A stretch of 64,000 nt of DNA from Opitutales bacterium (GTDB lineage Bacteria; Verrucomicrobiota; Verrucomicrobiia; Opitutales; Oceanipulchritudinaceae): positions 1-64,000 of the forward strand of contig SLNJ01000059.1 of the NCBI GenBank assembly GCA_007133065.1. Direction: 5' to 3'. Each line of letters begins with the position of its first letter. Position 1 is the stretch's first letter. The notes under the pieces were generated by a model. The model was not told where the DNA came from, ran no database searches, and saw nothing but the letters and a program-made list of their open reading frames with translations. Made by a program: the position numbers and the translations under genes. Positions 1 through 64,000 of the stretch are shown here, in pieces.

Positions 1-2
1 AT

Positions 3-269
3 GGCGCCGGGCTGTACGTGTGCGGATTCGCGCTGCCTTCAACGAGAACTCGGACATCGACCCGCTCGCCTCCCACGCGCTCGACAAGATGCGCGTGCGG
101 AGGCACGCTGACGAATGCGCGGATCCTCGACGCTTCCTCAGCCGACGACAAGACGCCCGAAGCGGCAAGGTTCGCAGCCGCGAAATATGCCAACACCCCC
201 ACAAGCCTGGTCCATCCGGAAATCATCGCCAACCAAGTATTACCTGTTATTACTCCTGTCAAGGTGTGA
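3..269 (+). other. possible 3' end of a gene entering from the left edge
   Basis: The first 340 bases hold no complete gene. A frame open from base 3 runs to a TGA at 267-269, and its second half (from about base 110) has protein-like composition with G/C in most third positions. Between about 45 and 110, however, the G/C-rich third positions fall in the neighbouring frame (frame 2). Either this is a decayed gene or a sequence error has shifted the frame. No family is recognised. The stretch 270-340 upstream of the next gene is AT-richer and probably holds its promoter, but no convincing -35/-10 pair is seen. Confidence 0.2.
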
Positions 270-340
270 AACATACGATCACGCCCTCTTAATTTGACTC
301 GCCATACAAGTCCTGCGAACTATCGTATCTGGAATCCGTC

Positions 341-1864
341 ATGGGAACCGTATCCAACAGTTCAAAAAACATGATCGAGTTGGTTCGTGGTTGGCTCGAC
401 AAGGGTTCCAGCGGAGGATTGAATCGGGATTCCGATTCGGAGCTGGTGGGCATCGTCCGCCGTCTTCTGGGGCCGGACCCGCCCCGACCGGATCAACTGC
501 AATCCCTGTTGGAACGCGAGCAGACTCTGTGCGCGCGAATGATTAACGCGGCGAACCGGGTCGACTTCAATCCCGCGGGCGTGCCGGTAAACCGCCTTCC
601 CGAAGCGCTGGAAACGATCGGCATAAAGCGGCACCACCGGTTGGCGACGGCATTGGCGCTGCAGGAGTACATCGAACGAGCCACGGCTCCCGCCTTCCGC
701 CACGAGGTCGCGGCGTTCTGTATGTGCACCGCATGGATGGCCGAAGCGGTCGCGCGACACGATCCGGACTCCCGGGGGGATTCGGCTTTTTTTCCCACGC
801 TTCTGCACGAGTACGGGCACTGTCTCCTTGCCTCGTGCGCGGCGCTGATGGAGGGCGATTCCGAGGAGGACACGGAATCGATTTTCAGCAATCGACTCGA
901 GGTCGATCCGCTCGCGATTGGAGTCCAGCTTGTATGTGCCGGACAATTGCCCCCTCTGTTGAACTCCTGCCTGAAGACCGTCGGCACACCGCCAGACCGG
1001 CGTCCTGATCGCGTGTCATCGGTCGCGGAATTCTGCGAGTTACAGACTCTCGCGATCCTGCACGCAAAACGAACCGCGGAGGCGCTGGACCCGGCAGCGG
1101 CCGGACGTGCCGATCCGCTGCATCCGGCGCCTCGATTCGGAGTTGAGGATTTCATCACAATTCTCCGTTATATCGAAGCCGAAATGGCAACGCTTGCCGG
1201 GGATTCCGCGAAATCGCTCCTTCATACCGACACATACCGCCGGGTCCGCCTGAAATCCGCCGGAGCCAATCCCTCGAGAGGACGCCCCTCAAAAAAACAA
1301 ACCTTTGCACCGTTCGGCACCGGACAGGCCTCTCTCTCCAGGGATACCTGCGGCGGGGATACCTTTCTCAACGGAATCTTTCAGCTGACCCAGTTGCTAT
1401 CCGAACCGCCTTTCCTTCTGGAACAGGCGTTCGGAATATTCATACAGACCGTTTACGAGGGACTTCACTTAAACGATGTGGTGCTGTTTACCCGCCGCTC
1501 CAATGAATCCGGTCTCCGGGCCAACCACGGGATCGGCGAGCTGTTTCAGGTGCTCGACTGGAGAGAACCGCTCAAGGAGGACAAAAAGGATGTGTTTGGA
1601 ATCTGCCTTTACCGGCGGGAAGAGGTCTGGATCCCGGATACGAACGACCCCGGTCTGAGCGGGTTCCTCCCGGAGTGGGTGCACCAATGCGGCCACGTCC
1701 ACAGCCTCGTCCTGCTGCCGGTCGAGGATGAAGACCGTCCCTTCGCACTGCTGTTCGGCGTTCGTCGGTCCAACGAGCCCCTCGCTGTCAACATGAAGGT
1801 GCTGCAGCTCCTCAAGGCCATGCGCATCCACCTCGTTACGATCCGCCGGCTGGCAGGGTCCTGA
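341..1864 (+). CDS. HDOD-domain protein with C-terminal GAF-like region
   Basis: The 507-residue protein has an HDOD-type helical region at about 50-240, visible in segments such as LLEREQTLCARMINAAN and the later HEYGHCLLAS. HDOD domains are HD-related output or scaffold modules without the metal-binding residues, used in bacterial signalling and gene regulation. Residues about 345-505 read like a GAF sensor fold, with alternating strands and helices and a GICLYRREEVWIPD segment, a pattern common in HDOD-GAF proteins. No signal peptide or membrane segment is present, so it is probably cytoplasmic. It lies 67 bases ahead of the ABC-class ATPase gene on the same strand. The ligand and the partner are unknown. 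Confidence 0.65.
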   Translation: MGTVSNSSKNMIELVRGWLDKGSSGGLNRDSDSELVGIVRRLLGPDPPRPDQLQSLLEREQTLCARMINAANRVDFNPAGVPVNRLPEALETIGIKRHHRLATALALQEYIERATAPAFRHEVAAFCMCTAWMAEAVARHDPDSRGDSAFFPTLLHEYGHCLLASCAALMEGDSEEDTESIFSNRLEVDPLAIGVQLVCAGQLPPLLNSCLKTVGTPPDRRPDRVSSVAEFCELQTLAILHAKRTAEALDPAAAGRADPLHPAPRFGVEDFITILRYIEAEMATLAGDSAKSLLHTDTYRRVRLKSAGANPSRGRPSKKQTFAPFGTGQASLSRDTCGGDTFLNGIFQLTQLLSEPPFLLEQAFGIFIQTVYEGLHLNDVVLFTRRSNESGLRANHGIGELFQVLDWREPLKEDKKDVFGICLYRREEVWIPDTNDPGLSGFLPEWVHQCGHVHSLVLLPVEDEDRPFALLFGVRRSNEPLAVNMKVLQLLKAMRIHLVTIRRLAGS

Positions 1865-1931
1865 CGCCGTCCAGCCCGTTTCTGGAAACTCTTGATTCGG
1901 CCGGGTCGTCTGTAGGAGTATCCAGGCTGAT

Positions 1932-3719
1932 ATGCCACAGTCAATTGACTCCCTTTGCCAACGACTCATCCGGCTCGATGGACGCAATTACAAGGCCTAT
2001 CGCGACATCGCGGGCACGTACGCGGGAGGGGTGTTTGAACTGACAATCGATTACGTGCAGGGCGATCCGTTCGCCCCGCCCTCCCGAGCCCGAATCCGGG
2101 TGCCTTTTGAGAAGACGGGAATCCCGGCGGACCTGGCCGGGAACGCGGTCCGACGAATGGCGCTCGAGGATTACCTGGCCCGCCGCTTCAGGCGATGCAT
2201 ACACGATCGGTCGGGCGACTCCGGAGTCCGGCCGGCCGACGCGCGAATCTACATTGACGCCGGGGGACAGGAGGTCCTTTCGCGTACCGCGGTACGGGTG
2301 ACCTCCGGCTGGATCGAGGCACGGTTCCAGGTCGGTCTTCCCGCAGCCGGACGCCGAATCCTCGGCCGGAGCGCATCGCACCTGCTCGGCACCCTGACTC
2401 CGGAAATCGCCGGCGAAGCGCTCACCGGATTCGAAACCGATACCGAGTCGTTGGCCCGGTTTGTAAGGTGCATCGAGAACCAGGAAACCATCCGTTCACG
2501 GCTCGAAGCCATGAACCTGATCGGGTTCGTCGCCGACGGGGCGATCCTCCCGCGCGCCGGCGGCAACTCGGATCGGCCCATGCCCGAGGAAGCGGCTGTT
2601 CCGTTCGAGAGTCCCGAACGGTTCCGCGTCGCCATTTCCCTCCCCAACCCCGTGGACCCCAAAGACCCCGATTCCCGCACCCTCACAGGAATGGGAATTC
2701 CCGAAGGGGTCATTCTCATCACGGGGGGCGGATACCACGGCAAGTCCACGCTGCTTCGAGCCCTCGAGCGGGGTGTCTACCCGCACGTCCCCGGAGATGG
2801 ACGCGAATATGTCGTCACCCGTCCCGACGCCGTCAAGATTCGTGCGGAGGACCGGCGCAGCGTGGTCTGCATCGACCTCTCCTCCTTCATCTCCGAATTA
2901 CCGGGGGGACAGAAAACCGTCGGCTTCACCACGCCCGAGGCTTCCGGCAGCACCAGCCAGGCCGCCGCAATCATCGAGGCGTTCGAATCCGGTTCGCGCA
3001 CGCTCCTCATCGACGAGGACACCTGCGCCACCAACCTCATGGTTCGCGATGCCCGGATGCAATCGCTCGTGACAAGGTCGCACGAACCGATCACCCCACT
3101 CGTCGACCGTGTCCGCGAACTCTACGACTCCCACAGGATCTCCACCGTTCTCGTGATGGGCGGATCGGGCGACTACTTCGACTGCGCCGACCACGTCATC
3201 ATGCTGCGCGACTACCGGACCACCGATGTGACCTCCGAGGCCCGAAAAATCGCAGCCTCACTTCCGACGCGCCGCGACCGGGAGGCCCCTCGGCCTTTCG
3301 CGCAGCCCCCTGCCAGGATCCCCGACCCGCACAGTATCGACCCCTCCCACCGGAACCGGCGCCACAAAATCGACGCCAAGTCAATCGACAGCCTGCGCTT
3401 CGGCTCTGAGACCATCGACCTCCGCGCCGTCGAGCAACTCGTCGACACTTCGCAGACGCGCGCCATCGGATTCGCCCTATACCGGCTCGCGAACCGACTG
3501 GCCGAAACGAGGCGCCCCATCCCCGAGCTGCTTGATGATATCGAGGCCGATCTCGACGAGCACGGACCCGACATTCTCGATCCGTTTGCGGCGCCCGACC
3601 CGGACAATCGCCCACATCCCGGCAACCTCGCCCACCCGCGCCGCCACGAGATCGCCGCCGCCCTCAATCGCCTCAGGACCCTGCGCATCACCGGCCTCCC
3701 ACCAGGGTTCAGCGGCTAG
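1932..3719 (+). CDS. predicted ATPase of the ABC class (PF09818-like)
   Basis: The 595-residue soluble protein matches the family of predicted ABC-class ATPases that stand alone without a membrane partner. The N-terminus (LIRLDGRNYKAYRDIAGTY) is typical of the family. A nucleotide-binding loop GGGYHGKS lies near residue 265. A Walker B-like LLIDEDTCATNLMVRD follows, and VLVMGGSGDYFDCADHVIML resembles the end of the ATPase core. The C-terminal 150 residues are rich in Pro, Arg and Asp and end in a helical bundle. The substrate of this family is not established. The gene follows the HDOD gene on the same strand and converges on the oppF end. Confidence 0.75.
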   Translation: MPQSIDSLCQRLIRLDGRNYKAYRDIAGTYAGGVFELTIDYVQGDPFAPPSRARIRVPFEKTGIPADLAGNAVRRMALEDYLARRFRRCIHDRSGDSGVRPADARIYIDAGGQEVLSRTAVRVTSGWIEARFQVGLPAAGRRILGRSASHLLGTLTPEIAGEALTGFETDTESLARFVRCIENQETIRSRLEAMNLIGFVADGAILPRAGGNSDRPMPEEAAVPFESPERFRVAISLPNPVDPKDPDSRTLTGMGIPEGVILITGGGYHGKSTLLRALERGVYPHVPGDGREYVVTRPDAVKIRAEDRRSVVCIDLSSFISELPGGQKTVGFTTPEASGSTSQAAAIIEAFESGSRTLLIDEDTCATNLMVRDARMQSLVTRSHEPITPLVDRVRELYDSHRISTVLVMGGSGDYFDCADHVIMLRDYRTTDVTSEARKIAASLPTRRDREAPRPFAQPPARIPDPHSIDPSHRNRRHKIDAKSIDSLRFGSETIDLRAVEQLVDTSQTRAIGFALYRLANRLAETRRPIPELLDDIEADLDEHGPDILDPFAAPDPDNRPHPGNLAHPRRHEIAAALNRLRTLRITGLPPGFSG

Positions 3720-3833
3720 CCGCCCTTGGAATTGCAAGCGGTATGTCTCCCCCATTTCCGCGTGCAACGCATCGTGAGACTGCGCGCTCCCGGCACCGCC
3801 ACGCACGCTCCTGAATGTCAGCACTCGCCTGAA

Positions 3834-4859
3834 CTACTCCCGACTCCCGATCCCCGGGTGAATCTCCGGAATACGAATGCAGGCCGCAGGCCGGTCGGGG
3901 AGGTATTCCTTCAGCGCTGGAACCTCCCGGGCGCAGGCCGCTTCCGCAAAGGGGCATCGCGGGTGAAAGGGACACCCCCCGGGCGGATCCATCGGGCTCG
4001 GCGGGTCGCCTTCCAGCACCATGCGCCGACGCGTCCGCTCGAGCCGCGGATCCGGGAACGGTATCGCGCTCACCAGGGCCTGCGTGTACGGATGGAGCGG
4101 CTTCTCCATGATTTCTCGCGGCGAACCAATCTCGACAATCCTGCCCAGGTACATCACCGCGATGCGGTGGGAGATATACTTCACCACGCCCAGATCGTGC
4201 GAAATGAAGAGCATCGTCAGACCCAGTTCGCGCGTAAGCTTCGCCAGCAGATTCAGGATCTGCGACTGGATCGAGACATCGAGCGCGGAGACCGGTTCGT
4301 CGGCGAGAATCAGTTTCGGCTCGGGCGCCAGAGCGCGGGCAATCGCGATCCGCTGACGCTGCCCCCCGGAAAACTCATGAGGGTACTTGCGCATCAGCTT
4401 CGGGGCCAGACCGACCTTGTCCATCAGCGACGAAACCCGCCGGATCATGGCGCGTCCGCCCACGTGCGGATGCCGCGTGCGAATCGCCTCCTTGATTGTA
4501 TCATACACCGTCATACGCGGATTGAGCGAGGCATACGGATCCTGGAAAATCATCTGAAAGTTGATCCGTTCGCGTCGAATCTGCTTCATCGAGACGGCGC
4601 AGAGGTCGCGCCCTTCCAGGCGGATGGATCCGCCGCTCGCCCGCAGCAATTGCATGATGGTTCGTGACAACGTGCTCTTGCCGCACCCGGATTCCCCCAC
4701 GAGCCCCAGAACCTCGCCGCGCTGAATCGCGAGGGAGACCCCGTCGACCGCCTTCACCGCACCTGTCCGGCGTCGAAAGAGAAAGCCCTGCGTCACGGGA
4801 AAGTGCGTCTTTACGTCCTCCAGCGCCAGGAACGGGGATCGTACCGCGCCATCACTCAT
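3834..4859 (-). CDS. oppF: oligopeptide ABC transporter ATP-binding protein OppF
   Basis: This is the second ATPase of the peptide importer and couples ATP hydrolysis to uptake through OppBC. Walker A GESGCGKS is at residues 55-62, followed by a Q-loop (FQDPYASLNP), the ABC signature FSGGQRQRIAIARAL and Walker B LILADEP. The C-terminal oligopeptide extension ends with a Cys-rich GCPFHPRCPFAEAAC, typical of the Opp/Dpp family. The frame is open 35 codons further upstream, but the ATG at 4859 is chosen because it overlaps the oppD stop as ATGA, the usual sign of translational coupling. Length (341 aa) is normal. Confidence 0.92.
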   Translation of the reverse strand: MSDGAVRSPFLALEDVKTHFPVTQGFLFRRRTGAVKAVDGVSLAIQRGEVLGLVGESGCGKSTLSRTIMQLLRASGGSIRLEGRDLCAVSMKQIRRERINFQMIFQDPYASLNPRMTVYDTIKEAIRTRHPHVGGRAMIRRVSSLMDKVGLAPKLMRKYPHEFSGGQRQRIAIARALAPEPKLILADEPVSALDVSIQSQILNLLAKLTRELGLTMLFISHDLGVVKYISHRIAVMYLGRIVEIGSPREIMEKPLHPYTQALVSAIPFPDPRLERTRRRMVLEGDPPSPMDPPGGCPFHPRCPFAEAACAREVPALKEYLPDRPAACIRIPEIHPGIGSRE

Positions 4860-5857
4860 CGATTCTCCTCCTTCAGGTTGAGCTCCCCCTCGAGGACCCG
4901 CAGACAGGCCGTTTTGTGGCGCCCGCGAAATGCGTCGAGCCCGCGGTAATTCGGACCGGTGCAATGCGCCTCTTCGTAGGCGCAGCGCGGGGCGAATGGA
5001 CAGCCCGAACGCTCCTCCGTAAGATCGGGAGGCGCTCCCGGGATCGTGTACAGGGATTTGCCCTTGTCATGCAGCGACGGAATCGATTGCTGCAGCGCCT
5101 GCGTGTACGGATGCGCCGAATTGTAGAAGATCTCGTCCACGGTCCCGCTCTCCATGATCGTTCCGGCATACATCACGTTGACCCGGTCGCACACACCGGC
5201 GATGACACCGAGATCGTGCGTGACATAGATCACGGCCGTGCCCAGTTCGCGCTGACGCGCCTTGATCAACTCAAGGATCTGCGCCTGCACGGTCACGTCC
5301 AGTGCCGTCGTCGGTTCATCCGCGATCAAAATCTCCGGATGCGTGATCAACGCCATCGCAATCATCACCCGCTGCCGCATCCCCCCCGAAAACTGGTGCG
5401 GGTACAGGTCGATCTGCCGCACCGCATCGTGAATGCCCACCTCCTCGAGCGATTCGATCGCCCGCCGCAGCGCCTCCCGATTTCCGAGCCCCTCGTGAAT
5501 CAGCAACGGCTCGATCATCTGCGTCGAAATGCGCAGGTACGGGTTCAACGAAGTCATCGGATCCTGAAAAACCATCGCGATCCGCTTGCCGCGGATCCGC
5601 CGCAATACCTCCCGCGGCGCGCGCAACAGGTCAACCTCGCCGCCCAACACCGCCGTCCCCCGCTCAATGCGGCCCGGCGGCTTCGGAATCAGGTCCAACA
5701 GCGAGTAACAGGAGACGGATTTCCCGGAGCCGGACTCGCCGACGATACCGAGCGTCTCCCCGCGGTCCAGCGTGAATGAGACCCCGTCCACCGCGCGGAC
5801 GATCCCGTCGCGCATGTGAAACCAGGTGGTGAGATCGTTGACTTCAAGCAATGGCAC
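4856..5857 (-). CDS. oppD: oligopeptide ABC transporter ATP-binding protein OppD
   Basis: First ATPase of the importer, 333 residues. Walker A GESGSGKS lies at 40-47, the Q-loop segment is [11 protein letters not shown], the signature is [15 protein letters not shown] and Walker B is ILIADEP followed by TTALDVT. The C-terminal [15 protein letters not shown] cysteine segment is the known Opp/Dpp extension. It starts 7 bases after oppC and overlaps oppF by four bases, so the two ATPases should be made in equal amounts. Substrate (di- or oligopeptide) cannot be fixed from sequence. Confidence 0.92.
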
Positions 5858-5864
5858 GCTTCGT

Positions 5865-6779
5865 TCAGTCCTTTGAGGATTTCGGATCGAGGGCGTCGCG
5901 CAGCCCGTCCCCGAGAAAGTTCAGGGAGAAGAGGGTCAGCGAGAAAAACAGGGCGGGAAAGAAGAGCAGCCAGGGGTACACCGTCATCGCATCCTTTCCC
6001 TCGTTGATCAACACGCCCCAGGACGCCATCGGCGGCTGCACGCCCAGCCCGAGAAAGCTCAGCACCGCCTCGAGGAGCATCACCGCCGGAACGGTCAGGG
6101 TCGCGTAAACAATGATCGGACCGACCACGTTCGGAATCAGGTGCCGAAGGATGATCCGCCCGTTCGAATACCCCAGCGAAACCGCCGCCTCGATAAACTC
6201 CTGCTGCTTCAGGGTGAGCACCTGCCCACGTACGATTCGAGCCATTGTGAGCCACTCCACCGCTCCGATCGCAATGAATATCAGATACAGACTCCTTCCG
6301 AAAATCACTGTGAGCAGGATAACGAATATGGTGAACGGCATCGCGTAGAGGATATCGACAAAACGCATCATCACCGCATCGGTTCGGCCGCCGATGTAGG
6401 CGCTCGTCGCCCCGTACAGGACTCCGATTACAAGCGAAACGGCCGTTGCCATGAACCCCACGCTCAAGGAAATCCGCCCCCCGTGCATGATCCGGGTCAG
6501 CTGGTCCCGCCCAAGCGCGTCGGTCCCCATCCAGTGCTCCCAGGTTGGGCCCTGCGCGCCGTACGCCAACCGCTGCTCCTCGTAGCCGTACGGAGTCATG
6601 AATGGACCGAGGACGCAAACAATCGCGATCACGGTGAACAGCGCCAAGGCTATCAGCGCCAAGCGGTTCTGTCGGAGGCGGCGCCACGCATCCTTCCAAA
6701 GGGAAGACCCTCGCTCCAGCTCCTCCAGCTTGGGAACCGGCAGGTCATCGGGGCTTGGGCTGAGCGTGGTGCGGATCAT
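5865..6779 (-). CDS. oppC: oligopeptide ABC transporter permease OppC
   Basis: Inner-membrane permease of 304 residues. An N-terminal cytoplasmic tail of about 38 residues precedes the first membrane helix (about 40-60). After a periplasmic segment containing MGTDALGRDQLTRIMHGGR, which is the OppC/DppC hallmark, five further hydrophobic helices follow. The EAA loop that docks onto the ATPases begins near residue 197 (EAAVSLGYSNGRIILRHLIPN begins it). The gene starts 6 bases after oppB stops. Confidence 0.92.
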   Translation of the reverse strand: MIRTTLSPSPDDLPVPKLEELERGSSLWKDAWRRLRQNRLALIALALFTVIAIVCVLGPFMTPYGYEEQRLAYGAQGPTWEHWMGTDALGRDQLTRIMHGGRISLSVGFMATAVSLVIGVLYGATSAYIGGRTDAVMMRFVDILYAMPFTIFVILLTVIFGRSLYLIFIAIGAVEWLTMARIVRGQVLTLKQQEFIEAAVSLGYSNGRIILRHLIPNVVGPIIVYATLTVPAVMLLEAVLSFLGLGVQPPMASWGVLINEGKDAMTVYPWLLFFPALFFSLTLFSLNFLGDGLRDALDPKSSKD

Positions 6780-6785
6780 GGCCGT

Positions 6786-7706
6786 TCAGGACTCGTATTT
6801 CAACCGGGGGTTCAAGAGGACCTGCAGAATATCGACGATCATATTCATCACGATCAGGAGCGTTGCGTAGAACAGCACGGTCCCCATCACCATCGTGTAG
6901 TCGCGGTTGAACGCCGCGTTTACAAAGTGACGTCCCAGGCCGGGGATCTGAAAGATTGTCTCGACGACGAAAGATCCGCTGATCAGCGCCGCCAGGGCCG
7001 GTCCCAGGAATGCCACCACCGGGAGCAGCCCCCCTTTCAGCGCGTGTTTGTACACGATCATGAACTCCGGCACCCCCTTCGCCCTCGCCGTACGAATGTA
7101 GTCCTGCGACAAGACTTCGAGCATCCCGCCCCGCGTCAACCGCGCCACGTATGCGCCGAAATACAACCCGAGCGTCAGGGATGGCAGAACCCGGTCCGCC
7201 GGAGTATGCCATCCCGAAACATTGAACCAGCCGATCCACAACCCGAATACCAGCGCGAGCAGCGGTCCCATAACGAACGTCGGCAGGCAGATCCCCATCA
7301 TCGCACCAGACATCGGGACGTAGTCGAGCAGCGTATTCCGATAGACCGCCGCCAGCAGCCCGACCGGGATCCCGAGTCCGAGTGCGATCAGCAGTGACCA
7401 CATCCCCAGTTCCAGGGAAACCGGAAACGACCCGCCCACAATCTCGTTCACGGTGCGTCCTTCATGCCGGTAGGAGGGCCCGAGATCGCCCCGCAGGAGG
7501 TTTTTTATGTAGTTGCCAAACTGCACCGGCAGCGGATCCGCCAGGCCGTAATACTCATTCATCCGCTCGATGATGACCGGGGAAACCCGGCGCTCCTGGC
7601 TGAACGGCCCCCCGGGCGCCGCCCGCGACATCGCGAAGGTCAAAACCGCGATGATGAACAACACCGGAATGGTCTGAAGAAATCGAATGAAGATGAAACG
7701 AAACAT
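6786..7706 (-). CDS. oppB: oligopeptide ABC transporter permease OppB
   Basis: Inner-membrane permease of 306 residues that pairs with OppC. It begins directly with a membrane helix (FIFIRFLQTIPVLFIIAVLT). It has the typical long periplasmic loop, in which GDLGPSYRHEGRTVNEIV is diagnostic of OppB/DppB. The EAA loop reads TARAKGVPEFMIVYKHALKG. The gene starts 41 bases downstream of the binding-protein gene. Confidence 0.92.
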   Translation of the reverse strand: MFRFIFIRFLQTIPVLFIIAVLTFAMSRAAPGGPFSQERRVSPVIIERMNEYYGLADPLPVQFGNYIKNLLRGDLGPSYRHEGRTVNEIVGGSFPVSLELGMWSLLIALGLGIPVGLLAAVYRNTLLDYVPMSGAMMGICLPTFVMGPLLALVFGLWIGWFNVSGWHTPADRVLPSLTLGLYFGAYVARLTRGGMLEVLSQDYIRTARAKGVPEFMIVYKHALKGGLLPVVAFLGPALAALISGSFVVETIFQIPGLGRHFVNAAFNRDYTMVMGTVLFYATLLIVMNMIVDILQVLLNPRLKYES

Positions 7707-7747
7707 CGATCCGGTCGCTCGGGAATCACGTGACGGTTCGTCCGCGC

Positions 7748-9406
7748 TCAGGCCCCCTCCTGCTCCAGCCAGAGATACTTGTAGGGGCGGTTGTTGAGCA
7801 GCTTTGGATGCCAGCCGCGCACACGCGGATCGATCAGGTAGAGTTGGGTATACCAGTAGATCGGAATCACGGGGAGTTCATCCAGGAGAATCTTCTCGGC
7901 CTGCCGCAGGAGCCCGTAATGCTCTTTCTGCGTCGCGCTCCGCCGCGCGCGCTGGATCAATTCGTCAAATTCATCGCTCGCCCAACCGGTCTGGTTGTTT
8001 CCACTGGTCGATGTCCACAGGTCCAGCATCGTGATCGGATCGACGTAGTCGGCGATCCACCCGGCCCGGGAAATGTCGTAATCGAGACGCGCCTGCGTCT
8101 CCAAATACACTTTCCACTCCTGGTTCCGGAGTGAAACCCGGATCCCCAATGCACCCCGCCACATCTCCTGAATCGCTTCCGCAATCTTGCGGTGATCCTC
8201 AAGCGTGTTGAACAGGATTTCCAGCCGTGGGAATCCCTCTCCCCCCGGATAACCAGCCTCCGCGAGGAGTCGCCGCGCCGCTTCCGGATCATGGGACAAC
8301 GTCTGCGGCGGATCGTAATCCCCGAACATCACCGGAGTGTACCCCCAGGCCGGCTGCTGCCCGCCCTGCGTTACCCTTTCCACAATCAACTCCCTGTCGA
8401 TCGACAACGCGAGCGCGCGGCGCACCCGAACATCGTCCAACACCGGACGGGTTACGTTTAACCGGTAGTAGTAGGTTCCGAGATACGGTTCCGAGTACAG
8501 AATATCAGGCCGATTGCGCCGGTAGTGCGGCACCTTGTCCGAGGACAATCCGCTTGTCGCATGAATCTGCCCGTTCAGGAAACTGCTCTCCTCGGTCGCG
8601 GCGTTGTCGATCGGATAGAACCGGATCTCACGAAGCCGAACCGTGTCCGCGTCCCAGTACACATCGCTCTTTACAACGCGAATCACCCGGTTGATCTCCC
8701 ATGCTTCCAGGCGGAACGGACCGTTCCCAACGTAGTTTTCCGGCCGGGTCCACTCCGCCCCGCGGGCGGCAATCCCGCCGAATCGCTCGATCGTCGGCGG
8801 GTGCACCGGGTACCAGGAATAGTGCTTGAGCATCTGCAGGAAATACGGCGTGGGACCGACCAGCGTCACCTCCAGGGTGTGGTCGTCCAGCGCCTTCACC
8901 CCGACCTGAGAGAAGTCGGTGATCTCCCCTTGGTGAAAGGCCTGCGCCTTCTCGAGTATGTACAGCATCTCCGCGTATTCAGCCCCGAGTTCCGGGGTCA
9001 ACATCCGCTTCCACGAGTAGACGAAATCGTGCGCTGTCACCGGATCTCCGTTCGTCCACCGGGCGTCCTCCCGCAACTCGAACAACCAGACGCGATGGTT
9101 GTCCTGGGACTCCCAGTGCTCAGCCACGCCCGGTTCCGGCAAACGATCGTCGGTCGGGTGATAGTTGATCAACCCCTCGATGATCGCCGAGATGACCCGG
9201 TTCTCCGTAACACCGGTGACGATATGCGGATCGAGCCCGCGCGGCTCCGCGCCGTTGGCGAGCAGCAACACCTGGTCGCGAACCCCCGCGTCCACCGGAC
9301 GATCCCCCGGACCGCAGCCGGACGCGAACCACGCGAGCACACCGAGAAGAAAACCGAAGACCGCCGAACGAAAACGGCGGTCCCGCGAGGACTTTGCTTC
9401 AGCCAT
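7748..9406 (-). CDS. oppA: oligopeptide-binding lipoprotein OppA (SBP family 5)
   Basis: Periplasmic solute-binding protein that delivers peptides to OppBC. The start at 9406 gives a positively charged N-terminus (MAEAKSSRDRRFRS), a hydrophobic stretch and a lipobox-like FASGC, so it is probably a membrane-anchored lipoprotein. The mature part shows family-5 marks such as EPRGLDPHIVTGVTENRVIS near the N-terminus and ALSIDRELIVERVTQGGQ in the middle. An upstream in-frame start (9448) would put 14 residues ahead of the charged region and fits less well. It is the first gene of oppABCDF, and the promoter should lie in 9407-9593. Confidence 0.9.
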   Translation of the reverse strand: MAEAKSSRDRRFRSAVFGFLLGVLAWFASGCGPGDRPVDAGVRDQVLLLANGAEPRGLDPHIVTGVTENRVISAIIEGLINYHPTDDRLPEPGVAEHWESQDNHRVWLFELREDARWTNGDPVTAHDFVYSWKRMLTPELGAEYAEMLYILEKAQAFHQGEITDFSQVGVKALDDHTLEVTLVGPTPYFLQMLKHYSWYPVHPPTIERFGGIAARGAEWTRPENYVGNGPFRLEAWEINRVIRVVKSDVYWDADTVRLREIRFYPIDNAATEESSFLNGQIHATSGLSSDKVPHYRRNRPDILYSEPYLGTYYYRLNVTRPVLDDVRVRRALALSIDRELIVERVTQGGQQPAWGYTPVMFGDYDPPQTLSHDPEAARRLLAEAGYPGGEGFPRLEILFNTLEDHRKIAEAIQEMWRGALGIRVSLRNQEWKVYLETQARLDYDISRAGWIADYVDPITMLDLWTSTSGNNQTGWASDEFDELIQRARRSATQKEHYGLLRQAEKILLDELPVIPIYWYTQLYLIDPRVRGWHPKLLNNRPYKYLWLEQEGA

Positions 9407-9475
9407 ACCCCGTATCAAACCCAACTCCCCCACAAACGCAAGTGACATCTCCCCAGCCGGTTCAGCAGAATCATC

Positions 9476-9522
9476 CGTAATCGATTACGAGAACGACCAC
9501 GATCACGACAACGAAATCGAAT
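9476..9522. repeat. 14-bp palindrome followed by six hexamer repeats
   Basis: CGTAATCGATTACG (9476-9489) is a perfect palindrome. It runs into six hexamers of the form ACGANN (9487-9522, the last one TCGAAT). The block lies in the intergenic space between oppA (leaving on the minus strand) and tRNA-Gly (plus strand). It could be a regulator site for oppA or a simple-sequence repeat. The palindrome is seen directly; its role is unknown. Confidence 0.5.
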
Positions 9523-9593
9523 CCCAATGGCCCGAATTTGGGGTTGACAATCGGGCAACATTTCAAAACCGTGCTGCACTTTCGAGATCAAAG

Positions 9594-9669
<76 letters not shown>

Positions 9670-9677
9670 ATTTTTCC

Positions 9678-10376
9678 ATGCAGGCCGCCGAGCTTTTCGT
9701 GTTTCCGGAATCGTTGCCGTTCCGGGATTTTTTTTTGTCCGAGGCAACGCCCTGGACCTGGGTCTCCCGGATCGCCGAGGCGCTCGAAGCATTCGTTTTC
9801 CCCGACGAGCGAACGCTTCCTGAGATTCCGCCCGGCCTCCATCTCTCCGGCCCCGTTTATTTCGGCCAAGGCGTTCGTCTTCCTCCCTACGGAAGCATCA
9901 TCGGACCCGCCTGGATCGGCGACGATTGCACGCTCCTTCCCGGCGTGTACATCCGGGGCCGGGTTATCGCGGGACGCGGATCCGTTCTCGGGCATTGCTG
10001 CGAGTACAAAAACGCACTCCTCCTCGAACGAGTCGAAACGCCGCATTTTAATTACGTCGGCGACTCGGTCCTCGGGAACGGCGCCCACCTGGGAGCCGGA
10101 GCGGTCTGCGCAAATCTGAAACTCGCACGCGACGAGGTCATCGTACGCACGCCCGACGGCGGCCGCGCGCCCTCCGGACTCACAAAGCTCGGCGCGCTGA
10201 TCGGCGACGGCGCTGAAGCCGGCTGCAACTGCGTTCTCCAGCCCGGAACCATACTCGGCCGGCGCAGCGCCGTGGTCGCCCCCGCCTTCCACGGCTTCCT
10301 CCCGGCCGACACGCTCGCCCTCTCGGACATCCGTCCCCAATTTCTGCCGCGGGATGCGGGGACTCAGGGGAGCTGA
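9678..10376 (+). CDS. left-handed beta-helix GlmU-like nucleotidyltransferase/acyltransferase fragment family
   Basis: The 232-residue protein starts at ATG 9678; the longer open frame upstream runs through the tRNA and is not coding. After about 50 N-terminal residues (PESLPFRDFF and PWTWVSRIAEAL are conserved-looking) come imperfect hexapeptide repeats of the LbH fold, such as IIGPAWIGDDCTLLPGVYIR, and later GALIGDGAEAGCNCVLQPGT. It resembles the C-terminal acetyltransferase half of GlmU or stand-alone UDP-N-acetylglucosamine pyrophosphorylase-like proteins in PVC bacteria. No N-terminal pyrophosphorylase signature is present. The likely role is sugar-nucleotide acyl transfer, which is inference. 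A terminator-like hairpin lies inside codons 9-20. Confidence 0.65.
   Translation: MQAAELFVFPESLPFRDFFLSEATPWTWVSRIAEALEAFVFPDERTLPEIPPGLHLSGPVYFGQGVRLPPYGSIIGPAWIGDDCTLLPGVYIRGRVIAGRGSVLGHCCEYKNALLLERVETPHFNYVGDSVLGNGAHLGAGAVCANLKLARDEVIVRTPDGGRAPSGLTKLGALIGDGAEAGCNCVLQPGTILGRRSAVVAPAFHGFLPADTLALSDIRPQFLPRDAGTQGS
9703..9736 (+). terminator. intrinsic terminator of tRNA-Gly, embedded in the next ORF
   Basis: TTCCGGAA (9703-9710) pairs with TTCCGGGA (9720-9727) around a 9-base loop, with one G-T wobble, and is followed by nine T (9728-9736). It lies 33 bases after the tRNA, where the tRNA terminator is expected. It also lies inside the 5' part of the GlmU-like gene. Confidence 0.75.
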
Positions 10377-10482
10377 CACGTTCTGGAGGGCATTTCCAAC
10401 CAATGCCGGTCAACGTTTCGTCAGGAGTCGACCACAAGGAGAATTTCTTGCGATCGCCGCCTCGCTCCCGTACCGTCTGCCG

Positions 10483-11223
10483 ATGGTGGACACAGAACAA
10501 GTTCGGCTCCAGAAGTTCCTGGCAGCCCAGGGGGTCGCATCGCGACGCCAGGTCGAGGCGATGATCGTCGATGGCGCCATTCGCGTGAATGGCACCATCG
10601 CCACGCTTGGAACGAAAGTGGACCCGGCCCGGGACCGCGTCACGGTCCGCGGACGCGCTGCGGTCTCCCGCACAACCGGGCCCGTTACCCTCCTCGTGAA
10701 TAAACCGCGCGGGCTCATCTGCAGCCACAGCGATCCCCACCACACCCGAACGATCTACAACCTCATCCCACCGCCCTGGAATCGGCAACGCCTCCTCTGC
10801 GCGGGACGGCTCGACAAGGAGAGCGACGGGATGGTCATCCTGACCAGCGACGGCGACCTCATGCAGCGGCTCACACACCCGGCGCACCGGGTTGTGAAAC
10901 GCTACCTGGTCACCCTCAGCCGGCCATTTCAGCCAGCGCACCGAAACCTCATCCTCGACGGTATCGTGGATGATGACGAACGCCTCCGGGCCGAGAAGAT
11001 CGTTCCGGTGAAACGGGGCCGCAACGCGGAGTGTTCCCTTGAGGTACACCTCGAACACGGTCGCAAGCGCGAGATTCGCCGCCTTTTCGAACACTTCGGC
11101 TACTTCGTCGAGCGCCTGCACCGGTTCCAGATCGGTTCGCTCCAGCTCCGCGGGGTCGGCCCGGGCCGCGTCCGCGCACTCTCCCGGGCCGAAATCGAGC
11201 GCCTTTTCGAAAACCCGAGCTGA
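10483..11223 (+). CDS. ribosomal pseudouridine synthase, RsuA/RluB/RluE family
   Basis: It isomerises a specific uridine in 16S or 23S rRNA. An S4 RNA-binding domain is at the N-terminus (about 5-60; RLQKFLAAQGVASRRQVE). The catalytic motif GRLDKESDGMVILTSDG carries the presumed catalytic Asp at residue 111. VNKPRGLICSH and the C-terminal KREIRRLFEHFGYFVERLHR complete the family pattern. The start at 10483 removes a 43-codon extension without similarity and brings the S4 domain close to the N-terminus, as is usual. Whether it is RsuA (16S) or RluB (23S) cannot be decided. It follows the GlmU-like gene by 106 bases. Confidence 0.85.
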   Translation: MVDTEQVRLQKFLAAQGVASRRQVEAMIVDGAIRVNGTIATLGTKVDPARDRVTVRGRAAVSRTTGPVTLLVNKPRGLICSHSDPHHTRTIYNLIPPPWNRQRLLCAGRLDKESDGMVILTSDGDLMQRLTHPAHRVVKRYLVTLSRPFQPAHRNLILDGIVDDDERLRAEKIVPVKRGRNAECSLEVHLEHGRKREIRRLFEHFGYFVERLHRFQIGSLQLRGVGPGRVRALSRAEIERLFENPS

Positions 11224-11291
11224 CGCCCGGTCCAAATCCCATTGAATTTCAAGTTGCCAACGGACGCGTATCGAGCTTAGTTAAGGTTCTT

Positions 11292-11570
11292 ATGACCAAA
11301 TCTGAACTCATTGAATCCGCCCTTTCAAAGCTCGACTCGGACGCGACCAAAGCCGATGTCGAACGTAATCTGAACGCAATTCTCGCCGCGATCACCGAGG
11401 GATTGAAGCAGGACGGTTCCGTCGCCCTGGTCGGCTTCGGGACATTCTCCGTCACGCAGCGTTCGGCCCGCACCGGCCGCAACCCGGCCACCGGCGCCGC
11501 CATCCACATCCCCGCCTCCAAGTCGGTCAAATTCAAGGCCGGCAAAGGATTGGTCGAGAAGTTCAACTGA
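11292..11570 (+). CDS. hup: HU/IHF-family DNA-bending protein
   Basis: A 92-residue nucleoid protein that binds DNA as a dimer. The helical N-terminal half (MTKSELIESALSK) is followed by the beta-arm region, with the family signature GFGTFSVTQRSARTGRNPAT and the PASKSVKFKAGKGL end. Length and motif order match HU. An AAGG Shine-Dalgarno lies 5 bases upstream of the ATG. A possible promoter, TTGCCA with TAGTTA 18 bases further, precedes it. It converges with nth 28 bases downstream. Confidence 0.92.
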   Translation: MTKSELIESALSKLDSDATKADVERNLNAILAAITEGLKQDGSVALVGFGTFSVTQRSARTGRNPATGAAIHIPASKSVKFKAGKGLVEKFN

Positions 11571-11598
11571 ACCCGATCCCCCCGGAGGGAGGGTAGCA

Positions 11599-12252
11599 TC
11601 ACGCCCTGCGTGCCTTCCGGGGTCGCTTTCGCCGCGGGAAACACGCCCGACAGATCGAACAGTGTAACCCATCGCAGCTGCGTGCCGGGCATTCTTCCCG
11701 TCCCCAGAAGATCATTCGAAGGTGGAGTGTGTTCCATGCTTCCCTGGGAAAAAGCCGCTTCAAATCGGCTTCTGTCTGGGTCACGCTGCGTCCGTCAGTG
11801 AGTTCCCATACCTGCGCGAGCCGATGAATGTGCGTGTCCACCGGGAAAGCCGGCTCTCCGAATGCCTGCGCCATAACAACGGATGCGGTCTTGTGCCCAA
11901 CTCCCGGGAGTGCTTCCAACGCGGCCATATCGCGGGGCACGCACCCGCCGTGGCGCTCCAACAGCAGCCGCGAGAGCTGTGAGATCGCCCTGGCTTTCGC
12001 CGGAGCGAGACCGCAGGGGCGGATGATTTCCTGGATTTCCTCCACTGGGATTCGTGCGATCGTCTCCGGGCGATCAGCCCGCGCGAACAGGATCGGCGTC
12101 GTTTTGTTCACTTGTTTGTCTGTGCACTGTGCCGACAGCAGAACGGCGATCAGCAGCGTGTAGGGATTGCTGTGCTGCAATGGGACCTCAATTTCCGGAA
12201 ACCGGCGCTCGAGCGTTGTTTGGATGTAAGCTGCACGTTCTCGCTTTCGCAT
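11599..12252 (-). CDS. nth: endonuclease III (DNA glycosylase/AP lyase)
   Basis: Base-excision repair enzyme that removes oxidised pyrimidines. The helix-hairpin-helix motif is LPGVGHKTASVV with catalytic Lys121, and the catalytic Asp is 139 (VDTHI). The usual 4Fe-4S cysteine loop is altered. Cysteines are at 188, 193, 198, 201 and 204 instead of the C-x6-C-x2-C-x5-C spacing of the E. coli enzyme, so the cluster, if present, must use another set. Length (217 aa) is normal. It is divergent from gcvP. Confidence 0.9.
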   Translation of the reverse strand: MRKRERAAYIQTTLERRFPEIEVPLQHSNPYTLLIAVLLSAQCTDKQVNKTTPILFARADRPETIARIPVEEIQEIIRPCGLAPAKARAISQLSRLLLERHGGCVPRDMAALEALPGVGHKTASVVMAQAFGEPAFPVDTHIHRLAQVWELTDGRSVTQTEADLKRLFPREAWNTLHLRMIFWGREECPARSCDGLHCSICRACFPRRKRPRKARRA

Positions 12253-12416
12253 CCCCTCAGTGTGCCCGGCGGTAACGGGGTGGCAAGTGTCACCTGCGGG
12301 GATTGCGCCTCACGCTCGTGGCGCGACGCCATCCTCAGAATGGGTCGGCGTGCAACGCCGGCGCAGCAGTGGCGGCCGTTCGCAGGACCTGCATCCTTGC
12401 CAATCCCGGGAAATGG

Positions 12417-12444
12417 TTTACGTTCCGGGAAACACTCGTATAAC
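12417..12444 (+). promoter_or_regulatory. candidate gcvP promoter close to the start codon
   Basis: TTTACG (12417-12422) and TATAAC (12439-12444) are separated by 16 bases. The start ATG follows only 8 bases after the -10 box, and no Shine-Dalgarno is seen. If this promoter is used, the mRNA would be leaderless. Confidence 0.35.
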
Positions 12445-12452
12445 CCTTAGAT

Positions 12453-15400
12453 ATGCAAGAATCCGACGCCAGTTTTTCACTTCCACCGTTGCCGTACAAC
12501 CCGGCGGAGCTGCCGCGGGAAACCGCGCGGCATTACATCCCGGGCTCGGACAAGGAAATCGACGAAATGCTCGAAGAGATCGGGATGCAGACGCTTTCCG
12601 ACCTGTACGACCATGTGCCGGAGTCGGAGCGTTTCCCCGAGGCGCCGGCTCTGCCCGAAGAACTCAGCTACGAGGAACTCCAGCAGCGGATGGCCGCCCT
12701 CGCCGCACGCAATCGAACCGCCCTCTCGTTTATCGGGGACGGACTCCCCAACTGCTCGGTCCCGGATATCGTCCCGTACGTCCTGAACATCCGCAATCTG
12801 ACCACGGCCTATACCCCCTACCAACCGGAACGCAGCCAGGGCACGCTGATGACCCACTGGATCTACCAGTGCCTCATGTCTCAACTCACCGGATTCGAGG
12901 CGATCAACTCCTCCCTGTACGACCGCTCCACCGCGATTTTCGAAGCCATCTGCACCGCGATTCGACTCGCCCGGAAAGCGGACACCGTTATCGTCCCTCA
13001 AGCCCTCTACCCGGGGGACATCGAAGTCCTCCGTACCCTGGCTGCAGAAACCGCAATCCATATCGTCGAAACGCCTCTCGATCCCGCCACCGGCACCATC
13101 GACCGCGGTGCCCTGCAGGATGCGATTACGGATAACTCCGGACGGATCGCCGCGATTGTGATTCCTCAGGTGAACTGCCTCGGTATCATTGAGGATGTCC
13201 ACAGTCTGACCGATCTCGTACACGCCCACCGCGCGCGCGCGATCGCCGTCGTCGATCCCCTCCTCCTCGGACCCGGGGGGCTCGTCGAGCCGACCGCGTA
13301 CGGCGCGAAAGGCGCCGACATGATCGTTGGCGAGGCTCAGCACCTGGCGCTCGGACCCAATTTCGGAGGCCCCGGCCTCGGCCTCTTCGGCATTCGTTTT
13401 AACGACACGGTGAAGAACGACATCCGCCAGACCCCCGGCCGATATGTTGGGAAAGCGCGCGACCTCAACGGCCGGGATTGCCGCGTCATGGTGATCTCCA
13501 CGCGGGAACAACACATCCGAAAGGAGAAGGCCACCTCCAACATCTGCTCGAATCAGGCCTACCTTGCGACGATTGCCGGAGCCGCACTTCTCAGCCGCGG
13601 CGACGACGGGATCGGCGCGATGCTTCAAAACATGCGGCAGCGTGCCGCCGATGCCTTCCGACGCCTCACCAGCGTGCCCGGTGTGAACGCGGCATTCCCC
13701 GCGGCGCCGTTCTTCAACGAGTTCGTCCTCGAACTCCCGACACCGCCCCAGGACCTGCTGGACGCCGCGCGGCACGCCGGGATTCACGCCGGCGTTCGCG
13801 TCACAGAGCGCGTGCCCGGCCGTCAACGCCTCCTTAAGATCAGCTTGTCCGACTGGCATTCCCCGGAGGACATTGACCGACTCACCGCGGTTTTCGAGAA
13901 GCATTTCGGCGTGCCCGAGGAGCGGGGTGCCGAGCCGCAGGAGATCCAGGAGTCGTTATTGCGATCCACGGCTCCCGGTCTGCGAAGCTTTCCGACCGAG
14001 GAGATCCAGCATTACTACGACCGCTTGGGCAACCTGAACGCAACGCCCGACGACGCACCGTACCCCCTGGGATCGTGCACGATGAAATACAATCCCTACA
14101 TCAACGACTGGGCCGCCTCGCTCGATGGGTTTACATCCGTGCATCCCCAGGCGCCTGTCGCCGATGTCCAGGGAAGCCTCGAGCTGCTCTACGAGATTCA
14201 GGAGTGGTTTAAGCGGATCACCGGCCTCGGCGCAGTGACCACCCAGCCGGTGGCCGGAGCCCAGGGCGAACTCGTCGGACTCAAACTCTTCCAGGCCTAC
14301 CACCACTCCCGGGGCGAATCACACAGGGACGTGGTCTTCATCCCCAAGTCCGCTCACGGGACCAACTTCGCGACCGCGATCATGGCCGGGTTCTACACCG
14401 GGGTCTCCAACGGCGAGCGTCGCGGAATCGTCCTGCTCGAAGCCGATCAAGCCGGCCAGATTGATATGGATGATTTCAATGCCAAGCTCGGGGAGTACGG
14501 CGACCGACTCGCCGGCGTCATGATTACCAATCCGAATACCAGCGGGATCTTCGAAACGCATTTCAAATCCATCGCGGATCAAGTGCACGCCGCCGGGGGG
14601 CTCATGTACATGGACGGTGCGAATATGAACGCGATCGCCGGATGGGTCGACCTCGGCGCGCTCGGCGTCGACGCCGTACACAACAACCTGCATAAGACAT
14701 GGACAATTCCTCACGGCGGAGGGGGCCCCGGCGATGCCATCGTTGCCGTCTGTGACAAACTCGCGCCGTTCCTTCCGGGATTCCAGGTCGAAAAGGATCC
14801 GGACGGACGCTTCCAGCCGGTCAGGCCCGCGCAAAGCATCGGATCCTTCCATCGGCATTGGGGGAATTTCGCCCACAAGGTGCGCTGTTTCACCTACCTG
14901 TTGCGGCTCGGCCGCGCAGGCGTCCCCCGCATGTCCGGGGTCGCCGTTCTTGCAAGCCGATACCTATACCATCGCCTGCTCAAGAGCTATCCAGCCCTTC
15001 CGCCGAACACGGAGGAGATCCCGCGGATGCACGAGTTCATCATCACGCTCTCGGAATCCGACTTCCAGCGGATCGAATCGGTCGGGATTCCACGCGCCAC
15101 CATCATCGGACGGGTGGGAAAACTCTTTCTCGACTTCGGATTTCACGCCCCGACTGTCGCGTGGCCCGAAACGTTCGGGCTCATGATCGAACCGACCGAG
15201 AGCTACTCCAGAGTCGAACTCGATCGCTTCGCCGAATCCGTCGAGGCGATTGGTCGGTTGATCCGGGAGCACCCCGAGGTGCTCAACTACACGCCGTTTT
15301 TTACTCCAGTGGAACGGATCGATGACGTCAGCGCCAACCGGCATCTCTGCCTCCACGAACCGATCATCGAACTGCCTCAGGTTCCGGAAAACCGGCTGCC

Positions 15401-15494
15401 GCTCAGCGAGCTGCTGACCATGCCAGTCGAATCCATCTACCGGAGGATCGTCGAGGCGGCGGAGGCGAGGTCCAACCCGGTCAAGGCGGAGTAA
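12453..15494 (+). CDS. gcvP: glycine dehydrogenase (decarboxylating), P-protein, both halves in one chain
   Basis: PLP enzyme of the glycine cleavage system. It decarboxylates glycine and passes the aminomethyl group to lipoyl-GcvH. The 1013 residues contain the GcvPA half (about 1-480, starting PPLPYNPAELPRETARHYIPG) and the GcvPB half (about 500-1013). In the second half NNLHKTWTIPHGGGGPG holds the PLP-binding Lys748. The PA half keeps SYEELQ, TPYQPERSQGTLM and the NICSNQ segment. Many bacteria encode the halves separately; here they are fused in the order A-B. No gcvT, gcvH or lpd lies in the window, so the partners are elsewhere. No glycine riboswitch is seen upstream. Confidence 0.93.
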   Translation: MQESDASFSLPPLPYNPAELPRETARHYIPGSDKEIDEMLEEIGMQTLSDLYDHVPESERFPEAPALPEELSYEELQQRMAALAARNRTALSFIGDGLPNCSVPDIVPYVLNIRNLTTAYTPYQPERSQGTLMTHWIYQCLMSQLTGFEAINSSLYDRSTAIFEAICTAIRLARKADTVIVPQALYPGDIEVLRTLAAETAIHIVETPLDPATGTIDRGALQDAITDNSGRIAAIVIPQVNCLGIIEDVHSLTDLVHAHRARAIAVVDPLLLGPGGLVEPTAYGAKGADMIVGEAQHLALGPNFGGPGLGLFGIRFNDTVKNDIRQTPGRYVGKARDLNGRDCRVMVISTREQHIRKEKATSNICSNQAYLATIAGAALLSRGDDGIGAMLQNMRQRAADAFRRLTSVPGVNAAFPAAPFFNEFVLELPTPPQDLLDAARHAGIHAGVRVTERVPGRQRLLKISLSDWHSPEDIDRLTAVFEKHFGVPEERGAEPQEIQESLLRSTAPGLRSFPTEEIQHYYDRLGNLNATPDDAPYPLGSCTMKYNPYINDWAASLDGFTSVHPQAPVADVQGSLELLYEIQEWFKRITGLGAVTTQPVAGAQGELVGLKLFQAYHHSRGESHRDVVFIPKSAHGTNFATAIMAGFYTGVSNGERRGIVLLEADQAGQIDMDDFNAKLGEYGDRLAGVMITNPNTSGIFETHFKSIADQVHAAGGLMYMDGANMNAIAGWVDLGALGVDAVHNNLHKTWTIPHGGGGPGDAIVAVCDKLAPFLPGFQVEKDPDGRFQPVRPAQSIGSFHRHWGNFAHKVRCFTYLLRLGRAGVPRMSGVAVLASRYLYHRLLKSYPALPPNTEEIPRMHEFIITLSESDFQRIESVGIPRATIIGRVGKLFLDFGFHAPTVAWPETFGLMIEPTESYSRVELDRFAESVEAIGRLIREHPEVLNYTPFFTPVERIDDVSANRHLCLHEPIIELPQVPENRLPLSELLTMPVESIYRRIVEAAEARSNPVKAE

Positions 15495-15707
15495 CGGCGC
15501 GCCGTAGCGCAAAGCGCGGAGGCGAATCCCTACCATGTATCGGTAGTCCTGCGATGTGGTCCGACACGCCCTCGCCCCCGGATCAGATCACCCTTCCGGC
15601 CACCTCGAACACGCAGCAGCGGCGCTTCTACGATTTCGAGGCAGCCTCCTGGGAGACCGTGCCGCGGTCCCGATAAGAGCGATCGGCTGTCGCGGTGTGA
15701 GCGTTCA

Positions 15708-15739
15708 CCACTCCACCACTCCGCCACTCCGCCACTCGG
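15708..15739. repeat. four tandem 8-mers CCACTCCN
   Basis: CCACTCCA, CCACTCCG, CCACTCCG and CCACTCGG stand head to tail just beyond the nrdJ stop codon. They lie in the 250-base space between the convergent gcvP and nrdJ genes. No terminator hairpin with a T run is seen in this space. Confidence 0.6.
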
Positions 15740-15744
15740 CCCCC

Positions 15745-18700
15745 TTACTCCCCGCAACCGCCCTCCTTGTAACCGCAGGAGACATTGCGGCATTGGCGGC
15801 ACTTTCCGTCCTGAATATAGGTCATCTGACCACACTTTGGACAAAGGTTCGCGCTGTTGCGCTGCAGGACGGTCGGCTTTTCGGGGTCGGCCGGTGGAAT
15901 CGCGGCCACGGCTTGGGGTCCGCCTCCTGCGCCATCCACCACGCCGGGCTCGAGGGTTGCGCGTATCGCTGATTCACCGTGATCGACCACCAGATCCGGT
16001 CCCGGACTCGTCAGGTTGATCAGACGGCGCTCCGGAGCCGGAAACAGCCAATCCAGCACCCGCATGATCAGGTCGACGAGACTCGAACAGGTCTTGATTT
16101 CGCTCGTGCGAGCCCCCTCGGAATCATCGCCCACCTGCGCGAACCCAGACGGTTCGAAAGCCATGTACCGAAAGTCGTGAATGATCTCGTCCAAGGGTAC
16201 ACCATACTGCAACGAAACCGAGATGGATTTGCAGTACGCCTCCAGCAGTCCGCTCGCAAATGTGCCGGTCTGCCCGACGCGTCCAAAAATCTCGCCGCAT
16301 CGTCCATCCGGGTAGACCCCCACCGTCAGGTACCCGCGCAACGCGCCGCCGATCTGGAACTTTACCGTCTGGGCCATGCGTCGCCCGCGCAGCTTGCGCC
16401 GGCGCGGCTTCGATGCCTCGCGCAACGAAGCCTCCATACGACCCCGGGCCGCTTCGACCAATTGGTTCCACACATATTCGGGATCGTGACGGCGTCCCTC
16501 CGGCGTGTCCACGCGGTATACGGAGTTGGCCTTGCTGTCCGCACGAAACAGCGCGATGCACTTCACGCCCAAATCATGACACTGCATGAAACACTCCTCG
16601 ATGTCCTCCACCGTCGCCGTGTGCGGCAGATTAACGGTCTTGGAACTCGCGCCGCTGATGAAAGGCTGAATCGCCCCCAGCATCCGCATGTGCCCCATCG
16701 GCGCAATCGACCGCTTGCCGTTTCCATTGCAGACCGAGCAGTCGAAGACCGCCAAATCCTCTTCCTTGATGAACGGCGCCTCCTCCAGGTGGTTCGAGCC
16801 GTTGAGAATCAGGTATTCATTCTCGGTCAATGCGGCGTCGTGCGCCCGGTTCCGCAACGCGAGAATCCGGCTCTCAACCGCCTGGAGCGTGTGCTCCGCT
16901 GCACGCACCGCCTCCCAGGCGCGACGCACCGGCCCGTCAAGCCCCTCGCGCCACGTCCGCATCAGGTGCTCCGCCGCCTGCGTGACACCGCCAGCCGCCA
17001 CGATCAACCCGTCCAGCCCCGCACACTCAAAGGCCGCTTCACGCACGGTCGCCGCGTCGTACCCCAGCCGTGCCAGGCCCCGCAACGCCAGCCGGTTGAA
17101 CATCTTCAGCGACCCACCGCCCGAAAGCTGCTTGTACTTCACGAGACTATAGTCTGGTTCAATCGACGTCGTACCCTCGTCGTAGCACCCCAGCGGAGCG
17201 GAAATCGTTCCGGTCGGCGCCATGACCGTGACAAACGAGTTCCGGAAGCTGTCCGCCTCGCACAGTTCGCTCCAGATCTCCGAAGCTTTGGCGGTGACCT
17301 TCTCAATGCTTGCAAGGCGCGCGCCGTCCATCGCCTCGGGCCGAACGAATGATCGGGCATAGGCGAGCATCGCGTCGCGCCCGGAGAGGCCCTGCGCCTT
17401 CGGCAATTGCTTGCCGCGCTCCTTCCAGATCGTTTCCACCCGCTCCTGGATCGTCTCCGAATCCGACATCGGCAGCTGCGCCGATACCTCGTGAATCGCG
17501 GCGTGCAGGCGAACGACCTCCTTCAAATCACCCTCCGTACGCTCGTACGCCGGATACGGTCCCAGCTCCCCGCCGAGTTCAGCGCTCGCCTGCAGCGCCG
17601 CCGCCGTCAGGAGACTCGTCAGTTGACTCGCCACCCAGCGGCCCTCATCCGAGTCATACGGCACGCCGAGCGCCATCAACGCTCCCCCGAGATTGGCGTA
17701 CCCGATCCCGGTCGTCCGGTACATCCGGGTCCCTCGAGCGATCTCCGGAATGGGGAACCCTCCACGCTCCACGTTCAAGTCAGCACAGATCATCGCAAGA
17801 CGCGACATGTGCACCAGGAGGTCTGCATCGAAGGTCTGCGTCTCGGGATCGAGCAGCCGGTACGCGTTAAAACTGGCCAGATTGCACGATGTGTTGTTCA
17901 AATGCAGGTACTCGCTGCAGGGATTCGACGTCGTGATGTCCCCGTCGCGCTTGACCGGATTCCACAGGTTGATCCAGTCGTTGTTGTGCTGGCCCGGCTC
18001 GCCGTTATCCCAGACGCTCCGCGCCATCGCCCGGAGCAGCTCTTCCGCCTTGAACCGCTCCGCCTCGTGCTCCGGATTCGTCACCCAGCGCGTCGCATAT
18101 TCGCCCTTCGCCTGATACGACTGCCAGAAATCGCCCTTCAGAGAAACAGAGTGATTCGCGTTCTGATGTGCCAGTGTGTCGCCGTATAGCATACTGTCCA
18201 TGTGGCTGTCGTAGACAGCCTCATTCGCAACAGGCAGACGCAACACGAGTTCCGCCGCCATCCGCTCCTCCGGTGTCCCCTCGACACGCTTTTTTCGGGC
18301 GATTTCGATCAGGTTAACCCGCACGTTGTGCTCCCGCAGAACGATCTTCGCTATATGCTCCTGGTCGTTCTTCGCAGCGATGAACCGGAAAATGTCCGGA
18401 TGATCCCCGAACAGGATCACCATCCGGGCGGCGCGACGGGTCTTGCCCCCGCTCTTGATCGCCCCGGCCATCCGGTCCCATCCGCGATCGAATGAAATCG
18501 GCCCCGAGGACCTGCCCTTGCCCGTGATCGGCTCGACGGACGAGCGCAACGTCGAGATGTTGATCCCTACCCCCGAACCGCTCGCGAATATCCGGCCCTC
18601 GGTCATGAGATGCCCCAGGATCGACTCCATGTCGTCCGACACTTCCGTCAGAAAACAGGCCGAACACTGAGGGTGCGAGTACACGTTGTCGAGCTCGTGC

Positions 18701-19269
18701 ACCTCCGGCGTGTCCTGACCGGTTGCGTGATAGGCACGATTGCCACGTCCTCCGAGGATCTCACGGAGGTCCGGACGGCCCCAGCGCCACTGCTCCCAAT
18801 GCCCCACGTTGAACCAGACCGGGCTGTTCGGAGCCCACATCTGGCGCACCAGCATCGCTTTCAGCTCCTCGTTGAAAACGCGCGCATCATCCAGCGTCGC
18901 AAAATAACCTTCCTCCCACCCCCATACCGTGTAGGTGTTCGCAATCCGGTCGAAAACGTGGCGGAAACTCTCCTCGTACTCGGGACTCCCGGCCTCCCTT
19001 CCGAAGAGATACTTGTCCGCAACGATCGTCGCCGCGTTCTCGTCCCAATGTGCCGGAACCTCGACCCCGAGCCGCTCAAATCGAACTCCTCCGGTCGCCC
19101 AATCATGAATCCGTATATCCCGGCGTTCCCACTGGCACTCCTCAAACGGGTGCTGGTTGGGCGACGTCAGAACCCGCTCGATGTGCAGCCCGCCGAGCAG
19201 ATTCTTGCGCTCGGGAAGCTGGATGGGAGGTCCGGAACGGGATTCGAGAAGGGAGAGATCGGTCGGCAT
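15745..19269 (-). CDS. nrdJ: adenosylcobalamin-dependent (class II) ribonucleotide reductase
   Basis: Reduces ribonucleotides to deoxyribonucleotides using a B12-derived radical, with or without oxygen. The 1174-residue protein shows the class II core: PNSPVWFNVGHWEQW near the N-terminus, the finger SGSGVGINISTLRSS, NPCSEYLHLNNTSCNLASFN and MAPTGTISAPLGCYDEG. The C-terminus has four Cys in two CxxC pairs and ends GGCGE, the zinc-binding tail of the long NrdJ form (TIGR02504 type). The start at 19269 (MPTDLSLLES) drops 44 upstream codons that lack similarity. No cobalamin riboswitch or NrdR box is recognised upstream. The gene implies access to B12. Confidence 0.93.
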   Translation of the reverse strand: MPTDLSLLESRSGPPIQLPERKNLLGGLHIERVLTSPNQHPFEECQWERRDIRIHDWATGGVRFERLGVEVPAHWDENAATIVADKYLFGREAGSPEYEESFRHVFDRIANTYTVWGWEEGYFATLDDARVFNEELKAMLVRQMWAPNSPVWFNVGHWEQWRWGRPDLREILGGRGNRAYHATGQDTPEVHELDNVYSHPQCSACFLTEVSDDMESILGHLMTEGRIFASGSGVGINISTLRSSVEPITGKGRSSGPISFDRGWDRMAGAIKSGGKTRRAARMVILFGDHPDIFRFIAAKNDQEHIAKIVLREHNVRVNLIEIARKKRVEGTPEERMAAELVLRLPVANEAVYDSHMDSMLYGDTLAHQNANHSVSLKGDFWQSYQAKGEYATRWVTNPEHEAERFKAEELLRAMARSVWDNGEPGQHNNDWINLWNPVKRDGDITTSNPCSEYLHLNNTSCNLASFNAYRLLDPETQTFDADLLVHMSRLAMICADLNVERGGFPIPEIARGTRMYRTTGIGYANLGGALMALGVPYDSDEGRWVASQLTSLLTAAALQASAELGGELGPYPAYERTEGDLKEVVRLHAAIHEVSAQLPMSDSETIQERVETIWKERGKQLPKAQGLSGRDAMLAYARSFVRPEAMDGARLASIEKVTAKASEIWSELCEADSFRNSFVTVMAPTGTISAPLGCYDEGTTSIEPDYSLVKYKQLSGGGSLKMFNRLALRGLARLGYDAATVREAAFECAGLDGLIVAAGGVTQAAEHLMRTWREGLDGPVRRAWEAVRAAEHTLQAVESRILALRNRAHDAALTENEYLILNGSNHLEEAPFIKEEDLAVFDCSVCNGNGKRSIAPMGHMRMLGAIQPFISGASSKTVNLPHTATVEDIEECFMQCHDLGVKCIALFRADSKANSVYRVDTPEGRRHDPEYVWNQLVEAARGRMEASLREASKPRRRKLRGRRMAQTVKFQIGGALRGYLTVGVYPDGRCGEIFGRVGQTGTFASGLLEAYCKSISVSLQYGVPLDEIIHDFRYMAFEPSGFAQVGDDSEGARTSEIKTCSSLVDLIMRVLDWLFPAPERRLINLTSPGPDLVVDHGESAIRATLEPGVVDGAGGGPQAVAAIPPADPEKPTVLQRNSANLCPKCGQMTYIQDGKCRQCRNVSCGYKEGGCGE

Positions 19270-19553
19270 GGTTTGGTCTGGAGTTCGGGTTGTGGAAGAT
19301 TCAACTGAAAGGTGCGGACGGCAGCATATCAGCAAGTCCAACCACCGCCCTTGACCTGTATCAAAACAATGAGAGCGCACCCAGTCAAAATCGCAACCCA
19401 CCCAAACATCATCAATAAGAACAGCTAATTACTAGCGGATTCAACATTAGGATTATCAGGGAATACATCATCGAATTCCGCCAAGCCGGCAGCCCTCAAT
19501 CCCTCACACCTTTCCCTCGACCCTCGCGCAAACGTTTCCAAAATACTCAATCG

Positions 19554-21299
19554 ATGAGATCCCCAGATGAATTGAGCCTGCGATCTCTCGTCCGGATCGC
19601 GGCCCTGTTCGTATCGCCCGCGCTCGGCCTCGGCAACCCCGCGAACACCATCGTCGTCGCCAACGCCAACGTCCCCGCCTCGGTCCGGCTCGCGGAGTAC
19701 TACGCCGAACAGCGCAACGTTCCAGCGGAAAACCTGGTCCGAATCCCCCTCCCGGTCTCGGAGGTCATCTCCTGGGAGGCATTCGCCGAAACGCTCTTCA
19801 ACCCGCTGCGGACGGAGTTGGAGGCGCGCGGCCGGATCCATCTCGTCGCATCCGGCCGGGACGACGCGATGGGGCGGCGAATCGACACGGTTATCGGACA
19901 CGAAATCTCCTACCTCGTCCTCTGCTACGGAGTTCCGCTCCGAATCCGCGAGGATCCCGCACACATTACCGAACGGGGAAAAGAAGCCTTCAACGCCCGC
20001 TACCTCGGCACACACACCATAGACGAGGACGATCCGCGTCTGGAGCAGGCTCGGAAGCTGCATACGAATCGGTCATCGGTCGACGGACAGCTCGCGCTCC
20101 TCGCCGCTTCAGGAGAGATTCCGACCGTCGGCTGGATCCACAATCCAGAGTTCGCCAGAAAATCCCCTGGCGCCGTCGCACGGAACCGCGTCATCCGGGT
20201 CGCGCGCCTCGACGGTCCGAGTCCCGAGGCGGTCAAACGCCTTATCGACAGCGCATTGGAAGGGGAACGCTTGGGTCTGATGGGTCGGGTCTACATCGAC
20301 CCCGGGGGACCCGCCGGAGAGGGATATCAACTCGCGAACGACTGGTTGCAGGCCATCGCTGCGGACGCTGAAGCGCGGGGATTCCCGGTTGAGCTCCATG
20401 AGCCGCGAGCGGTGTTCCCGAAGACCGCCCGCTTCGACGCCCCGGCCATGTATTTCGGGTGGTGGGCTTTTGACGCTCAAGGTCCATTTCTCCTCCCCGG
20501 GTTTCGCTTCCCTGCCGGCGCGATCGCGGTTCACATCCACAGCTTCTCGGCGGAAACGATGCGCACCCGCGCCGGCGACCCGTCAAGCCGCTGGTGCGCA
20601 CCGCTGGTCGACCTCGGCGCCGCGGCGACACTCGGTAACGTCTACGAACCATACCTTCCGTTCAGCCACCACCTGGACCGGTTCTACAGCGCTCTGGTCG
20701 ATGGCAAAACCTTCGGCGAGGCCGCATCGTTCGCACTGCCCGTCCTCGGATGGATGGCGGTCGCGATCGGCGACCCCCTCTACCGCCCCTTCCATAACAA
20801 TCTGGACGATCAGCTCCACGACCTTCGGAAAGCCGAAACCAGCGGCCCCGGATACACCTACGCCACGCTCCGCAAGTTCTATCTCCTTCTGCGCGAAACG
20901 CACGTCGGCGCGGCGCTGGCTTTCGCGGAATCGACGTTCCAACACGCGCCCGGTCTCGCCCTTGGGTACGCAATCGCCCGGGAGCACTATGAACGGGGAA
21001 ACATCGAAGAAGCCCGGCGCGCTGTCGGCTTCGCCCAATACACCACATCCCTCGATTCCACGGAGTGGATCCTCGCACGCGACATCGCACGCTTCCTCCA
21101 TTGCAGCCTCGCTGACCCAGCTGCCGCCACGCATCTCTACGGGCTGATCCTCGAGGATCCCCGGCTTCCCGCCGCGCTCCGGGATCACCTTCTGCCCGAA
21201 GCGCGCGCCACCGCCCAGGCCGCCGGCCGGCCCCACCGCACCCAAATATGGCGACCCCACTCGACGGGCCAACCGGCCGACTCCAACCGCGCACGGTAA
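19554..21299 (+). CDS. TIGR03790-family protein
   Basis: Conserved protein of unknown function, common in Planctomycetes, Verrucomicrobia and Acidobacteria. The family opening ANTIVVANANVPASVRLAEY is preceded by a hydrophobic stretch (LVRIAALFVSPALGLG) that may be a signal peptide, so export is likely. AEYYAEQRNVPAENLVRIPLP and VLCYGVPLRI further support the family. A region near the middle (HSFSAETMRTRAGDPSSRW) and a TPR-like helical tail (about 440-560) follow. It is divergent from nrdJ and converges on clpP. Confidence 0.8.
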   Translation: MRSPDELSLRSLVRIAALFVSPALGLGNPANTIVVANANVPASVRLAEYYAEQRNVPAENLVRIPLPVSEVISWEAFAETLFNPLRTELEARGRIHLVASGRDDAMGRRIDTVIGHEISYLVLCYGVPLRIREDPAHITERGKEAFNARYLGTHTIDEDDPRLEQARKLHTNRSSVDGQLALLAASGEIPTVGWIHNPEFARKSPGAVARNRVIRVARLDGPSPEAVKRLIDSALEGERLGLMGRVYIDPGGPAGEGYQLANDWLQAIAADAEARGFPVELHEPRAVFPKTARFDAPAMYFGWWAFDAQGPFLLPGFRFPAGAIAVHIHSFSAETMRTRAGDPSSRWCAPLVDLGAAATLGNVYEPYLPFSHHLDRFYSALVDGKTFGEAASFALPVLGWMAVAIGDPLYRPFHNNLDDQLHDLRKAETSGPGYTYATLRKFYLLLRETHVGAALAFAESTFQHAPGLALGYAIAREHYERGNIEEARRAVGFAQYTTSLDSTEWILARDIARFLHCSLADPAAATHLYGLILEDPRLPAALRDHLLPEARATAQAAGRPHRTQIWRPHSTGQPADSNRAR

Positions 21300-21319
21300 G
21301 ACGCGACTAAAACTCCGGC

Positions 21320-21922
21320 TCAACTCAGCGTCTCAACAACCGCATCCGCAAGCCCGTACTCAATCGCCTCCTTGGGATTCATGTAGAAATCTCTGTCCGT
21401 ATCCTGCTCGATCCGCTCAAGCGGTTGGCCGGATGCCCTCGACAGGATCTGGTTCAGCTCCGCCCGAAGCTTCTCCATCTCCTGCGCCTGGATGTGGATG
21501 TCGACTGCTGGCCCCATCATCCGGCCGGTGATCAGCGGTTGGTGGATCAGCACGCGGCTGTGCGGCATCAAAAGGCGTTTCCCCTTTTCCCCGGCGCAAA
21601 GCAGGATGCTCCCCATGCTCGCGGCCATCCCCATCACCACCACTTTAATCGGGCTGGTGATCAGGGTCATCGTGTCGAAAACGGCGATCCCCGATGTGAT
21701 CGAGCCCCCCGGCGAGTTCAGGTAAACCGTGATCTCCTCGCCCGGCTTGTCCGCCTCCAGGTACAGCAGCTTCTCCGTCGCGTCGCGACAGGTCTTGTCG
21801 TTGACCTCGCCCCAGAAGAACACCTTCCGCTCCTCCAGGAACTTCCGCTGCATCTTCTCAGCGTGCGACGGCGTCTGGCCCTCCTGCTTTTCCTCGTCTT
21901 CTTGGTTCTGTATGAAACTCAT
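21320..21922 (-). CDS. clpP: ATP-dependent Clp protease proteolytic subunit
   Basis: Serine protease that assembles into a 14-subunit barrel capped by ClpX or ClpA. The 200-residue chain has the catalytic triad Ser102 (GMAASMGSILL), His127 (LIHQPL) and Asp174 (EQDTDRDF). VYLNSPGGSITSG forms the oxyanion loop region. The N-terminus is a charged extension rich in Glu and Gln of about 20 residues. clpX is not adjacent, unlike in many genomes. Confidence 0.94.
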   Translation of the reverse strand: MSFIQNQEDEEKQEGQTPSHAEKMQRKFLEERKVFFWGEVNDKTCRDATEKLLYLEADKPGEEITVYLNSPGGSITSGIAVFDTMTLITSPIKVVVMGMAASMGSILLCAGEKGKRLLMPHSRVLIHQPLITGRMMGPAVDIHIQAQEMEKLRAELNQILSRASGQPLERIEQDTDRDFYMNPKEAIEYGLADAVVETLS

Positions 21923-22271
21923 AGCCCGCGAACTAAACGAACCGCGCCCCGCTAAGCAACCAGAAATCCGAGGCGGAGCCGGCCACGGATGCGGGTTCGC
22001 GCAGCAGCCCGTACCGAGCCGTTCTTCGGAATCTCCGCAGTTGAATCGTGGCGATCCGCATCAATCGTTTGGGTTGCAACGACTTGCCAGACGTCCGACA
22101 CGCCCTCCAGGCGCGGCGCGCCTTCGCGGTCGCATGATCACGTCCAAACGACGGGTGCGGGTCACTTCGGGCTTGATATATCACCGCTCTCCGCAAAATT
22201 CGGGGGTGCAACCGCCAACCGCCGTGCATGAGGCCCCTCTTGGCCTGCGGCCACCCACCGATCAATTGCCA
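21923..22271. other. 349-base divergent spacer between clpP and a hypothetical gene
   Basis: Both promoters should lie here. The most AT-rich part is around GCTTGATATATCACC near 22170-22190, which could hold a -10 box for the plus-strand gene. No perfect operator palindrome, repeat or small gene stands out. Confidence 0.3.
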
Positions 22272-23375
22272 ATGCCCGACAAGACCATACCGAAGTACCG
22301 CACGTTTGTTCCGGCCGAACTGGCAGACGATTCGGATTCCGAATCGATCCATTTTATTATAATCGCCCGCCGGCGAAACAAGGAGATACTCGACATTGGC
22401 GCGTTCCTCGTGGACCGCTTCTGCCTCGGCGTGAAGGACGCGTTTTTCACACAGTGGACCGAAGAGGAACTGCAGGATCACCTCGAATCGTCTCTTGATG
22501 GCGGGTACGCGGTTCGGGACGGCGCGTGGGGACGCAAGTTCGTGGAATCGGCCGTGGCTTACGCCAAATCCCTTGGGTTCGCACCGCACCGCGATCACAA
22601 GAAGGCCGCGCGCGTTTTCGGGGGCGTGCGCGCTGCGGACTGCGACGAGGAGTTCACGTTCGGATGCGGCGGCAAGCCGATGTACATCCGCGGACCCCAC
22701 GACTCGGACGCTATGGCCCAACGGATCCTGAACACGCTCCGCAGCCGCTTTGGCGACGATGGATTCGATTACATTCTGCCGGCCGAAGGGGCTTCCGAGG
22801 AGGCGGATGGCGAGGATGACGATTACTGGGAGGCCGAAGTGCTCTGTGTCGCCGAGCAGAGCGGCTCCTCCGAGACGATGTCCCCACGCCTGAAGAAGAT
22901 GCTCGACGACTCCGCGGAAACAGGAATGGACGCCGAGGCCGTCCACTTTATTCCAGGCGGGGAATGCGCCGAGGGGGTCAAGGAGCTTGTCGAGGCGCTC
23001 GAGTTCACTTCAAATCAGCTCTCCGACGAAGAGCACTTCCTGCAAGGCGACGAGGCCCACGACATGTTTGTATACCTGGTGACACACCTGCTCGTGGCAC
23101 ATGCGATGTCCTTCGATCGTTGGGAGCAACTGGTTCGCCACGAGGATGAACCAATGGGCGAAAGTCTGATCAACCTCGTCGCTCAGTTCCTCGACGACGA
23201 GAAAATGGTACGGTTGCTCGACTATCTCATCCACCCCAACCCCGAAACGACGCGCGTGGTCATCGGATTGCAATGGGAACCGGACCCAGCGGAGGACGCG
23301 GACCCGGGTGAGGCGCGCATCCTCGTTATGTACGCCGAAATGTTGTCGGACGAGGACGAAGGCCTGACGGGGTAA
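22272..23375 (+). CDS. conserved hypothetical protein with a VDxFCLGVKDAFF motif
   Basis: The 367-residue acidic protein begins at ATG 22272; the open frame upstream has no similarity-like pattern. The core IIIARRRNKEILDIGAFLVD and VDRFCLGVKDAFF belongs to a family of uncharacterised bacterial proteins whose hallmark is this motif. The middle (about 170-200) has a run of Asp and Glu. The C-terminal third is helical. No catalytic residues, signal peptide or membrane helix can be pointed to. It converges on sufT and is not obviously part of the suf operon. Confidence 0.7.
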   Translation: MPDKTIPKYRTFVPAELADDSDSESIHFIIIARRRNKEILDIGAFLVDRFCLGVKDAFFTQWTEEELQDHLESSLDGGYAVRDGAWGRKFVESAVAYAKSLGFAPHRDHKKAARVFGGVRAADCDEEFTFGCGGKPMYIRGPHDSDAMAQRILNTLRSRFGDDGFDYILPAEGASEEADGEDDDYWEAEVLCVAEQSGSSETMSPRLKKMLDDSAETGMDAEAVHFIPGGECAEGVKELVEALEFTSNQLSDEEHFLQGDEAHDMFVYLVTHLLVAHAMSFDRWEQLVRHEDEPMGESLINLVAQFLDDEKMVRLLDYLIHPNPETTRVVIGLQWEPDPAEDADPGEARILVMYAEMLSDEDEGLTG

Positions 23376-23425
23376 GTGCAGCTTTGCTGCTTACAACCTG
23401 TACGTGAGAGAAAAACCGGAACCGG

Positions 23426-23971
23426 TCAGATCAACCCGAGTTCCATCTTCCCCTCCTCGGAGATCATATCCTGGTGCCAGGGCGGGTCCCAGACAATGTC
23501 GACGTTCGCCTCGTGCACGCCGGGCACGCCTTCGACCTTGAACTTAGCGTCCTGCGCGATGGCCGGTCCCATACCGCAACCCGGCGCGGTCAGGGTCATA
23601 TCCACCTGAACGACGTATCTCCCGTCATCCCGTTCCCGGACCACCATGTTGTAGACGAGACCGAGGTCGACAATGTTCACGGGGATCTCGGGATCGTAGA
23701 CGCTCTTCAAGGCGTCCCAGATCGCCTCATCGCTCGGAGGCCCGGCATGATCGTCATCGGCTGCCTGCGGGCGCTCCTGCTTCTCCTCGCCGATCGCATC
23801 CCCGTGCTCGCCGGAAATTTGCGCCATTCCACGCTCCCACAGTAGCGTGAAATTCCCGCCGAGCCGGTGCGTGATCGTCACCTTACTCCCTTCCGGTATC
23901 GTTATCGGGTCTCCATAGGGGACAATTGTTGCGGGAATATCCCGCGCTGCAATGCGGTCGTTGTCAGACAT
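23426..23971 (-). CDS. sufT: SufT, DUF59-type iron-sulfur assembly factor
   Basis: Accessory protein for maturing Fe-S proteins, 181 residues. The N-terminal part ([20 protein letters not shown]-like) matches the long SufT form. Residues about 80-175 are the DUF59 (MIP18-like) domain, with [16 protein letters not shown] and the conserved Cys in LTAPGCGMG. The start ATG lies one base after the sufD stop. It is the last gene of the operon. Confidence 0.88.
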
Positions 23972-23972
23972 T

Positions 23973-25328
23973 CTAGTTGCGGAATTTGTTCTGCACCAGC
24001 TCCCGAACAAAGTCGGAGAGCTCGTCGTTGTCGAAACGGGAAACGATTTCCTCGAAAAATCCAAATACAATCAGCTCCTCCGCCATCCGGCGCGGAATCC
24101 CGCGCGAGAGGAAGTAGAAAATGTTGGTGTCGTCGATGCTCCCGGTTGTCGCTCCGTGGCTGCATTTGACGTCATTCGCCGCGATCTGGAGCCCGGGGAG
24201 CGAATTCGCCTCCGCGGTGTCAGAGAGAAGGAGATTGCGGTTGGTCTGGTAGGCGTCGGTCTGCTGTGCGACCTCGTCGACGCGGATCAACCCCGAGAAA
24301 ATAGTTCGGGCATCATCAAGGAGCGCATTCTTGAAAAGCAGATCGCTGTGCCCGTTCGGCGCGGAGTGGGTCTGCAGGGTTCGTTGATCGATCTCCTGCG
24401 TTCCTTTCGCAACGGTCAGCGAGTCGGTATCGACACTGGCGCCGGCACCGAGAATGCGGCAGTGCTGCTCGTTGCGCGTATGAGCGGATCCGAGATTCAC
24501 GGTTATGCTCTTCAGTGCGGCATCCCGTTCAGCGCTGGCGGAATTCAGGTGAAACGCCACCGTGTTGAGATTCCAGTTCTGCACCGTTTCGTAATGGACG
24601 TGCGAACCGGCACCGGCATAGACGTCGCTCACGCCGCAAACAAAATGCCGGGTACCCGGATCGACGGATTGGAACAGGTCGAGGACGGTGGCGCGGGCGT
24701 TGTCCCCCACAACCACAAGGGTGTGCGGAAACAATGCGGTGCCGTCGTCCAATCCGCTCCAATGCACCGTGATAAACGGCTCGGCGATCTCGACGTTTGC
24801 AGGCACATAGAGAAACGTGCCGTTGTGGAAAAGTGCGGCGTGGAGAGATTCGTATTTCTGTGAACCGATGCCGGGCAGGCGGGTCAGCAGATGCTCGCGC
24901 ACAAGCTCCGGGTACTCGCGGAGCGCCTCGTCCATCGGACAGTAGATAACGCCTTGTTCCCGGAGTGTATCCGGAAGCCTCGGCGCTTCGACCAGCGCGT
25001 CGTCGTGAAAGACCATCCGCGCGGAGGCGTTGCGGATGGCATCGAACGATGGAACACCCGCGGACGAATCCCCGGCAACCACCGGCAAGCGGAAGCTGTC
25101 CAACGCAAGATCCTGGACACTGGCGAAGCGCCACTGCTCATCTTTGCGGTGCGGCGCAGGGAGGCGCTGAAAGCGTTCCCACGCGTCCTGTTTCAGCTTA
25201 TGAATCCACGGTGCGGCCCAACCGAAACCGGACAGGCATTCCTGAAACACGGAGCTGCTGCCGAGACCGGCATCCGCAACCTCGGGTTGATTCCGATCAA
25301 GGCTCATGAGATTTGATTCTGGAGACAT
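23973..25328 (-). CDS. sufD: Fe-S cluster assembly protein SufD
   Basis: Scaffold partner of SufB in the SufBC2D complex, 451 residues. The N-terminal part is variable. The beta-helix core shows [20 protein letters not shown]. The C-terminus carries [20 protein letters not shown] and [20 protein letters not shown], which are SufD hallmarks. Two starts are possible (25328 and 25307), neither with a strong Shine-Dalgarno; the longer is kept. Confidence 0.9.
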
Positions 25329-25379
25329 AGTAAACGGGATTTTGTCGAATAGTTGGGAAGGTGATTCCGGAGCCTTCGA

Positions 25380-26813
<1,434 letters not shown>

Positions 26814-26884
26814 ATGTGGAAAACGTCTTGAACTTGATGGTGTTTAAAACGAAGGAGAACGCGCTCGTGCTGCAGCGAGACCGA

Positions 26885-27649
26885 TCAGCCGGCCTCGGCC
26901 GGCGTTAGCTCGGACTTCAACCAATCGTAGCCCTTCTCTTCCAACTCGAGCGCCAGCGACTTGCCGCCCGTTTTGACGATGCGGCCCTCGTGCATCACAT
27001 GCACCTTGTCGGGCACGATGTAGTTGAGAAGACGCTGATAGTGGGTGATCACGAGAAATCCAATGTTCGGACCGCGCATGGCATTCACTCCCTCGGCCAC
27101 GATGCGCAGCGCGTCGATGTCCAGCCCGGAGTCCGTTTCATCCATGACCGCAAAACTCGGCTTCAGCACCGACATCTGCAGGATCTCGCAGCGTTTCTTC
27201 TCCCCGCCGGAGAACCCCTCGTTCACCGGACGGCTGGTGAAGCTCCGATCGATCTTCAGTTCGTCCATGGCCCGGTAAAGCTCCTTGTAGAAGGCGGGCG
27301 CCTTTAAGGTCTCGCCTTCCGGAAGTCGCGCGGTGAGCGCCGCCCGCAGGAAGTTTGCGATCGAAACACCGGGAATCTCGCTCGGATACTGGAAAGCCAT
27401 GAAAAGCCCCGCACGCGCGGTCTCATCCGGCTCCATACCAACGATATCACGGCCATCGAGCAGCGCTTCGCCACGCGTGATCTCATAGTCCTCGTGGCCG
27501 GCCAGCGCCTTCGCAAGCGAGCTCTTCCCAGCTCCGTTGGGCCCCATCAGGGCGTGAACTTCGCCCTTGGGCACGGTCAGAGAGAAGTCGTTGATGACAT
27601 CGTTCCCCGCCACCCTGACGCTCAGGTTCTTAATCTCGAGTGCACTCAT
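26885..27649 (-). CDS. sufC: Fe-S assembly ATPase SufC
   Basis: Soluble ABC-type ATPase that drives SufBCD, 254 residues. Walker A GPNGAGKS is at 36-43, the signature is [14 protein letters not shown] and Walker B is [12 protein letters not shown]. The start at 27649 overlaps the stop of the Fur-like gene as ATGA, so the regulator and SufC are translationally coupled. The longer frame would extend into the regulator gene. Confidence 0.93.
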
Positions 27650-28164
27650 CTGGATCGGTTCTGTTTGGTTTGATTGTTGGGTTGATCGATATGCTCCCAA
27701 ACGGTGGATGCAGAGGAGTTGGATTGCCGTTCCGCCGCTTCCGGCTCCACCCGCCCGGAAAAACTCAGTTTGATTTTGTTCGCTGCAAATCCTTTCGGAA
27801 GGATCGTTGTCAGTGTCTCGTGAAAGTCTTTCGGGATATCGATGTCGAAAACCCGGCCGGTCGCCTCATCCAGAAAATGCGCATGCTCCCCGTGGTTGGG
27901 GCAATACCGGCTCGGTTCCCGTTCGTAGTTGAGTTTCTTGATCAGATCGCACTCAACCAACGTCTCGAGGCAATTGTAGACCGTCGCCAGCGAAATGGTC
28001 GACAGCTGCTTCCGCGCCCGCGCAAACACCTCCTCCGCCGTCGGATGGTCCCGCTGCGACACCAGTACGCCAAAAACCTGCTCGCGTTGTCGAGTCGCAC
28101 GCAAGCCGGATCGCTCCAGCGCAGCAGTCAGGTTTTTCCTGTCTCTCTCAGTGATTTGTCGCAT
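27646..28164 (-). CDS. Fur-family regulator heading the suf operon
   Basis: A 172-residue winged-helix regulator. The DNA-binding part is [23 protein letters not shown] and the recognition helix [12 protein letters not shown]. The dimer domain keeps His91, His94 and His96 (NHGEHAHF). The CxxC pair that normally follows (HxHxxCxxCG) reads Asp99 and Thr102, and no second CxxC exists, so the structural zinc site is lost. About 30 C-terminal residues are rich in Ser, Asn and Gln. ATG 28164 is preceded by AGGA at a good distance; a TTG seven codons upstream is less likely. Its place ahead of sufC suggests it controls Fe-S assembly in response to iron, peroxide or cluster status. Confidence 0.88.
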
Positions 28165-28185
28165 CGTTCCTAGCATTCGAAGCAA

Positions 28186-28213
28186 ACGATACTTGGAATT
28201 ATTCCAAATTCAA
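28186..28213 (-). promoter_or_regulatory. candidate suf promoter with a Fur-type 7-1-7 operator
   Basis: On the minus strand TTGAAT (28208-28213) and TATCGT (28186-28191) are 16 bases apart. The spacer is filled by TTGGAATnATTCCAA (28193-28207), a perfect palindrome with 7-base arms around one base. This is the geometry of Fur/PerR boxes. Binding here would block RNA polymerase, so autoregulation of the operon by its own regulator is likely. Confidence 0.65.
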
Positions 28214-28288
28214 GGATTTTTTGAGATTTGTATTCATTCTAATTTTATCTTCTTGATAATAAGGAGAATCTGAGCGAACCGCCGCTTG

Positions 28289-29719
28289 TCATCCATCCTC
28301 CTCTTCCGGACGGACGGTCCTCAGTTCAGTGGATCCTCTCCGGCGCTTGGAGGAGCGCACCATGGTGACATTGGCGAAAAAGGCCAGTCCATCAACGAGA
28401 AGGGTCTGGCGCATGGTACGCATCGACCCGAACACCGAGCGCAAGGCAACGGATCGGGGTTCAACGACCCGTGCAAGCCAGAAGAGGGCGAGGAGAACGG
28501 CGGTTGATTTGACTCCGAACACGATGCGATAGGCAAGAAGCTGGCTGCCGGCGTCGGAAACGCTGCCGAGGAGCGCTCCCGCGCAGATTGGGGCGAGTGC
28601 CGCGGCGACGGACGAGACGGCGAGGTTAAAGCTGATCCCGGTTGTCTTGGTTTCCCGCCCGAGGAGTTTGAGGAGCATAGTGAACGAGCCGAGCCAGAAT
28701 CCTCCCGAGACCATCCCACCCCAGAACCACATCGGGTAGAGCATCCATGAGAGCGCCGGTGTGAGGATAATATACAGATAATTATGCACTTCCCAGAGCA
28801 CGATCGACAGCACGATGACCACTTTGCAGCCGTAGCGGTCGAGCAATTGACCCCAGAGCGGCAGTGCGAGAGCGCTGGTGAGGCTGGCAATGATGACGAA
28901 GCGGGTCACGATTCCCAGATCGAGATCGAGATGGTCGAACATAAAGATCGGCACGAACGGACCGACGAAATTCATCCAGAACGCCACGAATGCACTGAAT
29001 CCGACGAAGTGCAGAAACGCCCGATTCCGGGTCACGGCCACGATCTGTTCGGTCCAGCGCACGTGGATTGCCGTAGCCCCCTCTGGCCGGGGAACGCGAA
29101 TCCCGTACTGCAGCCAGACGGATCCGGCCCGCAGGATCGTGGCGGTTGCGAAGAGTATGACATACGTTTCGATCGAAGCGCCGAGGGTTTCGACAAGCTT
29201 CCCGACGAGGAGGAGGAATACGATCGTCGCCAGTCCAACGAGGCGGTTGCGTCTGCCGAAATATTTGCCCCGAATGCGGGCCGGGATCCATTCCTGTATC
29301 CACGAGGTCCATCCAACGCCGGTGACCGACCCGACAAGGCTTGAGAGGGCGAGCAGGAAGAAGAGGATGCGCGCGGCGCTCTGAGCATCATCGCGCGGGA
29401 TAAATGGGAGGGCTGCGGTGAGCAGCGCCCACATGGCCACCTGAGCCCAGGCGAATCCGAGGTTCAGACTGCGGACGCTCATGAAACGATTGAGCCATGG
29501 AATGATGAAAAGCTGTAAAGCGTTGAACCAGGCGGGCATTGAGACGATCAGCCCATAGACGGCCTTCTCGATGCCGAAGACCTGGGTCACGAGCGCCGCC
29601 ATGATGAAGTTGCCCGGAATCGCAATGAATACGAACGGCGTCGCCAGAATACCCTCGGCCGTACAGATCCGGAGGTTGCGACGGCTTTGGCAGGGACCGG
29701 GTTGCTCGATCGTGTCCAT
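28289..29719 (-). CDS. MFS transporter
   Basis: The 476-residue membrane protein has about twelve hydrophobic helices. A family-like loop between helices 2 and 3 is short. The basic segment WIPARIRGKYFGRRNRLVG precedes helix 5, as in MFS proteins. A cytoplasmic middle loop (VPRPEGATAIHVRWTEQIVA) separates the two halves. The substrate cannot be assigned. The gene lies upstream of the suf operon on the same strand, 124 bases away, and a separate suf promoter is likely. Confidence 0.75.
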   Translation of the reverse strand: MDTIEQPGPCQSRRNLRICTAEGILATPFVFIAIPGNFIMAALVTQVFGIEKAVYGLIVSMPAWFNALQLFIIPWLNRFMSVRSLNLGFAWAQVAMWALLTAALPFIPRDDAQSAARILFFLLALSSLVGSVTGVGWTSWIQEWIPARIRGKYFGRRNRLVGLATIVFLLLVGKLVETLGASIETYVILFATATILRAGSVWLQYGIRVPRPEGATAIHVRWTEQIVAVTRNRAFLHFVGFSAFVAFWMNFVGPFVPIFMFDHLDLDLGIVTRFVIIASLTSALALPLWGQLLDRYGCKVVIVLSIVLWEVHNYLYIILTPALSWMLYPMWFWGGMVSGGFWLGSFTMLLKLLGRETKTTGISFNLAVSSVAAALAPICAGALLGSVSDAGSQLLAYRIVFGVKSTAVLLALFWLARVVEPRSVALRSVFGSMRTMRQTLLVDGLAFFANVTMVRSSKRRRGSTELRTVRPEEEDG

Positions 29720-29813
29720 GTTGGAGGGGAACCCTCACCGGCGCGCTGGCGGTGTCGTTCGACCCGCTAACGCGGACAGCCAACCGGCACGGCGCGGTAT
29801 GGGCGCGTTCGCA

Positions 29814-30743
29814 TCACTCCTGTTCCGCCAGCCATCGCTCACATTCGATGGCAGCCTGACACCCGAGTCCGGCGGCGGTGACCGCCTGCCGGTACACGTG
29901 ATCGGAGCAGTCCCCGGCGGCGTACACCCCGGGTACCCGGGTACGAATGGCACTCCCCGCCTCCGGTACAAAATAACCCAGGTCATCCACCTCAAGGAAC
30001 TCGCGAAACGGAGCGGTATTGGGGATATGCCCGATCGCAATGAAGACGCCCTTGCAGGAAATCTCCGAGCGCTCCCCGGAGTCGCGGTTGGCGATGCGCA
30101 CGCCGCGCACCTGGCCGCTCTCATCAGCAAGGATCTCCTCGACAACGGAGTCCCAGACCGGGTGGACCTTCTCATGGGCGAGCGTACGATCGGCCATGAT
30201 CTGGGAGGCGCGCAGCGTATCCCTCCGGTGAATCAGCGTCACCTTGGAGCAGAAGCGGGTTAGGAACAGCGCTTCCTCGCACGCCGAGTCCCCTCCCCCG
30301 ACCACAACGACATCCATGTCGCGGTAAAACGCACCGTCACAGGTAGCGCACGTTGTGACCCCCTTGCCCCCGAACATCTCCGACTCCCCCGGAACCCCGA
30401 GCAGGCGTGGAGAGGCCCCGGTGGCTATGATGATGCCGCGGGCCTCGTAGATTTTGTCGCCGGCGTAGAGTTTTCGAACCGAACCGGAAAAATCGACCTT
30501 CTCGATCGTCGCGAACTCGAACCGCGCACCGAACCGTTCCGCCTGCTTCCGCATGCGGTCCATCAGCTCGAACCCGTCCACCCCCTCCGGAAAACCGGGA
30601 TAGTTCTCGACCTCGCTGGTCGTGGTGAGCTGCCCGCCGGGCTGAGCCCCCTCGAGGACGAGCGGACTCAGGTTCGCCCGCGCAGCGTAGACCGCCGCGG
30701 TGAGACCGGCACAGCCGGTTCCGATAATGATCACATTCTCCAT
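29814..30743 (-). CDS. trxB: thioredoxin reductase
   Basis: FAD/NADPH enzyme that reduces thioredoxin, 309 residues. The FAD site [15 protein letters not shown] has Cys in place of the usual Pro. The redox pair is CATC (Cys132, Cys135) and the NADPH motif is [15 protein letters not shown]. The C-terminal FAD segment is [12 protein letters not shown]. The start at 30743 has GAGG closely upstream. It is divergent from tatD. Confidence 0.93.
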
Positions 30744-30925
30744 ACCTCGCACTCCCTTTCCCCGCGAATCCGGTTGAAACACCGATGCGGAAGACGGACA
30801 GAGAAGCATCTCAACCCCGCGAGCAAAAGCAGAAAATGCAGTCGGCGCGTAAAAATACCGGTCCGGTCCGACGCAAGCCGGGATTTTTGTGTTTACGACG
30901 CAGTGTTCACGACGAACCCTGTGGC

Positions 30926-31741
30926 ATGCTCATCGACAGTCACTGTCACCTGGAGAAATTCCATCGCGATGGCACGCTGGCCGCGACGCTCGATCGCGCG
31001 GCCGAAGCCGGGGTGGACCGGTTGATCACCGTGGGCACCGGCCGCAAGGACTGGCCCCTGTACCACGACCTCGCCCGGCTGCATGCGGGCCGGGTGTTCT
31101 GGACCGCCGGGCTGCATCCTTCCGATGCGGAGGAGAGCTGGGAGGAGGACATCATGCTGCTGAGCACCTACTTCACAACCGATCCGCTCCCGTGTGCCAT
31201 GGGCGAGATCGGCCTCGACCACTTCCACCTCCCAAAATTCCCCGATGAAGCGGCCGAGATCAAAGCCCGCCAGGTCTCGGCGTTTCGCGCTCAACTGGAC
31301 CTGGCTCTGCAGATGGATTGCCCCGTCGTGGTTCACTCCCGCGGCGCATTCACCGAGTGCGTTCGGTGTATCGACGAGAGCGGAATCGACTGGGCGCGCG
31401 TCGTCTTCCATTGCTTCGCCGACGGTCCCGATGAGATGCGCGCACTCGCGGAGCGCGGAGCGCGCGCCTCCTTTACCGGCATCGTCACCTACAAGTCCGC
31501 CGACACGATTCGCGAGGCCGCGCGGGTTCAAGGATTGGATCGATTGATGGTGGAAACCGACGCTCCCTACCTGACTCCGGAGCCACATCGAGGCAAACCG
31601 AACGAGCCCGCCTACGTGCGCCACACCGCCGAACGGCTGGCCGAAGTTCTAAGAATCGACCTCGAAACCCTCGCCGCGACAACCACGCGCAATGCGGAAC
31701 GGTTCTTCCGGCTGGGAGAATCGTCAGTGGCAGGCTGTTGA
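30926..31741 (+). CDS. tatD: TatD-family metal-dependent hydrolase
   Basis: A 271-residue TIM-barrel hydrolase, likely a 3'-5' DNase. The metal motif DSHCHL is at residues 4-9. The metal Glu lies in [11 protein letters not shown], the His in [10 protein letters not shown] and the closing Asp in [20 protein letters not shown]. The start at 30926 puts the metal motif at the N-terminus as in the family; the upstream 47 codons are not conserved-like. It ends 20 bases before the convergent recN end. Confidence 0.92.
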
Positions 31742-31761
31742 AAACGCCCCAGAAACCCTTC

Positions 31762-33423
31762 CTACTCCATCAGTTCCGCGGCATGGCGAAGCGCGCTGTC
31801 GGAGCTGCGATCCCCGAGCATCCGCGCCAGCTCCGTCAACCGCTCCTCCCTCGCTGCGTGAATCGGGGCGATGGCGACCGTGGTGGTGCGCGCGCTCTGG
31901 TTCTTCGTCACGACGAAATGTCGCTGAGCCAACGCGGCCACCTGGGGCAAATGCGTCACGCACAGCACCTGATGCCGTTCCCCAAGCGCCGCCAGCTCAC
32001 GACCAACCGCCTTGGCCGTTTCACCCCCCACGTTCGAATCCACCTCATCGAATACGAGCACCGGGGTGGCGTCGACCCGCGCAAGAGCGGCTTTCAAAGC
32101 AAGCATGACACGGGCGATCTCACCGCTGGAGGCGATCTTGTCGAGCGGCATGAGGCCTTGCCCGGCGTTGGGTGCGAAGAGAAAACGGCAAAAGCAATCC
32201 CCGTGCTCGCGCATGTCGGACTCCGCTACAATCTCGATGGCGAACTTCGCTCTGCGAAAACCAAGGAGGTTGATGAGGCGCGCGGCTTCCTTTTCCAGTT
32301 TGCGGGCAGCCTGTTCACGGGTCTTGCGCAGTTCGACCGCACGCGCCGCGGCGTCCTCCCGAGCCGAAACGGCCTCCACCTCGAGCCGATGCAAGGTTCC
32401 CTCCATGTCCCCCTGCATCTCCAGGCGCGCACGGAGTTCGTCCCGCTTCGCGAGAACAGCCCCCACACTGCCGCCATGCTTCCGCTTCAGGTCCAGCCAG
32501 CGCTGCATACGATCCTCAATCTGCGCAGCCTCCTCCTCCTCGAACGCGGCCGCCCGTGCGATCCCCTCAAACTCCCCGGCCAGGTCCGCCGCTTCAATGA
32601 TCAGGGATTCCAATCGCTCCGCGAGCAATGCAGCATCCGGGTCGATTCGACCCAACTCCCGCGCTTCCTGGAGCAATGATCCCATCCGGGCACCGACACC
32701 CTCCTCGTCGACTCCGAGTCCGCCGGCGATCGAATCGCCGAGTTCGCGAATTCTCTGAGATTGGGATAGCCTTGAGAAATCGCGTTCGAGTGTCTCGACG
32801 CTCTCCTCCGACAACTCGGCGCTTTCGATCCGTTCGAGCTGATTCCGGAGAAGGGCCATTTCATCGTCGTCGAGTTGATCGCGCTCGCGCACCGTGGCCA
32901 TTGCGTCCAAGCGCTCCCGCCAGGTGTGAAACGCGGCCATGTAGGCACCACGCGCCGTACCGTTGCGCGCGAAGCGATCGAGAAGCTCCAGTTGCCACTT
33001 CACGTGAAACAGCTTCTGCGGTTCCCCGGGACCGTGGAAATCGATCCACCACTCGCTCAGCGCCTCCAGATTCGCAACCGTGCTGAGCCGACCGTTGATC
33101 TGCACCTGCGACACACGCTTGCGGGAGAGCGTACGGCGAAGCAAAAGGGTCCCCGCTTCACAAACAGGCAACCCCAGGGAATCAAGCATCGCGTCGATTG
33201 ATCCGGGGTCCTCGAAATACAGGGCGGCCTCCACCTCGCAATCGTCCGCAGCCTGCCGAATCAACGATTTGTCGGCGCGCCCCCCCGCCAACAGGCTGAG
33301 CGCACCGAGCAAGACACTCTTTCCGGCGCCGGTCTCGCCCGTGACGGCGGTGAATCCCCCGTCGAATTCCAACGCCACCGCATCCATCAAGGCCAAGTTG
33401 CGAATCCGCAGCAGTTGCAGCAT
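31762..33423 (-). CDS. recN: DNA repair protein RecN
   Basis: SMC-like ATPase of double-strand break repair, 553 residues. Walker A GETGAGKS is at 29-36. Two long coiled-coil arms rich in Glu, Arg and Leu fill the middle (about 150-370). The C-terminal lobe holds ASSGEIARVMLALKAAL (signature) and VLVFDEVDSNVGGETAKAVG (Walker B). The start at 33423 gives MLQLLRIRNLAL, the normal RecN N-terminus. Confidence 0.93.
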   Translation of the reverse strand: MLQLLRIRNLALMDAVALEFDGGFTAVTGETGAGKSVLLGALSLLAGGRADKSLIRQAADDCEVEAALYFEDPGSIDAMLDSLGLPVCEAGTLLLRRTLSRKRVSQVQINGRLSTVANLEALSEWWIDFHGPGEPQKLFHVKWQLELLDRFARNGTARGAYMAAFHTWRERLDAMATVRERDQLDDDEMALLRNQLERIESAELSEESVETLERDFSRLSQSQRIRELGDSIAGGLGVDEEGVGARMGSLLQEARELGRIDPDAALLAERLESLIIEAADLAGEFEGIARAAAFEEEEAAQIEDRMQRWLDLKRKHGGSVGAVLAKRDELRARLEMQGDMEGTLHRLEVEAVSAREDAAARAVELRKTREQAARKLEKEAARLINLLGFRRAKFAIEIVAESDMREHGDCFCRFLFAPNAGQGLMPLDKIASSGEIARVMLALKAALARVDATPVLVFDEVDSNVGGETAKAVGRELAALGERHQVLCVTHLPQVAALAQRHFVVTKNQSARTTTVAIAPIHAAREERLTELARMLGDRSSDSALRHAAELME

Positions 33424-33736
33424 GCCACCATAGCAAAATCGGTTTTTAGAGACTGGCGATAGAAAACCGCAAGGCGTCTCCGGGCTCATCTCCTGCAATT
33501 CTCCTTGCCCTCCGTTTTTGAATGCACTGCAGTCGCGACTGGAGTCCGCTCGTTCGCGGTGATCCCAAAAGCCTCATCCTACGCCCGACAGCATTGGACC
33601 AATCGCAAACACCCGCAAACCATGTCACTCACGACGTCGACTACAATACGCTCGAGCGCACGCCGAAATAATGCGCCTGGACCCACACGCCTGCATCGAA
33701 GCATGCCAGGTGCTTTGAACTAAGGCCGCCACGTTT
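33424..33736. other. 313-base spacer between recN and an MFS gene
   Basis: Divergent spacer that should contain both promoters. An imperfect inverted repeat TCGAAGCA/TGCTTTGA with a 7-base spacer lies near 33692-33716, close to the start of the MFS gene. Nothing else is recognised. Confidence 0.3.
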
Positions 33737-35044
33737 ATGCCGTCGTCCTCACCAATAACCGGCGTTCGGTTTCTCTTCCGTACTTTCCAATACCGAAATT
33801 ACCGGCTCTTCTTCGCCGGCCAGTTGACGGCATTGACCGGACACTGGATGTCCCTGGCCGCACTGGGATGGCTCGTCTACCGACTCACCGGCGACCCGCT
33901 CATGCTCGGGTTGTTGGGGTTCTTCATGCACGCCCCGACCTTTTTTCTCTCGCCCCTGGGCGGGGTGCTCAGCGACCGGGTCGACCGGAGGCGCATTATC
34001 ATTACGGCGCATCTCCTCGATATCGTGACTATGCTGGGTCTCGCAGGATTGACACTTTCCGGCCGCGTGGAGACATGGCACATATTTTTTGCCTGCGCCC
34101 TCCTCGGAATCGCGAAAGCGTTTGAGATGCCGGCGCGCCAGGCGCTGGTCGTCAATATCGTCGAAGACCCCGAGAAGCTCTCCAATGCCATAGCGCTCAA
34201 CTCATCGATCTTCCACAGCGCCCGCTTGCTCGGACCCGTCGTCGCCGGTGCGGTGATCATCCCGCTCTTCGGAGCGCACGGCGAGGGAATCTGTTTCCTG
34301 ATCGGTGGAATCGGGTATATCGCCGTGATCGCCAGCATGCTCGCTCTGAGCATCGCACCGCGCAAGCGGCTGCCCCGGGACAAAGATATCTTCGGCGAGA
34401 TGAAGGAGGGATTTGCCTACGCGTTCGGATTCGCCCCGACCCGGGCGCTCATACTCCTGATGGGGGCAATCTCCCTCTTTGGACTCCCCTACGCGACACT
34501 GCTGCCCATCTTTGCGCGACAGATCCTCGGAGGCGATTCAGGGACCTACGGAATCCTCATGGCGGCGGGAGGTTGCGGCGCGTTGATTGGAGCGCTCTTC
34601 CTGGCGTCGCGTAAGAGCGTCCTCGGCCTCGGAAGGGTCATCGTACTCAACACCCTGACGTTCGGAGTCGCGTTGGCCCTCTTCGCAGTCTCCACTCAGG
34701 TATGGCTGTCAACCGCACTCCTGCTCCTGGCCGGGGGAAGCAGCCTCACCGCTATCGTCGCCACGAACACGATCATCCAAACGCTCGTGGACGACCGCCG
34801 CCGCGGCCGCGTGATGAGCCTCTTCGGCATGACGTTCATGGGCGCCCTCCCCATCGGCGCCCTCGTATTCGGCAAATCCGCCAGCGCCATCGGCGCTCCG
34901 ACCACGATCGTGATCGCGGCCATGCTCTGCATGGTCGCCGGTGGCGCATTCGCATGGAGCCTCCCGACGATCCGCCGGGTGGCGCGACCCGTCTACGTCA
35001 AACGAGGAATCCTTCCGGATGAATCACCCCGCACGCACGCTTGA
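33737..35044 (+). CDS. MFS transporter, EntS/MFS_3-like
   Basis: The 435-residue membrane protein starts with FRTFQYRNYRLFFAGQLTAL, typical of the MFS_3 group to which the enterobactin exporter EntS belongs. LGGVLSDRVDRRRIIITAH is the loop between helices 2 and 3, and AFEMPARQALVVNIV follows helix 4. About twelve membrane helices are visible. It is probably an exporter; no siderophore genes lie nearby, so the substrate is open. An AAGG precedes the ATG. Confidence 0.78.
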   Translation: MPSSSPITGVRFLFRTFQYRNYRLFFAGQLTALTGHWMSLAALGWLVYRLTGDPLMLGLLGFFMHAPTFFLSPLGGVLSDRVDRRRIIITAHLLDIVTMLGLAGLTLSGRVETWHIFFACALLGIAKAFEMPARQALVVNIVEDPEKLSNAIALNSSIFHSARLLGPVVAGAVIIPLFGAHGEGICFLIGGIGYIAVIASMLALSIAPRKRLPRDKDIFGEMKEGFAYAFGFAPTRALILLMGAISLFGLPYATLLPIFARQILGGDSGTYGILMAAGGCGALIGALFLASRKSVLGLGRVIVLNTLTFGVALALFAVSTQVWLSTALLLLAGGSSLTAIVATNTIIQTLVDDRRRGRVMSLFGMTFMGALPIGALVFGKSASAIGAPTTIVIAAMLCMVAGGAFAWSLPTIRRVARPVYVKRGILPDESPRTHA

Positions 35045-35161
35045 CGCGTGCCGCCCCACCCGAAATCCTGCGTCTGTGGGCGAATGCACGAGCGGCCAAA
35101 CCCAAAGGAAGCCCTGCAAATGGCCCTGCCGCCGCGAATCGCCCGAGTAACCTGAATTCCC

Positions 35162-36217
35162 ATGACTGCCTCCGAACGCATCTCCGCCACGCTTGAACGC
35201 CGGACCGTCGATCGATGTCCCGTCGACCTCTGGTGTACCCGGGAAGTCCTCGACACCCTCCGCGCCCATACCGGGGAGGAGGATGAACTCGCGGTCTACC
35301 AGGCGTTGGGACTGGACAAGATCGTCTGGGTGTTCCCACGCTACCGCGGACGCGTCGTGGACCCGAATGAGGGCGGCACCCGCAATCTCTGGGGCGTGGC
35401 GACCCGCGCGGTCCAGGCGGGCGCCGCCACGTACAACGAGGTCGCGGATGCGCCGCTCCACGCCGCCGCGAGTCCGGCCGATGTCGATGCGTACTCCGAG
35501 TGGCCGGACCCGGATGGATTCGACTACGCGGAAGCCCGGGCCGCAGCCGAACGCGCCCGCGATTTCGGATTCGCAACAATTGGACCGTGGATCTCGCACT
35601 TCGAGGTGTACTGCCAAATGCGGGGACTCGAAAATGCGCTCATGGATGTCCTCGTGGAACCGCAGATCCTTGAGGCCGCCCTGGTCCACATTGATCGCAT
35701 CCAGACGGAGATGCTGGAACGCTACCTCTCCGAGCTGGACGACACCCTCGATATTGTGTTCATAAGCGATGACATGGGCACGCAGGATCGACCGCTCATC
35801 TCGCTGGCGGTGTGGAAGCAATTCTTTGAAGCCCGCCTCACGCGCTGGTGCGAGATCGTTCACCGCCACGGCAAGAAAGTCCAGTTCCACTCGGACGGCG
35901 CAATCCGCGATCTGATCCCCAGCCTGATCGCATGCGGCGTCGATATCCTCAATCCAATCCAACACCTCTGCCCGGGCATGGACCGTGCCGGCCTGAAGCG
36001 GGATTTTGGCGAGGCGCTGATATTTCACGGCGCCGTCGACAACCAGCGGGCACTGCCGTTCGGCTCCGTGGACGACGTGGTCCGCGAAACTCGCGCGAAC
36101 ATCGAGACCCTCGGCGCCGGCGGCGGCTACATCTGCTGTTCCTGCCACAACGTGCAGGCCGGCACGCCGGTCGAGAACATCGTCGCCATGATCGAGACCG
36201 CGCACGCCGCGCGGTGA
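35162..36217 (+). CDS. UroD-like methyltransferase-family protein (first copy)
   Basis: A 351-residue TIM-barrel protein of the uroporphyrinogen decarboxylase superfamily. The C-terminal half is typical: FHSDGAIRDLIPSLIACGVD, then LNPIQHLCPGMD and FHGAVDNQRALPFGSVDDVV. This branch includes corrinoid methyltransferases such as MtaA and many uncharacterised proteins; it is not expected to be the haem enzyme, since no other haem genes are near. The usual segment before the last helix reads GGGYICCSCHNVQ here, with three Cys that could bind metal. The next gene starts 9 bases downstream. Confidence 0.75.
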   Translation: MTASERISATLERRTVDRCPVDLWCTREVLDTLRAHTGEEDELAVYQALGLDKIVWVFPRYRGRVVDPNEGGTRNLWGVATRAVQAGAATYNEVADAPLHAAASPADVDAYSEWPDPDGFDYAEARAAAERARDFGFATIGPWISHFEVYCQMRGLENALMDVLVEPQILEAALVHIDRIQTEMLERYLSELDDTLDIVFISDDMGTQDRPLISLAVWKQFFEARLTRWCEIVHRHGKKVQFHSDGAIRDLIPSLIACGVDILNPIQHLCPGMDRAGLKRDFGEALIFHGAVDNQRALPFGSVDDVVRETRANIETLGAGGGYICCSCHNVQAGTPVENIVAMIETAHAAR

Positions 36218-36226
36218 CAGGAGGGT

Positions 36227-37144
36227 ATGGGGCCTCGACCCACACAAGCGATCCGGATCCGGCGTTTTCCCGGGAATCCGATCATCGTCCCGGAAATGGA
36301 CGAGCGAATGGGCGCAAACATCAACGGCCCGTCGCTTATCCGCGTACCCGCATGGCTCCCCAACCCCCTCGGCCGCTACTACCTCTACTTCGCCCACCAC
36401 GCCGGCACCTATATCCGCCTCGCCTGCGCCGACGCCCTCGAGGGTCCCTGGCGCATCCACTCCCCCGGTACGCTCCGGATGGACCAGACGCCCTTTCCCG
36501 CCCACATCGCCTCCCCGGATGTCCACGTCGATTCCGAACGTCGCGAGATTCGTATGTACTACCACGGCGCGTTCGAACGACCGCCGCAACACTCGTGCCT
36601 CGCCACATCCCGGGACGGCATTCATTTTGAAAGCACCGCCGACCTGCTGGGCCCCTCGTATTTCCGGGTCTTCCGGTATCAGAGCGCACACTACGCAATA
36701 GCGATGCCCAGCCGTCTCTACCGGTCGGTCGACGGTCTGGGCGGCTTCGAACCGGGACCGATGTTGCTCCCCGGCGACGAGCGGAACGATCCGGAGCAGC
36801 CGCGCACGCGACACAGCGCCGTGCTGGTCGCCGGCGAAACCCTCCATCTCTTCTACTCGCGTAAACGCGACGCACCCGAGCACATCCTCCGCGCGCGCAT
36901 CAACCTCGCCGGCGACTGGAGATCCTGGAGGTTCGCCGGTATGCCGGAGTCCGTAATCCGGCCGGAAAAGGAGTACGAGGGCGCCCGGTTGCCGCCCGTG
37001 CGCTCGGAAGCCGGCGCCGTCCATGGACCGGTCCACCAGCTCCGCGACCCGGCCCTATACCGGGAGGCGGACAGAACCTACCTGCTCTACTCCGTCGCCG
37101 GCGAACGCGGCATCGCCATCGCGGAGATCGAACCATCTCTGTAG
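36227..37144 (+). CDS. GH43-like five-bladed beta-propeller, possible glycosidase
   Basis: The 305-residue protein has repeated beta strands as in the GH43/GH62 fold: GPSLIRVPAWLPNPLGRYYL, IASPDVHVDSERREIRMYYH and a later PVRSEAGAVHGPVHQLRDPA. ASPDV and the LRDP segment resemble the places where the family carries catalytic Asp and pKa-modulating Asp, but the set of catalytic residues cannot be confirmed. No signal peptide is present, so the substrate would be intracellular. It starts 9 bases after the UroD-like stop with AGGAGG only 2 bases before the ATG. Glycosidase is inference. Confidence 0.6.
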   Translation: MGPRPTQAIRIRRFPGNPIIVPEMDERMGANINGPSLIRVPAWLPNPLGRYYLYFAHHAGTYIRLACADALEGPWRIHSPGTLRMDQTPFPAHIASPDVHVDSERREIRMYYHGAFERPPQHSCLATSRDGIHFESTADLLGPSYFRVFRYQSAHYAIAMPSRLYRSVDGLGGFEPGPMLLPGDERNDPEQPRTRHSAVLVAGETLHLFYSRKRDAPEHILRARINLAGDWRSWRFAGMPESVIRPEKEYEGARLPPVRSEAGAVHGPVHQLRDPALYREADRTYLLYSVAGERGIAIAEIEPSL

Positions 37145-37274
37145 CCTCCGCGTCGCCTTCTTCGCGCGTCCTTGAGCGAGCGAAGCGCGTTCGCGGTTCC
37201 GTTTTTTCCAGACGGCAAGGCTGCGTTCAAGAGCGTTGACTCCCGCGTCCTCCGGCCGTTTGAATGCGGCATCC

Positions 37275-38303
37275 ATGAACACAACCACAAGAATACCCGA
37301 GACACCGCGGATCCTCACAACAACGGTCGGCTCCTACCCCGTCCCGGACTGGCTGGCCGCACTGCCGAGCGAACAGGCCGTGGTCGACGCCACCCGCGTA
37401 ATTATCGACACGCAGCGCCAGGCGGGCATCGACCTGCCGACCGACGGCGAGCTGTACCGCTTCGACGTCAACCACCCGGACACCAACGGAATGATCGATT
37501 ACTTCATTCGCCCGATGGCGGGGATCGATGACACAGTGGGCCGCTCCGACGCCGAGGCATTCCGCGGCAAGGAGGAGATGGATTTTCGCCGCAAACCCGC
37601 GGGTGTCGTCCGCGGGCCGCTCGGCGAGGGGAGCCTCAACCTGCTCGAGGACTGCCTCCGCGCGGGATCGGTCGCAGGGGGTGCCTTCAAGTTTACCGTC
37701 ACGAGCCCGTACATGCTCTCCCGGACCCTCCTCGACCGCCACTACGGCGATTTTGAAGCGCTCACCATGGCCCTCGCCGATGTCCTGGCCGACCAGGTGC
37801 GCGGCCTCCCCTGCCCCTGCCTGCAGGTCGACGAGGCGAACATCCCTGGCAACCCGGAGGACGGTCCCCTCGCGGCGAAGGCGATGAATCGGGTCCTCGA
37901 CGCCTTCAACGGCGAAAAGGCGGTCCACTTCTGCTTCGGCAATTACGGCGGCCAGACAATTCAAAAGGGATCGTGGAAGGCCCTGCTCGACTTCCTGAAC
38001 TCGCTCCACACCGACCACCTTGTGCTCGAGCTCGCCCACCGCCCCGAGAGCGACCTGGAAGCACTCGCCGGGATCGACCCCAGGATCGCCCTCGGAGTCG
38101 GGGTCGTCGACATCAAGGTGAATCCGGTCGAGTCCCCCGACGAAGTCGCCCGGCGGATCGAACGGGCCGAAAAAGCCGCCGGAGAAGGACGCGTGCGCTG
38201 GGTGCATCCGGACTGCGGTATGTGGATGCTCAAGCGCACGGTCGCCGATCGTAAGCTGGAAACACTCGTGAAAGGCCGCAACCAGTACCTGGGAATCGCG
38301 TGA
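37275..38303 (+). CDS. MetE-like (core) cobalamin-independent methionine synthase family protein
   Basis: A 342-residue protein matching the C-terminal catalytic barrel of MetE and lacking the N-terminal half. It opens TTTVGSYPVPDWLAAL, as in the family. Likely zinc ligands are His and Cys in VHFCFGNYGG and Cys in VHPDCGMWML. Proteins of this size are known as core-MetE and can use methyl donors other than methyl-folate. The start at 37275 fits the family N-terminus. The enolase-family gene overlaps its stop as GTGA, so the two are coupled. Confidence 0.78.
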   Translation: MNTTTRIPETPRILTTTVGSYPVPDWLAALPSEQAVVDATRVIIDTQRQAGIDLPTDGELYRFDVNHPDTNGMIDYFIRPMAGIDDTVGRSDAEAFRGKEEMDFRRKPAGVVRGPLGEGSLNLLEDCLRAGSVAGGAFKFTVTSPYMLSRTLLDRHYGDFEALTMALADVLADQVRGLPCPCLQVDEANIPGNPEDGPLAAKAMNRVLDAFNGEKAVHFCFGNYGGQTIQKGSWKALLDFLNSLHTDHLVLELAHRPESDLEALAGIDPRIALGVGVVDIKVNPVESPDEVARRIERAEKAAGEGRVRWVHPDCGMWMLKRTVADRKLETLVKGRNQYLGIA

Positions 38304-39718
38304 GCATCCGAATCGAAGCGATCACGCTCCACCGAACGCCGCTCGAAACACGTATGCCGTTTCGCTACGGCATCGCCGTGTTGACCCACCTGCCGCACCT
38401 CTTCGTACGCGTGCGGGCATCCATCGATGATAAGCCGGCCGAAGGAGTCGCAGCGGACCATCTTCCACCAAAATGGTTCACCAAGGTTCCGGACAAGGAC
38501 CCTGAAGCGGAAATCGAAGAGATGCTGGCTGTGATTCGGCAGGCCGCCAGCGAGGCGAAGGAAATTCGAGCCAACACTGTTTTCGCGTTCTGGGAGGAGC
38601 TCTACCAAAGGATGGACGCATGGGGCGGCTCCGAGGCGCTCCCTCCCCTGCTCACGCACTTCGGAACCTCGCTCGTTGAACGGGCGCTGATAGACGCCTT
38701 CTGTCGCGGCACTGCGACGAGCTTTCCCCGGGCACTGCGATCGGGCGCATTCGGCATCCACCTCAAGCGGATACATCCGGAGTTGGCCGAGTCGGACCCG
38801 GAAAAATACCTCCCGGCCGAACCCCTCAAGGAGCTGACGGTCCGGCACACCGTGGGACTCGGTGATCCGATTACCGCCGGTGAGGTCGATCCGGCCGACC
38901 GGATCGATGACGGCTTGCCACAGAGCCTCGACGAGGTGATTCGCTTCTACGGAACGCGCCATTTCAAAATCAAAATCATGGCTCGACAGGAGAAGGATTT
39001 TCCGCGCCTCGAAGCCATGGCGGCCGTGATAGCCCGGGAGACGAAGGATTCCTACGCGTTCACGATCGACGGGAACGAACAGTTCCTGAGCGCGCAGGAG
39101 TTCCGGGAATATTGGGCGGCCCTGCGCGCGCGCGAACCGTTGCGCGCGTTCCTCGGAAACCTTCTTTTCGTCGAACAACCGCTCCACCGGGACGCCGCGT
39201 TTCAGGACGAAGTGCGGGACCTCTTCGCGAACTGGAATGAGCGGCCTCCGGTGATCATCGACGAATCAGACGGTGAATTGCACAGTTGCGCCAGAGCCCT
39301 CGACTGGGGATACTCCGGGTGCAGCCACAAGAACTGCAAGGGGGTGATCAAGGGCGTGGCAAATCGTGCGCTTCTGGCCTATCGCATACAGAAACAGCCC
39401 GGCCGGAAGCTGGTGATGAGCGGCGAAGACCTCGCCAACATTGGACCAGTCGCCCTGATGCAGGATATGACCGTCCAAGCCTGCCTCGGAAACGCCAGCG
39501 TCGAACGCAACGGCCACCATTATTTCACCGGTCTCAGTTCCTTTCCGGAGCAGATTCAGCAGGAGGTCCTCCGCCTGCACCCCGATCTCTACGAACCGGC
39601 CGACCAGGGATGGCCCCGACTGCGGATTCAGGAAGGTCGCACACAGATCCAATCCCTCCTGTCCGCCCCCTTCGGGTACGCCGGCACCATCCCACTCGAG
39701 GCATTCGACAACGCCTGA
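38300..39718 (+). CDS. enolase-superfamily enzyme (mandelate racemase/muconate lactonising type)
   Basis: The 472-residue protein starts at GTG inside the stop of the MetE-like gene. The barrel shows the KxK dyad in FKIKIMARQEKDF and metal ligands in FTIDGNEQF, FVEQPL and IIDESDG. SGCSHKNCKGVIKG follows at the place of the third acid/base group. It is longer than usual (360-400 aa) because of an extended N-terminal cap and inserts. Such enzymes abstract a proton next to a carboxylate, for example sugar-acid dehydratases or dipeptide epimerases. Which one this is cannot be told from sequence. Confidence 0.8.
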   Translation: MSIRIEAITLHRTPLETRMPFRYGIAVLTHLPHLFVRVRASIDDKPAEGVAADHLPPKWFTKVPDKDPEAEIEEMLAVIRQAASEAKEIRANTVFAFWEELYQRMDAWGGSEALPPLLTHFGTSLVERALIDAFCRGTATSFPRALRSGAFGIHLKRIHPELAESDPEKYLPAEPLKELTVRHTVGLGDPITAGEVDPADRIDDGLPQSLDEVIRFYGTRHFKIKIMARQEKDFPRLEAMAAVIARETKDSYAFTIDGNEQFLSAQEFREYWAALRAREPLRAFLGNLLFVEQPLHRDAAFQDEVRDLFANWNERPPVIIDESDGELHSCARALDWGYSGCSHKNCKGVIKGVANRALLAYRIQKQPGRKLVMSGEDLANIGPVALMQDMTVQACLGNASVERNGHHYFTGLSSFPEQIQQEVLRLHPDLYEPADQGWPRLRIQEGRTQIQSLLSAPFGYAGTIPLEAFDNA

Positions 39719-39976
39719 TCCATCAATGCACGCGGCCCGGCCCACCGGCCACCGACCCAACAGGCGGCTGGCACCGCCTCGAAAACGCCTCCAGAGGACG
39801 GAGGGCAGCGATCTTAAGCATCCCGGCAGCACCGACGAAATTCATAAAACACCGAATGCGGTTGAACTCTCGGCGATATCGGGTGATCGTAACTCATCAT
39901 GAGGACGATGCGCTGACGATCACGGCTGCTCCGACCACATCCTACGTGTCGACACGATCGAGAGGAGGTTCCCGCC

Positions 39977-42718
39977 ATGACCGCGAAACACACCAAACGG
40001 CTCAAAGACTCGCTCGCCGGACTCGCCGACGTGGTCGCTGAGCGCGGTGATGCGGCGGCGGCAATCCAGTTCGACAGCGAGAACCAGGCAGCGTGGACCG
40101 GCCGGCAAATCGGCGAAAATGCCGCCCGCCTCGCAGAAGGCCTGCAACGGGATGGCACGGAACAAGGCGATGCAGTCGTCCTCTTCGCGCCGGCCTCGCC
40201 CGAGTTCTTCACCGCAACCCTCGCAATCCTGCGCGCCGGCGGCGTGGTCGCACCGATCGACGTCCAGACCAGTGACGAACACATCGAACACGTGCTCGAG
40301 AACAGCCAGGCGAAGCGCCTTTTCACCACCGCTCAACTCGCACGCCGCCTCAAGCAGGTCGAAAGCGCCGGCAACGTGAAAATCCATATCCTCGACGACG
40401 ACTCCAACCGGAACTGGAGACGGATCTTCGCGGACGATCCGGGGAAAGCGGTGGAGGTCGGGGACGACAAGACCGCGGTTCTCTTCTATACCTCCGGTAC
40501 CACCGGGCTCCCCAAAGGCGTCCCGCTCTCACATCGCAATGTGCTCTTCCAGATCCAGACGATCGAAAACGCCGGCATCGTCGCGGAGGGAGACCGCCTA
40601 CTGCTGCCGTTGCCGCTCCACCACGTCTACCCGGTGGTCCTCGGGGTGCTCACACCCCTCGCGATGGGCGTGCCCATCATCCTGCCGCACGCCCTCACCG
40701 GCGGCGCCGTGACGCGGGCGCTCCGCGAAGCGCGGGCGACCGTCGTACTCGGGGTGCCGCGCCTCTACCGCGCGATCTTCCAGGGATTGAGCGACCGCGT
40801 GCGGTCCACCGGCCGTTTGAAGTCCGCGGTCTTTTTCGGAATGCTCTCCTTCGCCCGCACCGCAAATCGGATCGGCAAGCCGGTGGGACGCCGCCTCTTC
40901 CGCGCGGTCCACGAGCGCATCGGACCCGACATCCGGATGCTCGCCTCCGGCGGATCCCCCCTGGAACCGCACCTGGCCGAGAACCTCGAGGCGATCGGAT
41001 GGCCGGTCGCGATCGGGTACGGCCTGACCGAGACCGCCCCGCTCCTCACGCTGAAGCAACCGGGCGAGGGCCGCCATCAATCGGTGGGGCGCGCGGTCGC
41101 GGGGGTTACACTGCAGATCGATCCCTCCGTGCTCCCCGAGGAGTCGCACGGCGGAGACGCCGGCGCAGGTGACCGCCCGCAGGGCGAACTGCTCGCGCGC
41201 GGCCCGAACGTCTTCGCCGGGTACCACGACCTCCCCGATGCGACCGGGAAGGCATTCACCGACGGCTGGTTCCGGACCGGCGACCTCGCCGCAATCGATC
41301 CGGACGGTTACGTGTACCTGCACGGCCGCGTATCCACGATGATCGTACTCGAAGGAGGCGAGAACATCGACCCGGAAAAGGTCGAGGCGGCTTACGAGCA
41401 GTGTGATGCGATCGAGGAAATCGGCGTTCTCGAGGACGACGGAAAACTCGCAGCGCTCGTCGTCCCGGCCCGGGAACACATGCGCGAACACGACGAATCC
41501 GAACTCACACGCATCGTTCGAAAGAGCCTCGAGGAGCGCGCCGCCTCCCTGCCCTCCTACCAGCGTCTCTACCGCGTTGAGATCCGCACGAAACCGCTGG
41601 AACGCACCCGACTCGGCAAATTACAGCGCAAGGGTCTCGCACGGGACTACGCCGACGCCAAAGAGGGAACCACGACCAAGCGGCCCGCAGCACCGCTCTC
41701 CGAATCGGAGATGTCCAGCGACGCCCGTGTTCTCATGGAGGACGCGCGCGTGCGCCAACTCTGGAAACTGCTCGCATCGCGCTACCGGGACAAACCGCTC
41801 GCGCCCGACGCAAGCATGGAATTTGACCTCGGCATCGATTCGCTCGAATGGGTCAACCTATCGCTCCTAATCGAAGAAGAACTCAAGATCCCCGTCGATG
41901 ACTCCTGGCTCGAACGCGCGGATTCAGTACAGAATCTTATGGAGTTGGTCGCAGAGGCCACCGAAACCGAATCAGCTCAGGCACGGCGTCCGATCGAGGA
42001 GCCCGAGACCGCGCTTTCCGAGGCGGACCTGGCGCGCGCCCAGCCGCGAGGACCGATCGGATTGTGCATCGCTACGATCCTCTACGGCGTCATGTACCCC
42101 CTGGTTCAGATCTTCTTCCGCGTGCGGGTGCGAGGCCTCGACAACGTCCCGGAATCCGGCTCCTTCATCCTGTTGCCGAATCACGTCAGCTTTCTCGACT
42201 CCCCCGCCCTCAGCGTCGCGCTTGGATACACCCGTGCACGCCGCTGCTTCTGGGGGGGGTGGGCCGGCATCCTCTTCCGCAACGCCTTCTGGCGCGCCAT
42301 CAGCCGGCTGGCCCAGGTGGTCCCGATCGAACGCGAGCGCGGCCCGATCTCGAGCCTTTCGATGGGAGCACTGATCCTCAAGCGGGAACAACCGCTGGTG
42401 TGGTTTCCCGAAGGCCAACTCTCCCGCAACGGCGCCCTCCAGCCCTTTCGTCAGGGCGTCGGGCTGCTCCTAGAACACTACGAACGCCCGGTGGTTCCGG
42501 TCTTCATTGAAGGAACCGAAAAAGCCCTGCCCCCGGGACGTTCCTTTCCAAGCTTCGCGAGAATCACCGTTCACTTCGGGAAACCGATCGATCCGGAAAC
42601 CCTGAAACGCGAAGCCTCCCAATCCGATGCGGAAACAGACCCGCACGCGCGGATCACCCAACGCCTGGAAGAGGCGGTCCGGGAGCTTCAGGCTCAAGCA
42701 CAAGAAATCTCAACGTAG
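39977..42718 (+). CDS. acyl-AMP ligase / acyl-carrier / PlsC acyltransferase fusion
   Basis: A 913-residue protein with three parts. Residues about 1-560 are an AMP-binding synthetase (SGTTGLPKGVPLSH near 170, GYGLTETAPLL near 350). Residues about 580-655 are a phosphopantetheine carrier with the DSL motif, Ser622. Residues about 690-900 are a PlsC-type acyltransferase with NHVSFLD (His736, Asp741) and FPEGQLSRNG. The chain could activate a fatty acid, load it on its own carrier and move it to a lysophospholipid or sugar lipid. E. coli Aas has the ligase and acyltransferase in the opposite order and no carrier. A GGAGG lies upstream of the ATG. The 257 bases upstream hold nothing recognised. 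Confidence 0.85.
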   Translation: MTAKHTKRLKDSLAGLADVVAERGDAAAAIQFDSENQAAWTGRQIGENAARLAEGLQRDGTEQGDAVVLFAPASPEFFTATLAILRAGGVVAPIDVQTSDEHIEHVLENSQAKRLFTTAQLARRLKQVESAGNVKIHILDDDSNRNWRRIFADDPGKAVEVGDDKTAVLFYTSGTTGLPKGVPLSHRNVLFQIQTIENAGIVAEGDRLLLPLPLHHVYPVVLGVLTPLAMGVPIILPHALTGGAVTRALREARATVVLGVPRLYRAIFQGLSDRVRSTGRLKSAVFFGMLSFARTANRIGKPVGRRLFRAVHERIGPDIRMLASGGSPLEPHLAENLEAIGWPVAIGYGLTETAPLLTLKQPGEGRHQSVGRAVAGVTLQIDPSVLPEESHGGDAGAGDRPQGELLARGPNVFAGYHDLPDATGKAFTDGWFRTGDLAAIDPDGYVYLHGRVSTMIVLEGGENIDPEKVEAAYEQCDAIEEIGVLEDDGKLAALVVPAREHMREHDESELTRIVRKSLEERAASLPSYQRLYRVEIRTKPLERTRLGKLQRKGLARDYADAKEGTTTKRPAAPLSESEMSSDARVLMEDARVRQLWKLLASRYRDKPLAPDASMEFDLGIDSLEWVNLSLLIEEELKIPVDDSWLERADSVQNLMELVAEATETESAQARRPIEEPETALSEADLARAQPRGPIGLCIATILYGVMYPLVQIFFRVRVRGLDNVPESGSFILLPNHVSFLDSPALSVALGYTRARRCFWGGWAGILFRNAFWRAISRLAQVVPIERERGPISSLSMGALILKREQPLVWFPEGQLSRNGALQPFRQGVGLLLEHYERPVVPVFIEGTEKALPPGRSFPSFARITVHFGKPIDPETLKREASQSDAETDPHARITQRLEEAVRELQAQAQEIST

Positions 42719-42922
42719 CCGGCACTCAGACACGCAGACGCCCCATCGAGGTCCAGATAAAAACCCCCTGTATTTCCGAATTTCGGATCCGTATATCCGG
42801 TTTTTGTTGCGCCCGCTCCGGGATTCGATTATGTGCGGTACAGCCGGATCAGTATACTCTGGAACGGCTCGTCGATTCTGTCTCAACACCAACCCCCAAT
42901 CGCCACCGTGCGGAGCACCGTC

Positions 42923-43540
42923 ATGACACATAAGACACCCATCCACCTGCTCATCCCATGCATTCTGATGTTCACCGTCGCTGCGGCGTATTCAGGGCCG
43001 GATCAAGAGACCGGTTCTGAGCTCGCAGGCAAGCAGGTCGGCATTCTTATCGGAGCCGGTTTCCACGACGGGGAAACCCTGGAGCCAGCCGCCTACATGC
43101 GCTCCCGCGGCGCGAACGCCGTCTTCCTGAGCAACCGGACCGGCACCCTCAGCGCCTACAATAGCGATGCCTCGATCGATATCGAAACCACCATAGACGA
43201 CGTGAATCCCGAGGATTTCTGTGCGCTGGTGATTCCCGGCGGACGCGGTCCCGCCGATATCAGGGACGACGACAGCGTGCGACAGTTCGTCGCCCGGTTC
43301 CACGCGACCGGCCGACCGATCGCGGCGATATGTCACGGACCCCAGGTGCTCGCTTCGGCGGGAGTTCTCGACGGCGTTTCGATCACGTGCGTCAACAGCA
43401 TCAGCAACGAGATGATCGAGTATGGAGCGGAGTTCACGGATGCCGAAGTGATGCGCGATGGCAACATTATCACCTCGCGGGTGCCCGGCGACCTACCGGC
43501 GTTCAATCGCGCCATCGCTCAAGCCCTCACGGAGAGTTGA
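42923..43540 (+). CDS. secreted DJ-1/PfpI-family protein
   Basis: The 205-residue protein has a signal peptide at about 1-22 (hydrophobic LLIPCILMFTVAAAY) and so is probably periplasmic. The fold is the DJ-1/PfpI glutamine-amidotransferase-like fold: the nucleophile elbow AAICHGPQVLASAG carries Cys137 and His138, and Glu54 lies where the family places its acid. A deglycase, protease or redox role is possible; the family is functionally mixed. The start at 42923 was chosen because it begins the signal peptide. Confidence 0.75.
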   Translation: MTHKTPIHLLIPCILMFTVAAAYSGPDQETGSELAGKQVGILIGAGFHDGETLEPAAYMRSRGANAVFLSNRTGTLSAYNSDASIDIETTIDDVNPEDFCALVIPGGRGPADIRDDDSVRQFVARFHATGRPIAAICHGPQVLASAGVLDGVSITCVNSISNEMIEYGAEFTDAEVMRDGNIITSRVPGDLPAFNRAIAQALTES

Positions 43541-43703
43541 ATCCGCCTGCCGTTCGCCGGTCCAGTCGACCGAGGGGCGACGGTGCCCCGTTCTCAATTA
43601 CCTGGCGGTTCTCTTCGAATTCGATCGATGCGATCCTCGGATCATACAGACGATCCTTCGTCCTTTGTCCGCATCAAACCGAAACGCCGGTCGACGAGAA
43701 GGC

Positions 43704-44762
43704 TCACCCGCGGGCGTGCGCCTGAAGCGCGTCCACTTCGATCTCCCTGCCGACACGGGCGCTCTCGTACAGCGCGTCGAGCACGGCCTGAAGCCGGATG
43801 CCGTCCTCTGTCGTTGCAGGGAATGGATCGCCGGTGAGAAGACAGTCGACCAGGGTTTCGAACGAAGAGGCTTCGGGGGTGGGATCGACGGGGGTGGAGT
43901 TGTACGCATTGCCGGCGAGGTTGTGGCAAAAATACAGGGTGTAGTCGCCGTGCGGGCCAGGGCTGCCCTCAATACTCCCTTTCTCGCCCAGGAGCCGGAG
44001 CACCTGCTGTTCCTTTTTGACCTGGAATCCGGTCCAGGAGATGTCGAAGAGAATCGAGGCGCCGCTGTCGGTCCGAATGAGCCCGGTCGCGAGATCCTCC
44101 ACGTCAAACGGTTTATTGTGCTTCCGTCCGAGGGCGGTGCCGAGGCGATCGTGCGTGACAGCGGACACGGTCAAGGGCTTCGCGTCACCCATCAGCCAGA
44201 AGACGAAATCGAGGCGATGGACACCGAGGTCGATGAGGGGGCCGCCACCGGACATTTCCTTCCGGCCGAACCAGCCGCCGAATCGGGGGATGCCATCGCG
44301 CCGGGTCCACTGGCAATAGGCGTGGTAGATGGGGCCCAGTTCTCCCGCGTCGACCAGGCTGCGCGCGGTGCGGCCGAATGCACCGAACCGCTGGGAGAAG
44401 TTGATGTAGAGCTTGCGCCCGGTTGTCTCCGCCTTGTCGCGCATGCGGAGGGCGGACGGCAGGTCAACGCTCATCGGTTTCTCGCAGAGCACGTCAGCCC
44501 CCGATTCCAGGGCTGCGCAGCTGATTTCCTCATGGAGGGAGTTCGGCACCGCGACCGAGACCAGGGCGGGTTTCTCCACCCGGAGCATCTCGCGGTAATC
44601 GACGTAGGTGCGGATCCCCGGCACCATCTCCCGGATCGCGGCGAAGCGGGATTCATCAAGGTCGGCAACCGCGACAACTTCGGCTCCCGGGTGTTTGAGA
44701 TAGCCTGCAACATGGAGCTTTCCCATGCCGAGGCCGACAACAGCTATACGGATTGTGCTCAT
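43704..44762 (-). CDS. Gfo/Idh/MocA-family oxidoreductase (first copy)
   Basis: NAD(P)-dependent sugar or inositol dehydrogenase of 352 residues. The Rossmann motif is VVGLGMGKLHVAGYL, and the family signature is LCEKPMSV, where Lys is catalytic. The C-terminal half is a beta-sheet domain (IDLGVHRLDFVFWLMGDA, with the conserved Asp and His). The substrate is unknown. The start at 44762 removes a 60-codon extension without similarity. It stands alone, convergent with the DJ-1 gene. Confidence 0.85.
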   Translation of the reverse strand: MSTIRIAVVGLGMGKLHVAGYLKHPGAEVVAVADLDESRFAAIREMVPGIRTYVDYREMLRVEKPALVSVAVPNSLHEEISCAALESGADVLCEKPMSVDLPSALRMRDKAETTGRKLYINFSQRFGAFGRTARSLVDAGELGPIYHAYCQWTRRDGIPRFGGWFGRKEMSGGGPLIDLGVHRLDFVFWLMGDAKPLTVSAVTHDRLGTALGRKHNKPFDVEDLATGLIRTDSGASILFDISWTGFQVKKEQQVLRLLGEKGSIEGSPGPHGDYTLYFCHNLAGNAYNSTPVDPTPEASSFETLVDCLLTGDPFPATTEDGIRLQAVLDALYESARVGREIEVDALQAHARG

Positions 44763-44959
44763 CGGACGAATGGGGGGAAGGAATGCGGCATCAAACCGGA
44801 AAGTCAACGTCGATACGCGCCCTCGCGGGCACAAATACAAATGTCGCAGAGCCTGGCGGTTCTGGAATCCGGCTCGCCAGGGATCGGTGCCCGAAACGGC
44901 GCCAGGGAAATGCTCTCGCCCCCCTGAAATGCGCCCGACCAATCCCGTTATCAGCCCGC

Positions 44960-45754
44960 CTACGACCCGGAATCCTCGGAATAGGCGGTGACCCGGGCCT
45001 CGACAAAATAGTGGTCGCTCGGGTACAGGGGCTCATCGGCGTCGCGAACGATATCCGCGGACGCGACCGGGCCCCACTTGCCGCGAATCAGGATCCAATC
45101 GAGCTTTGCACGATTGCCGTCGTCTTGCTCCCCTTTGAACTCGTGGAAAGTCGGCAGGTTCTCACCGCCTCCATTCGCCAGCGTGTACGTGTCTCGCCAA
45201 CTCGATTCAAGAAGCTGGGTCAAGGCGGGGTTTTGGTCGTCACAATTCATGTCCCCGACAAGAACCTGCGGAAAATCGTCTGGGTAGGCTGCGGAGTCTT
45301 CCATAATGAGCCGGGCCTGGTTTTCCCTGGCTTTCTGTCCCATGTGATCCAAGTGGGTGTTGATCAAGCGGAATTCCCTTCCGCTCGGGCGATCGACCAG
45401 CCGCACCCAGTTCGCCAGGCGTACGCATACGCTGTCCCATGATTTTGAGCCGGCGACATGCGGGGTTTCCGAGAGCCAATAGCCTCCGCCCGTCACGAAA
45501 TAGAACCGTTCGCGCCGGAAGAAGATTGCATTCGTTGGCCGATATCCAACCGGCGTATCTCCGAGCCCATAGGAGTCGTATCCACTCAGGCGATCCTGGA
45601 GATCGCGGAATTGGATCAGATCCATCTCCTGAAATCCGATCACATCCGGATTGCGCGACGCGATCACGCGCGCGCAGAGATCCTTGCGGTTTTCCCAGTT
45701 GTTGAGCCCGTCGTCGGCCTGGGCCGTTCTGACATTACAGGTCAGGATGATCAT
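44960..45754 (-). CDS. endonuclease/exonuclease/phosphatase-family protein
   Basis: A 264-residue metal-dependent hydrolase of the EEP fold. The motifs are all present: TCNVRTAQ and GFQEMDL with the metal Glu, NTHLDHMGQ, VGDMNCDD and the final SDHYFVEARV. No signal peptide is seen from the ATG at 45754, though a longer frame extends to 45871. It could cut nucleic acids, phospholipids or inositol phosphates. It is divergent from the GNAT gene. Confidence 0.85.
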   Translation of the reverse strand: MIILTCNVRTAQADDGLNNWENRKDLCARVIASRNPDVIGFQEMDLIQFRDLQDRLSGYDSYGLGDTPVGYRPTNAIFFRRERFYFVTGGGYWLSETPHVAGSKSWDSVCVRLANWVRLVDRPSGREFRLINTHLDHMGQKARENQARLIMEDSAAYPDDFPQVLVGDMNCDDQNPALTQLLESSWRDTYTLANGGGENLPTFHEFKGEQDDGNRAKLDWILIRGKWGPVASADIVRDADEPLYPSDHYFVEARVTAYSEDSGS

Positions 45755-45862
45755 GATCCGCACATTGTGCACATGGGGGACACCTCCGGGACAAGCATAT
45801 TTTCCGGATTCGCAATTGCGCTCCATCTCGGGGTGTTCCAGAACGAACGAACGTCCTTCGCC

Positions 45863-46399
45863 ATGCCGCACATTCTTTCGTCATTCAAAACCGCTCGCCT
45901 TGAGCTGCGTCCTCCCGTCCCGGAGGACGCTCCCTGCATCTTCGATCGCTACGCCCAGGATCCCGAGGTCTGCCGCTACATGTCCTGGCGACCGCACACG
46001 AGCATCCAGGATACCCACCGGTTCCTTGAAGGATGCGCACGGGAACGGGAGACGGGGTACACCCTGAGCTGGGCGATCACCCTACCGGGAACGCCAGGGC
46101 CGATCGGCATGATCACGTGCAGGCCCGAACGGTATAAAGCCGACATCGGATACGTGCTCGCGCGAGCCTACTGGGGGAACGGGTACATGAGCGAAGCCGT
46201 GCACGCGGTCGTCGATCGCACCCTCGCCGATCCGAATATTTTCCGCGTTTGGGCCGTATGCGATGTCGATAACCACGGCTCCGCCCGGGTTCTCGAGAAA
46301 GCCGGCATGACCTTCGAGGGCACTCTCCACCGCTGGATCATGCACCCGAACGTCTCCCCCAAACCCCGCGACTGCCACGTATACGCCAGGGTCGTGTAA
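45863..46399 (+). CDS. GNAT acetyltransferase, RimJ/RimL type
   Basis: The 178-residue protein has the order of strands and the acetyl-CoA segment YWGNGYMSEAVHAVVD followed by NHGSARVLEKAGMTFEGTL, both typical of the RimJ/RimL ribosomal-protein or small-molecule acetyltransferases. The acceptor is unknown. The ATG at 45863 gives the usual N-terminus (TARLELRPPVPEDA). Confidence 0.85.
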   Translation: MPHILSSFKTARLELRPPVPEDAPCIFDRYAQDPEVCRYMSWRPHTSIQDTHRFLEGCARERETGYTLSWAITLPGTPGPIGMITCRPERYKADIGYVLARAYWGNGYMSEAVHAVVDRTLADPNIFRVWAVCDVDNHGSARVLEKAGMTFEGTLHRWIMHPNVSPKPRDCHVYARVV

Positions 46400-46594
46400 C
46401 CGGCTTGCAGCCGCCAAACGGGTTGTCCCGGTTTACGGCGTCAACAGGCACAATCAGCCGCCCCCAAGCCGGATCAGAATAACCCGGCATCCGCCTGCCC
46501 GGAACGCTTATCGTCGAGGAGGCGTACGGTCCGTGCCGGATGGCCCGCTCGCGGACGCTGGCGGCGCTCCGCCTGGATTCCCACTCGCCCCGGG

Positions 46595-46623
46595 TTGACA
46601 TCCCTGGCGGGGATCGCGACACT
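46595..46623 (+). promoter_or_regulatory. candidate promoter of the second UroD-like gene
   Basis: A perfect TTGACA (46595-46600) is followed after 17 bases by GACACT, a weak -10. The start codon of the UroD-like gene is 50 bases further. The rest of the 272-base spacer is GC-rich and holds nothing clear. Confidence 0.35.
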
Positions 46624-46672
46624 GTCGCCAAATCCTGGTGCTTATATCAACTATTCCCCCTCCTCCCCGCCC

Positions 46673-47740
46673 ATGACCTCAAAAGATCGCGTTATGACCA
46701 CCCTGGCGCGGGAGGCGGCCGACCGTGTGCCGATCAACTACATGGCCAACCCGGGGATCGACGCGCGCCTCAAGCTTCATTTCGGCCTCGATCCCGACGA
46801 CCGAGACGGGCTGAGGGATGCCCTCGGCGTCGACTTCCGGCAGGTCCGGGCACCGTACACCGGTCCGCCGCTCCACCGCGAGCACCCAAATCGGCGGGTC
46901 GATCCCTGCTGGGGGTGGAGAACCCGCTATATCGAGCACGGCAGCGGCGCCTACTGGGACTACTGTGACTTTCCGCTCGCCGGCGCGGACGAGGAGACCG
47001 TCGCGAACTGGCCGATGCCCTCACCGGATGATTTCGACTACTCGGAAGTCGACGACTTCTGCCGGCGCAATCACACATACGCCATCCACGTTGGCGATCC
47101 CGGTCTCGGGTGTATCATGAACACGGCCGGATTCCTCCGCGGCATGGAGCAGGTATTCATCGACCTCGCACTGGACGATTCGGCCGGCCTCCTCCTGATC
47201 GACCGCATGTTGGAGATTCAGCTCGAGTCCGCGCGACGGATCCTCGAGTTCGCCCGCGGCGGCGTTGATTTCATGTGGCTTGGCGAGGATCTCGGCACCC
47301 AGAACGGTCCGCTGATCAGCCGGGCACTCTTCGAGAAACACATCAAACCGCGCCACGTGCCGTTCTTCGCCCTGGCGAAGGCGTACGGAATACCCGTAAT
47401 GCTTCACTGTTGCGGGTCGAGCAGCTGGACGTACGACGACTACATCGCGCTGGGACTCGACGCGGTCGACACCCTCCAGCCCGAGGCCAGGGACATGGCC
47501 CCGGCATACCTGAAGGAGCGGTTCGGAGACCGCCTCGCCTTTCATGGATGCATCAGCACCGGCGGACCGGTGGCGTTCGGAAGTGTGCACGAGACGATCG
47601 CGTACTGCCGTGAGATCCTCGAAATAATGATGCCCGGCGGCGGTTACTGCTTCGCCCCCACCCACGCCCTCCAGGACAACTCCCCGACCGAGAACGTCAT
47701 CGCGATGTACGAAACCGCCTGGAAATATGGGTGCTACTGA
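46673..47740 (+). CDS. UroD-like methyltransferase-family protein (second copy)
   Basis: A 355-residue protein of the same superfamily as the copy at 35162, but from a different branch. MLHCCGSSSWTYDDY carries a His and two Cys where MtaA-type enzymes have their zinc site. LAFHGCISTGGPVAFGSVHE and GGGYCFAPTHALQDNSPTEN complete the pattern. Its likely role is methyl or carboxyl chemistry on an unknown substrate. The start at 46673 matches the usual MTSKDRVMTTL opening. Confidence 0.78.
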   Translation: MTSKDRVMTTLAREAADRVPINYMANPGIDARLKLHFGLDPDDRDGLRDALGVDFRQVRAPYTGPPLHREHPNRRVDPCWGWRTRYIEHGSGAYWDYCDFPLAGADEETVANWPMPSPDDFDYSEVDDFCRRNHTYAIHVGDPGLGCIMNTAGFLRGMEQVFIDLALDDSAGLLLIDRMLEIQLESARRILEFARGGVDFMWLGEDLGTQNGPLISRALFEKHIKPRHVPFFALAKAYGIPVMLHCCGSSSWTYDDYIALGLDAVDTLQPEARDMAPAYLKERFGDRLAFHGCISTGGPVAFGSVHETIAYCREILEIMMPGGGYCFAPTHALQDNSPTENVIAMYETAWKYGCY

Positions 47741-47783
47741 CGCTGGGAGACTTGGAACGATGCTTGAAATCGTGCAGGCGACG

Positions 47784-48362
47784 TTACACCCAGTGGGAAA
47801 CCAAATTAGCAAAGAAGCGGAAACCCGGCTCACCCGAGATCTCCGGGTGAAACTGAACCCCAACCCTGCGAAGATCCTCCGCGACCACCATCTCGACTCC
47901 ACAGCGCTTCGACCGGGCGAGGAGTCTGAATCCCGGAGGCAGGGTAATCTCCTCAGAATGCCGCTCCGCAAACGCGGTTCCGGAGGGTATCCCATCCAGC
48001 AATGGGTGTTCTACAAGGAACTCAATTGGTTCCATCGCCTCCTGCCGCTCACATCGTGAAATGCGCGCACCATGGTAAAGCCCCATGCCCTGGTGACCGG
48101 CGCAGATTCCGAGCACGGGACAGGTCACACGCGACAAAAACGAGAACTGTTCCGGATAACCGCGTCCCTGCACCGGATCGGTAAACTGCCTGGGTGATCC
48201 GCTGATCACGACCAGGTCCGCCGTGGAGAAGTCTGCCTCCGCGGCTTCGACCAGCGTGATCGTTCGGCGGCGCGCTACATGCGGCTGAAAGCAGGCGTGA
48301 ATCCGGGAAACAAGCGTGCTTCCACAGTCAATCAGAATCAACTCGGCGTTTGTGGCGGCCAT
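47784..48362 (-). CDS. class I glutamine-amidotransferase-like protein
   Basis: The 192-residue protein has the class I fold: the nucleophile elbow LGICAGHQGMG with Cys, and the HPE segment GVQFHPEIS giving the catalytic His and Glu. It resembles GMP-synthase-type GATases but is separate from any synthase domain. It starts 5 bases after a 60-codon remnant and is likely expressed with the upstream aminotransferase. Confidence 0.82.
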   Translation of the reverse strand: MAATNAELILIDCGSTLVSRIHACFQPHVARRRTITLVEAAEADFSTADLVVISGSPRQFTDPVQGRGYPEQFSFLSRVTCPVLGICAGHQGMGLYHGARISRCERQEAMEPIEFLVEHPLLDGIPSGTAFAERHSEEITLPPGFRLLARSKRCGVEMVVAEDLRRVGVQFHPEISGEPGFRFFANLVSHWV

Positions 48363-48367
48363 GCCAA

Positions 48368-48550
48368 TCAGAACGGTACCCCGGCGTTTTTCGCCACCAT
48401 GCGGACGGACGCCGCCGCCTCGTTATCCTCGGCGTTCGAAAGACGCGCGAGCATCACGGGAAGGTCGGCATCCGGCTTCGCCAACTCGGTGAGCCGCGTT
48501 CCATGGTCGAACGCCCCCTCGCCCGGGCGGACTTCGTCGAGGTGAAGCAT
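48368..48550 (-). pseudogene. 60-codon remnant of a sugar isomerase/epimerase (TIM-barrel) C-terminus
   Basis: The 60 codons begin at ATG 48550, which shares a base with the stop of the upstream aminotransferase (TAATG), and stop 5 bases before the GATase start. The translation (VRPGEGAFDHGTRLTEL then PDADLPVMLARL) resembles the last part of sugar-phosphate isomerase/epimerase proteins of the xylose-isomerase-like TIM barrel. The remaining 80 % of such a gene is absent. Where the family has an EHL segment, this has ARL, a sign of decay. It may be a relic with no product, or it may be kept for coupling. Confidence 0.55.
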
Positions 48551-49680
48551 TAGACGCAACCTGAGAGACTGTCGCGGAACGCGTCGAGCAGACGGTCGAC
48601 GTTTTCGGCGCGTGCGGTGTGCCCCATCAGCCCGATCCGCCATACCTTGCCGGCCAACGGTCCAAGCCCCGCGCCGATCTCAATATGATGCTCACGCCGC
48701 AACCGCTTTCGGATATCGGCCTCGTCGACACCGTCCGGAACCGTAACGGAGTTGAGCATGGGCAGGCGGTGCTCGGGAGCGACCAGCATCCCCAGACCGA
48801 GATCCTCCAGTCCGTTCACCAGCCGCTCGTGCGCGTTTCGGTGCCGCGCAATGACCGCTTCAATCCCTTCGTCGAGCAGACACCCGAGTGCGGCATTCAA
48901 ACCGTAAATCATGTTGATCGGAGCGGTGTGATGGTAGGCACGGGCACCGTCGCCGCTCCAGTATTGCACAATCATGCTGAGATCGAGGTACCAGTTCGGC
49001 ACTTTGCCTGTCCGGCTGGATAGCTTGGCCACCGCCCGATCGCTGCACGTGAAAGGTGCCAGCCCCGGCGGACACGACAGACACTTCTGCGTGCCGCTGT
49101 ACACGATATCCGCCCCCCACTCATCGACTGCGACCGGCAGTCCGCCGAGCCCCGTCACCGTATCGACCAGGTACAATGCGCCGGATTCGCGCACGATCCG
49201 TCCGATTGCGGAGACGTCGGTCAAGGCACCAGTGGACGTCTCCGCGTGAACCACACCGACCATTGTGTAGGGCGGTTCAGATTCAATCCTGGCGCGCACC
49301 GTCTCCACATCGACCGGTTTCCCCCACTCGAAATCCAGACGGTCGACCGCGGCGCCGAGCCGCTCCGCAACGTCCGCCATTCGCATGCCGAACACCCCGT
49401 TCGCGGCGACCAAAACCCGGTCGCCCGGTTCCACAAAATTAACAAAGGATGCCTCCATGCCAGCCGATCCCGTCCCGGACAGCGCCATCGTCAGGCGGTT
49501 GCGCGTCCCGAACGCGGTGCGCAAACGCTCGGCGGTATCGTCCATAAGGTCGATAAAATCGGGGTCCAGATGCCCCAGCGTCGGAAGCCCGAGCGCACGA
49601 TAGACGGCAGGGTAGACACAGGAGGGCCCCGGACCCATCAGCAGGATCTCTGAGGGCTGAAAACGTTTGGTATGGGTCAT
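48550..49680 (-). CDS. class V aminotransferase (alanine/serine-glyoxylate type)
   Basis: PLP enzyme of 376 residues. The PLP lysine lies in YSGTQKCLSCPPGLAPFTC; other family marks are LMGPGPSCVYPAVYRALGLP at the start, ALSGTGSAGMEASFVNFVEPG and THLTETSTG-type VHAETSTGAL. It may act as alanine-glyoxylate or serine-glyoxylate aminotransferase. The ATG at 49680 (MTHTKRFQPSEIL) is chosen over the upstream in-frame start. It heads a gene pair with the GATase. Confidence 0.87.
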   Translation of the reverse strand: MTHTKRFQPSEILLMGPGPSCVYPAVYRALGLPTLGHLDPDFIDLMDDTAERLRTAFGTRNRLTMALSGTGSAGMEASFVNFVEPGDRVLVAANGVFGMRMADVAERLGAAVDRLDFEWGKPVDVETVRARIESEPPYTMVGVVHAETSTGALTDVSAIGRIVRESGALYLVDTVTGLGGLPVAVDEWGADIVYSGTQKCLSCPPGLAPFTCSDRAVAKLSSRTGKVPNWYLDLSMIVQYWSGDGARAYHHTAPINMIYGLNAALGCLLDEGIEAVIARHRNAHERLVNGLEDLGLGMLVAPEHRLPMLNSVTVPDGVDEADIRKRLRREHHIEIGAGLGPLAGKVWRIGLMGHTARAENVDRLLDAFRDSLSGCV

Positions 49681-49795
49681 ACCTGCCAGACTCGGTTTTC
49701 CCAAGCGAATGTCAACCGCAGCCGCCCGCGCCGGTTGTCACGCCACATAGTACACCGGCGCAAAAATCGGCTCGATGCCGAGAAGAGCCATAGCT

Positions 49796-49966
49796 TCACA
49801 GGCCCAGCCGCGAGAACAACAACCACTCACCGGCTTCGTCCCGGGACTCGGCCACGAGTTCACGGTTTCTCTCGAGCGCGCGATCTGAAAACTCGATTGG
49901 GTCGTATCTGAACCTGCCGAAATCAAATTCCAAATTAAGAACTTGTGCGACCGGTTCTACAATCAC
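49796..49966 (-). CDS. candidate 56-codon gene or gene remnant overlapping the DUF4870 gene
   Basis: A GTG at 49966 overlaps the stop of the upstream gene as GTGA. The reading frame runs to a TGA at 49796-49798 with a protein-like sequence: FRYDPIEFSDRALERNRELV and DEAGEWLLFS. Directly downstream another frame continues with LLGIEPIFAPVYYVA, so it may be the end of a longer gene broken by a frameshift. No family is recognised. Confidence 0.3.
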   Translation of the reverse strand: MIVEPVAQVLNLEFDFGRFRYDPIEFSDRALERNRELVAESRDEAGEWLLFSRLGL

Positions 49967-50340
49967 TTGATTATATCAAAACTACCGATGAGAGGGAGCC
50001 GGCGCTTTCTGCCCTGCGAGGCATTGATAATTCCCATGATCGCCAGGACCAGAACGAAGATAAGCCCCAAGGGCAAAATCAAAAACCATCCCAAAAGGGG
50101 GATAATACTCCCGACAATACTCACTCCTATCGCCGTGATCAAGAGCAACAGCGCCTGGTTTGCATGGAATCGTCCATACTGATTGTTCGGCTTCACCAGC
50201 AAGGGCAGGAAAAATACGATATAGGCAAGAGCCGCGAAAACTTTGATGTCATCAACACTCTCATCATGCTTCACAGGTTTCTCCTGCCGTTCTTCCTCGT
50301 CTTGGGACCCAGTAGTATCTTTTTCGTGTTCTTGATTCAT
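49963..50340 (-). CDS. small membrane protein, DUF4870-like
   Basis: A 125-residue protein with about 35 charged N-terminal residues (rich in Glu, Lys and Asp), then three hydrophobic segments at about 38-50, 62-88 and 88-108, and a basic end. KVFAALAYIVFFLPLL and NNQYGRFHANQALLLL match the DUF4870/Tic20-like family. The gene is clearly AT-richer than its neighbours, which may mean recent transfer. A Shine-Dalgarno GGAG lies 4 bases before the ATG. A minus-strand TTGACC with TTAAAA 16 bases further lies about 80 bases upstream. Confidence 0.7.
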   Translation of the reverse strand: MNQEHEKDTTGSQDEEERQEKPVKHDESVDDIKVFAALAYIVFFLPLLVKPNNQYGRFHANQALLLLITAIGVSIVGSIIPLLGWFLILPLGLIFVLVLAIMGIINASQGRKRRLPLIGSFDIIK

Positions 50341-50511
50341 ATCGCTCCAATTTCATATTACCGAGTTCGAGTGAAACCCGAACACACACGGTTATGCGCT
50401 TTTAACGATCCCAGGAAAAACGGTCAATCGAATTCATGTTAACCTTGGTTTCTCTATCCGTCATTTGCGGGCTCGATATCCACCGCTGTCCCCCCGGGTC
50501 CAACAGCGTCG

Positions 50512-50811
50512 TCAGTCCACGTCGTACACCACGATCCGCTCGAAGCGGGGCGCACAGTGCTCCACGAAGTCCCGATGAACCGGGTCCTCCTGGTATCGAT
50601 CGTGCGCCGCCACGTCGCGCACCACCACCGTGATCGAATAATCAAACGACTTGTCGATTACCGAACGGTCGGCGGTCGCCGCCGGAGTCCCCCAGTAAAA
50701 GGCCTCAACCGCATCGATCGCACCCAGCTTTGCCAGCCGGGTGCGAAAATCCGCCAATTGCTCGTCGGAGAGTCCCTCCTTGAGCCAGAAGTATACCGTA
50801 TGTACCAACAT
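50512..50811 (-). CDS. Dabb (stress-responsive alpha/beta barrel) domain protein
   Basis: The 99-residue protein is a complete Dabb domain: MLVHTVYFWLKEGLSDEQ at the start and YQEDPVHRDFVEHCAPRFER in the second half, with the conserved His. Such proteins dimerise into a ferredoxin-like barrel; their substrates are mostly unknown. It lies 210 bases after the ceramidase-like gene on the same strand. Confidence 0.85.
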   Translation of the reverse strand: MLVHTVYFWLKEGLSDEQLADFRTRLAKLGAIDAVEAFYWGTPAATADRSVIDKSFDYSITVVVRDVAAHDRYQEDPVHRDFVEHCAPRFERIVVYDVD

Positions 50812-51021
50812 GATCCACGCAGCACAATATCCCCGACGCAGAAACTCAAGCCTGAACGCCCTCTCTACGAGCCGGAGGCCGCCCTCTGACTACCGCACCG
50901 CTGCGCGCGCCCGGCGTCAACGCGACGAAGGTCACATAACCCTGGGGATGAAACGCGCCATCCTCGAAGGGAGCACACGCCGGGCACGCGCCAGCGATTT
51001 TGCGTGGACAGAACAGATCGT

Positions 51022-52230
51022 CTAGCAGCCTGCAAAGGCCCTTTGTGCGTGCTCCAGAAAGGGTTGCTCCAGATTTGTGGCCGGCGCCATGGTGGTTTCA
51101 TAGGCGCCTTCTTCCTGGGCTCGATCGGTGGGAATGTATCCAATGTAGTCGTGCGCCAAAGTCACGACCACCGTGTCGCCGGTCGGACTCGCCTCGCGCA
51201 GGGGCTTGTTGAACTCGCTGAAAAGCTCGCCGGGCGTGGCGATGATCCCGAGTTCGCCCGCGCGCGCCGCCACGATTTCAGTTCGGACAATGTCCTCGCG
51301 GTTGTACCCTGCGTTGCCCTTGCGCTTGGGATTCTCGCGGGTTCGCTGAAATTCCCATGGAACACTGCATACAGCGACCGGACCTGGGTCGACCGGGGAC
51401 AACCGGGGTATCGCATCCATGACGATCCGAGCGACTGTTTTTCCCATCCGCTCTGCCTCACCCGTATCCGTACCGACGCAGACGCGAGGGTTGATATTGC
51501 CGCACGCCGCCAATGCAAAGAGAGGGATGCCGCAACCCGCCTCGTTCTCGAGATATCGCCGCATGTAGCCGACGTAATCCCCGCTCAGAACCAGACTCTT
51601 CGGCCCCAGAACCACCGGATGGCATCCGAAGTTCACCAGCAGCGCGTCGCACCGACCGTCCGGCCGCCGCACCGCCACCAGCAGGATCGCGGGATCGAAG
51701 TAACCGGTATGCCGTCCCTCCGGATCCTCCCATTCATTGCCCCAGGTCCCGTCCGACTTCCGGATCCGGCGATTGTGTCCGACATCCGGCGCCTCCGTCC
51801 ATGCAGTCTCAAACGAGCCGGGCGCGGCGTTCGCCTGCGCCGTTGTCACGAGCTGCACGAGCTTGCCGTGTAATGCATCGAGGTATTCCCGGTCGAGCGT
51901 ATCCAGATCCTCACCGCGGCCGAACACAATCGTCGAGGGCCCCGAATGCGTGTGCGTCCCGGACAGAATCACCGCCTCTGCAGGGATTCCGGTAGCCTCC
52001 GCTATGGCCTCCCGGATCCGACGCGCGTACCCGTAGGTGTACCCGATCGTATCACTGGTCACCAGCGCCCACGACCCGGACGCACCCGAACAAACCAATG
52101 CCTGGGCGCCCAGCCGAAGACCGACGGCGTTCGATTTTCGAGCCTGATAGCCTACCATGGTCGCACCGGCGGGAGGCGTGATGTCCACGCTCGCCACGCC
52201 GATTTGAAGATCGTGTTGTTCTCCGTTCAT
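51022..52230 (-). CDS. neutral/alkaline ceramidase-like protein (PF04734 N-terminal domain)
   Basis: The 402-residue protein has the family start VASVDITPPAGATMVGYQAR. VILSGTHTHSGP is the zinc site and LVNFGCHPVVLGP carries a further conserved His. The C-terminal half of true ceramidases is missing and no signal peptide is found, so it is a short, probably cytoplasmic homologue. Such short forms are frequent next to sugar-metabolism genes in PVC bacteria; their substrate is not known. It lies 54 bases after the DegT gene. Confidence 0.78.
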   Translation of the reverse strand: MNGEQHDLQIGVASVDITPPAGATMVGYQARKSNAVGLRLGAQALVCSGASGSWALVTSDTIGYTYGYARRIREAIAEATGIPAEAVILSGTHTHSGPSTIVFGRGEDLDTLDREYLDALHGKLVQLVTTAQANAAPGSFETAWTEAPDVGHNRRIRKSDGTWGNEWEDPEGRHTGYFDPAILLVAVRRPDGRCDALLVNFGCHPVVLGPKSLVLSGDYVGYMRRYLENEAGCGIPLFALAACGNINPRVCVGTDTGEAERMGKTVARIVMDAIPRLSPVDPGPVAVCSVPWEFQRTRENPKRKGNAGYNREDIVRTEIVAARAGELGIIATPGELFSEFNKPLREASPTGDTVVVTLAHDYIGYIPTDRAQEEGAYETTMAPATNLEQPFLEHAQRAFAGC

Positions 52231-52284
52231 CTGTGTAATATTCGTTTCAACCGCTGAGATCCCTTCGTGCCTGTGCGTAACGGA

Positions 52285-53523
52285 TCAAAGCAGTTCGTCC
52301 GCATTCTCGCGTATCTTTGCGACCGCCTCGGCGATCCGATCCAATTGCGCGTCGTCCAACAACAGCACCTGGTGGGCGAGCGTGCAGATCTCCTGCGCAG
52401 CAAGCCGTTCCGCAACCGGACAGCTGACGTACTTGTACTGGCAATTCGACCGATCGGACGGAACCTCCATTTCCTGGAAGAGCGGATACGTATGAAGGGC
52501 ACTGCCATAGCCGCGGCCGGCGCCCGGAACACCCTCCGCTTTGAGCGCCTCCAGAAACCGCTCGCGCGGGAGGCCCTTGAAAGCCTCGCTGTCATAGCGA
52601 TAGATGTAGTAATAGAACCCGCGACGCGTGATCCGCTCATCCTCCGGCTGCGGCTCGATCCCCGGGATCGCCCCGAGCTTCGCGTCGAGTCGCTTGTAGG
52701 CGACGTTGCGCCGCTCAACCTGTTTCTCAAACCTGGGAAACTGCGAATTGAGCAGCGCTCCCTGCAGATCGGTCAGCCTGAGGTTGGAGGACACCAAATA
52801 GAACTCGTACTGCCCTTTGTGCTCGAGTCGGCCCAGATTGTGGTAGCTGTATGCGGCCCGCCAGCGATCCAGCGTGTTCGTCGTCAGGATTCCCCCTTCC
52901 CCGGCCGTGAGGGACTTGAACTGCTGAAACGAAAACGTGCCGAAATCCCCGAACGTGCCGACCCCGCGACCACGCCATTGGGATCCGTGGGCGTGGGCGG
53001 AGTCTTCGATCAACGCCAGGTTGTGCTTCTTCGCGATCTCGGGGATTCGGTCCATGTCCGCCGGGTATCCCCCGAAGTGCACCAGGCAGATCGCCTTCGT
53101 ACGGGGGCCGATGGCCGGTTCGATCGCATCGGGATCGATCTGACCCGTCCGGGGGTCGACATCCACAAACACCGGGTACGCTCCCATCGTCAGGCAGGCC
53201 GAAGCGGTCACCACAAACGACAGATCCGGCACGATGACTTCATCCCCATGGCCGACCCCGACCGCGCGCAGCGCTATTTCAACCGCCGTCGTCCCGCTGT
53301 TTACCGCCAGGGCGTAATCCGCATTGTGGTATGCGGCGAACCGCCGCTCGAAGAAACCGACCGCGGATTTCTCCTGCGCCTCCACGGTACCGCCACGCCA
53401 CCACTGGCCGCTTCGAAAGACCTCCAGAAGCGCCCTTTCGTCGCTCTCGTCAAATTCCGGCCACCGCGGCATGCGCAGATCGGTAATCACCGGACTTCCT
53501 CCGTTTATCGCCAGTTTTGTCAT
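52285..53523 (-). CDS. DegT/DnrJ/EryC1/StrS-family aminotransferase
   Basis: PLP enzyme of 412 residues, used for amino sugars or related compounds. The PLP lysine is in FSFQQFKSLTAGEGG, and the family motifs VNSGTTAVEIALRAVGVGHG and HAHGSQWRGR are present. The start at 53523 (MTKLAINGGSP) follows family habit. The product could be an amino sugar or amino acid in the local sugar pathway; the substrate is not visible. Confidence 0.87.
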   Translation of the reverse strand: MTKLAINGGSPVITDLRMPRWPEFDESDERALLEVFRSGQWWRGGTVEAQEKSAVGFFERRFAAYHNADYALAVNSGTTAVEIALRAVGVGHGDEVIVPDLSFVVTASACLTMGAYPVFVDVDPRTGQIDPDAIEPAIGPRTKAICLVHFGGYPADMDRIPEIAKKHNLALIEDSAHAHGSQWRGRGVGTFGDFGTFSFQQFKSLTAGEGGILTTNTLDRWRAAYSYHNLGRLEHKGQYEFYLVSSNLRLTDLQGALLNSQFPRFEKQVERRNVAYKRLDAKLGAIPGIEPQPEDERITRRGFYYYIYRYDSEAFKGLPRERFLEALKAEGVPGAGRGYGSALHTYPLFQEMEVPSDRSNCQYKYVSCPVAERLAAQEICTLAHQVLLLDDAQLDRIAEAVAKIRENADELL

Positions 53524-53826
53524 CGTGTCTTCCCTCCTTACATTTACGCCGTCGGCCATTCCCGCACTCGTTCACAACCACACCCCGTGCCGTTCCCAAA
53601 AAGGAGCCGGAGCGCAAATTCACATTGATGAGTCCGCCGAGCGATCTTTTTCTCTTGATACAGTATCAGAACGCCCGTTCCGGCCAGACGGCATGCGGAC
53701 GCCGGTGGGCCGGAGAACGCGGCGCCCCAATGGCACTCCCGCACTGCGCCGGTCCGTTCCAGAATCGGCGCCAGGGTCCGCGATCATGGCGGAATCGCTT
53801 CCGTTTCTGTCCGAAGCCCTGCCGGT
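53524..53826. other. 303-base spacer with a 13-bp palindrome
   Basis: The spacer separates the isomerase end from the DegT start, both on the minus strand. TGATACAGTATCA (53656-53668) is a perfect palindrome with 6-base arms around one base, in an AT-rich patch about 133 bases before the DegT start. It could be an operator or part of a promoter for the DegT-ceramidase genes. No gene is seen here. Confidence 0.4.
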
Positions 53827-55026
53827 CTACGCGTAGGATCCGCCCGCGACGATTCCGAGTTCTTTACGGCGGCTACTGCGAGCCTTTGCGGCGGCCGCCT
53901 CGTACCCACTCTTACGATGCTCGGCGAGCGGGTCGATCGGCAGTTTGTGGCGTTTACGCCACGTCTCCAACGCCGGAGTGACGTCCGTGAAGAACGCGCG
54001 CCGGAGCAGCTCCTCCGCCTCGACCACCCGATTCTTCTCCTGCAACCTGAGGAGGGACTTATGGTTGACCAATGCGGCTTTCGCGTAGAGCTCCTGTGCG
54101 ACCGAGACGGTCTGGATCATCGCCTCGACCTTCGGCTTGATGTTGTGCGACTGATCGATCATGTACGCGATCTTTGGATACTCCCCGCGCTCGGCGGCGT
54201 AGAAGTGGATCTCGTGGAAGATGCGGAATGCCTGGTACGGGTCGATCGACCCGAGCGTGAGGTCGTCGTCGGCGTAGCGCCGGTCGTTGAAGTGGAACCC
54301 GCCGAGCATCCCCTCGTCCAGGAGAAACGCGACGATCTGTTCGATGTTCTGGGACTGGTAGTGATGTCCGGTGTCGACCAGCACCTTCGCCCGCGGGCCG
54401 GTGTTTTTCGAGAGCACGTATGACATGCCCCAGTCCGCAAGGTCGGTGTGGTAGAAGGCCGGCTCAAACGGTTTGTACTCGATCAGGAGTGTCTGTGCGG
54501 GCGCGAGCTTGCGATAGCATTTCTTCAGGCAATCCTGAAACCGGTGTTTGCGGCCGCGAATGCTGTCCTGCCCGGGGTAATTTGTACCGTCGGCGAACCA
54601 GAGCGTCACGAGGTCACTCTTCACCGCCTTGCCCAGATCGATCGAGTGATAGACGTGGTCGAGGGCGGTCTCCCGGATCGCCGGATCGGGGTTGCCGAAC
54701 GACCCGTACTTGTAGCACTGGTCCTGGAAGAGGTTCGGGTTGATTGAACCGATCCGCACGCCGTGCTTGCGCGCGCGCCGGACCACCTGCTTCGGGTCCT
54801 CTCCCTCCGCAAAGTCCCAGAGCACATGGACGGCGACCGCAGGACAACTGCCGGTCATGCGGTGGACCTGCCCGGCGTCGGCGAGTTTATCGTCCAGATC
54901 GATCGCCGCCGCATCCTGGAGAAACTTTCCAAAACGGGTTCCGGTGTCGGCGAAACCCCAGCTCGGGATTTCGATTTCGAATTGGTTCAAGGCGCGGAGT
55001 ACTTTTGTGATTTCAGTCTTGGTCAT
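53827..55026 (-). CDS. L-rhamnose-isomerase-like sugar isomerase (RhaI type)
   Basis: The 399-residue TIM-barrel protein resembles the Pseudomonas stutzeri-type L-rhamnose isomerase, which interconverts L-rhamnose and L-rhamnulose and accepts other sugars. Metal and substrate segments are LLIEYKPFEPAFYHTD, VLVDTGHHYQSQNIEQIV and FHFNDRRYADDDLTLGSIDP. The start at 55026 is preceded by AAGGAAA at good spacing. No rhamnulokinase or aldolase gene is nearby, so the true substrate may be another aldose. Confidence 0.82.
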   Translation of the reverse strand: MTKTEITKVLRALNQFEIEIPSWGFADTGTRFGKFLQDAAAIDLDDKLADAGQVHRMTGSCPAVAVHVLWDFAEGEDPKQVVRRARKHGVRIGSINPNLFQDQCYKYGSFGNPDPAIRETALDHVYHSIDLGKAVKSDLVTLWFADGTNYPGQDSIRGRKHRFQDCLKKCYRKLAPAQTLLIEYKPFEPAFYHTDLADWGMSYVLSKNTGPRAKVLVDTGHHYQSQNIEQIVAFLLDEGMLGGFHFNDRRYADDDLTLGSIDPYQAFRIFHEIHFYAAERGEYPKIAYMIDQSHNIKPKVEAMIQTVSVAQELYAKAALVNHKSLLRLQEKNRVVEAEELLRRAFFTDVTPALETWRKRHKLPIDPLAEHRKSGYEAAAAKARSSRRKELGIVAGGSYA

Positions 55027-55178
55027 GGTGTTTCCTTTTTGAAGCATTCAGCGGCGTTACGCAATTCGATTTCACGCTAAGCGTCGAACGGCAGGACTGA
55101 AGCAGCACGGCAACACCGGCGACCCGCCAGTGGACCTTCGCCGCGCCGGCGGAACCAATCTGAGTGATTCAACACGGG

Positions 55179-56096
55179 CTACTCGTGTCTCCGATAATCG
55201 GCCAGCGTCCGTTCCAGGCCGCGCTCCAGCGAGTATTCCGGGCGAAACCCTGCAGCGAACAGCTTGCCGGGATCGGCCTGGGAATGCCGGACGTCGCCGG
55301 GCCGCGGAGGTGCGAACAGGATCAGGGAACGCGACTCGGCCAGCTCGACGACCCGCTGGGCGAGATCGATGATCCGCAGCCGCTCGCCGTATCCAACGTT
55401 CATTGTCCCGGAAACATCCTCCCGGCTTGCAGCGAAATCCAACGCGCCCGCGACATCCCGGACATAGACAAAGTCGCGGGTCTGCTCCCCGTCTCCGAAG
55501 ATGGTTATATCATCGCCGCGCAGCGCGCGGGTGATGAATACCGGAACCGCGGCACCGTAGGGGCTGTCCGGATCCTGTCGCGGCCCGAAGACATTAAAAA
55601 ACCGTAGGCTGGCCGTCGCGATCCTGCCGGTACGCGCGAACAGATCGCAATAGTATTCGCCGTCCAATTTCGTGATCGCGTACGGACTGCGCGGATCGGG
55701 CGGAAGGTCCTCTGTTTTGGGGTTCGCCGGATGCTCGCCGTACACCGCTGCAGAACTCGCGAAACAGAGCTTCCGGACCCCGGCCTCGGCCGACGATTCC
55801 AACACATTGATCAGGCCCCGCACATTGATATCCAGGCAGGTGCGTATCTGTGCCATCGATTCGGGTACGCTCACAAGCGCGGCGAGATGAAAGACGTAAT
55901 CGACGCCGCGAACCGCGGCGCGCACCATCTCCTTATCGAGGATGCTGCCCTCAAACAACTCCGCCTCCAGTCCCTGCAGGTTCCCGCGCCGACCGGTCCG
56001 CATGTCGTCGAGAACGCGCACCTCCGCGCGCCCCTGGAAGCGTTCCACCACGTGACTCCCGATAAAGCCGGCACCACCTGTCACGAGGATTCTCAT
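55179..56096 (-). CDS. NAD-dependent epimerase, UDP-glucose 4-epimerase-like
   Basis: Short-chain dehydrogenase-type epimerase of 305 residues. The NAD motif is VTGGAGFIGSHVVERF, the catalytic YxxxK is in YAITKLDGEYY, and SAAVYGEHP supplies the Ser/Thr side. Close to GalE or a related sugar-nucleotide epimerase. The start at 56096 drops 30 upstream codons. It lies 19 bases after the kinase gene. Confidence 0.87.
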   Translation of the reverse strand: MRILVTGGAGFIGSHVVERFQGRAEVRVLDDMRTGRRGNLQGLEAELFEGSILDKEMVRAAVRGVDYVFHLAALVSVPESMAQIRTCLDINVRGLINVLESSAEAGVRKLCFASSAAVYGEHPANPKTEDLPPDPRSPYAITKLDGEYYCDLFARTGRIATASLRFFNVFGPRQDPDSPYGAAVPVFITRALRGDDITIFGDGEQTRDFVYVRDVAGALDFAASREDVSGTMNVGYGERLRIIDLAQRVVELAESRSLILFAPPRPGDVRHSQADPGKLFAAGFRPEYSLERGLERTLADYRRHE

Positions 56097-56115
56097 TTTT
56101 GACACAAATTCGGGT

Positions 56116-57240
56116 TCATGCTTGAATCGAATCGACGATCCGGTGCAACTCGTCCGACGCCTCCTCAAGCCGCCGCAAGAGCTCAAACTGCACCCGACAT
56201 CGGTCCAGATTGTGATGCGGACGGCTTGTCTTGAAATACGTATCCCCGCAGAGATAGTCGGTGAGAAATCGCAGGCCGTTCTCGTAGGTCAGCAGCATTC
56301 CCGCTGTCGGCAGGTGCTTCCGCTCGGCCGGACAGAGAAACTCTCCAGCGGTCTCGACAAACCCCCTCGCCAGGGCCTCAAAGTACTCCGGGCGGACACG
56401 GACGTGGGAGAGGTCGGTCTCGTCCTCGGCGGCTGGGCTGACCGCCGTCCGCACCATATCGCCGAAATCGTACAGAGAGAGTCCCGGCATCACCGTGTCG
56501 AGGTCGATCACGCACACGGCCTCGCCGCTCGTCTCGTCGAGCATCACGTTGTTCAGCTTCGTGTCATTGTGGGTCACTCGGGTCGGAATCGCTCCCGCCT
56601 CGTGCAGCTCCAACAGCACGCCCGCAAGCGATTCGCGAGAACCCGCAAACTCCAACTCCGAACGCGCCGGCGCCAATCGATCGCACACATCCGCTTTCGC
56701 CGCACGTTTGAGCGCCGCAAGGCGCTTTCGTGTGTGATGAAAGTCGGGAATCGTCTCGTGCAGATGATCCGCCGGGAGGTCCGCCAGCATCGCCTGGAAA
56801 CGGCCAAACGCCCGGGCAGCCTGATACGCCTGCACCGGCGCCGCGATCACATCATGGGTCGCGGCGTGTTCGATGAACAGGTAGGTTCGCCAGAAGTCTC
56901 CGACCTCGTCCACCCAATACGATTCACCTTGCTTCGCCGGAACCAGGGTAAGCACAGACCGCGATCGATCGCCGGGTGGCGCTTCCACTCTCCCGCTTTC
57001 CGACGCATGGCGACAAACGCGCGCCACATTTTCCATCAGAGCCACCGGGTCTCGAAAGACGTTTGAGTTCACACGCTGGTGAACGTAACGCACCCGCGTG
57101 CCCGCCTGATCGTACGTCACAGCGAACGTGTCATTGATATGGCCCGTACCGTAGGGGCCTCCGTCGATATACTCACCAAAGAGCCCGAACGCCTCGCCCG
57201 CCCGCACCAATAGTTCCCGTGTCCACGTTCTTCGTATCAT
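56116..57240 (-). CDS. NahK-like N-acetylhexosamine 1-kinase family protein
   Basis: An aminoglycoside-phosphotransferase-fold kinase of 374 residues. The catalytic loop is VTHNDTKLNNVML and the metal segment is VIDLDTVMPGLSLYDFGDM. Both match the N-acetylhexosamine 1-kinase group, which makes GlcNAc-1-P or GalNAc-1-P, a sugar phosphate ready for nucleotide activation. The neighbouring epimerase fits this role. Many such proteins are annotated only as phosphotransferases, so the substrate is inference. Confidence 0.78.
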   Translation of the reverse strand: MIRRTWTRELLVRAGEAFGLFGEYIDGGPYGTGHINDTFAVTYDQAGTRVRYVHQRVNSNVFRDPVALMENVARVCRHASESGRVEAPPGDRSRSVLTLVPAKQGESYWVDEVGDFWRTYLFIEHAATHDVIAAPVQAYQAARAFGRFQAMLADLPADHLHETIPDFHHTRKRLAALKRAAKADVCDRLAPARSELEFAGSRESLAGVLLELHEAGAIPTRVTHNDTKLNNVMLDETSGEAVCVIDLDTVMPGLSLYDFGDMVRTAVSPAAEDETDLSHVRVRPEYFEALARGFVETAGEFLCPAERKHLPTAGMLLTYENGLRFLTDYLCGDTYFKTSRPHHNLDRCRVQFELLRRLEEASDELHRIVDSIQA

Positions 57241-57356
57241 GATCGAAAGGCTCGCCGACCGCGAGCACCCCTCGATCTAGGGCGAGGAATCACACGGTGT
57301 CAAAACCGCTTCCCGGGATTTCGATCCATTCCGACACCAGAACAACGTGAGATCGC

Positions 57357-57396
57357 TGACCCGTACTGCCGCGGTTCAACGCGGCAATACGGGTCA
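57357..57396. repeat. 17-bp inverted repeat hairpin
   Basis: TGACCCGTACTGCCGCG (57357-57373) and CGCGGCAATACGGGTCA (57380-57396) are inverted copies with a single mismatch, around the 6-base loop GTTCAA. It lies in the 219-base gap between the outer-membrane protein gene end and the kinase start, both on the minus strand. No T run follows on either strand, so it is not a classical intrinsic terminator. It may stabilise or end the transcript of the gene ending at 57460. Confidence 0.7.
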
Positions 57397-57459
57397 AAAT
57401 GCGGATCCACAGGGGACCGCCGATCGCTCATGGAGCGGTTGCCCCGGCGATCGGCCGAG

Positions 57460-57915
57460 TCAGTTGAAGTAGTAGCGGAGCCCGATCGCTCCGTTCAGAC
57501 TGAAATCCGTGCTGGGCGACAAGTCCAGAATCGGTGCCACTTCCGCGAATAGTTCGAATGGCGCCTGTTGGAATTCGTAGGCGAGCCCGACCGGAACCCG
57601 CACGCCGGCACGCGTGCTCATGCCTTCGCGAAACCGCGCCCGTGCGCCGATCCCGTAGTAAACCGATGCACGCCCTTCATCCACCGTAATCAAGTTGAAG
57701 TTGTGGATTAGGTAGGAGGCATGAACGTGGAAGCTATCGCGTCCTTCAAACGACCATGCGGCTGCGCCGTCAATTGCCGTCGTCGGAGTCAGCCAGTTCT
57801 TGATCGAGAGACCGGTCGGCTCGCCGACGATCACACCTGCGCCGAATCCACGATCCTGCGCCGCAAGGGGTACTGCAATGAATGCGAGCAACAATGGGAC
57901 AATGATTTTCTTCAT
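57460..57915 (-). CDS. small outer-membrane beta-barrel protein
   Basis: The 151-residue protein starts at MKKIIVPLLLAFIAVPLAAQ, a clear signal peptide with cleavage near residue 20. The rest alternates between strands (GFGAGVIVGEPTGLSIKNWL, VPVGLAYEFQQAPFELFAEV) and ends with aromatic LRYYFN, the usual end of an outer-membrane barrel. About eight strands are likely. No function is assigned. A longer frame to 57993 is open but lacks a leader pattern. Confidence 0.72.
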   Translation of the reverse strand: MKKIIVPLLLAFIAVPLAAQDRGFGAGVIVGEPTGLSIKNWLTPTTAIDGAAAWSFEGRDSFHVHASYLIHNFNLITVDEGRASVYYGIGARARFREGMSTRAGVRVPVGLAYEFQQAPFELFAEVAPILDLSPSTDFSLNGAIGLRYYFN

Positions 57916-57996
57916 CTTTTCAACCGTTCGTTGAGGTTGCTGTGTCGCTTGAGAAGCAATCGGCAAGGATTGCAGGGGATTAACCGGTGTCATCGA

Positions 57997-58015
57997 ATTC
58001 TAATGCACCGCATTA
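57997..58015 (-). promoter_or_regulatory. -10 box with overlapping palindrome upstream of the outer-membrane gene
   Basis: On the minus strand TAGAAT (57997-58002) is a good -10 box. It overlaps a perfect inverted repeat TAATGC-ACC-GCATTA at 58001-58015. The -35 at 17 bases is weak. The start codon lies about 80 bases further. A repressor binding this site would block initiation. Confidence 0.45.
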
Positions 58016-58186
58016 CCGGTGGTCATGCAAACGCACCGTTTGTTCCCGAATGCACGGATGATTTTCACACCATAATCTCCGCAACTCCTTGTTCCCCAGA
58101 ATCATGCCCCCCGGAGCCCGGCCCCACCCTGAGGTCGGCGCGCAGCGACTGTGCGTGCACCGCTAATCTTCGCTGATCCGCGCTGA

Positions 58187-59278
58187 TTACACCGACTCCA
58201 ATCCGACTTCCCGGCCGGATTCGGCGCTGCGCAGCGCTGCATCTACAATCCGCTGTCCCGTGCGACATATAGGAATCGAGAGCGGCCCGTGCACCGGCGT
58301 CCCGTTCTCCAGGACGTCGATCAAATGCTCGACCGGTCCCCGCATGGGCGCTTCCGGAACATCCACCGCAAACTCCCTCCCTTCCGGAAAATCGGAAGTC
58401 TGCACCCGAATCCTCTCCTCGTAGTCGTAGCTGCTGATGGTTCCCTCCGAACCGACGAGAACAAATCCGCACTTGGGCTGCGGCTGGTGGGCCCAGGGAT
58501 CGGTGAATGTGCCCCATCGCGTTTCGAACTTGGAAAGCCCCCCTGCGTAGCGGGCGGCTGTCAGACTGTGCTCGTCCACCTCAAGCCCCTTACGGGCCCA
58601 TGTGGTGCAACAGACCGCGATCGGGGCGTCTCCACCGTGGTACCAGGTGCCCAACGTCACCCCGTACCCAAGATAATCGAGCAGGGATCCCCCGCCCGCG
58701 TCCTTTCGATACCACCACGTCCGTTTCATCGCCTCCACTGCCTCGGCCTCCGGAACCTCCTCCTTCTGCGCCAGGTGACGCGTCGGGCCGCGGTTGCCGT
58801 CGTAGTAATGCACCTCGCAGAGCGATCCGATCGCACCCTCATCCAGCAGCCGTTTCGCGGTTCGATGAGGCGGATACCACGCCAGCGGCCAATTGACCAC
58901 CATCTGAGTTCCGGCCTGTCCCACCGCCTTGATCATGCGGTCCGCTTCGGCCAACGATGCCGCAAAGGGCTTCTCGACCAGGATATGCGCTTGATACGGA
59001 GCGGCCATCTCCACGAACTCCGCGTGCCGTGCGGTGGCCGAACAGACGATCACAATATCCGGACGAACCTCCTCCAGGCAACGCCGATAGTCGCGATAAA
59101 CTCGTTCACGCGGGATTTCGAACCGTTCAACCGCCCGCTCGACGCTTTCCTTCTGCTGGGGGTCATCGTCACAGATCCCCGCGACCTCCGCACGCGGATG
59201 CTCGTGTACCTGACGCAACAGGTCGCCCATGTGCATGTGGTCGAATGACAAACCCGCGATTCTCCAGATCTTAGCCAT
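58187..59278 (-). CDS. Gfo/Idh/MocA-family oxidoreductase (second copy)
   Basis: The 363-residue enzyme has the family lysine in HILVEKPFAASL and a Rossmann start that is unusual: AGLSFDHMHMGDLL, without a clear GxGxxG. The C-terminal half has WWYRKDAGGGSLLDYLGYG, where family members bind substrate. It could act on a sugar or inositol; the missing glycine pattern may change cofactor binding. It is 80 bases upstream of nothing on its strand except YjbQ, which ends at 59358. Confidence 0.82.
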   Translation of the reverse strand: MAKIWRIAGLSFDHMHMGDLLRQVHEHPRAEVAGICDDDPQQKESVERAVERFEIPRERVYRDYRRCLEEVRPDIVIVCSATARHAEFVEMAAPYQAHILVEKPFAASLAEADRMIKAVGQAGTQMVVNWPLAWYPPHRTAKRLLDEGAIGSLCEVHYYDGNRGPTRHLAQKEEVPEAEAVEAMKRTWWYRKDAGGGSLLDYLGYGVTLGTWYHGGDAPIAVCCTTWARKGLEVDEHSLTAARYAGGLSKFETRWGTFTDPWAHQPQPKCGFVLVGSEGTISSYDYEERIRVQTSDFPEGREFAVDVPEAPMRGPVEHLIDVLENGTPVHGPLSIPICRTGQRIVDAALRSAESGREVGLESV

Positions 59279-59357
59279 GGTTTCCTTCGTTAGATTGATT
59301 TACGAACGCGTTCATAAGCCTTTCCGTGGATTTTAAAAGGGCAACCCGCATATGCGC

Positions 59358-59777
59358 CTACTCCCCAATTACGGAAATAACGATCTTTCGATGGTGCGGC
59401 GCCCTCCGGTGCTCCCAGAGGAAAACCCCCTGCCAGGTACCGAGCAGCATCCGTCCGTTCGCAAATGGGATCTGCTCGGAACTGCGCGTGAGAGCCATCC
59501 GAATGTGACTCGGCATGTCGTCCGGACCTTCCTGCGTATGCTCGAAATCAGGATGATCCTCCGGAACCAGATGCCCGATGAAGGCCTCGAGATCCCGCTG
59601 GGCACTCGGGTCGGCGTTTTCCATCAAAACCAGGCTGCAGCTGGTGTGCCGACAGAAGGCCGTGACCATCCCCTGCTGCAACCCGGAATCCCGGACCCGG
59701 CGCGCGATAGCTTCGGTGATCTCGTACAATCCCTTCCCCCGAGTCTCGTGCTCCCAGTCGAAATGCTTCACTGTCAT
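59358..59777 (-). CDS. YjbQ/UPF0047 family protein
   Basis: The 139-residue protein matches the UPF0047 family, some members of which have weak thiamine-phosphate synthase activity. Family signs are QQGMVTAFCRHTSCSLVLME and EGPDDMPSHIRMALT followed by LLGTWQGVFLWEHR. The ATG at 59777 is preferred to a TTG two codons earlier. Confidence 0.88.
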   Translation of the reverse strand: MTVKHFDWEHETRGKGLYEITEAIARRVRDSGLQQGMVTAFCRHTSCSLVLMENADPSAQRDLEAFIGHLVPEDHPDFEHTQEGPDDMPSHIRMALTRSSEQIPFANGRMLLGTWQGVFLWEHRRAPHHRKIVISVIGE

Positions 59778-59783
59778 GACCAA

Positions 59784-60134
59784 AGATTACCATGAGGCAC
59801 GCCCCGGCTGCAAGCATCACCTGATTCGATCCGGGCCCACGTCGACTCCAATGGCACCCATCGGGAAACATTCGCTTCCAGAGGTATCGTACCATTCCTC
59901 ATGATCACTATTTTCGTGTACCACCATTTCTGTCTTCAGCCGGGATTGGACTGCGAACGGGCTTGAATCCTCGCCGATGTCTCGCCGCCCCGGAGGTCGA
60001 CCCCGGCGAATGCGGCTTGCGTTCCCCGTTGGTCCTGCCCACGCTGAACGCGTGGTGCACGACACACGAGAGGGCGGGAGCGCGCTGTCTTCCGCCCGCG
60101 TTCGCCGCGCTGCACGCAAGGAGGCAAAAGAACC
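59784..60134 (+). other. 351-base spacer with a strong Shine-Dalgarno at its end
   Basis: Spacer between yjbQ (minus) and the truncated FAD gene (plus), so it is a divergent promoter region. AAGGAGG at about 60118-60124 lies 10 bases before the start of the FAD gene. The rest is GC-rich and shows no gene, repeat or palindrome that stands out. Confidence 0.35.
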
Positions 60135-60728
60135 ATGAATAATCAGCTGGAATCAGTGAATGAGGCCGCCCGCGAAACAAGCGTGGCTCAATCCGTTGAC
60201 GTGCTTGTGGCGGGAATGGGGCCTGCGGGGATCGCGGCCGGTGTGGCGGCGGCCCGCGAGGGTGCCCGCACCCTTGTCATCGAGCGCTTCGGTTACCCCG
60301 GCGGGATGATCACCGGGTCCCACGTTGTCGCAGTGCTCGGGGCCGGCGATGGACGCCGCACCCTCGCCCGCGGGATCACACGCGAGATACGAGAACGGCT
60401 TGAGCCGCTCGGCGCCGTCAGCCGCCCGAATCCGTCCGGAGATTACTCGGTCGATGCAGAGGTTTTCAAGTGGCAGGCGCTCGAAATGCTCGAGGAGTCC
60501 GGATCGCGATTTCTCCTCCATACGCTCGCCTGTGAACCGATCATCGAGGATGGAGCGGTACGAGGCGTCTTTGTTGAGAACAAGACCGGCCGCCGCGCCA
60601 TCCGAGCCAAGGTGGTCGTCGACTGCACCGCCGATGCAGACCTGGCTTACCGTGCCGGGTGCGCCTGCGACAACGAAACGCATGACGTCACCCTGCGCAT
60701 CGTCGTCGAAGGGGTCGGTAGAATTTAA
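60135..60728 (+). pseudogene. truncated FAD-dependent oxidoreductase
   Basis: The 197-codon frame starts well, with AAGGAGG ahead of it and the FAD motif VDVLVAGMGPAGIAAGVAAA at about 21-40. ERFGYPGGMITGSHVVAVLG and VVVDCTADADLAYRAGC are typical of FAD-dependent oxidoreductases (PF12831-like) of about 430-480 residues. The frame ends after VVEGVGRI, so half of the enzyme, including the substrate and second cofactor part, is missing. No continuation in another frame is evident. Probably a broken gene. Confidence 0.7.
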
Positions 60729-60803
60729 GAAACTCCTCTCTATTATTTCGCAGTCGTTTAGCGTGCTTGCAGCCGTTTTTCACTTCCCGCACGCACCGCC
60801 GCC

Positions 60804-61796
60804 TCATTCCCACGGTGGTTCGATTCCGAGTTCCGACGCGACCTCGGCTAACCGCCTCTGATGCCCATTGCCCAGCGGGATTCCATCGGCACGGTAGCTC
60901 CGCTCGTACTCGACCTCGAGATGGCCCGGGAGATACGCTCCCGCCGTGTCCGGCAGCGGTTCCAACTCCCGCACACGAGCCGTATAATCATCCATCTCAG
61001 CTTTGAAGGATTCTGCATCACCGAAGAGGTCGATGCGGCAGGTGAAAAAGAACGCTCCCTGGTGGGCGGCACTATACGGGTGGTTCGCACGGGCGCCGTC
61101 CGCCGGCATCCCGGTCAACAGACCGCCCCATGCCTGGCAGATCGTCCCGAAGCCGATCGCCCGCAGGACGATGCCGGGGGTCAGGCGCGCCACGGCGTCG
61201 CGGAAGGGCGGCGGGGGGTTCTCGCCCTGCAGATCGTGCGTGACCCCGCAATCGAACACAAGGGCGGGCTCCGTCTGCGCCGGTGCGCTGAACGACATTG
61301 GCGACATACCGGCGGCCCGGTAAATCTGGTCGCCGGGATTCAGGTTCAATTGAACGCCGGACGTCATGAAAGCGATCTGATCCTTCGGCACACTGAGCCG
61401 GGTATAGATGCCGGCGGCACCGATGTGCCCGTGATTTCGGGTGACCATCGCGGCCATACCTTTCCGCTCGGCCTTGTCGATCGCCTTGCAGGTGGCGTCG
61501 TAAGCCGGGAAATACCCGAGCCCACCGTCCCCGTCAACAACCACGCTGTTCTCCGTTTCGTGCACCGTGGATATCTCTGGAACCGGGTTCAATCTCCCGC
61601 TCCGAATCTCGTTCATATAACGCTGGATCAGTGCGCTCCCGTGGCTCGATACTCCTCTCAAGTCATTTGCAATCAGGAAATCGGCCAGCATCTCCGCTTG
61701 TTTTTCGGGGATTGCGAGCGCGCGCGCGACATCGTGTACAAATCCGTGCAAACGAGACGGATCAACGCGAATGGCATCAGGAGGTGGTTGTTTCAT
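60804..61796 (-). CDS. Ldh2-type malate/lactate/ureidoglycolate dehydrogenase
   Basis: NAD(P)-dependent 2-hydroxyacid dehydrogenase of the type not related to the Rossmann family, 330 residues. Family marks are LIANDLRGVSSHGSALIQRY, VTRNHGHIGAAGIYTRLSV and EPALVFDCGVTHDLQGE. The substrate could be malate, lactate, ureidoglycolate or a sugar-derived acid. The start at 61796 gives the normal N-terminus. Confidence 0.85.
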   Translation of the reverse strand: MKQPPPDAIRVDPSRLHGFVHDVARALAIPEKQAEMLADFLIANDLRGVSSHGSALIQRYMNEIRSGRLNPVPEISTVHETENSVVVDGDGGLGYFPAYDATCKAIDKAERKGMAAMVTRNHGHIGAAGIYTRLSVPKDQIAFMTSGVQLNLNPGDQIYRAAGMSPMSFSAPAQTEPALVFDCGVTHDLQGENPPPPFRDAVARLTPGIVLRAIGFGTICQAWGGLLTGMPADGARANHPYSAAHQGAFFFTCRIDLFGDAESFKAEMDDYTARVRELEPLPDTAGAYLPGHLEVEYERSYRADGIPLGNGHQRRLAEVASELGIEPPWE

Positions 61797-61892
61797 GAGG
61801 ATAGGATAGGAATGAGCATCGAAGCGGACGGTTAACTCCGGCCGCCTTGAACTGTTTGTACTGCTCCGGAGGGTCCGGCGCAAGCCTGAATC

Positions 61893-62100
61893 TCACTCTG
61901 ACAGCTTGAGCGCGCTCCGGAATCCAACATTTCTCCGGCCTCGCATACTCCCACCCGGAGGAGATACCAGCGGTAACGGGATCGATCCCGCCAAAACCCG
62001 CTTCGAGCGCGACGATCCCGATCCGTTTGCCCCTACCGCAATGGTCCTTGACCTCTGGCAACCATCCCGACGAGGCGGGACCACGCTCTCCTTCAAGGTC
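61893..62100 (-). pseudogene. possible remnant of a SUMF1 (formylglycine-generating-like) domain
   Basis: The 349-base spacer between the ferritin-like gene and the dehydrogenase holds no full gene. On the minus strand a frame ending at 61893 reads RRNVGFRSALKLSE, like the last strand of SUMF1/FGE-sulfatase domain proteins (NxGFR). A neighbouring frame upstream reads GGIDPVTAGISSGWEYARPE, which could belong to the same domain if the frame shifted twice. No start is present. Weak evidence. Confidence 0.25.
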
Positions 62101-62145
62101 CACGTGGTGCGCAACGAGGAGACGCCGGTTATTCCGGAGATCCGC

Positions 62146-63573
62146 TCATCCGGATACCGATACATCCTTAAGGTCGGCACGGGTGTTCTCGTAGCTGGTG
62201 TTGAACGCCAGGACCTCCGGATCCGGATCAATTCCCCAGCGTTCGCAGGCCTCCTTGTACACGGCCGGCCACCAGTTTGCGTGATGCGTCAAGCCCTTCT
62301 CCCGGTAATCCGCCCAGTTCATCAGGACCCGGCTCCAGCACTTGTCCCCGTAGCCCGTCGCCTCTTTGACGCTCGGCATCTGCGAGACGTACCAATCCCG
62401 TCCGATTCGGGCGTGCAGCACCTCGTCCGCCCAGTCGTAGTCCTGAAAGAGCGCCGCCAGCGGATTCTCGCTCGCCACGCCGACCTCCCATTCGAACCGC
62501 TTCCCGGTCTTCGGCATCAATCCCTGCTCGATGAAGTAGAGGACGGCGTGCCGCTCCAATGGAGACAACTGCGTGTTCAGCGCCAGCGAGAAGGTGAAGT
62601 TGATTTTCACCTTCGTCCAATCGACCCCGAGATTGACGAATCCGACCTCGCCCATGATCGCGTGACGGGCCTCGTCCCAGAGCTGCCGCGTCATGTCCCG
62701 GTAGTAATCCCATGGTTTGTCAAGGGTCTCCGCGATAATGCTCGCCATCATCTCCGGCACGTCGATCTCGCGCAGTCGCTTATAAAACATCATCAGGGTC
62801 TTCGGCTGCGGCGGGAACCGTTCGTCGTAGAGAAACGCCTCGGCGTTTACCCCCATGTTGTAGGGATCGTCAAAGCGCCCGTCCCGCACCGGTACGCGCG
62901 GGAATTCAAACGGCTGCGCTGAATAGCGCGGCTCCAGCTCGCGCGCCTTTGGCTCGCGCGACCCACTCAAGCCGCCGGCGGCGGCGAGGCAGTCATCAAG
63001 CAGAGCAAGCCACGATTCCGCCCGGGCGCGCTCGCCCTCGTCGATCAGGTTCGCCACCGCCCGCTCTCCAAAGGCTTCGATGTCGCCGAGTTCGAGCAGC
63101 GCGAACCGGCAGATCCGCACCGACGGGTGATCGACAAGCCGGTTGGTGTCCGCCACGTGCGACTCCAACGCCGCGCGCAGAGCCGGAACCGCTTTCCCGT
63201 AGAGACCGAGCAGGTATTCCTCTGTCGACTCCGCTCCCCGAATCTCGTCGAAGAACATCTCCAATTTCGCGTCGGGAACGACGTCGAGCTTCAACGGCGG
63301 CTCCCGCATTTCGGCCACGCGCTTGCGCAGCGCGCTCACGTGCTCCGCGGCGAGATGCGAATGGAGGCTGTACGCCATCTTCAACTCGTAGACCGGTTCG
63401 GACGTTATCCGCGCGTTCCAGATCTCATGCAGTCGCTTGAATGCGTAGTGATAGCGTTTCAGGCGGGCGACACACGCCTCGACGGACAATCCCGGCGCCA
63501 TAGCCTCTTCCATCGTACAAATCCCCGCGATGGGGGGAAGATTCCGATACGGTTGATACGATTTGGGGTCCAT
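62146..63573 (-). CDS. large ferritin-like protein with DUF455-type diiron region
   Basis: A 475-residue soluble protein. The first half is helical (about 30-200) and has no clear metal motif. The second half (about 270-400) shows a complete ferritin-like pattern: Glu282, then EARH (Glu301, His304), Glu350, then EVLH (Glu384, His387). The segments LWDEARHAIMGE and DWADEVLHARIGRDWY resemble the DUF455/MiaE-like family. It could be an oxidase, hydroxylase or iron-storage relative. The start at 63573 has GGAG nearby; a longer frame to 63702 is not supported. The dehydrogenase gene follows on the same strand. Confidence 0.72.
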   Translation of the reverse strand: MDPKSYQPYRNLPPIAGICTMEEAMAPGLSVEACVARLKRYHYAFKRLHEIWNARITSEPVYELKMAYSLHSHLAAEHVSALRKRVAEMREPPLKLDVVPDAKLEMFFDEIRGAESTEEYLLGLYGKAVPALRAALESHVADTNRLVDHPSVRICRFALLELGDIEAFGERAVANLIDEGERARAESWLALLDDCLAAAGGLSGSREPKARELEPRYSAQPFEFPRVPVRDGRFDDPYNMGVNAEAFLYDERFPPQPKTLMMFYKRLREIDVPEMMASIIAETLDKPWDYYRDMTRQLWDEARHAIMGEVGFVNLGVDWTKVKINFTFSLALNTQLSPLERHAVLYFIEQGLMPKTGKRFEWEVGVASENPLAALFQDYDWADEVLHARIGRDWYVSQMPSVKEATGYGDKCWSRVLMNWADYREKGLTHHANWWPAVYKEACERWGIDPDPEVLAFNTSYENTRADLKDVSVSG

Positions 63574-64000
63574 CTCTCGCTCCTCCGGTTGAACAGTTGA
63601 TTTCGGCGCATCCGGTCCGCAACCGGAAGAGATTCCGGGCCGACCATAGCCCATTCTGCTCGCTCCCGATCGCCTCTCAAGCGTAATCCCCGGAGCTCTC
63701 ATCCAAAACCCGCTTCCAGGATTTTACTGGACCCGCCGGATCCGCGGAGTGTCGAGGGTTGCGCGGCGGGACGCCTGTTTGTATGGCCTGATCAACACCC
63801 CGGCGCGGGAGGGCACGCGCGCCCCGGAGTGTTCCGACCAACACTACGAATCCGCCTCGGCCCTGCCGACTCTTCTGTGACCAGGTACCGGGAGGCAAGA
63901 ACGGCAAATCTGGAGGGACAGCGGCCCGCCTGTCCACGTTGGCAGGTGGATGTACGGCACCCGGATTGGTCCGGGTCAGTTTCCGGCGTCTGACCCTCCA
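63574..64000. other. 427 bases to the right edge without a recognised gene
   Basis: This is the upstream region of the ferritin-like gene. An inverted repeat GGACAG/CTGTCC with an 8-base loop lies at 63916-63935. Open frames here are short and have no family pattern. The part next to 63573 should contain the promoter, but no convincing -35/-10 pair is seen. Confidence 0.4.

Follow-up and report, generated by a model that had tools for sequence, protein, structure and literature searches.

Introduction

IscR, RirA and SufR are iron-sulfur proteins of the Rrf2 family or ArsR-like. In R. sphaeroides, the gene heading a cluster-assembly operon encodes IscR and is autoregulated (PMC4618611), which resembles the arrangement proposed here, but the regulator encoded in our locus belongs to the Fur family. 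Within that family, Irr of the alphaproteobacteria acts on suf as well as on genes for iron export and storage through operators of the TTAGAA-N3-TTCTAA type, and in R. sphaeroides it binds TTAGAAATATTCTAGA at the suf promoter (PMC6956336). PerR, known from Bacillus, Listeria, Campylobacter and Leptospira, recognizes a box with the consensus TTATAATnATTATAA (PMC545781). Its regulatory metal is liganded by His37, Asp85, His91, His93 and Asp104, of which Asp104 governs access of H2O2, while Fur has Glu at this position (PMC4866751). In Zur, Cys84 replaces Asp85 of PerR and an equivalent of His37 is missing (PMC4866751). A literature search covering open-licence papers retrieved no description of SUF control in Verrucomicrobiota, neither by a Fur-type protein nor otherwise. 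Here we analyze a palindrome in front of a fur-suf operon in the window, i.e. the whole 64-kb stretch of DNA under study.

Organization of the fur-suf operon and its promoter

The palindrome TTGGAATTATTCCAA comprises two perfect 7-nt arms around a single central base (TTGGAAT-T-ATTCCAA). It is located in a minus-strand promoter, whose 16-nt spacer between the hexamers TTGAAT and TATCGT is taken up by the 15-bp palindrome and a single G. The start codon of the first gene (ATG at 28164) follows 21 bases past the -10 box and has AGGA in front of it. The features of the locus are as follows:

28208..28213, minus strand: putative -35 hexamer TTGAAT; TTG kept in same-family relatives
28193..28207, no strand assigned: predicted operator, a variant of the clade motif TTRGAATnATTCYAA (sequence and conservation)
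28186..28191, minus strand: putative -10 hexamer TATCGT (weak match, inferred)
28168..28171, minus strand: ribosome-binding site AGGA (sequence)
27646..28164, minus strand: Fur-family regulator of 172 aa with the site H40-C88-H94-H96-D107 and no CxxC structural zinc site (profiles, alignment, model)
27646..27649, minus strand: ATGA overlap of the regulator stop and sufC start codons (sequence)
26885..27649, minus strand: sufC, ATPase (TIGR01978, 335 bits versus a cut-off of 212.8)
25380..26813, minus strand: sufB (TIGR01980, 618 bits)
23973..25328, minus strand: sufD (TIGR01981, 252 bits)
23426..23971, minus strand: sufT (TIGR03406, 222 bits)

All four Suf proteins score above the curated profile cut-offs, and the ATGA overlap couples the regulator gene translationally to sufC. 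Sequence and profiles thus agree with the initial annotation, which had described a perfect palindrome in the -35/-10 spacer of a Fur-family gene heading sufC-sufB-sufD-sufT. Both hexamers are weak, with about 4/6 consensus matches each, and the fur-suf promoter at 28186-28213 was not among the promoters listed by a sigma-70 consensus scan. In every same-family relative that has the site (14/14), TTG is found 6-7 nt before it, so the position in the spacer is common to the window's family.

Outside this family the operator does not keep this place in the promoter. At Limisphaerales-type loci it is located directly 5' of a clear TTGACA -35 box, and in some Opitutaceae both promoter positions hold a site, the two being separated by 29-30 bp (L173, L174, L245). 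Tandem operators with the same distance also precede fur-suf in L049, L051, L054 and L065, and in L256, L257 and L260 two sites are 76-77 bp apart. A partial site at 28228-28242 of the window was considered as a second tandem operator and rejected, as it has three mismatches to the palindrome and a spacing of 35 bp versus 29-30 bp in the true tandems.

Conservation of the palindromic site

Palindromy by itself is poor evidence, because the 64-kb window has ten perfect 7-1-7 palindromes and shuffling the AT-rich intergenic stretch produces one in 1.1% of cases. A genome-wide search for the word TTGGAATTATTCCAA returned a single exact copy in the 3.68-Mb genome. Upstream of fur-suf homologues, the motif TTRGAATnATTCYAA is matched exactly in 61 of 93 cases and with no more than one mismatch in 85 of 93, a level reached by only 0.04% of shuffles. 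The arms of the motif mirror each other, with A or G at position 3, as expected for the site of a dimer. A protein search retrieved relatives of the regulator from Verrucomicrobiota, with one record labelled otherwise, and in nearly all of them suf genes adjoin the regulator gene. The site is thus kept before the same operon across much of Verrucomicrobiota.

The arms had been taken to indicate a distinct specificity. They do differ from the PerR consensus and from Fur boxes, and the site conforms to the clade motif rather than to TTATAATnATTATAA. However, TTGGAAT is one variant of TTRGAATnATTCYAA, and this motif is near the Irr box: TTAGAAATATTCTAGA deviates from it by two mismatches, which places the motif among ICE/Irr-type operators. 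Since Irr also controls suf, the specificity is not new in kind. A match to a cyanobacterial PerR box was considered as well and dropped as unsupported; the paper found gives no consensus for Slr1738.

The regulator and its metal site

Membership of the first-gene product in the Fur superfamily is indicated by PF01475 (80.7 bits, cut-off 23.1). Its AlphaFold2 model (pLDDT 83) displays the Fur fold with a winged-helix and a dimerisation domain, and the top Foldseek matches are all Fur-family proteins (best E 3e-10), the nearest structures being of PerR, Fur and Mur type. The 7-1-7 layout of the predicted operator likewise fits the superfamily. Among the profile models it is closest to PerR and Irr, yet below every one of their cut-offs; the NCBIfam Irr and IrrA models gave 65.8 of 170 and 68.4 of 150 bits, respectively. 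PerR is both its best profile neighbour and its neighbour among solved structures.

The ligand set H40, C88, H94, H96 and D107 is invariant at each position in 93/93 homologues. H40, H94, H96 and D107 are the equivalents of His37, His91, His93 and Asp104 of PerR, whereas Asp85 is replaced by Cys88, so that the regulatory site is PerR-like apart from one Zur-like residue. In a tree of 57 sequences, the Cys is the mark of one clade of 33 (support 92/93), every member of which has H-C-H-H-D, with a single D/E-to-C change on the tree; the outgroups mostly have Asp or Glu at this position. Which Fur subfamily is sister to the clade was not settled by the tree, in which deep forks are weak and branches long. 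The two structural CxxC zinc pairs of PerR are absent from the window protein as well as from Opitutales-type and Akkermansia-type homologues and present in Limisphaerales-type proteins.

Judged by the sequence features tested, the regulator is a member of the Fur superfamily but not PerR, Zur, Fur or Irr. It is set apart from PerR by the lack of Asp85 and by the different box; suf is moreover its main predicted target, although dps, the peroxiredoxin, the P-type ATPase and fur are targets of PerR type. It differs from Zur, with which it shares the Cys, in keeping the His37 equivalent, and no zinc genes were recognised among its predicted targets. Fur of E. coli has Glu in place of D107, and Irr is disfavoured by scores below cut-off. 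Two IrrA sequences furthermore have Asp at the Cys88 position, and an autoregulator of suf encoded by the adjoining gene is not the Irr arrangement. It probably acts in the manner of PerR or Irr.

The genome contains three further Fur-family genes. In another Fur paralogue (C66:51587-51946, L003) the regulatory ligands are lost (H-L/V-Q/R-Q-E, e.g. TEQAQVLCLDC). The same degenerate-site paralogue is found in L030, L033, L035, L037, L038 and L043, and its sequence suggests a metal-independent or re-purposed Fur.

Genomic distribution of the motif and predicted targets

The search for exact sites covered samples of 17 family, 141 class and 226 order genomes. Each genome has between zero and four of them, and a control with the reversed pattern was almost empty in all three samples. 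The samples overlap, and deduplication by context of the sites retrieved left 117 distinct exact sites, which include related genomes and hence are not independent. Of these, 75 precede this fur gene, counting one (L183) whose neighbour at 2-3 bp is a canonical Fur gene not accompanied by suf. Further suf-linked sites belong to sufS (two), sufD and sufB (one each).

At eight loci from two families (L012 in the own genome, L160, L161, L261, L263, L280, L281, L285) the exact site is located 7-9 bp before the start of a P1B-type ATPase of the heavy-metal type. In the own genome it lies at C95:88352-88366, between an MntR-type gene and the ATPase gene. An SPC motif is shared by this ATPase and FrvA of Listeria, a P-type ATPase under PerR control (PMC3283593). 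Five loci, again from two families, have the site roughly 120-270 bp before a gene for a sigma-70-family factor (RpoD/RpoS-like; L130, L131, L132, L134, L284). Single cases among the recognised targets are dps, a peroxiredoxin and glutamate synthase (gltB). No target was recognised for 22 of the 117 sites, several of which lie within coding sequence.

Some contexts deserve separate mention. In the own genome, an exact site is present at C102:28885-28899 (L006) between a glutaredoxin-like gene and the gene for the large subunit of glutamate synthase. At two sufS loci (L250, L278) and one sufD locus (L167) the apparent ATG and the operator overlap, ATGATTCTAA being read as Met-Ile-Leu, and the true start of these genes may be further downstream. 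In one family (L246, L247, L248, L277) an exact site occurs shortly 5' of a gene for a small secreted protein with an LDITLPGNS-type start.

Among the 141 class genomes, with orthologues called at E <= 1e-28, the exact motif is present in 43 of 87 genomes with an orthologue of the regulator and in 6 of 54 without one (Fisher p = 1.5e-6, a value that ignores shared ancestry). At the sites of the latter six genomes no suf gene was seen. The remaining 44 of the 87 genomes have no exact site, and a 195-genome sample of the phylum yielded no strong orthologues beyond the class. Akkermansia-type loci (L223, L224, L242) retain the C88 regulator and its linkage to suf, and the consensus operator is absent from them. 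In Akkermansia-type genomes and L179-L182, the exact motif instead precedes a gene that is UvrA-like or encodes a peroxiredoxin; the UvrA-adjacent sites were set aside, as the fur-suf promoter there is without consensus site. No consensus site was detected where the Cys position is occupied by Glu (L233, a suf-linked relative) or by Asp (relatives L234-L238).

A model for control of the suf operon

From the site and its conservation, the operon linkage, the co-occurrence with the orthologue and the invariant ligand set, we infer binding, repression, metal and signal. The palindrome is probably the operator of an autoregulated fur-sufCBDT operon, bound by the metal-loaded product of the first gene and derepressed by iron loss or peroxide. 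A dimer of this protein, loaded most likely with Fe2+, would bind TTRGAATnATTCYAA in the -35/-10 spacer and thereby exclude RNA polymerase, occlusion being the natural reading in the window's family because the operator is in the spacer. The operator would be freed when iron is lost or when peroxide oxidizes the Fe site. D107 would be the PerR-type residue permitting such oxidation, and the C88 thiolate would supply a second reactive ligand. A shortage of clusters, or damage to them, would consequently raise the levels of regulator and SUF machinery in parallel. In relatives, control by this regulator appears to extend to sufS and to the genes for a P1B metal exporter and a sigma factor, perhaps also to dps and the peroxiredoxin gene.

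Autoregulation of a Fe-S assembly operon, as initially proposed, is strongly supported by conservation, by the ATGA coupling, by the spacer position and by the separate sites at sufS and sufD in relatives. The targets resembling PerR and Irr regulons speak for the autorepressor as well. Against it count Cys88, otherwise typical of Zur, the Akkermansia-type loci without consensus operator and the 44 orthologue-bearing genomes without an exact site, as does the representation of dps, the peroxiredoxin and gltB by one site each. The sign of regulation is less certain in other groups; where the operator lies just upstream of -35, as in Limisphaerales-type loci, activation is also possible.

Alternative explanations

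The main rival is Irr-type logic, in which the protein would be active at low iron or heme, then repress suf, iron export and iron storage, and be inactivated or degraded by excess of heme or iron. We consider this unlikely. It predicts targets similar to those of a metal-loaded repressor. The operator is near the box bound by Irr at the R. sphaeroides suf promoter. Irr of Bradyrhizobium, which disappears in response to iron or H2O2, represses sufA, bfr and the iron exporter gene mbfA (PMC4902296), and Brucella Irr binds the promoter of a P-type ATPase (PMC10374146). Irr models are among the best sub-threshold profile matches, an HxH is present, and residues 88-89 are Cys-Pro. However, the scores are far under the cut-offs (65.8 versus 170 bits), the sequence has no N-terminal heme regulatory motif, the tree gives no well-supported grouping of the regulator with Irr, and an invariant full five-ligand site fits activation by metal. 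Cys88-Pro89 itself was rejected as a heme regulatory motif: D-P-N with Pro is found in other relatives, so the Pro probably derives from this common sequence and need not reflect heme binding.

That Cys88 makes the regulator Zur-like in function, the operon answering to zinc, is much less probable. Such a role would fit the Cys that Zur has in place of Asp85 of PerR (PMC4866751) and the heavy-metal type of the P1B ATPases bearing the site, but His40, which has no counterpart in Zur, is invariant, the protein gives no match to the Zur model PRK11639, and no zinc uptake gene was recognised among the exact-site targets, with 22 of 117 sites unassigned. Equally slim are the chances that the site is real but bound by another regulator, e.g. 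a second Fur paralogue. The three other Fur-family genes and the canonical Fur gene adjacent to the exact site at L183 (2-3 bp) would provide candidates, whereas the site tracks the suf-linked orthologue and sits in the orthologue's own promoter, and the metal site of the C66 paralogue is degenerate (H-L-Q-Q-E). A chance palindrome in an AT-rich intergenic stretch, to which the ten palindromes of the window might point, is ruled out by conservation upstream of homologues across orders, together with orthologue co-occurrence and coherent targets.

Discussion

An autoregulated fur-sufCBDT operon remains the preferred reading, and the Cys in the regulatory site of its first-gene product is a more unusual feature than the operator. 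It had been missed by the initial annotation, as had the further targets. We tentatively raise the possibility, short of favouring it, that the regulator represents a separate class of Fur-family sensors, which would have arisen once in Verrucomicrobiota via an Asp-to-Cys change. Thiolate-ligated iron, or heme or an Fe-S cluster on Cys88, might then read cluster demand or sulfur/peroxide stress, and the protein would be a dedicated SUF autoregulator in the role played elsewhere by IscR, RirA or SufR.

The analysis proposes a regulator for SUF control in Verrucomicrobiota, among them gut Akkermansia-type lineages, together with its operator motif and predicted targets. Cys88 is a single residue whose role is directly testable. 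If the model holds true, control of cluster assembly by a Fur-family protein would be added to the known solutions, and the regulator may offer a natural example of one ligand swap retuning a metal sensor.
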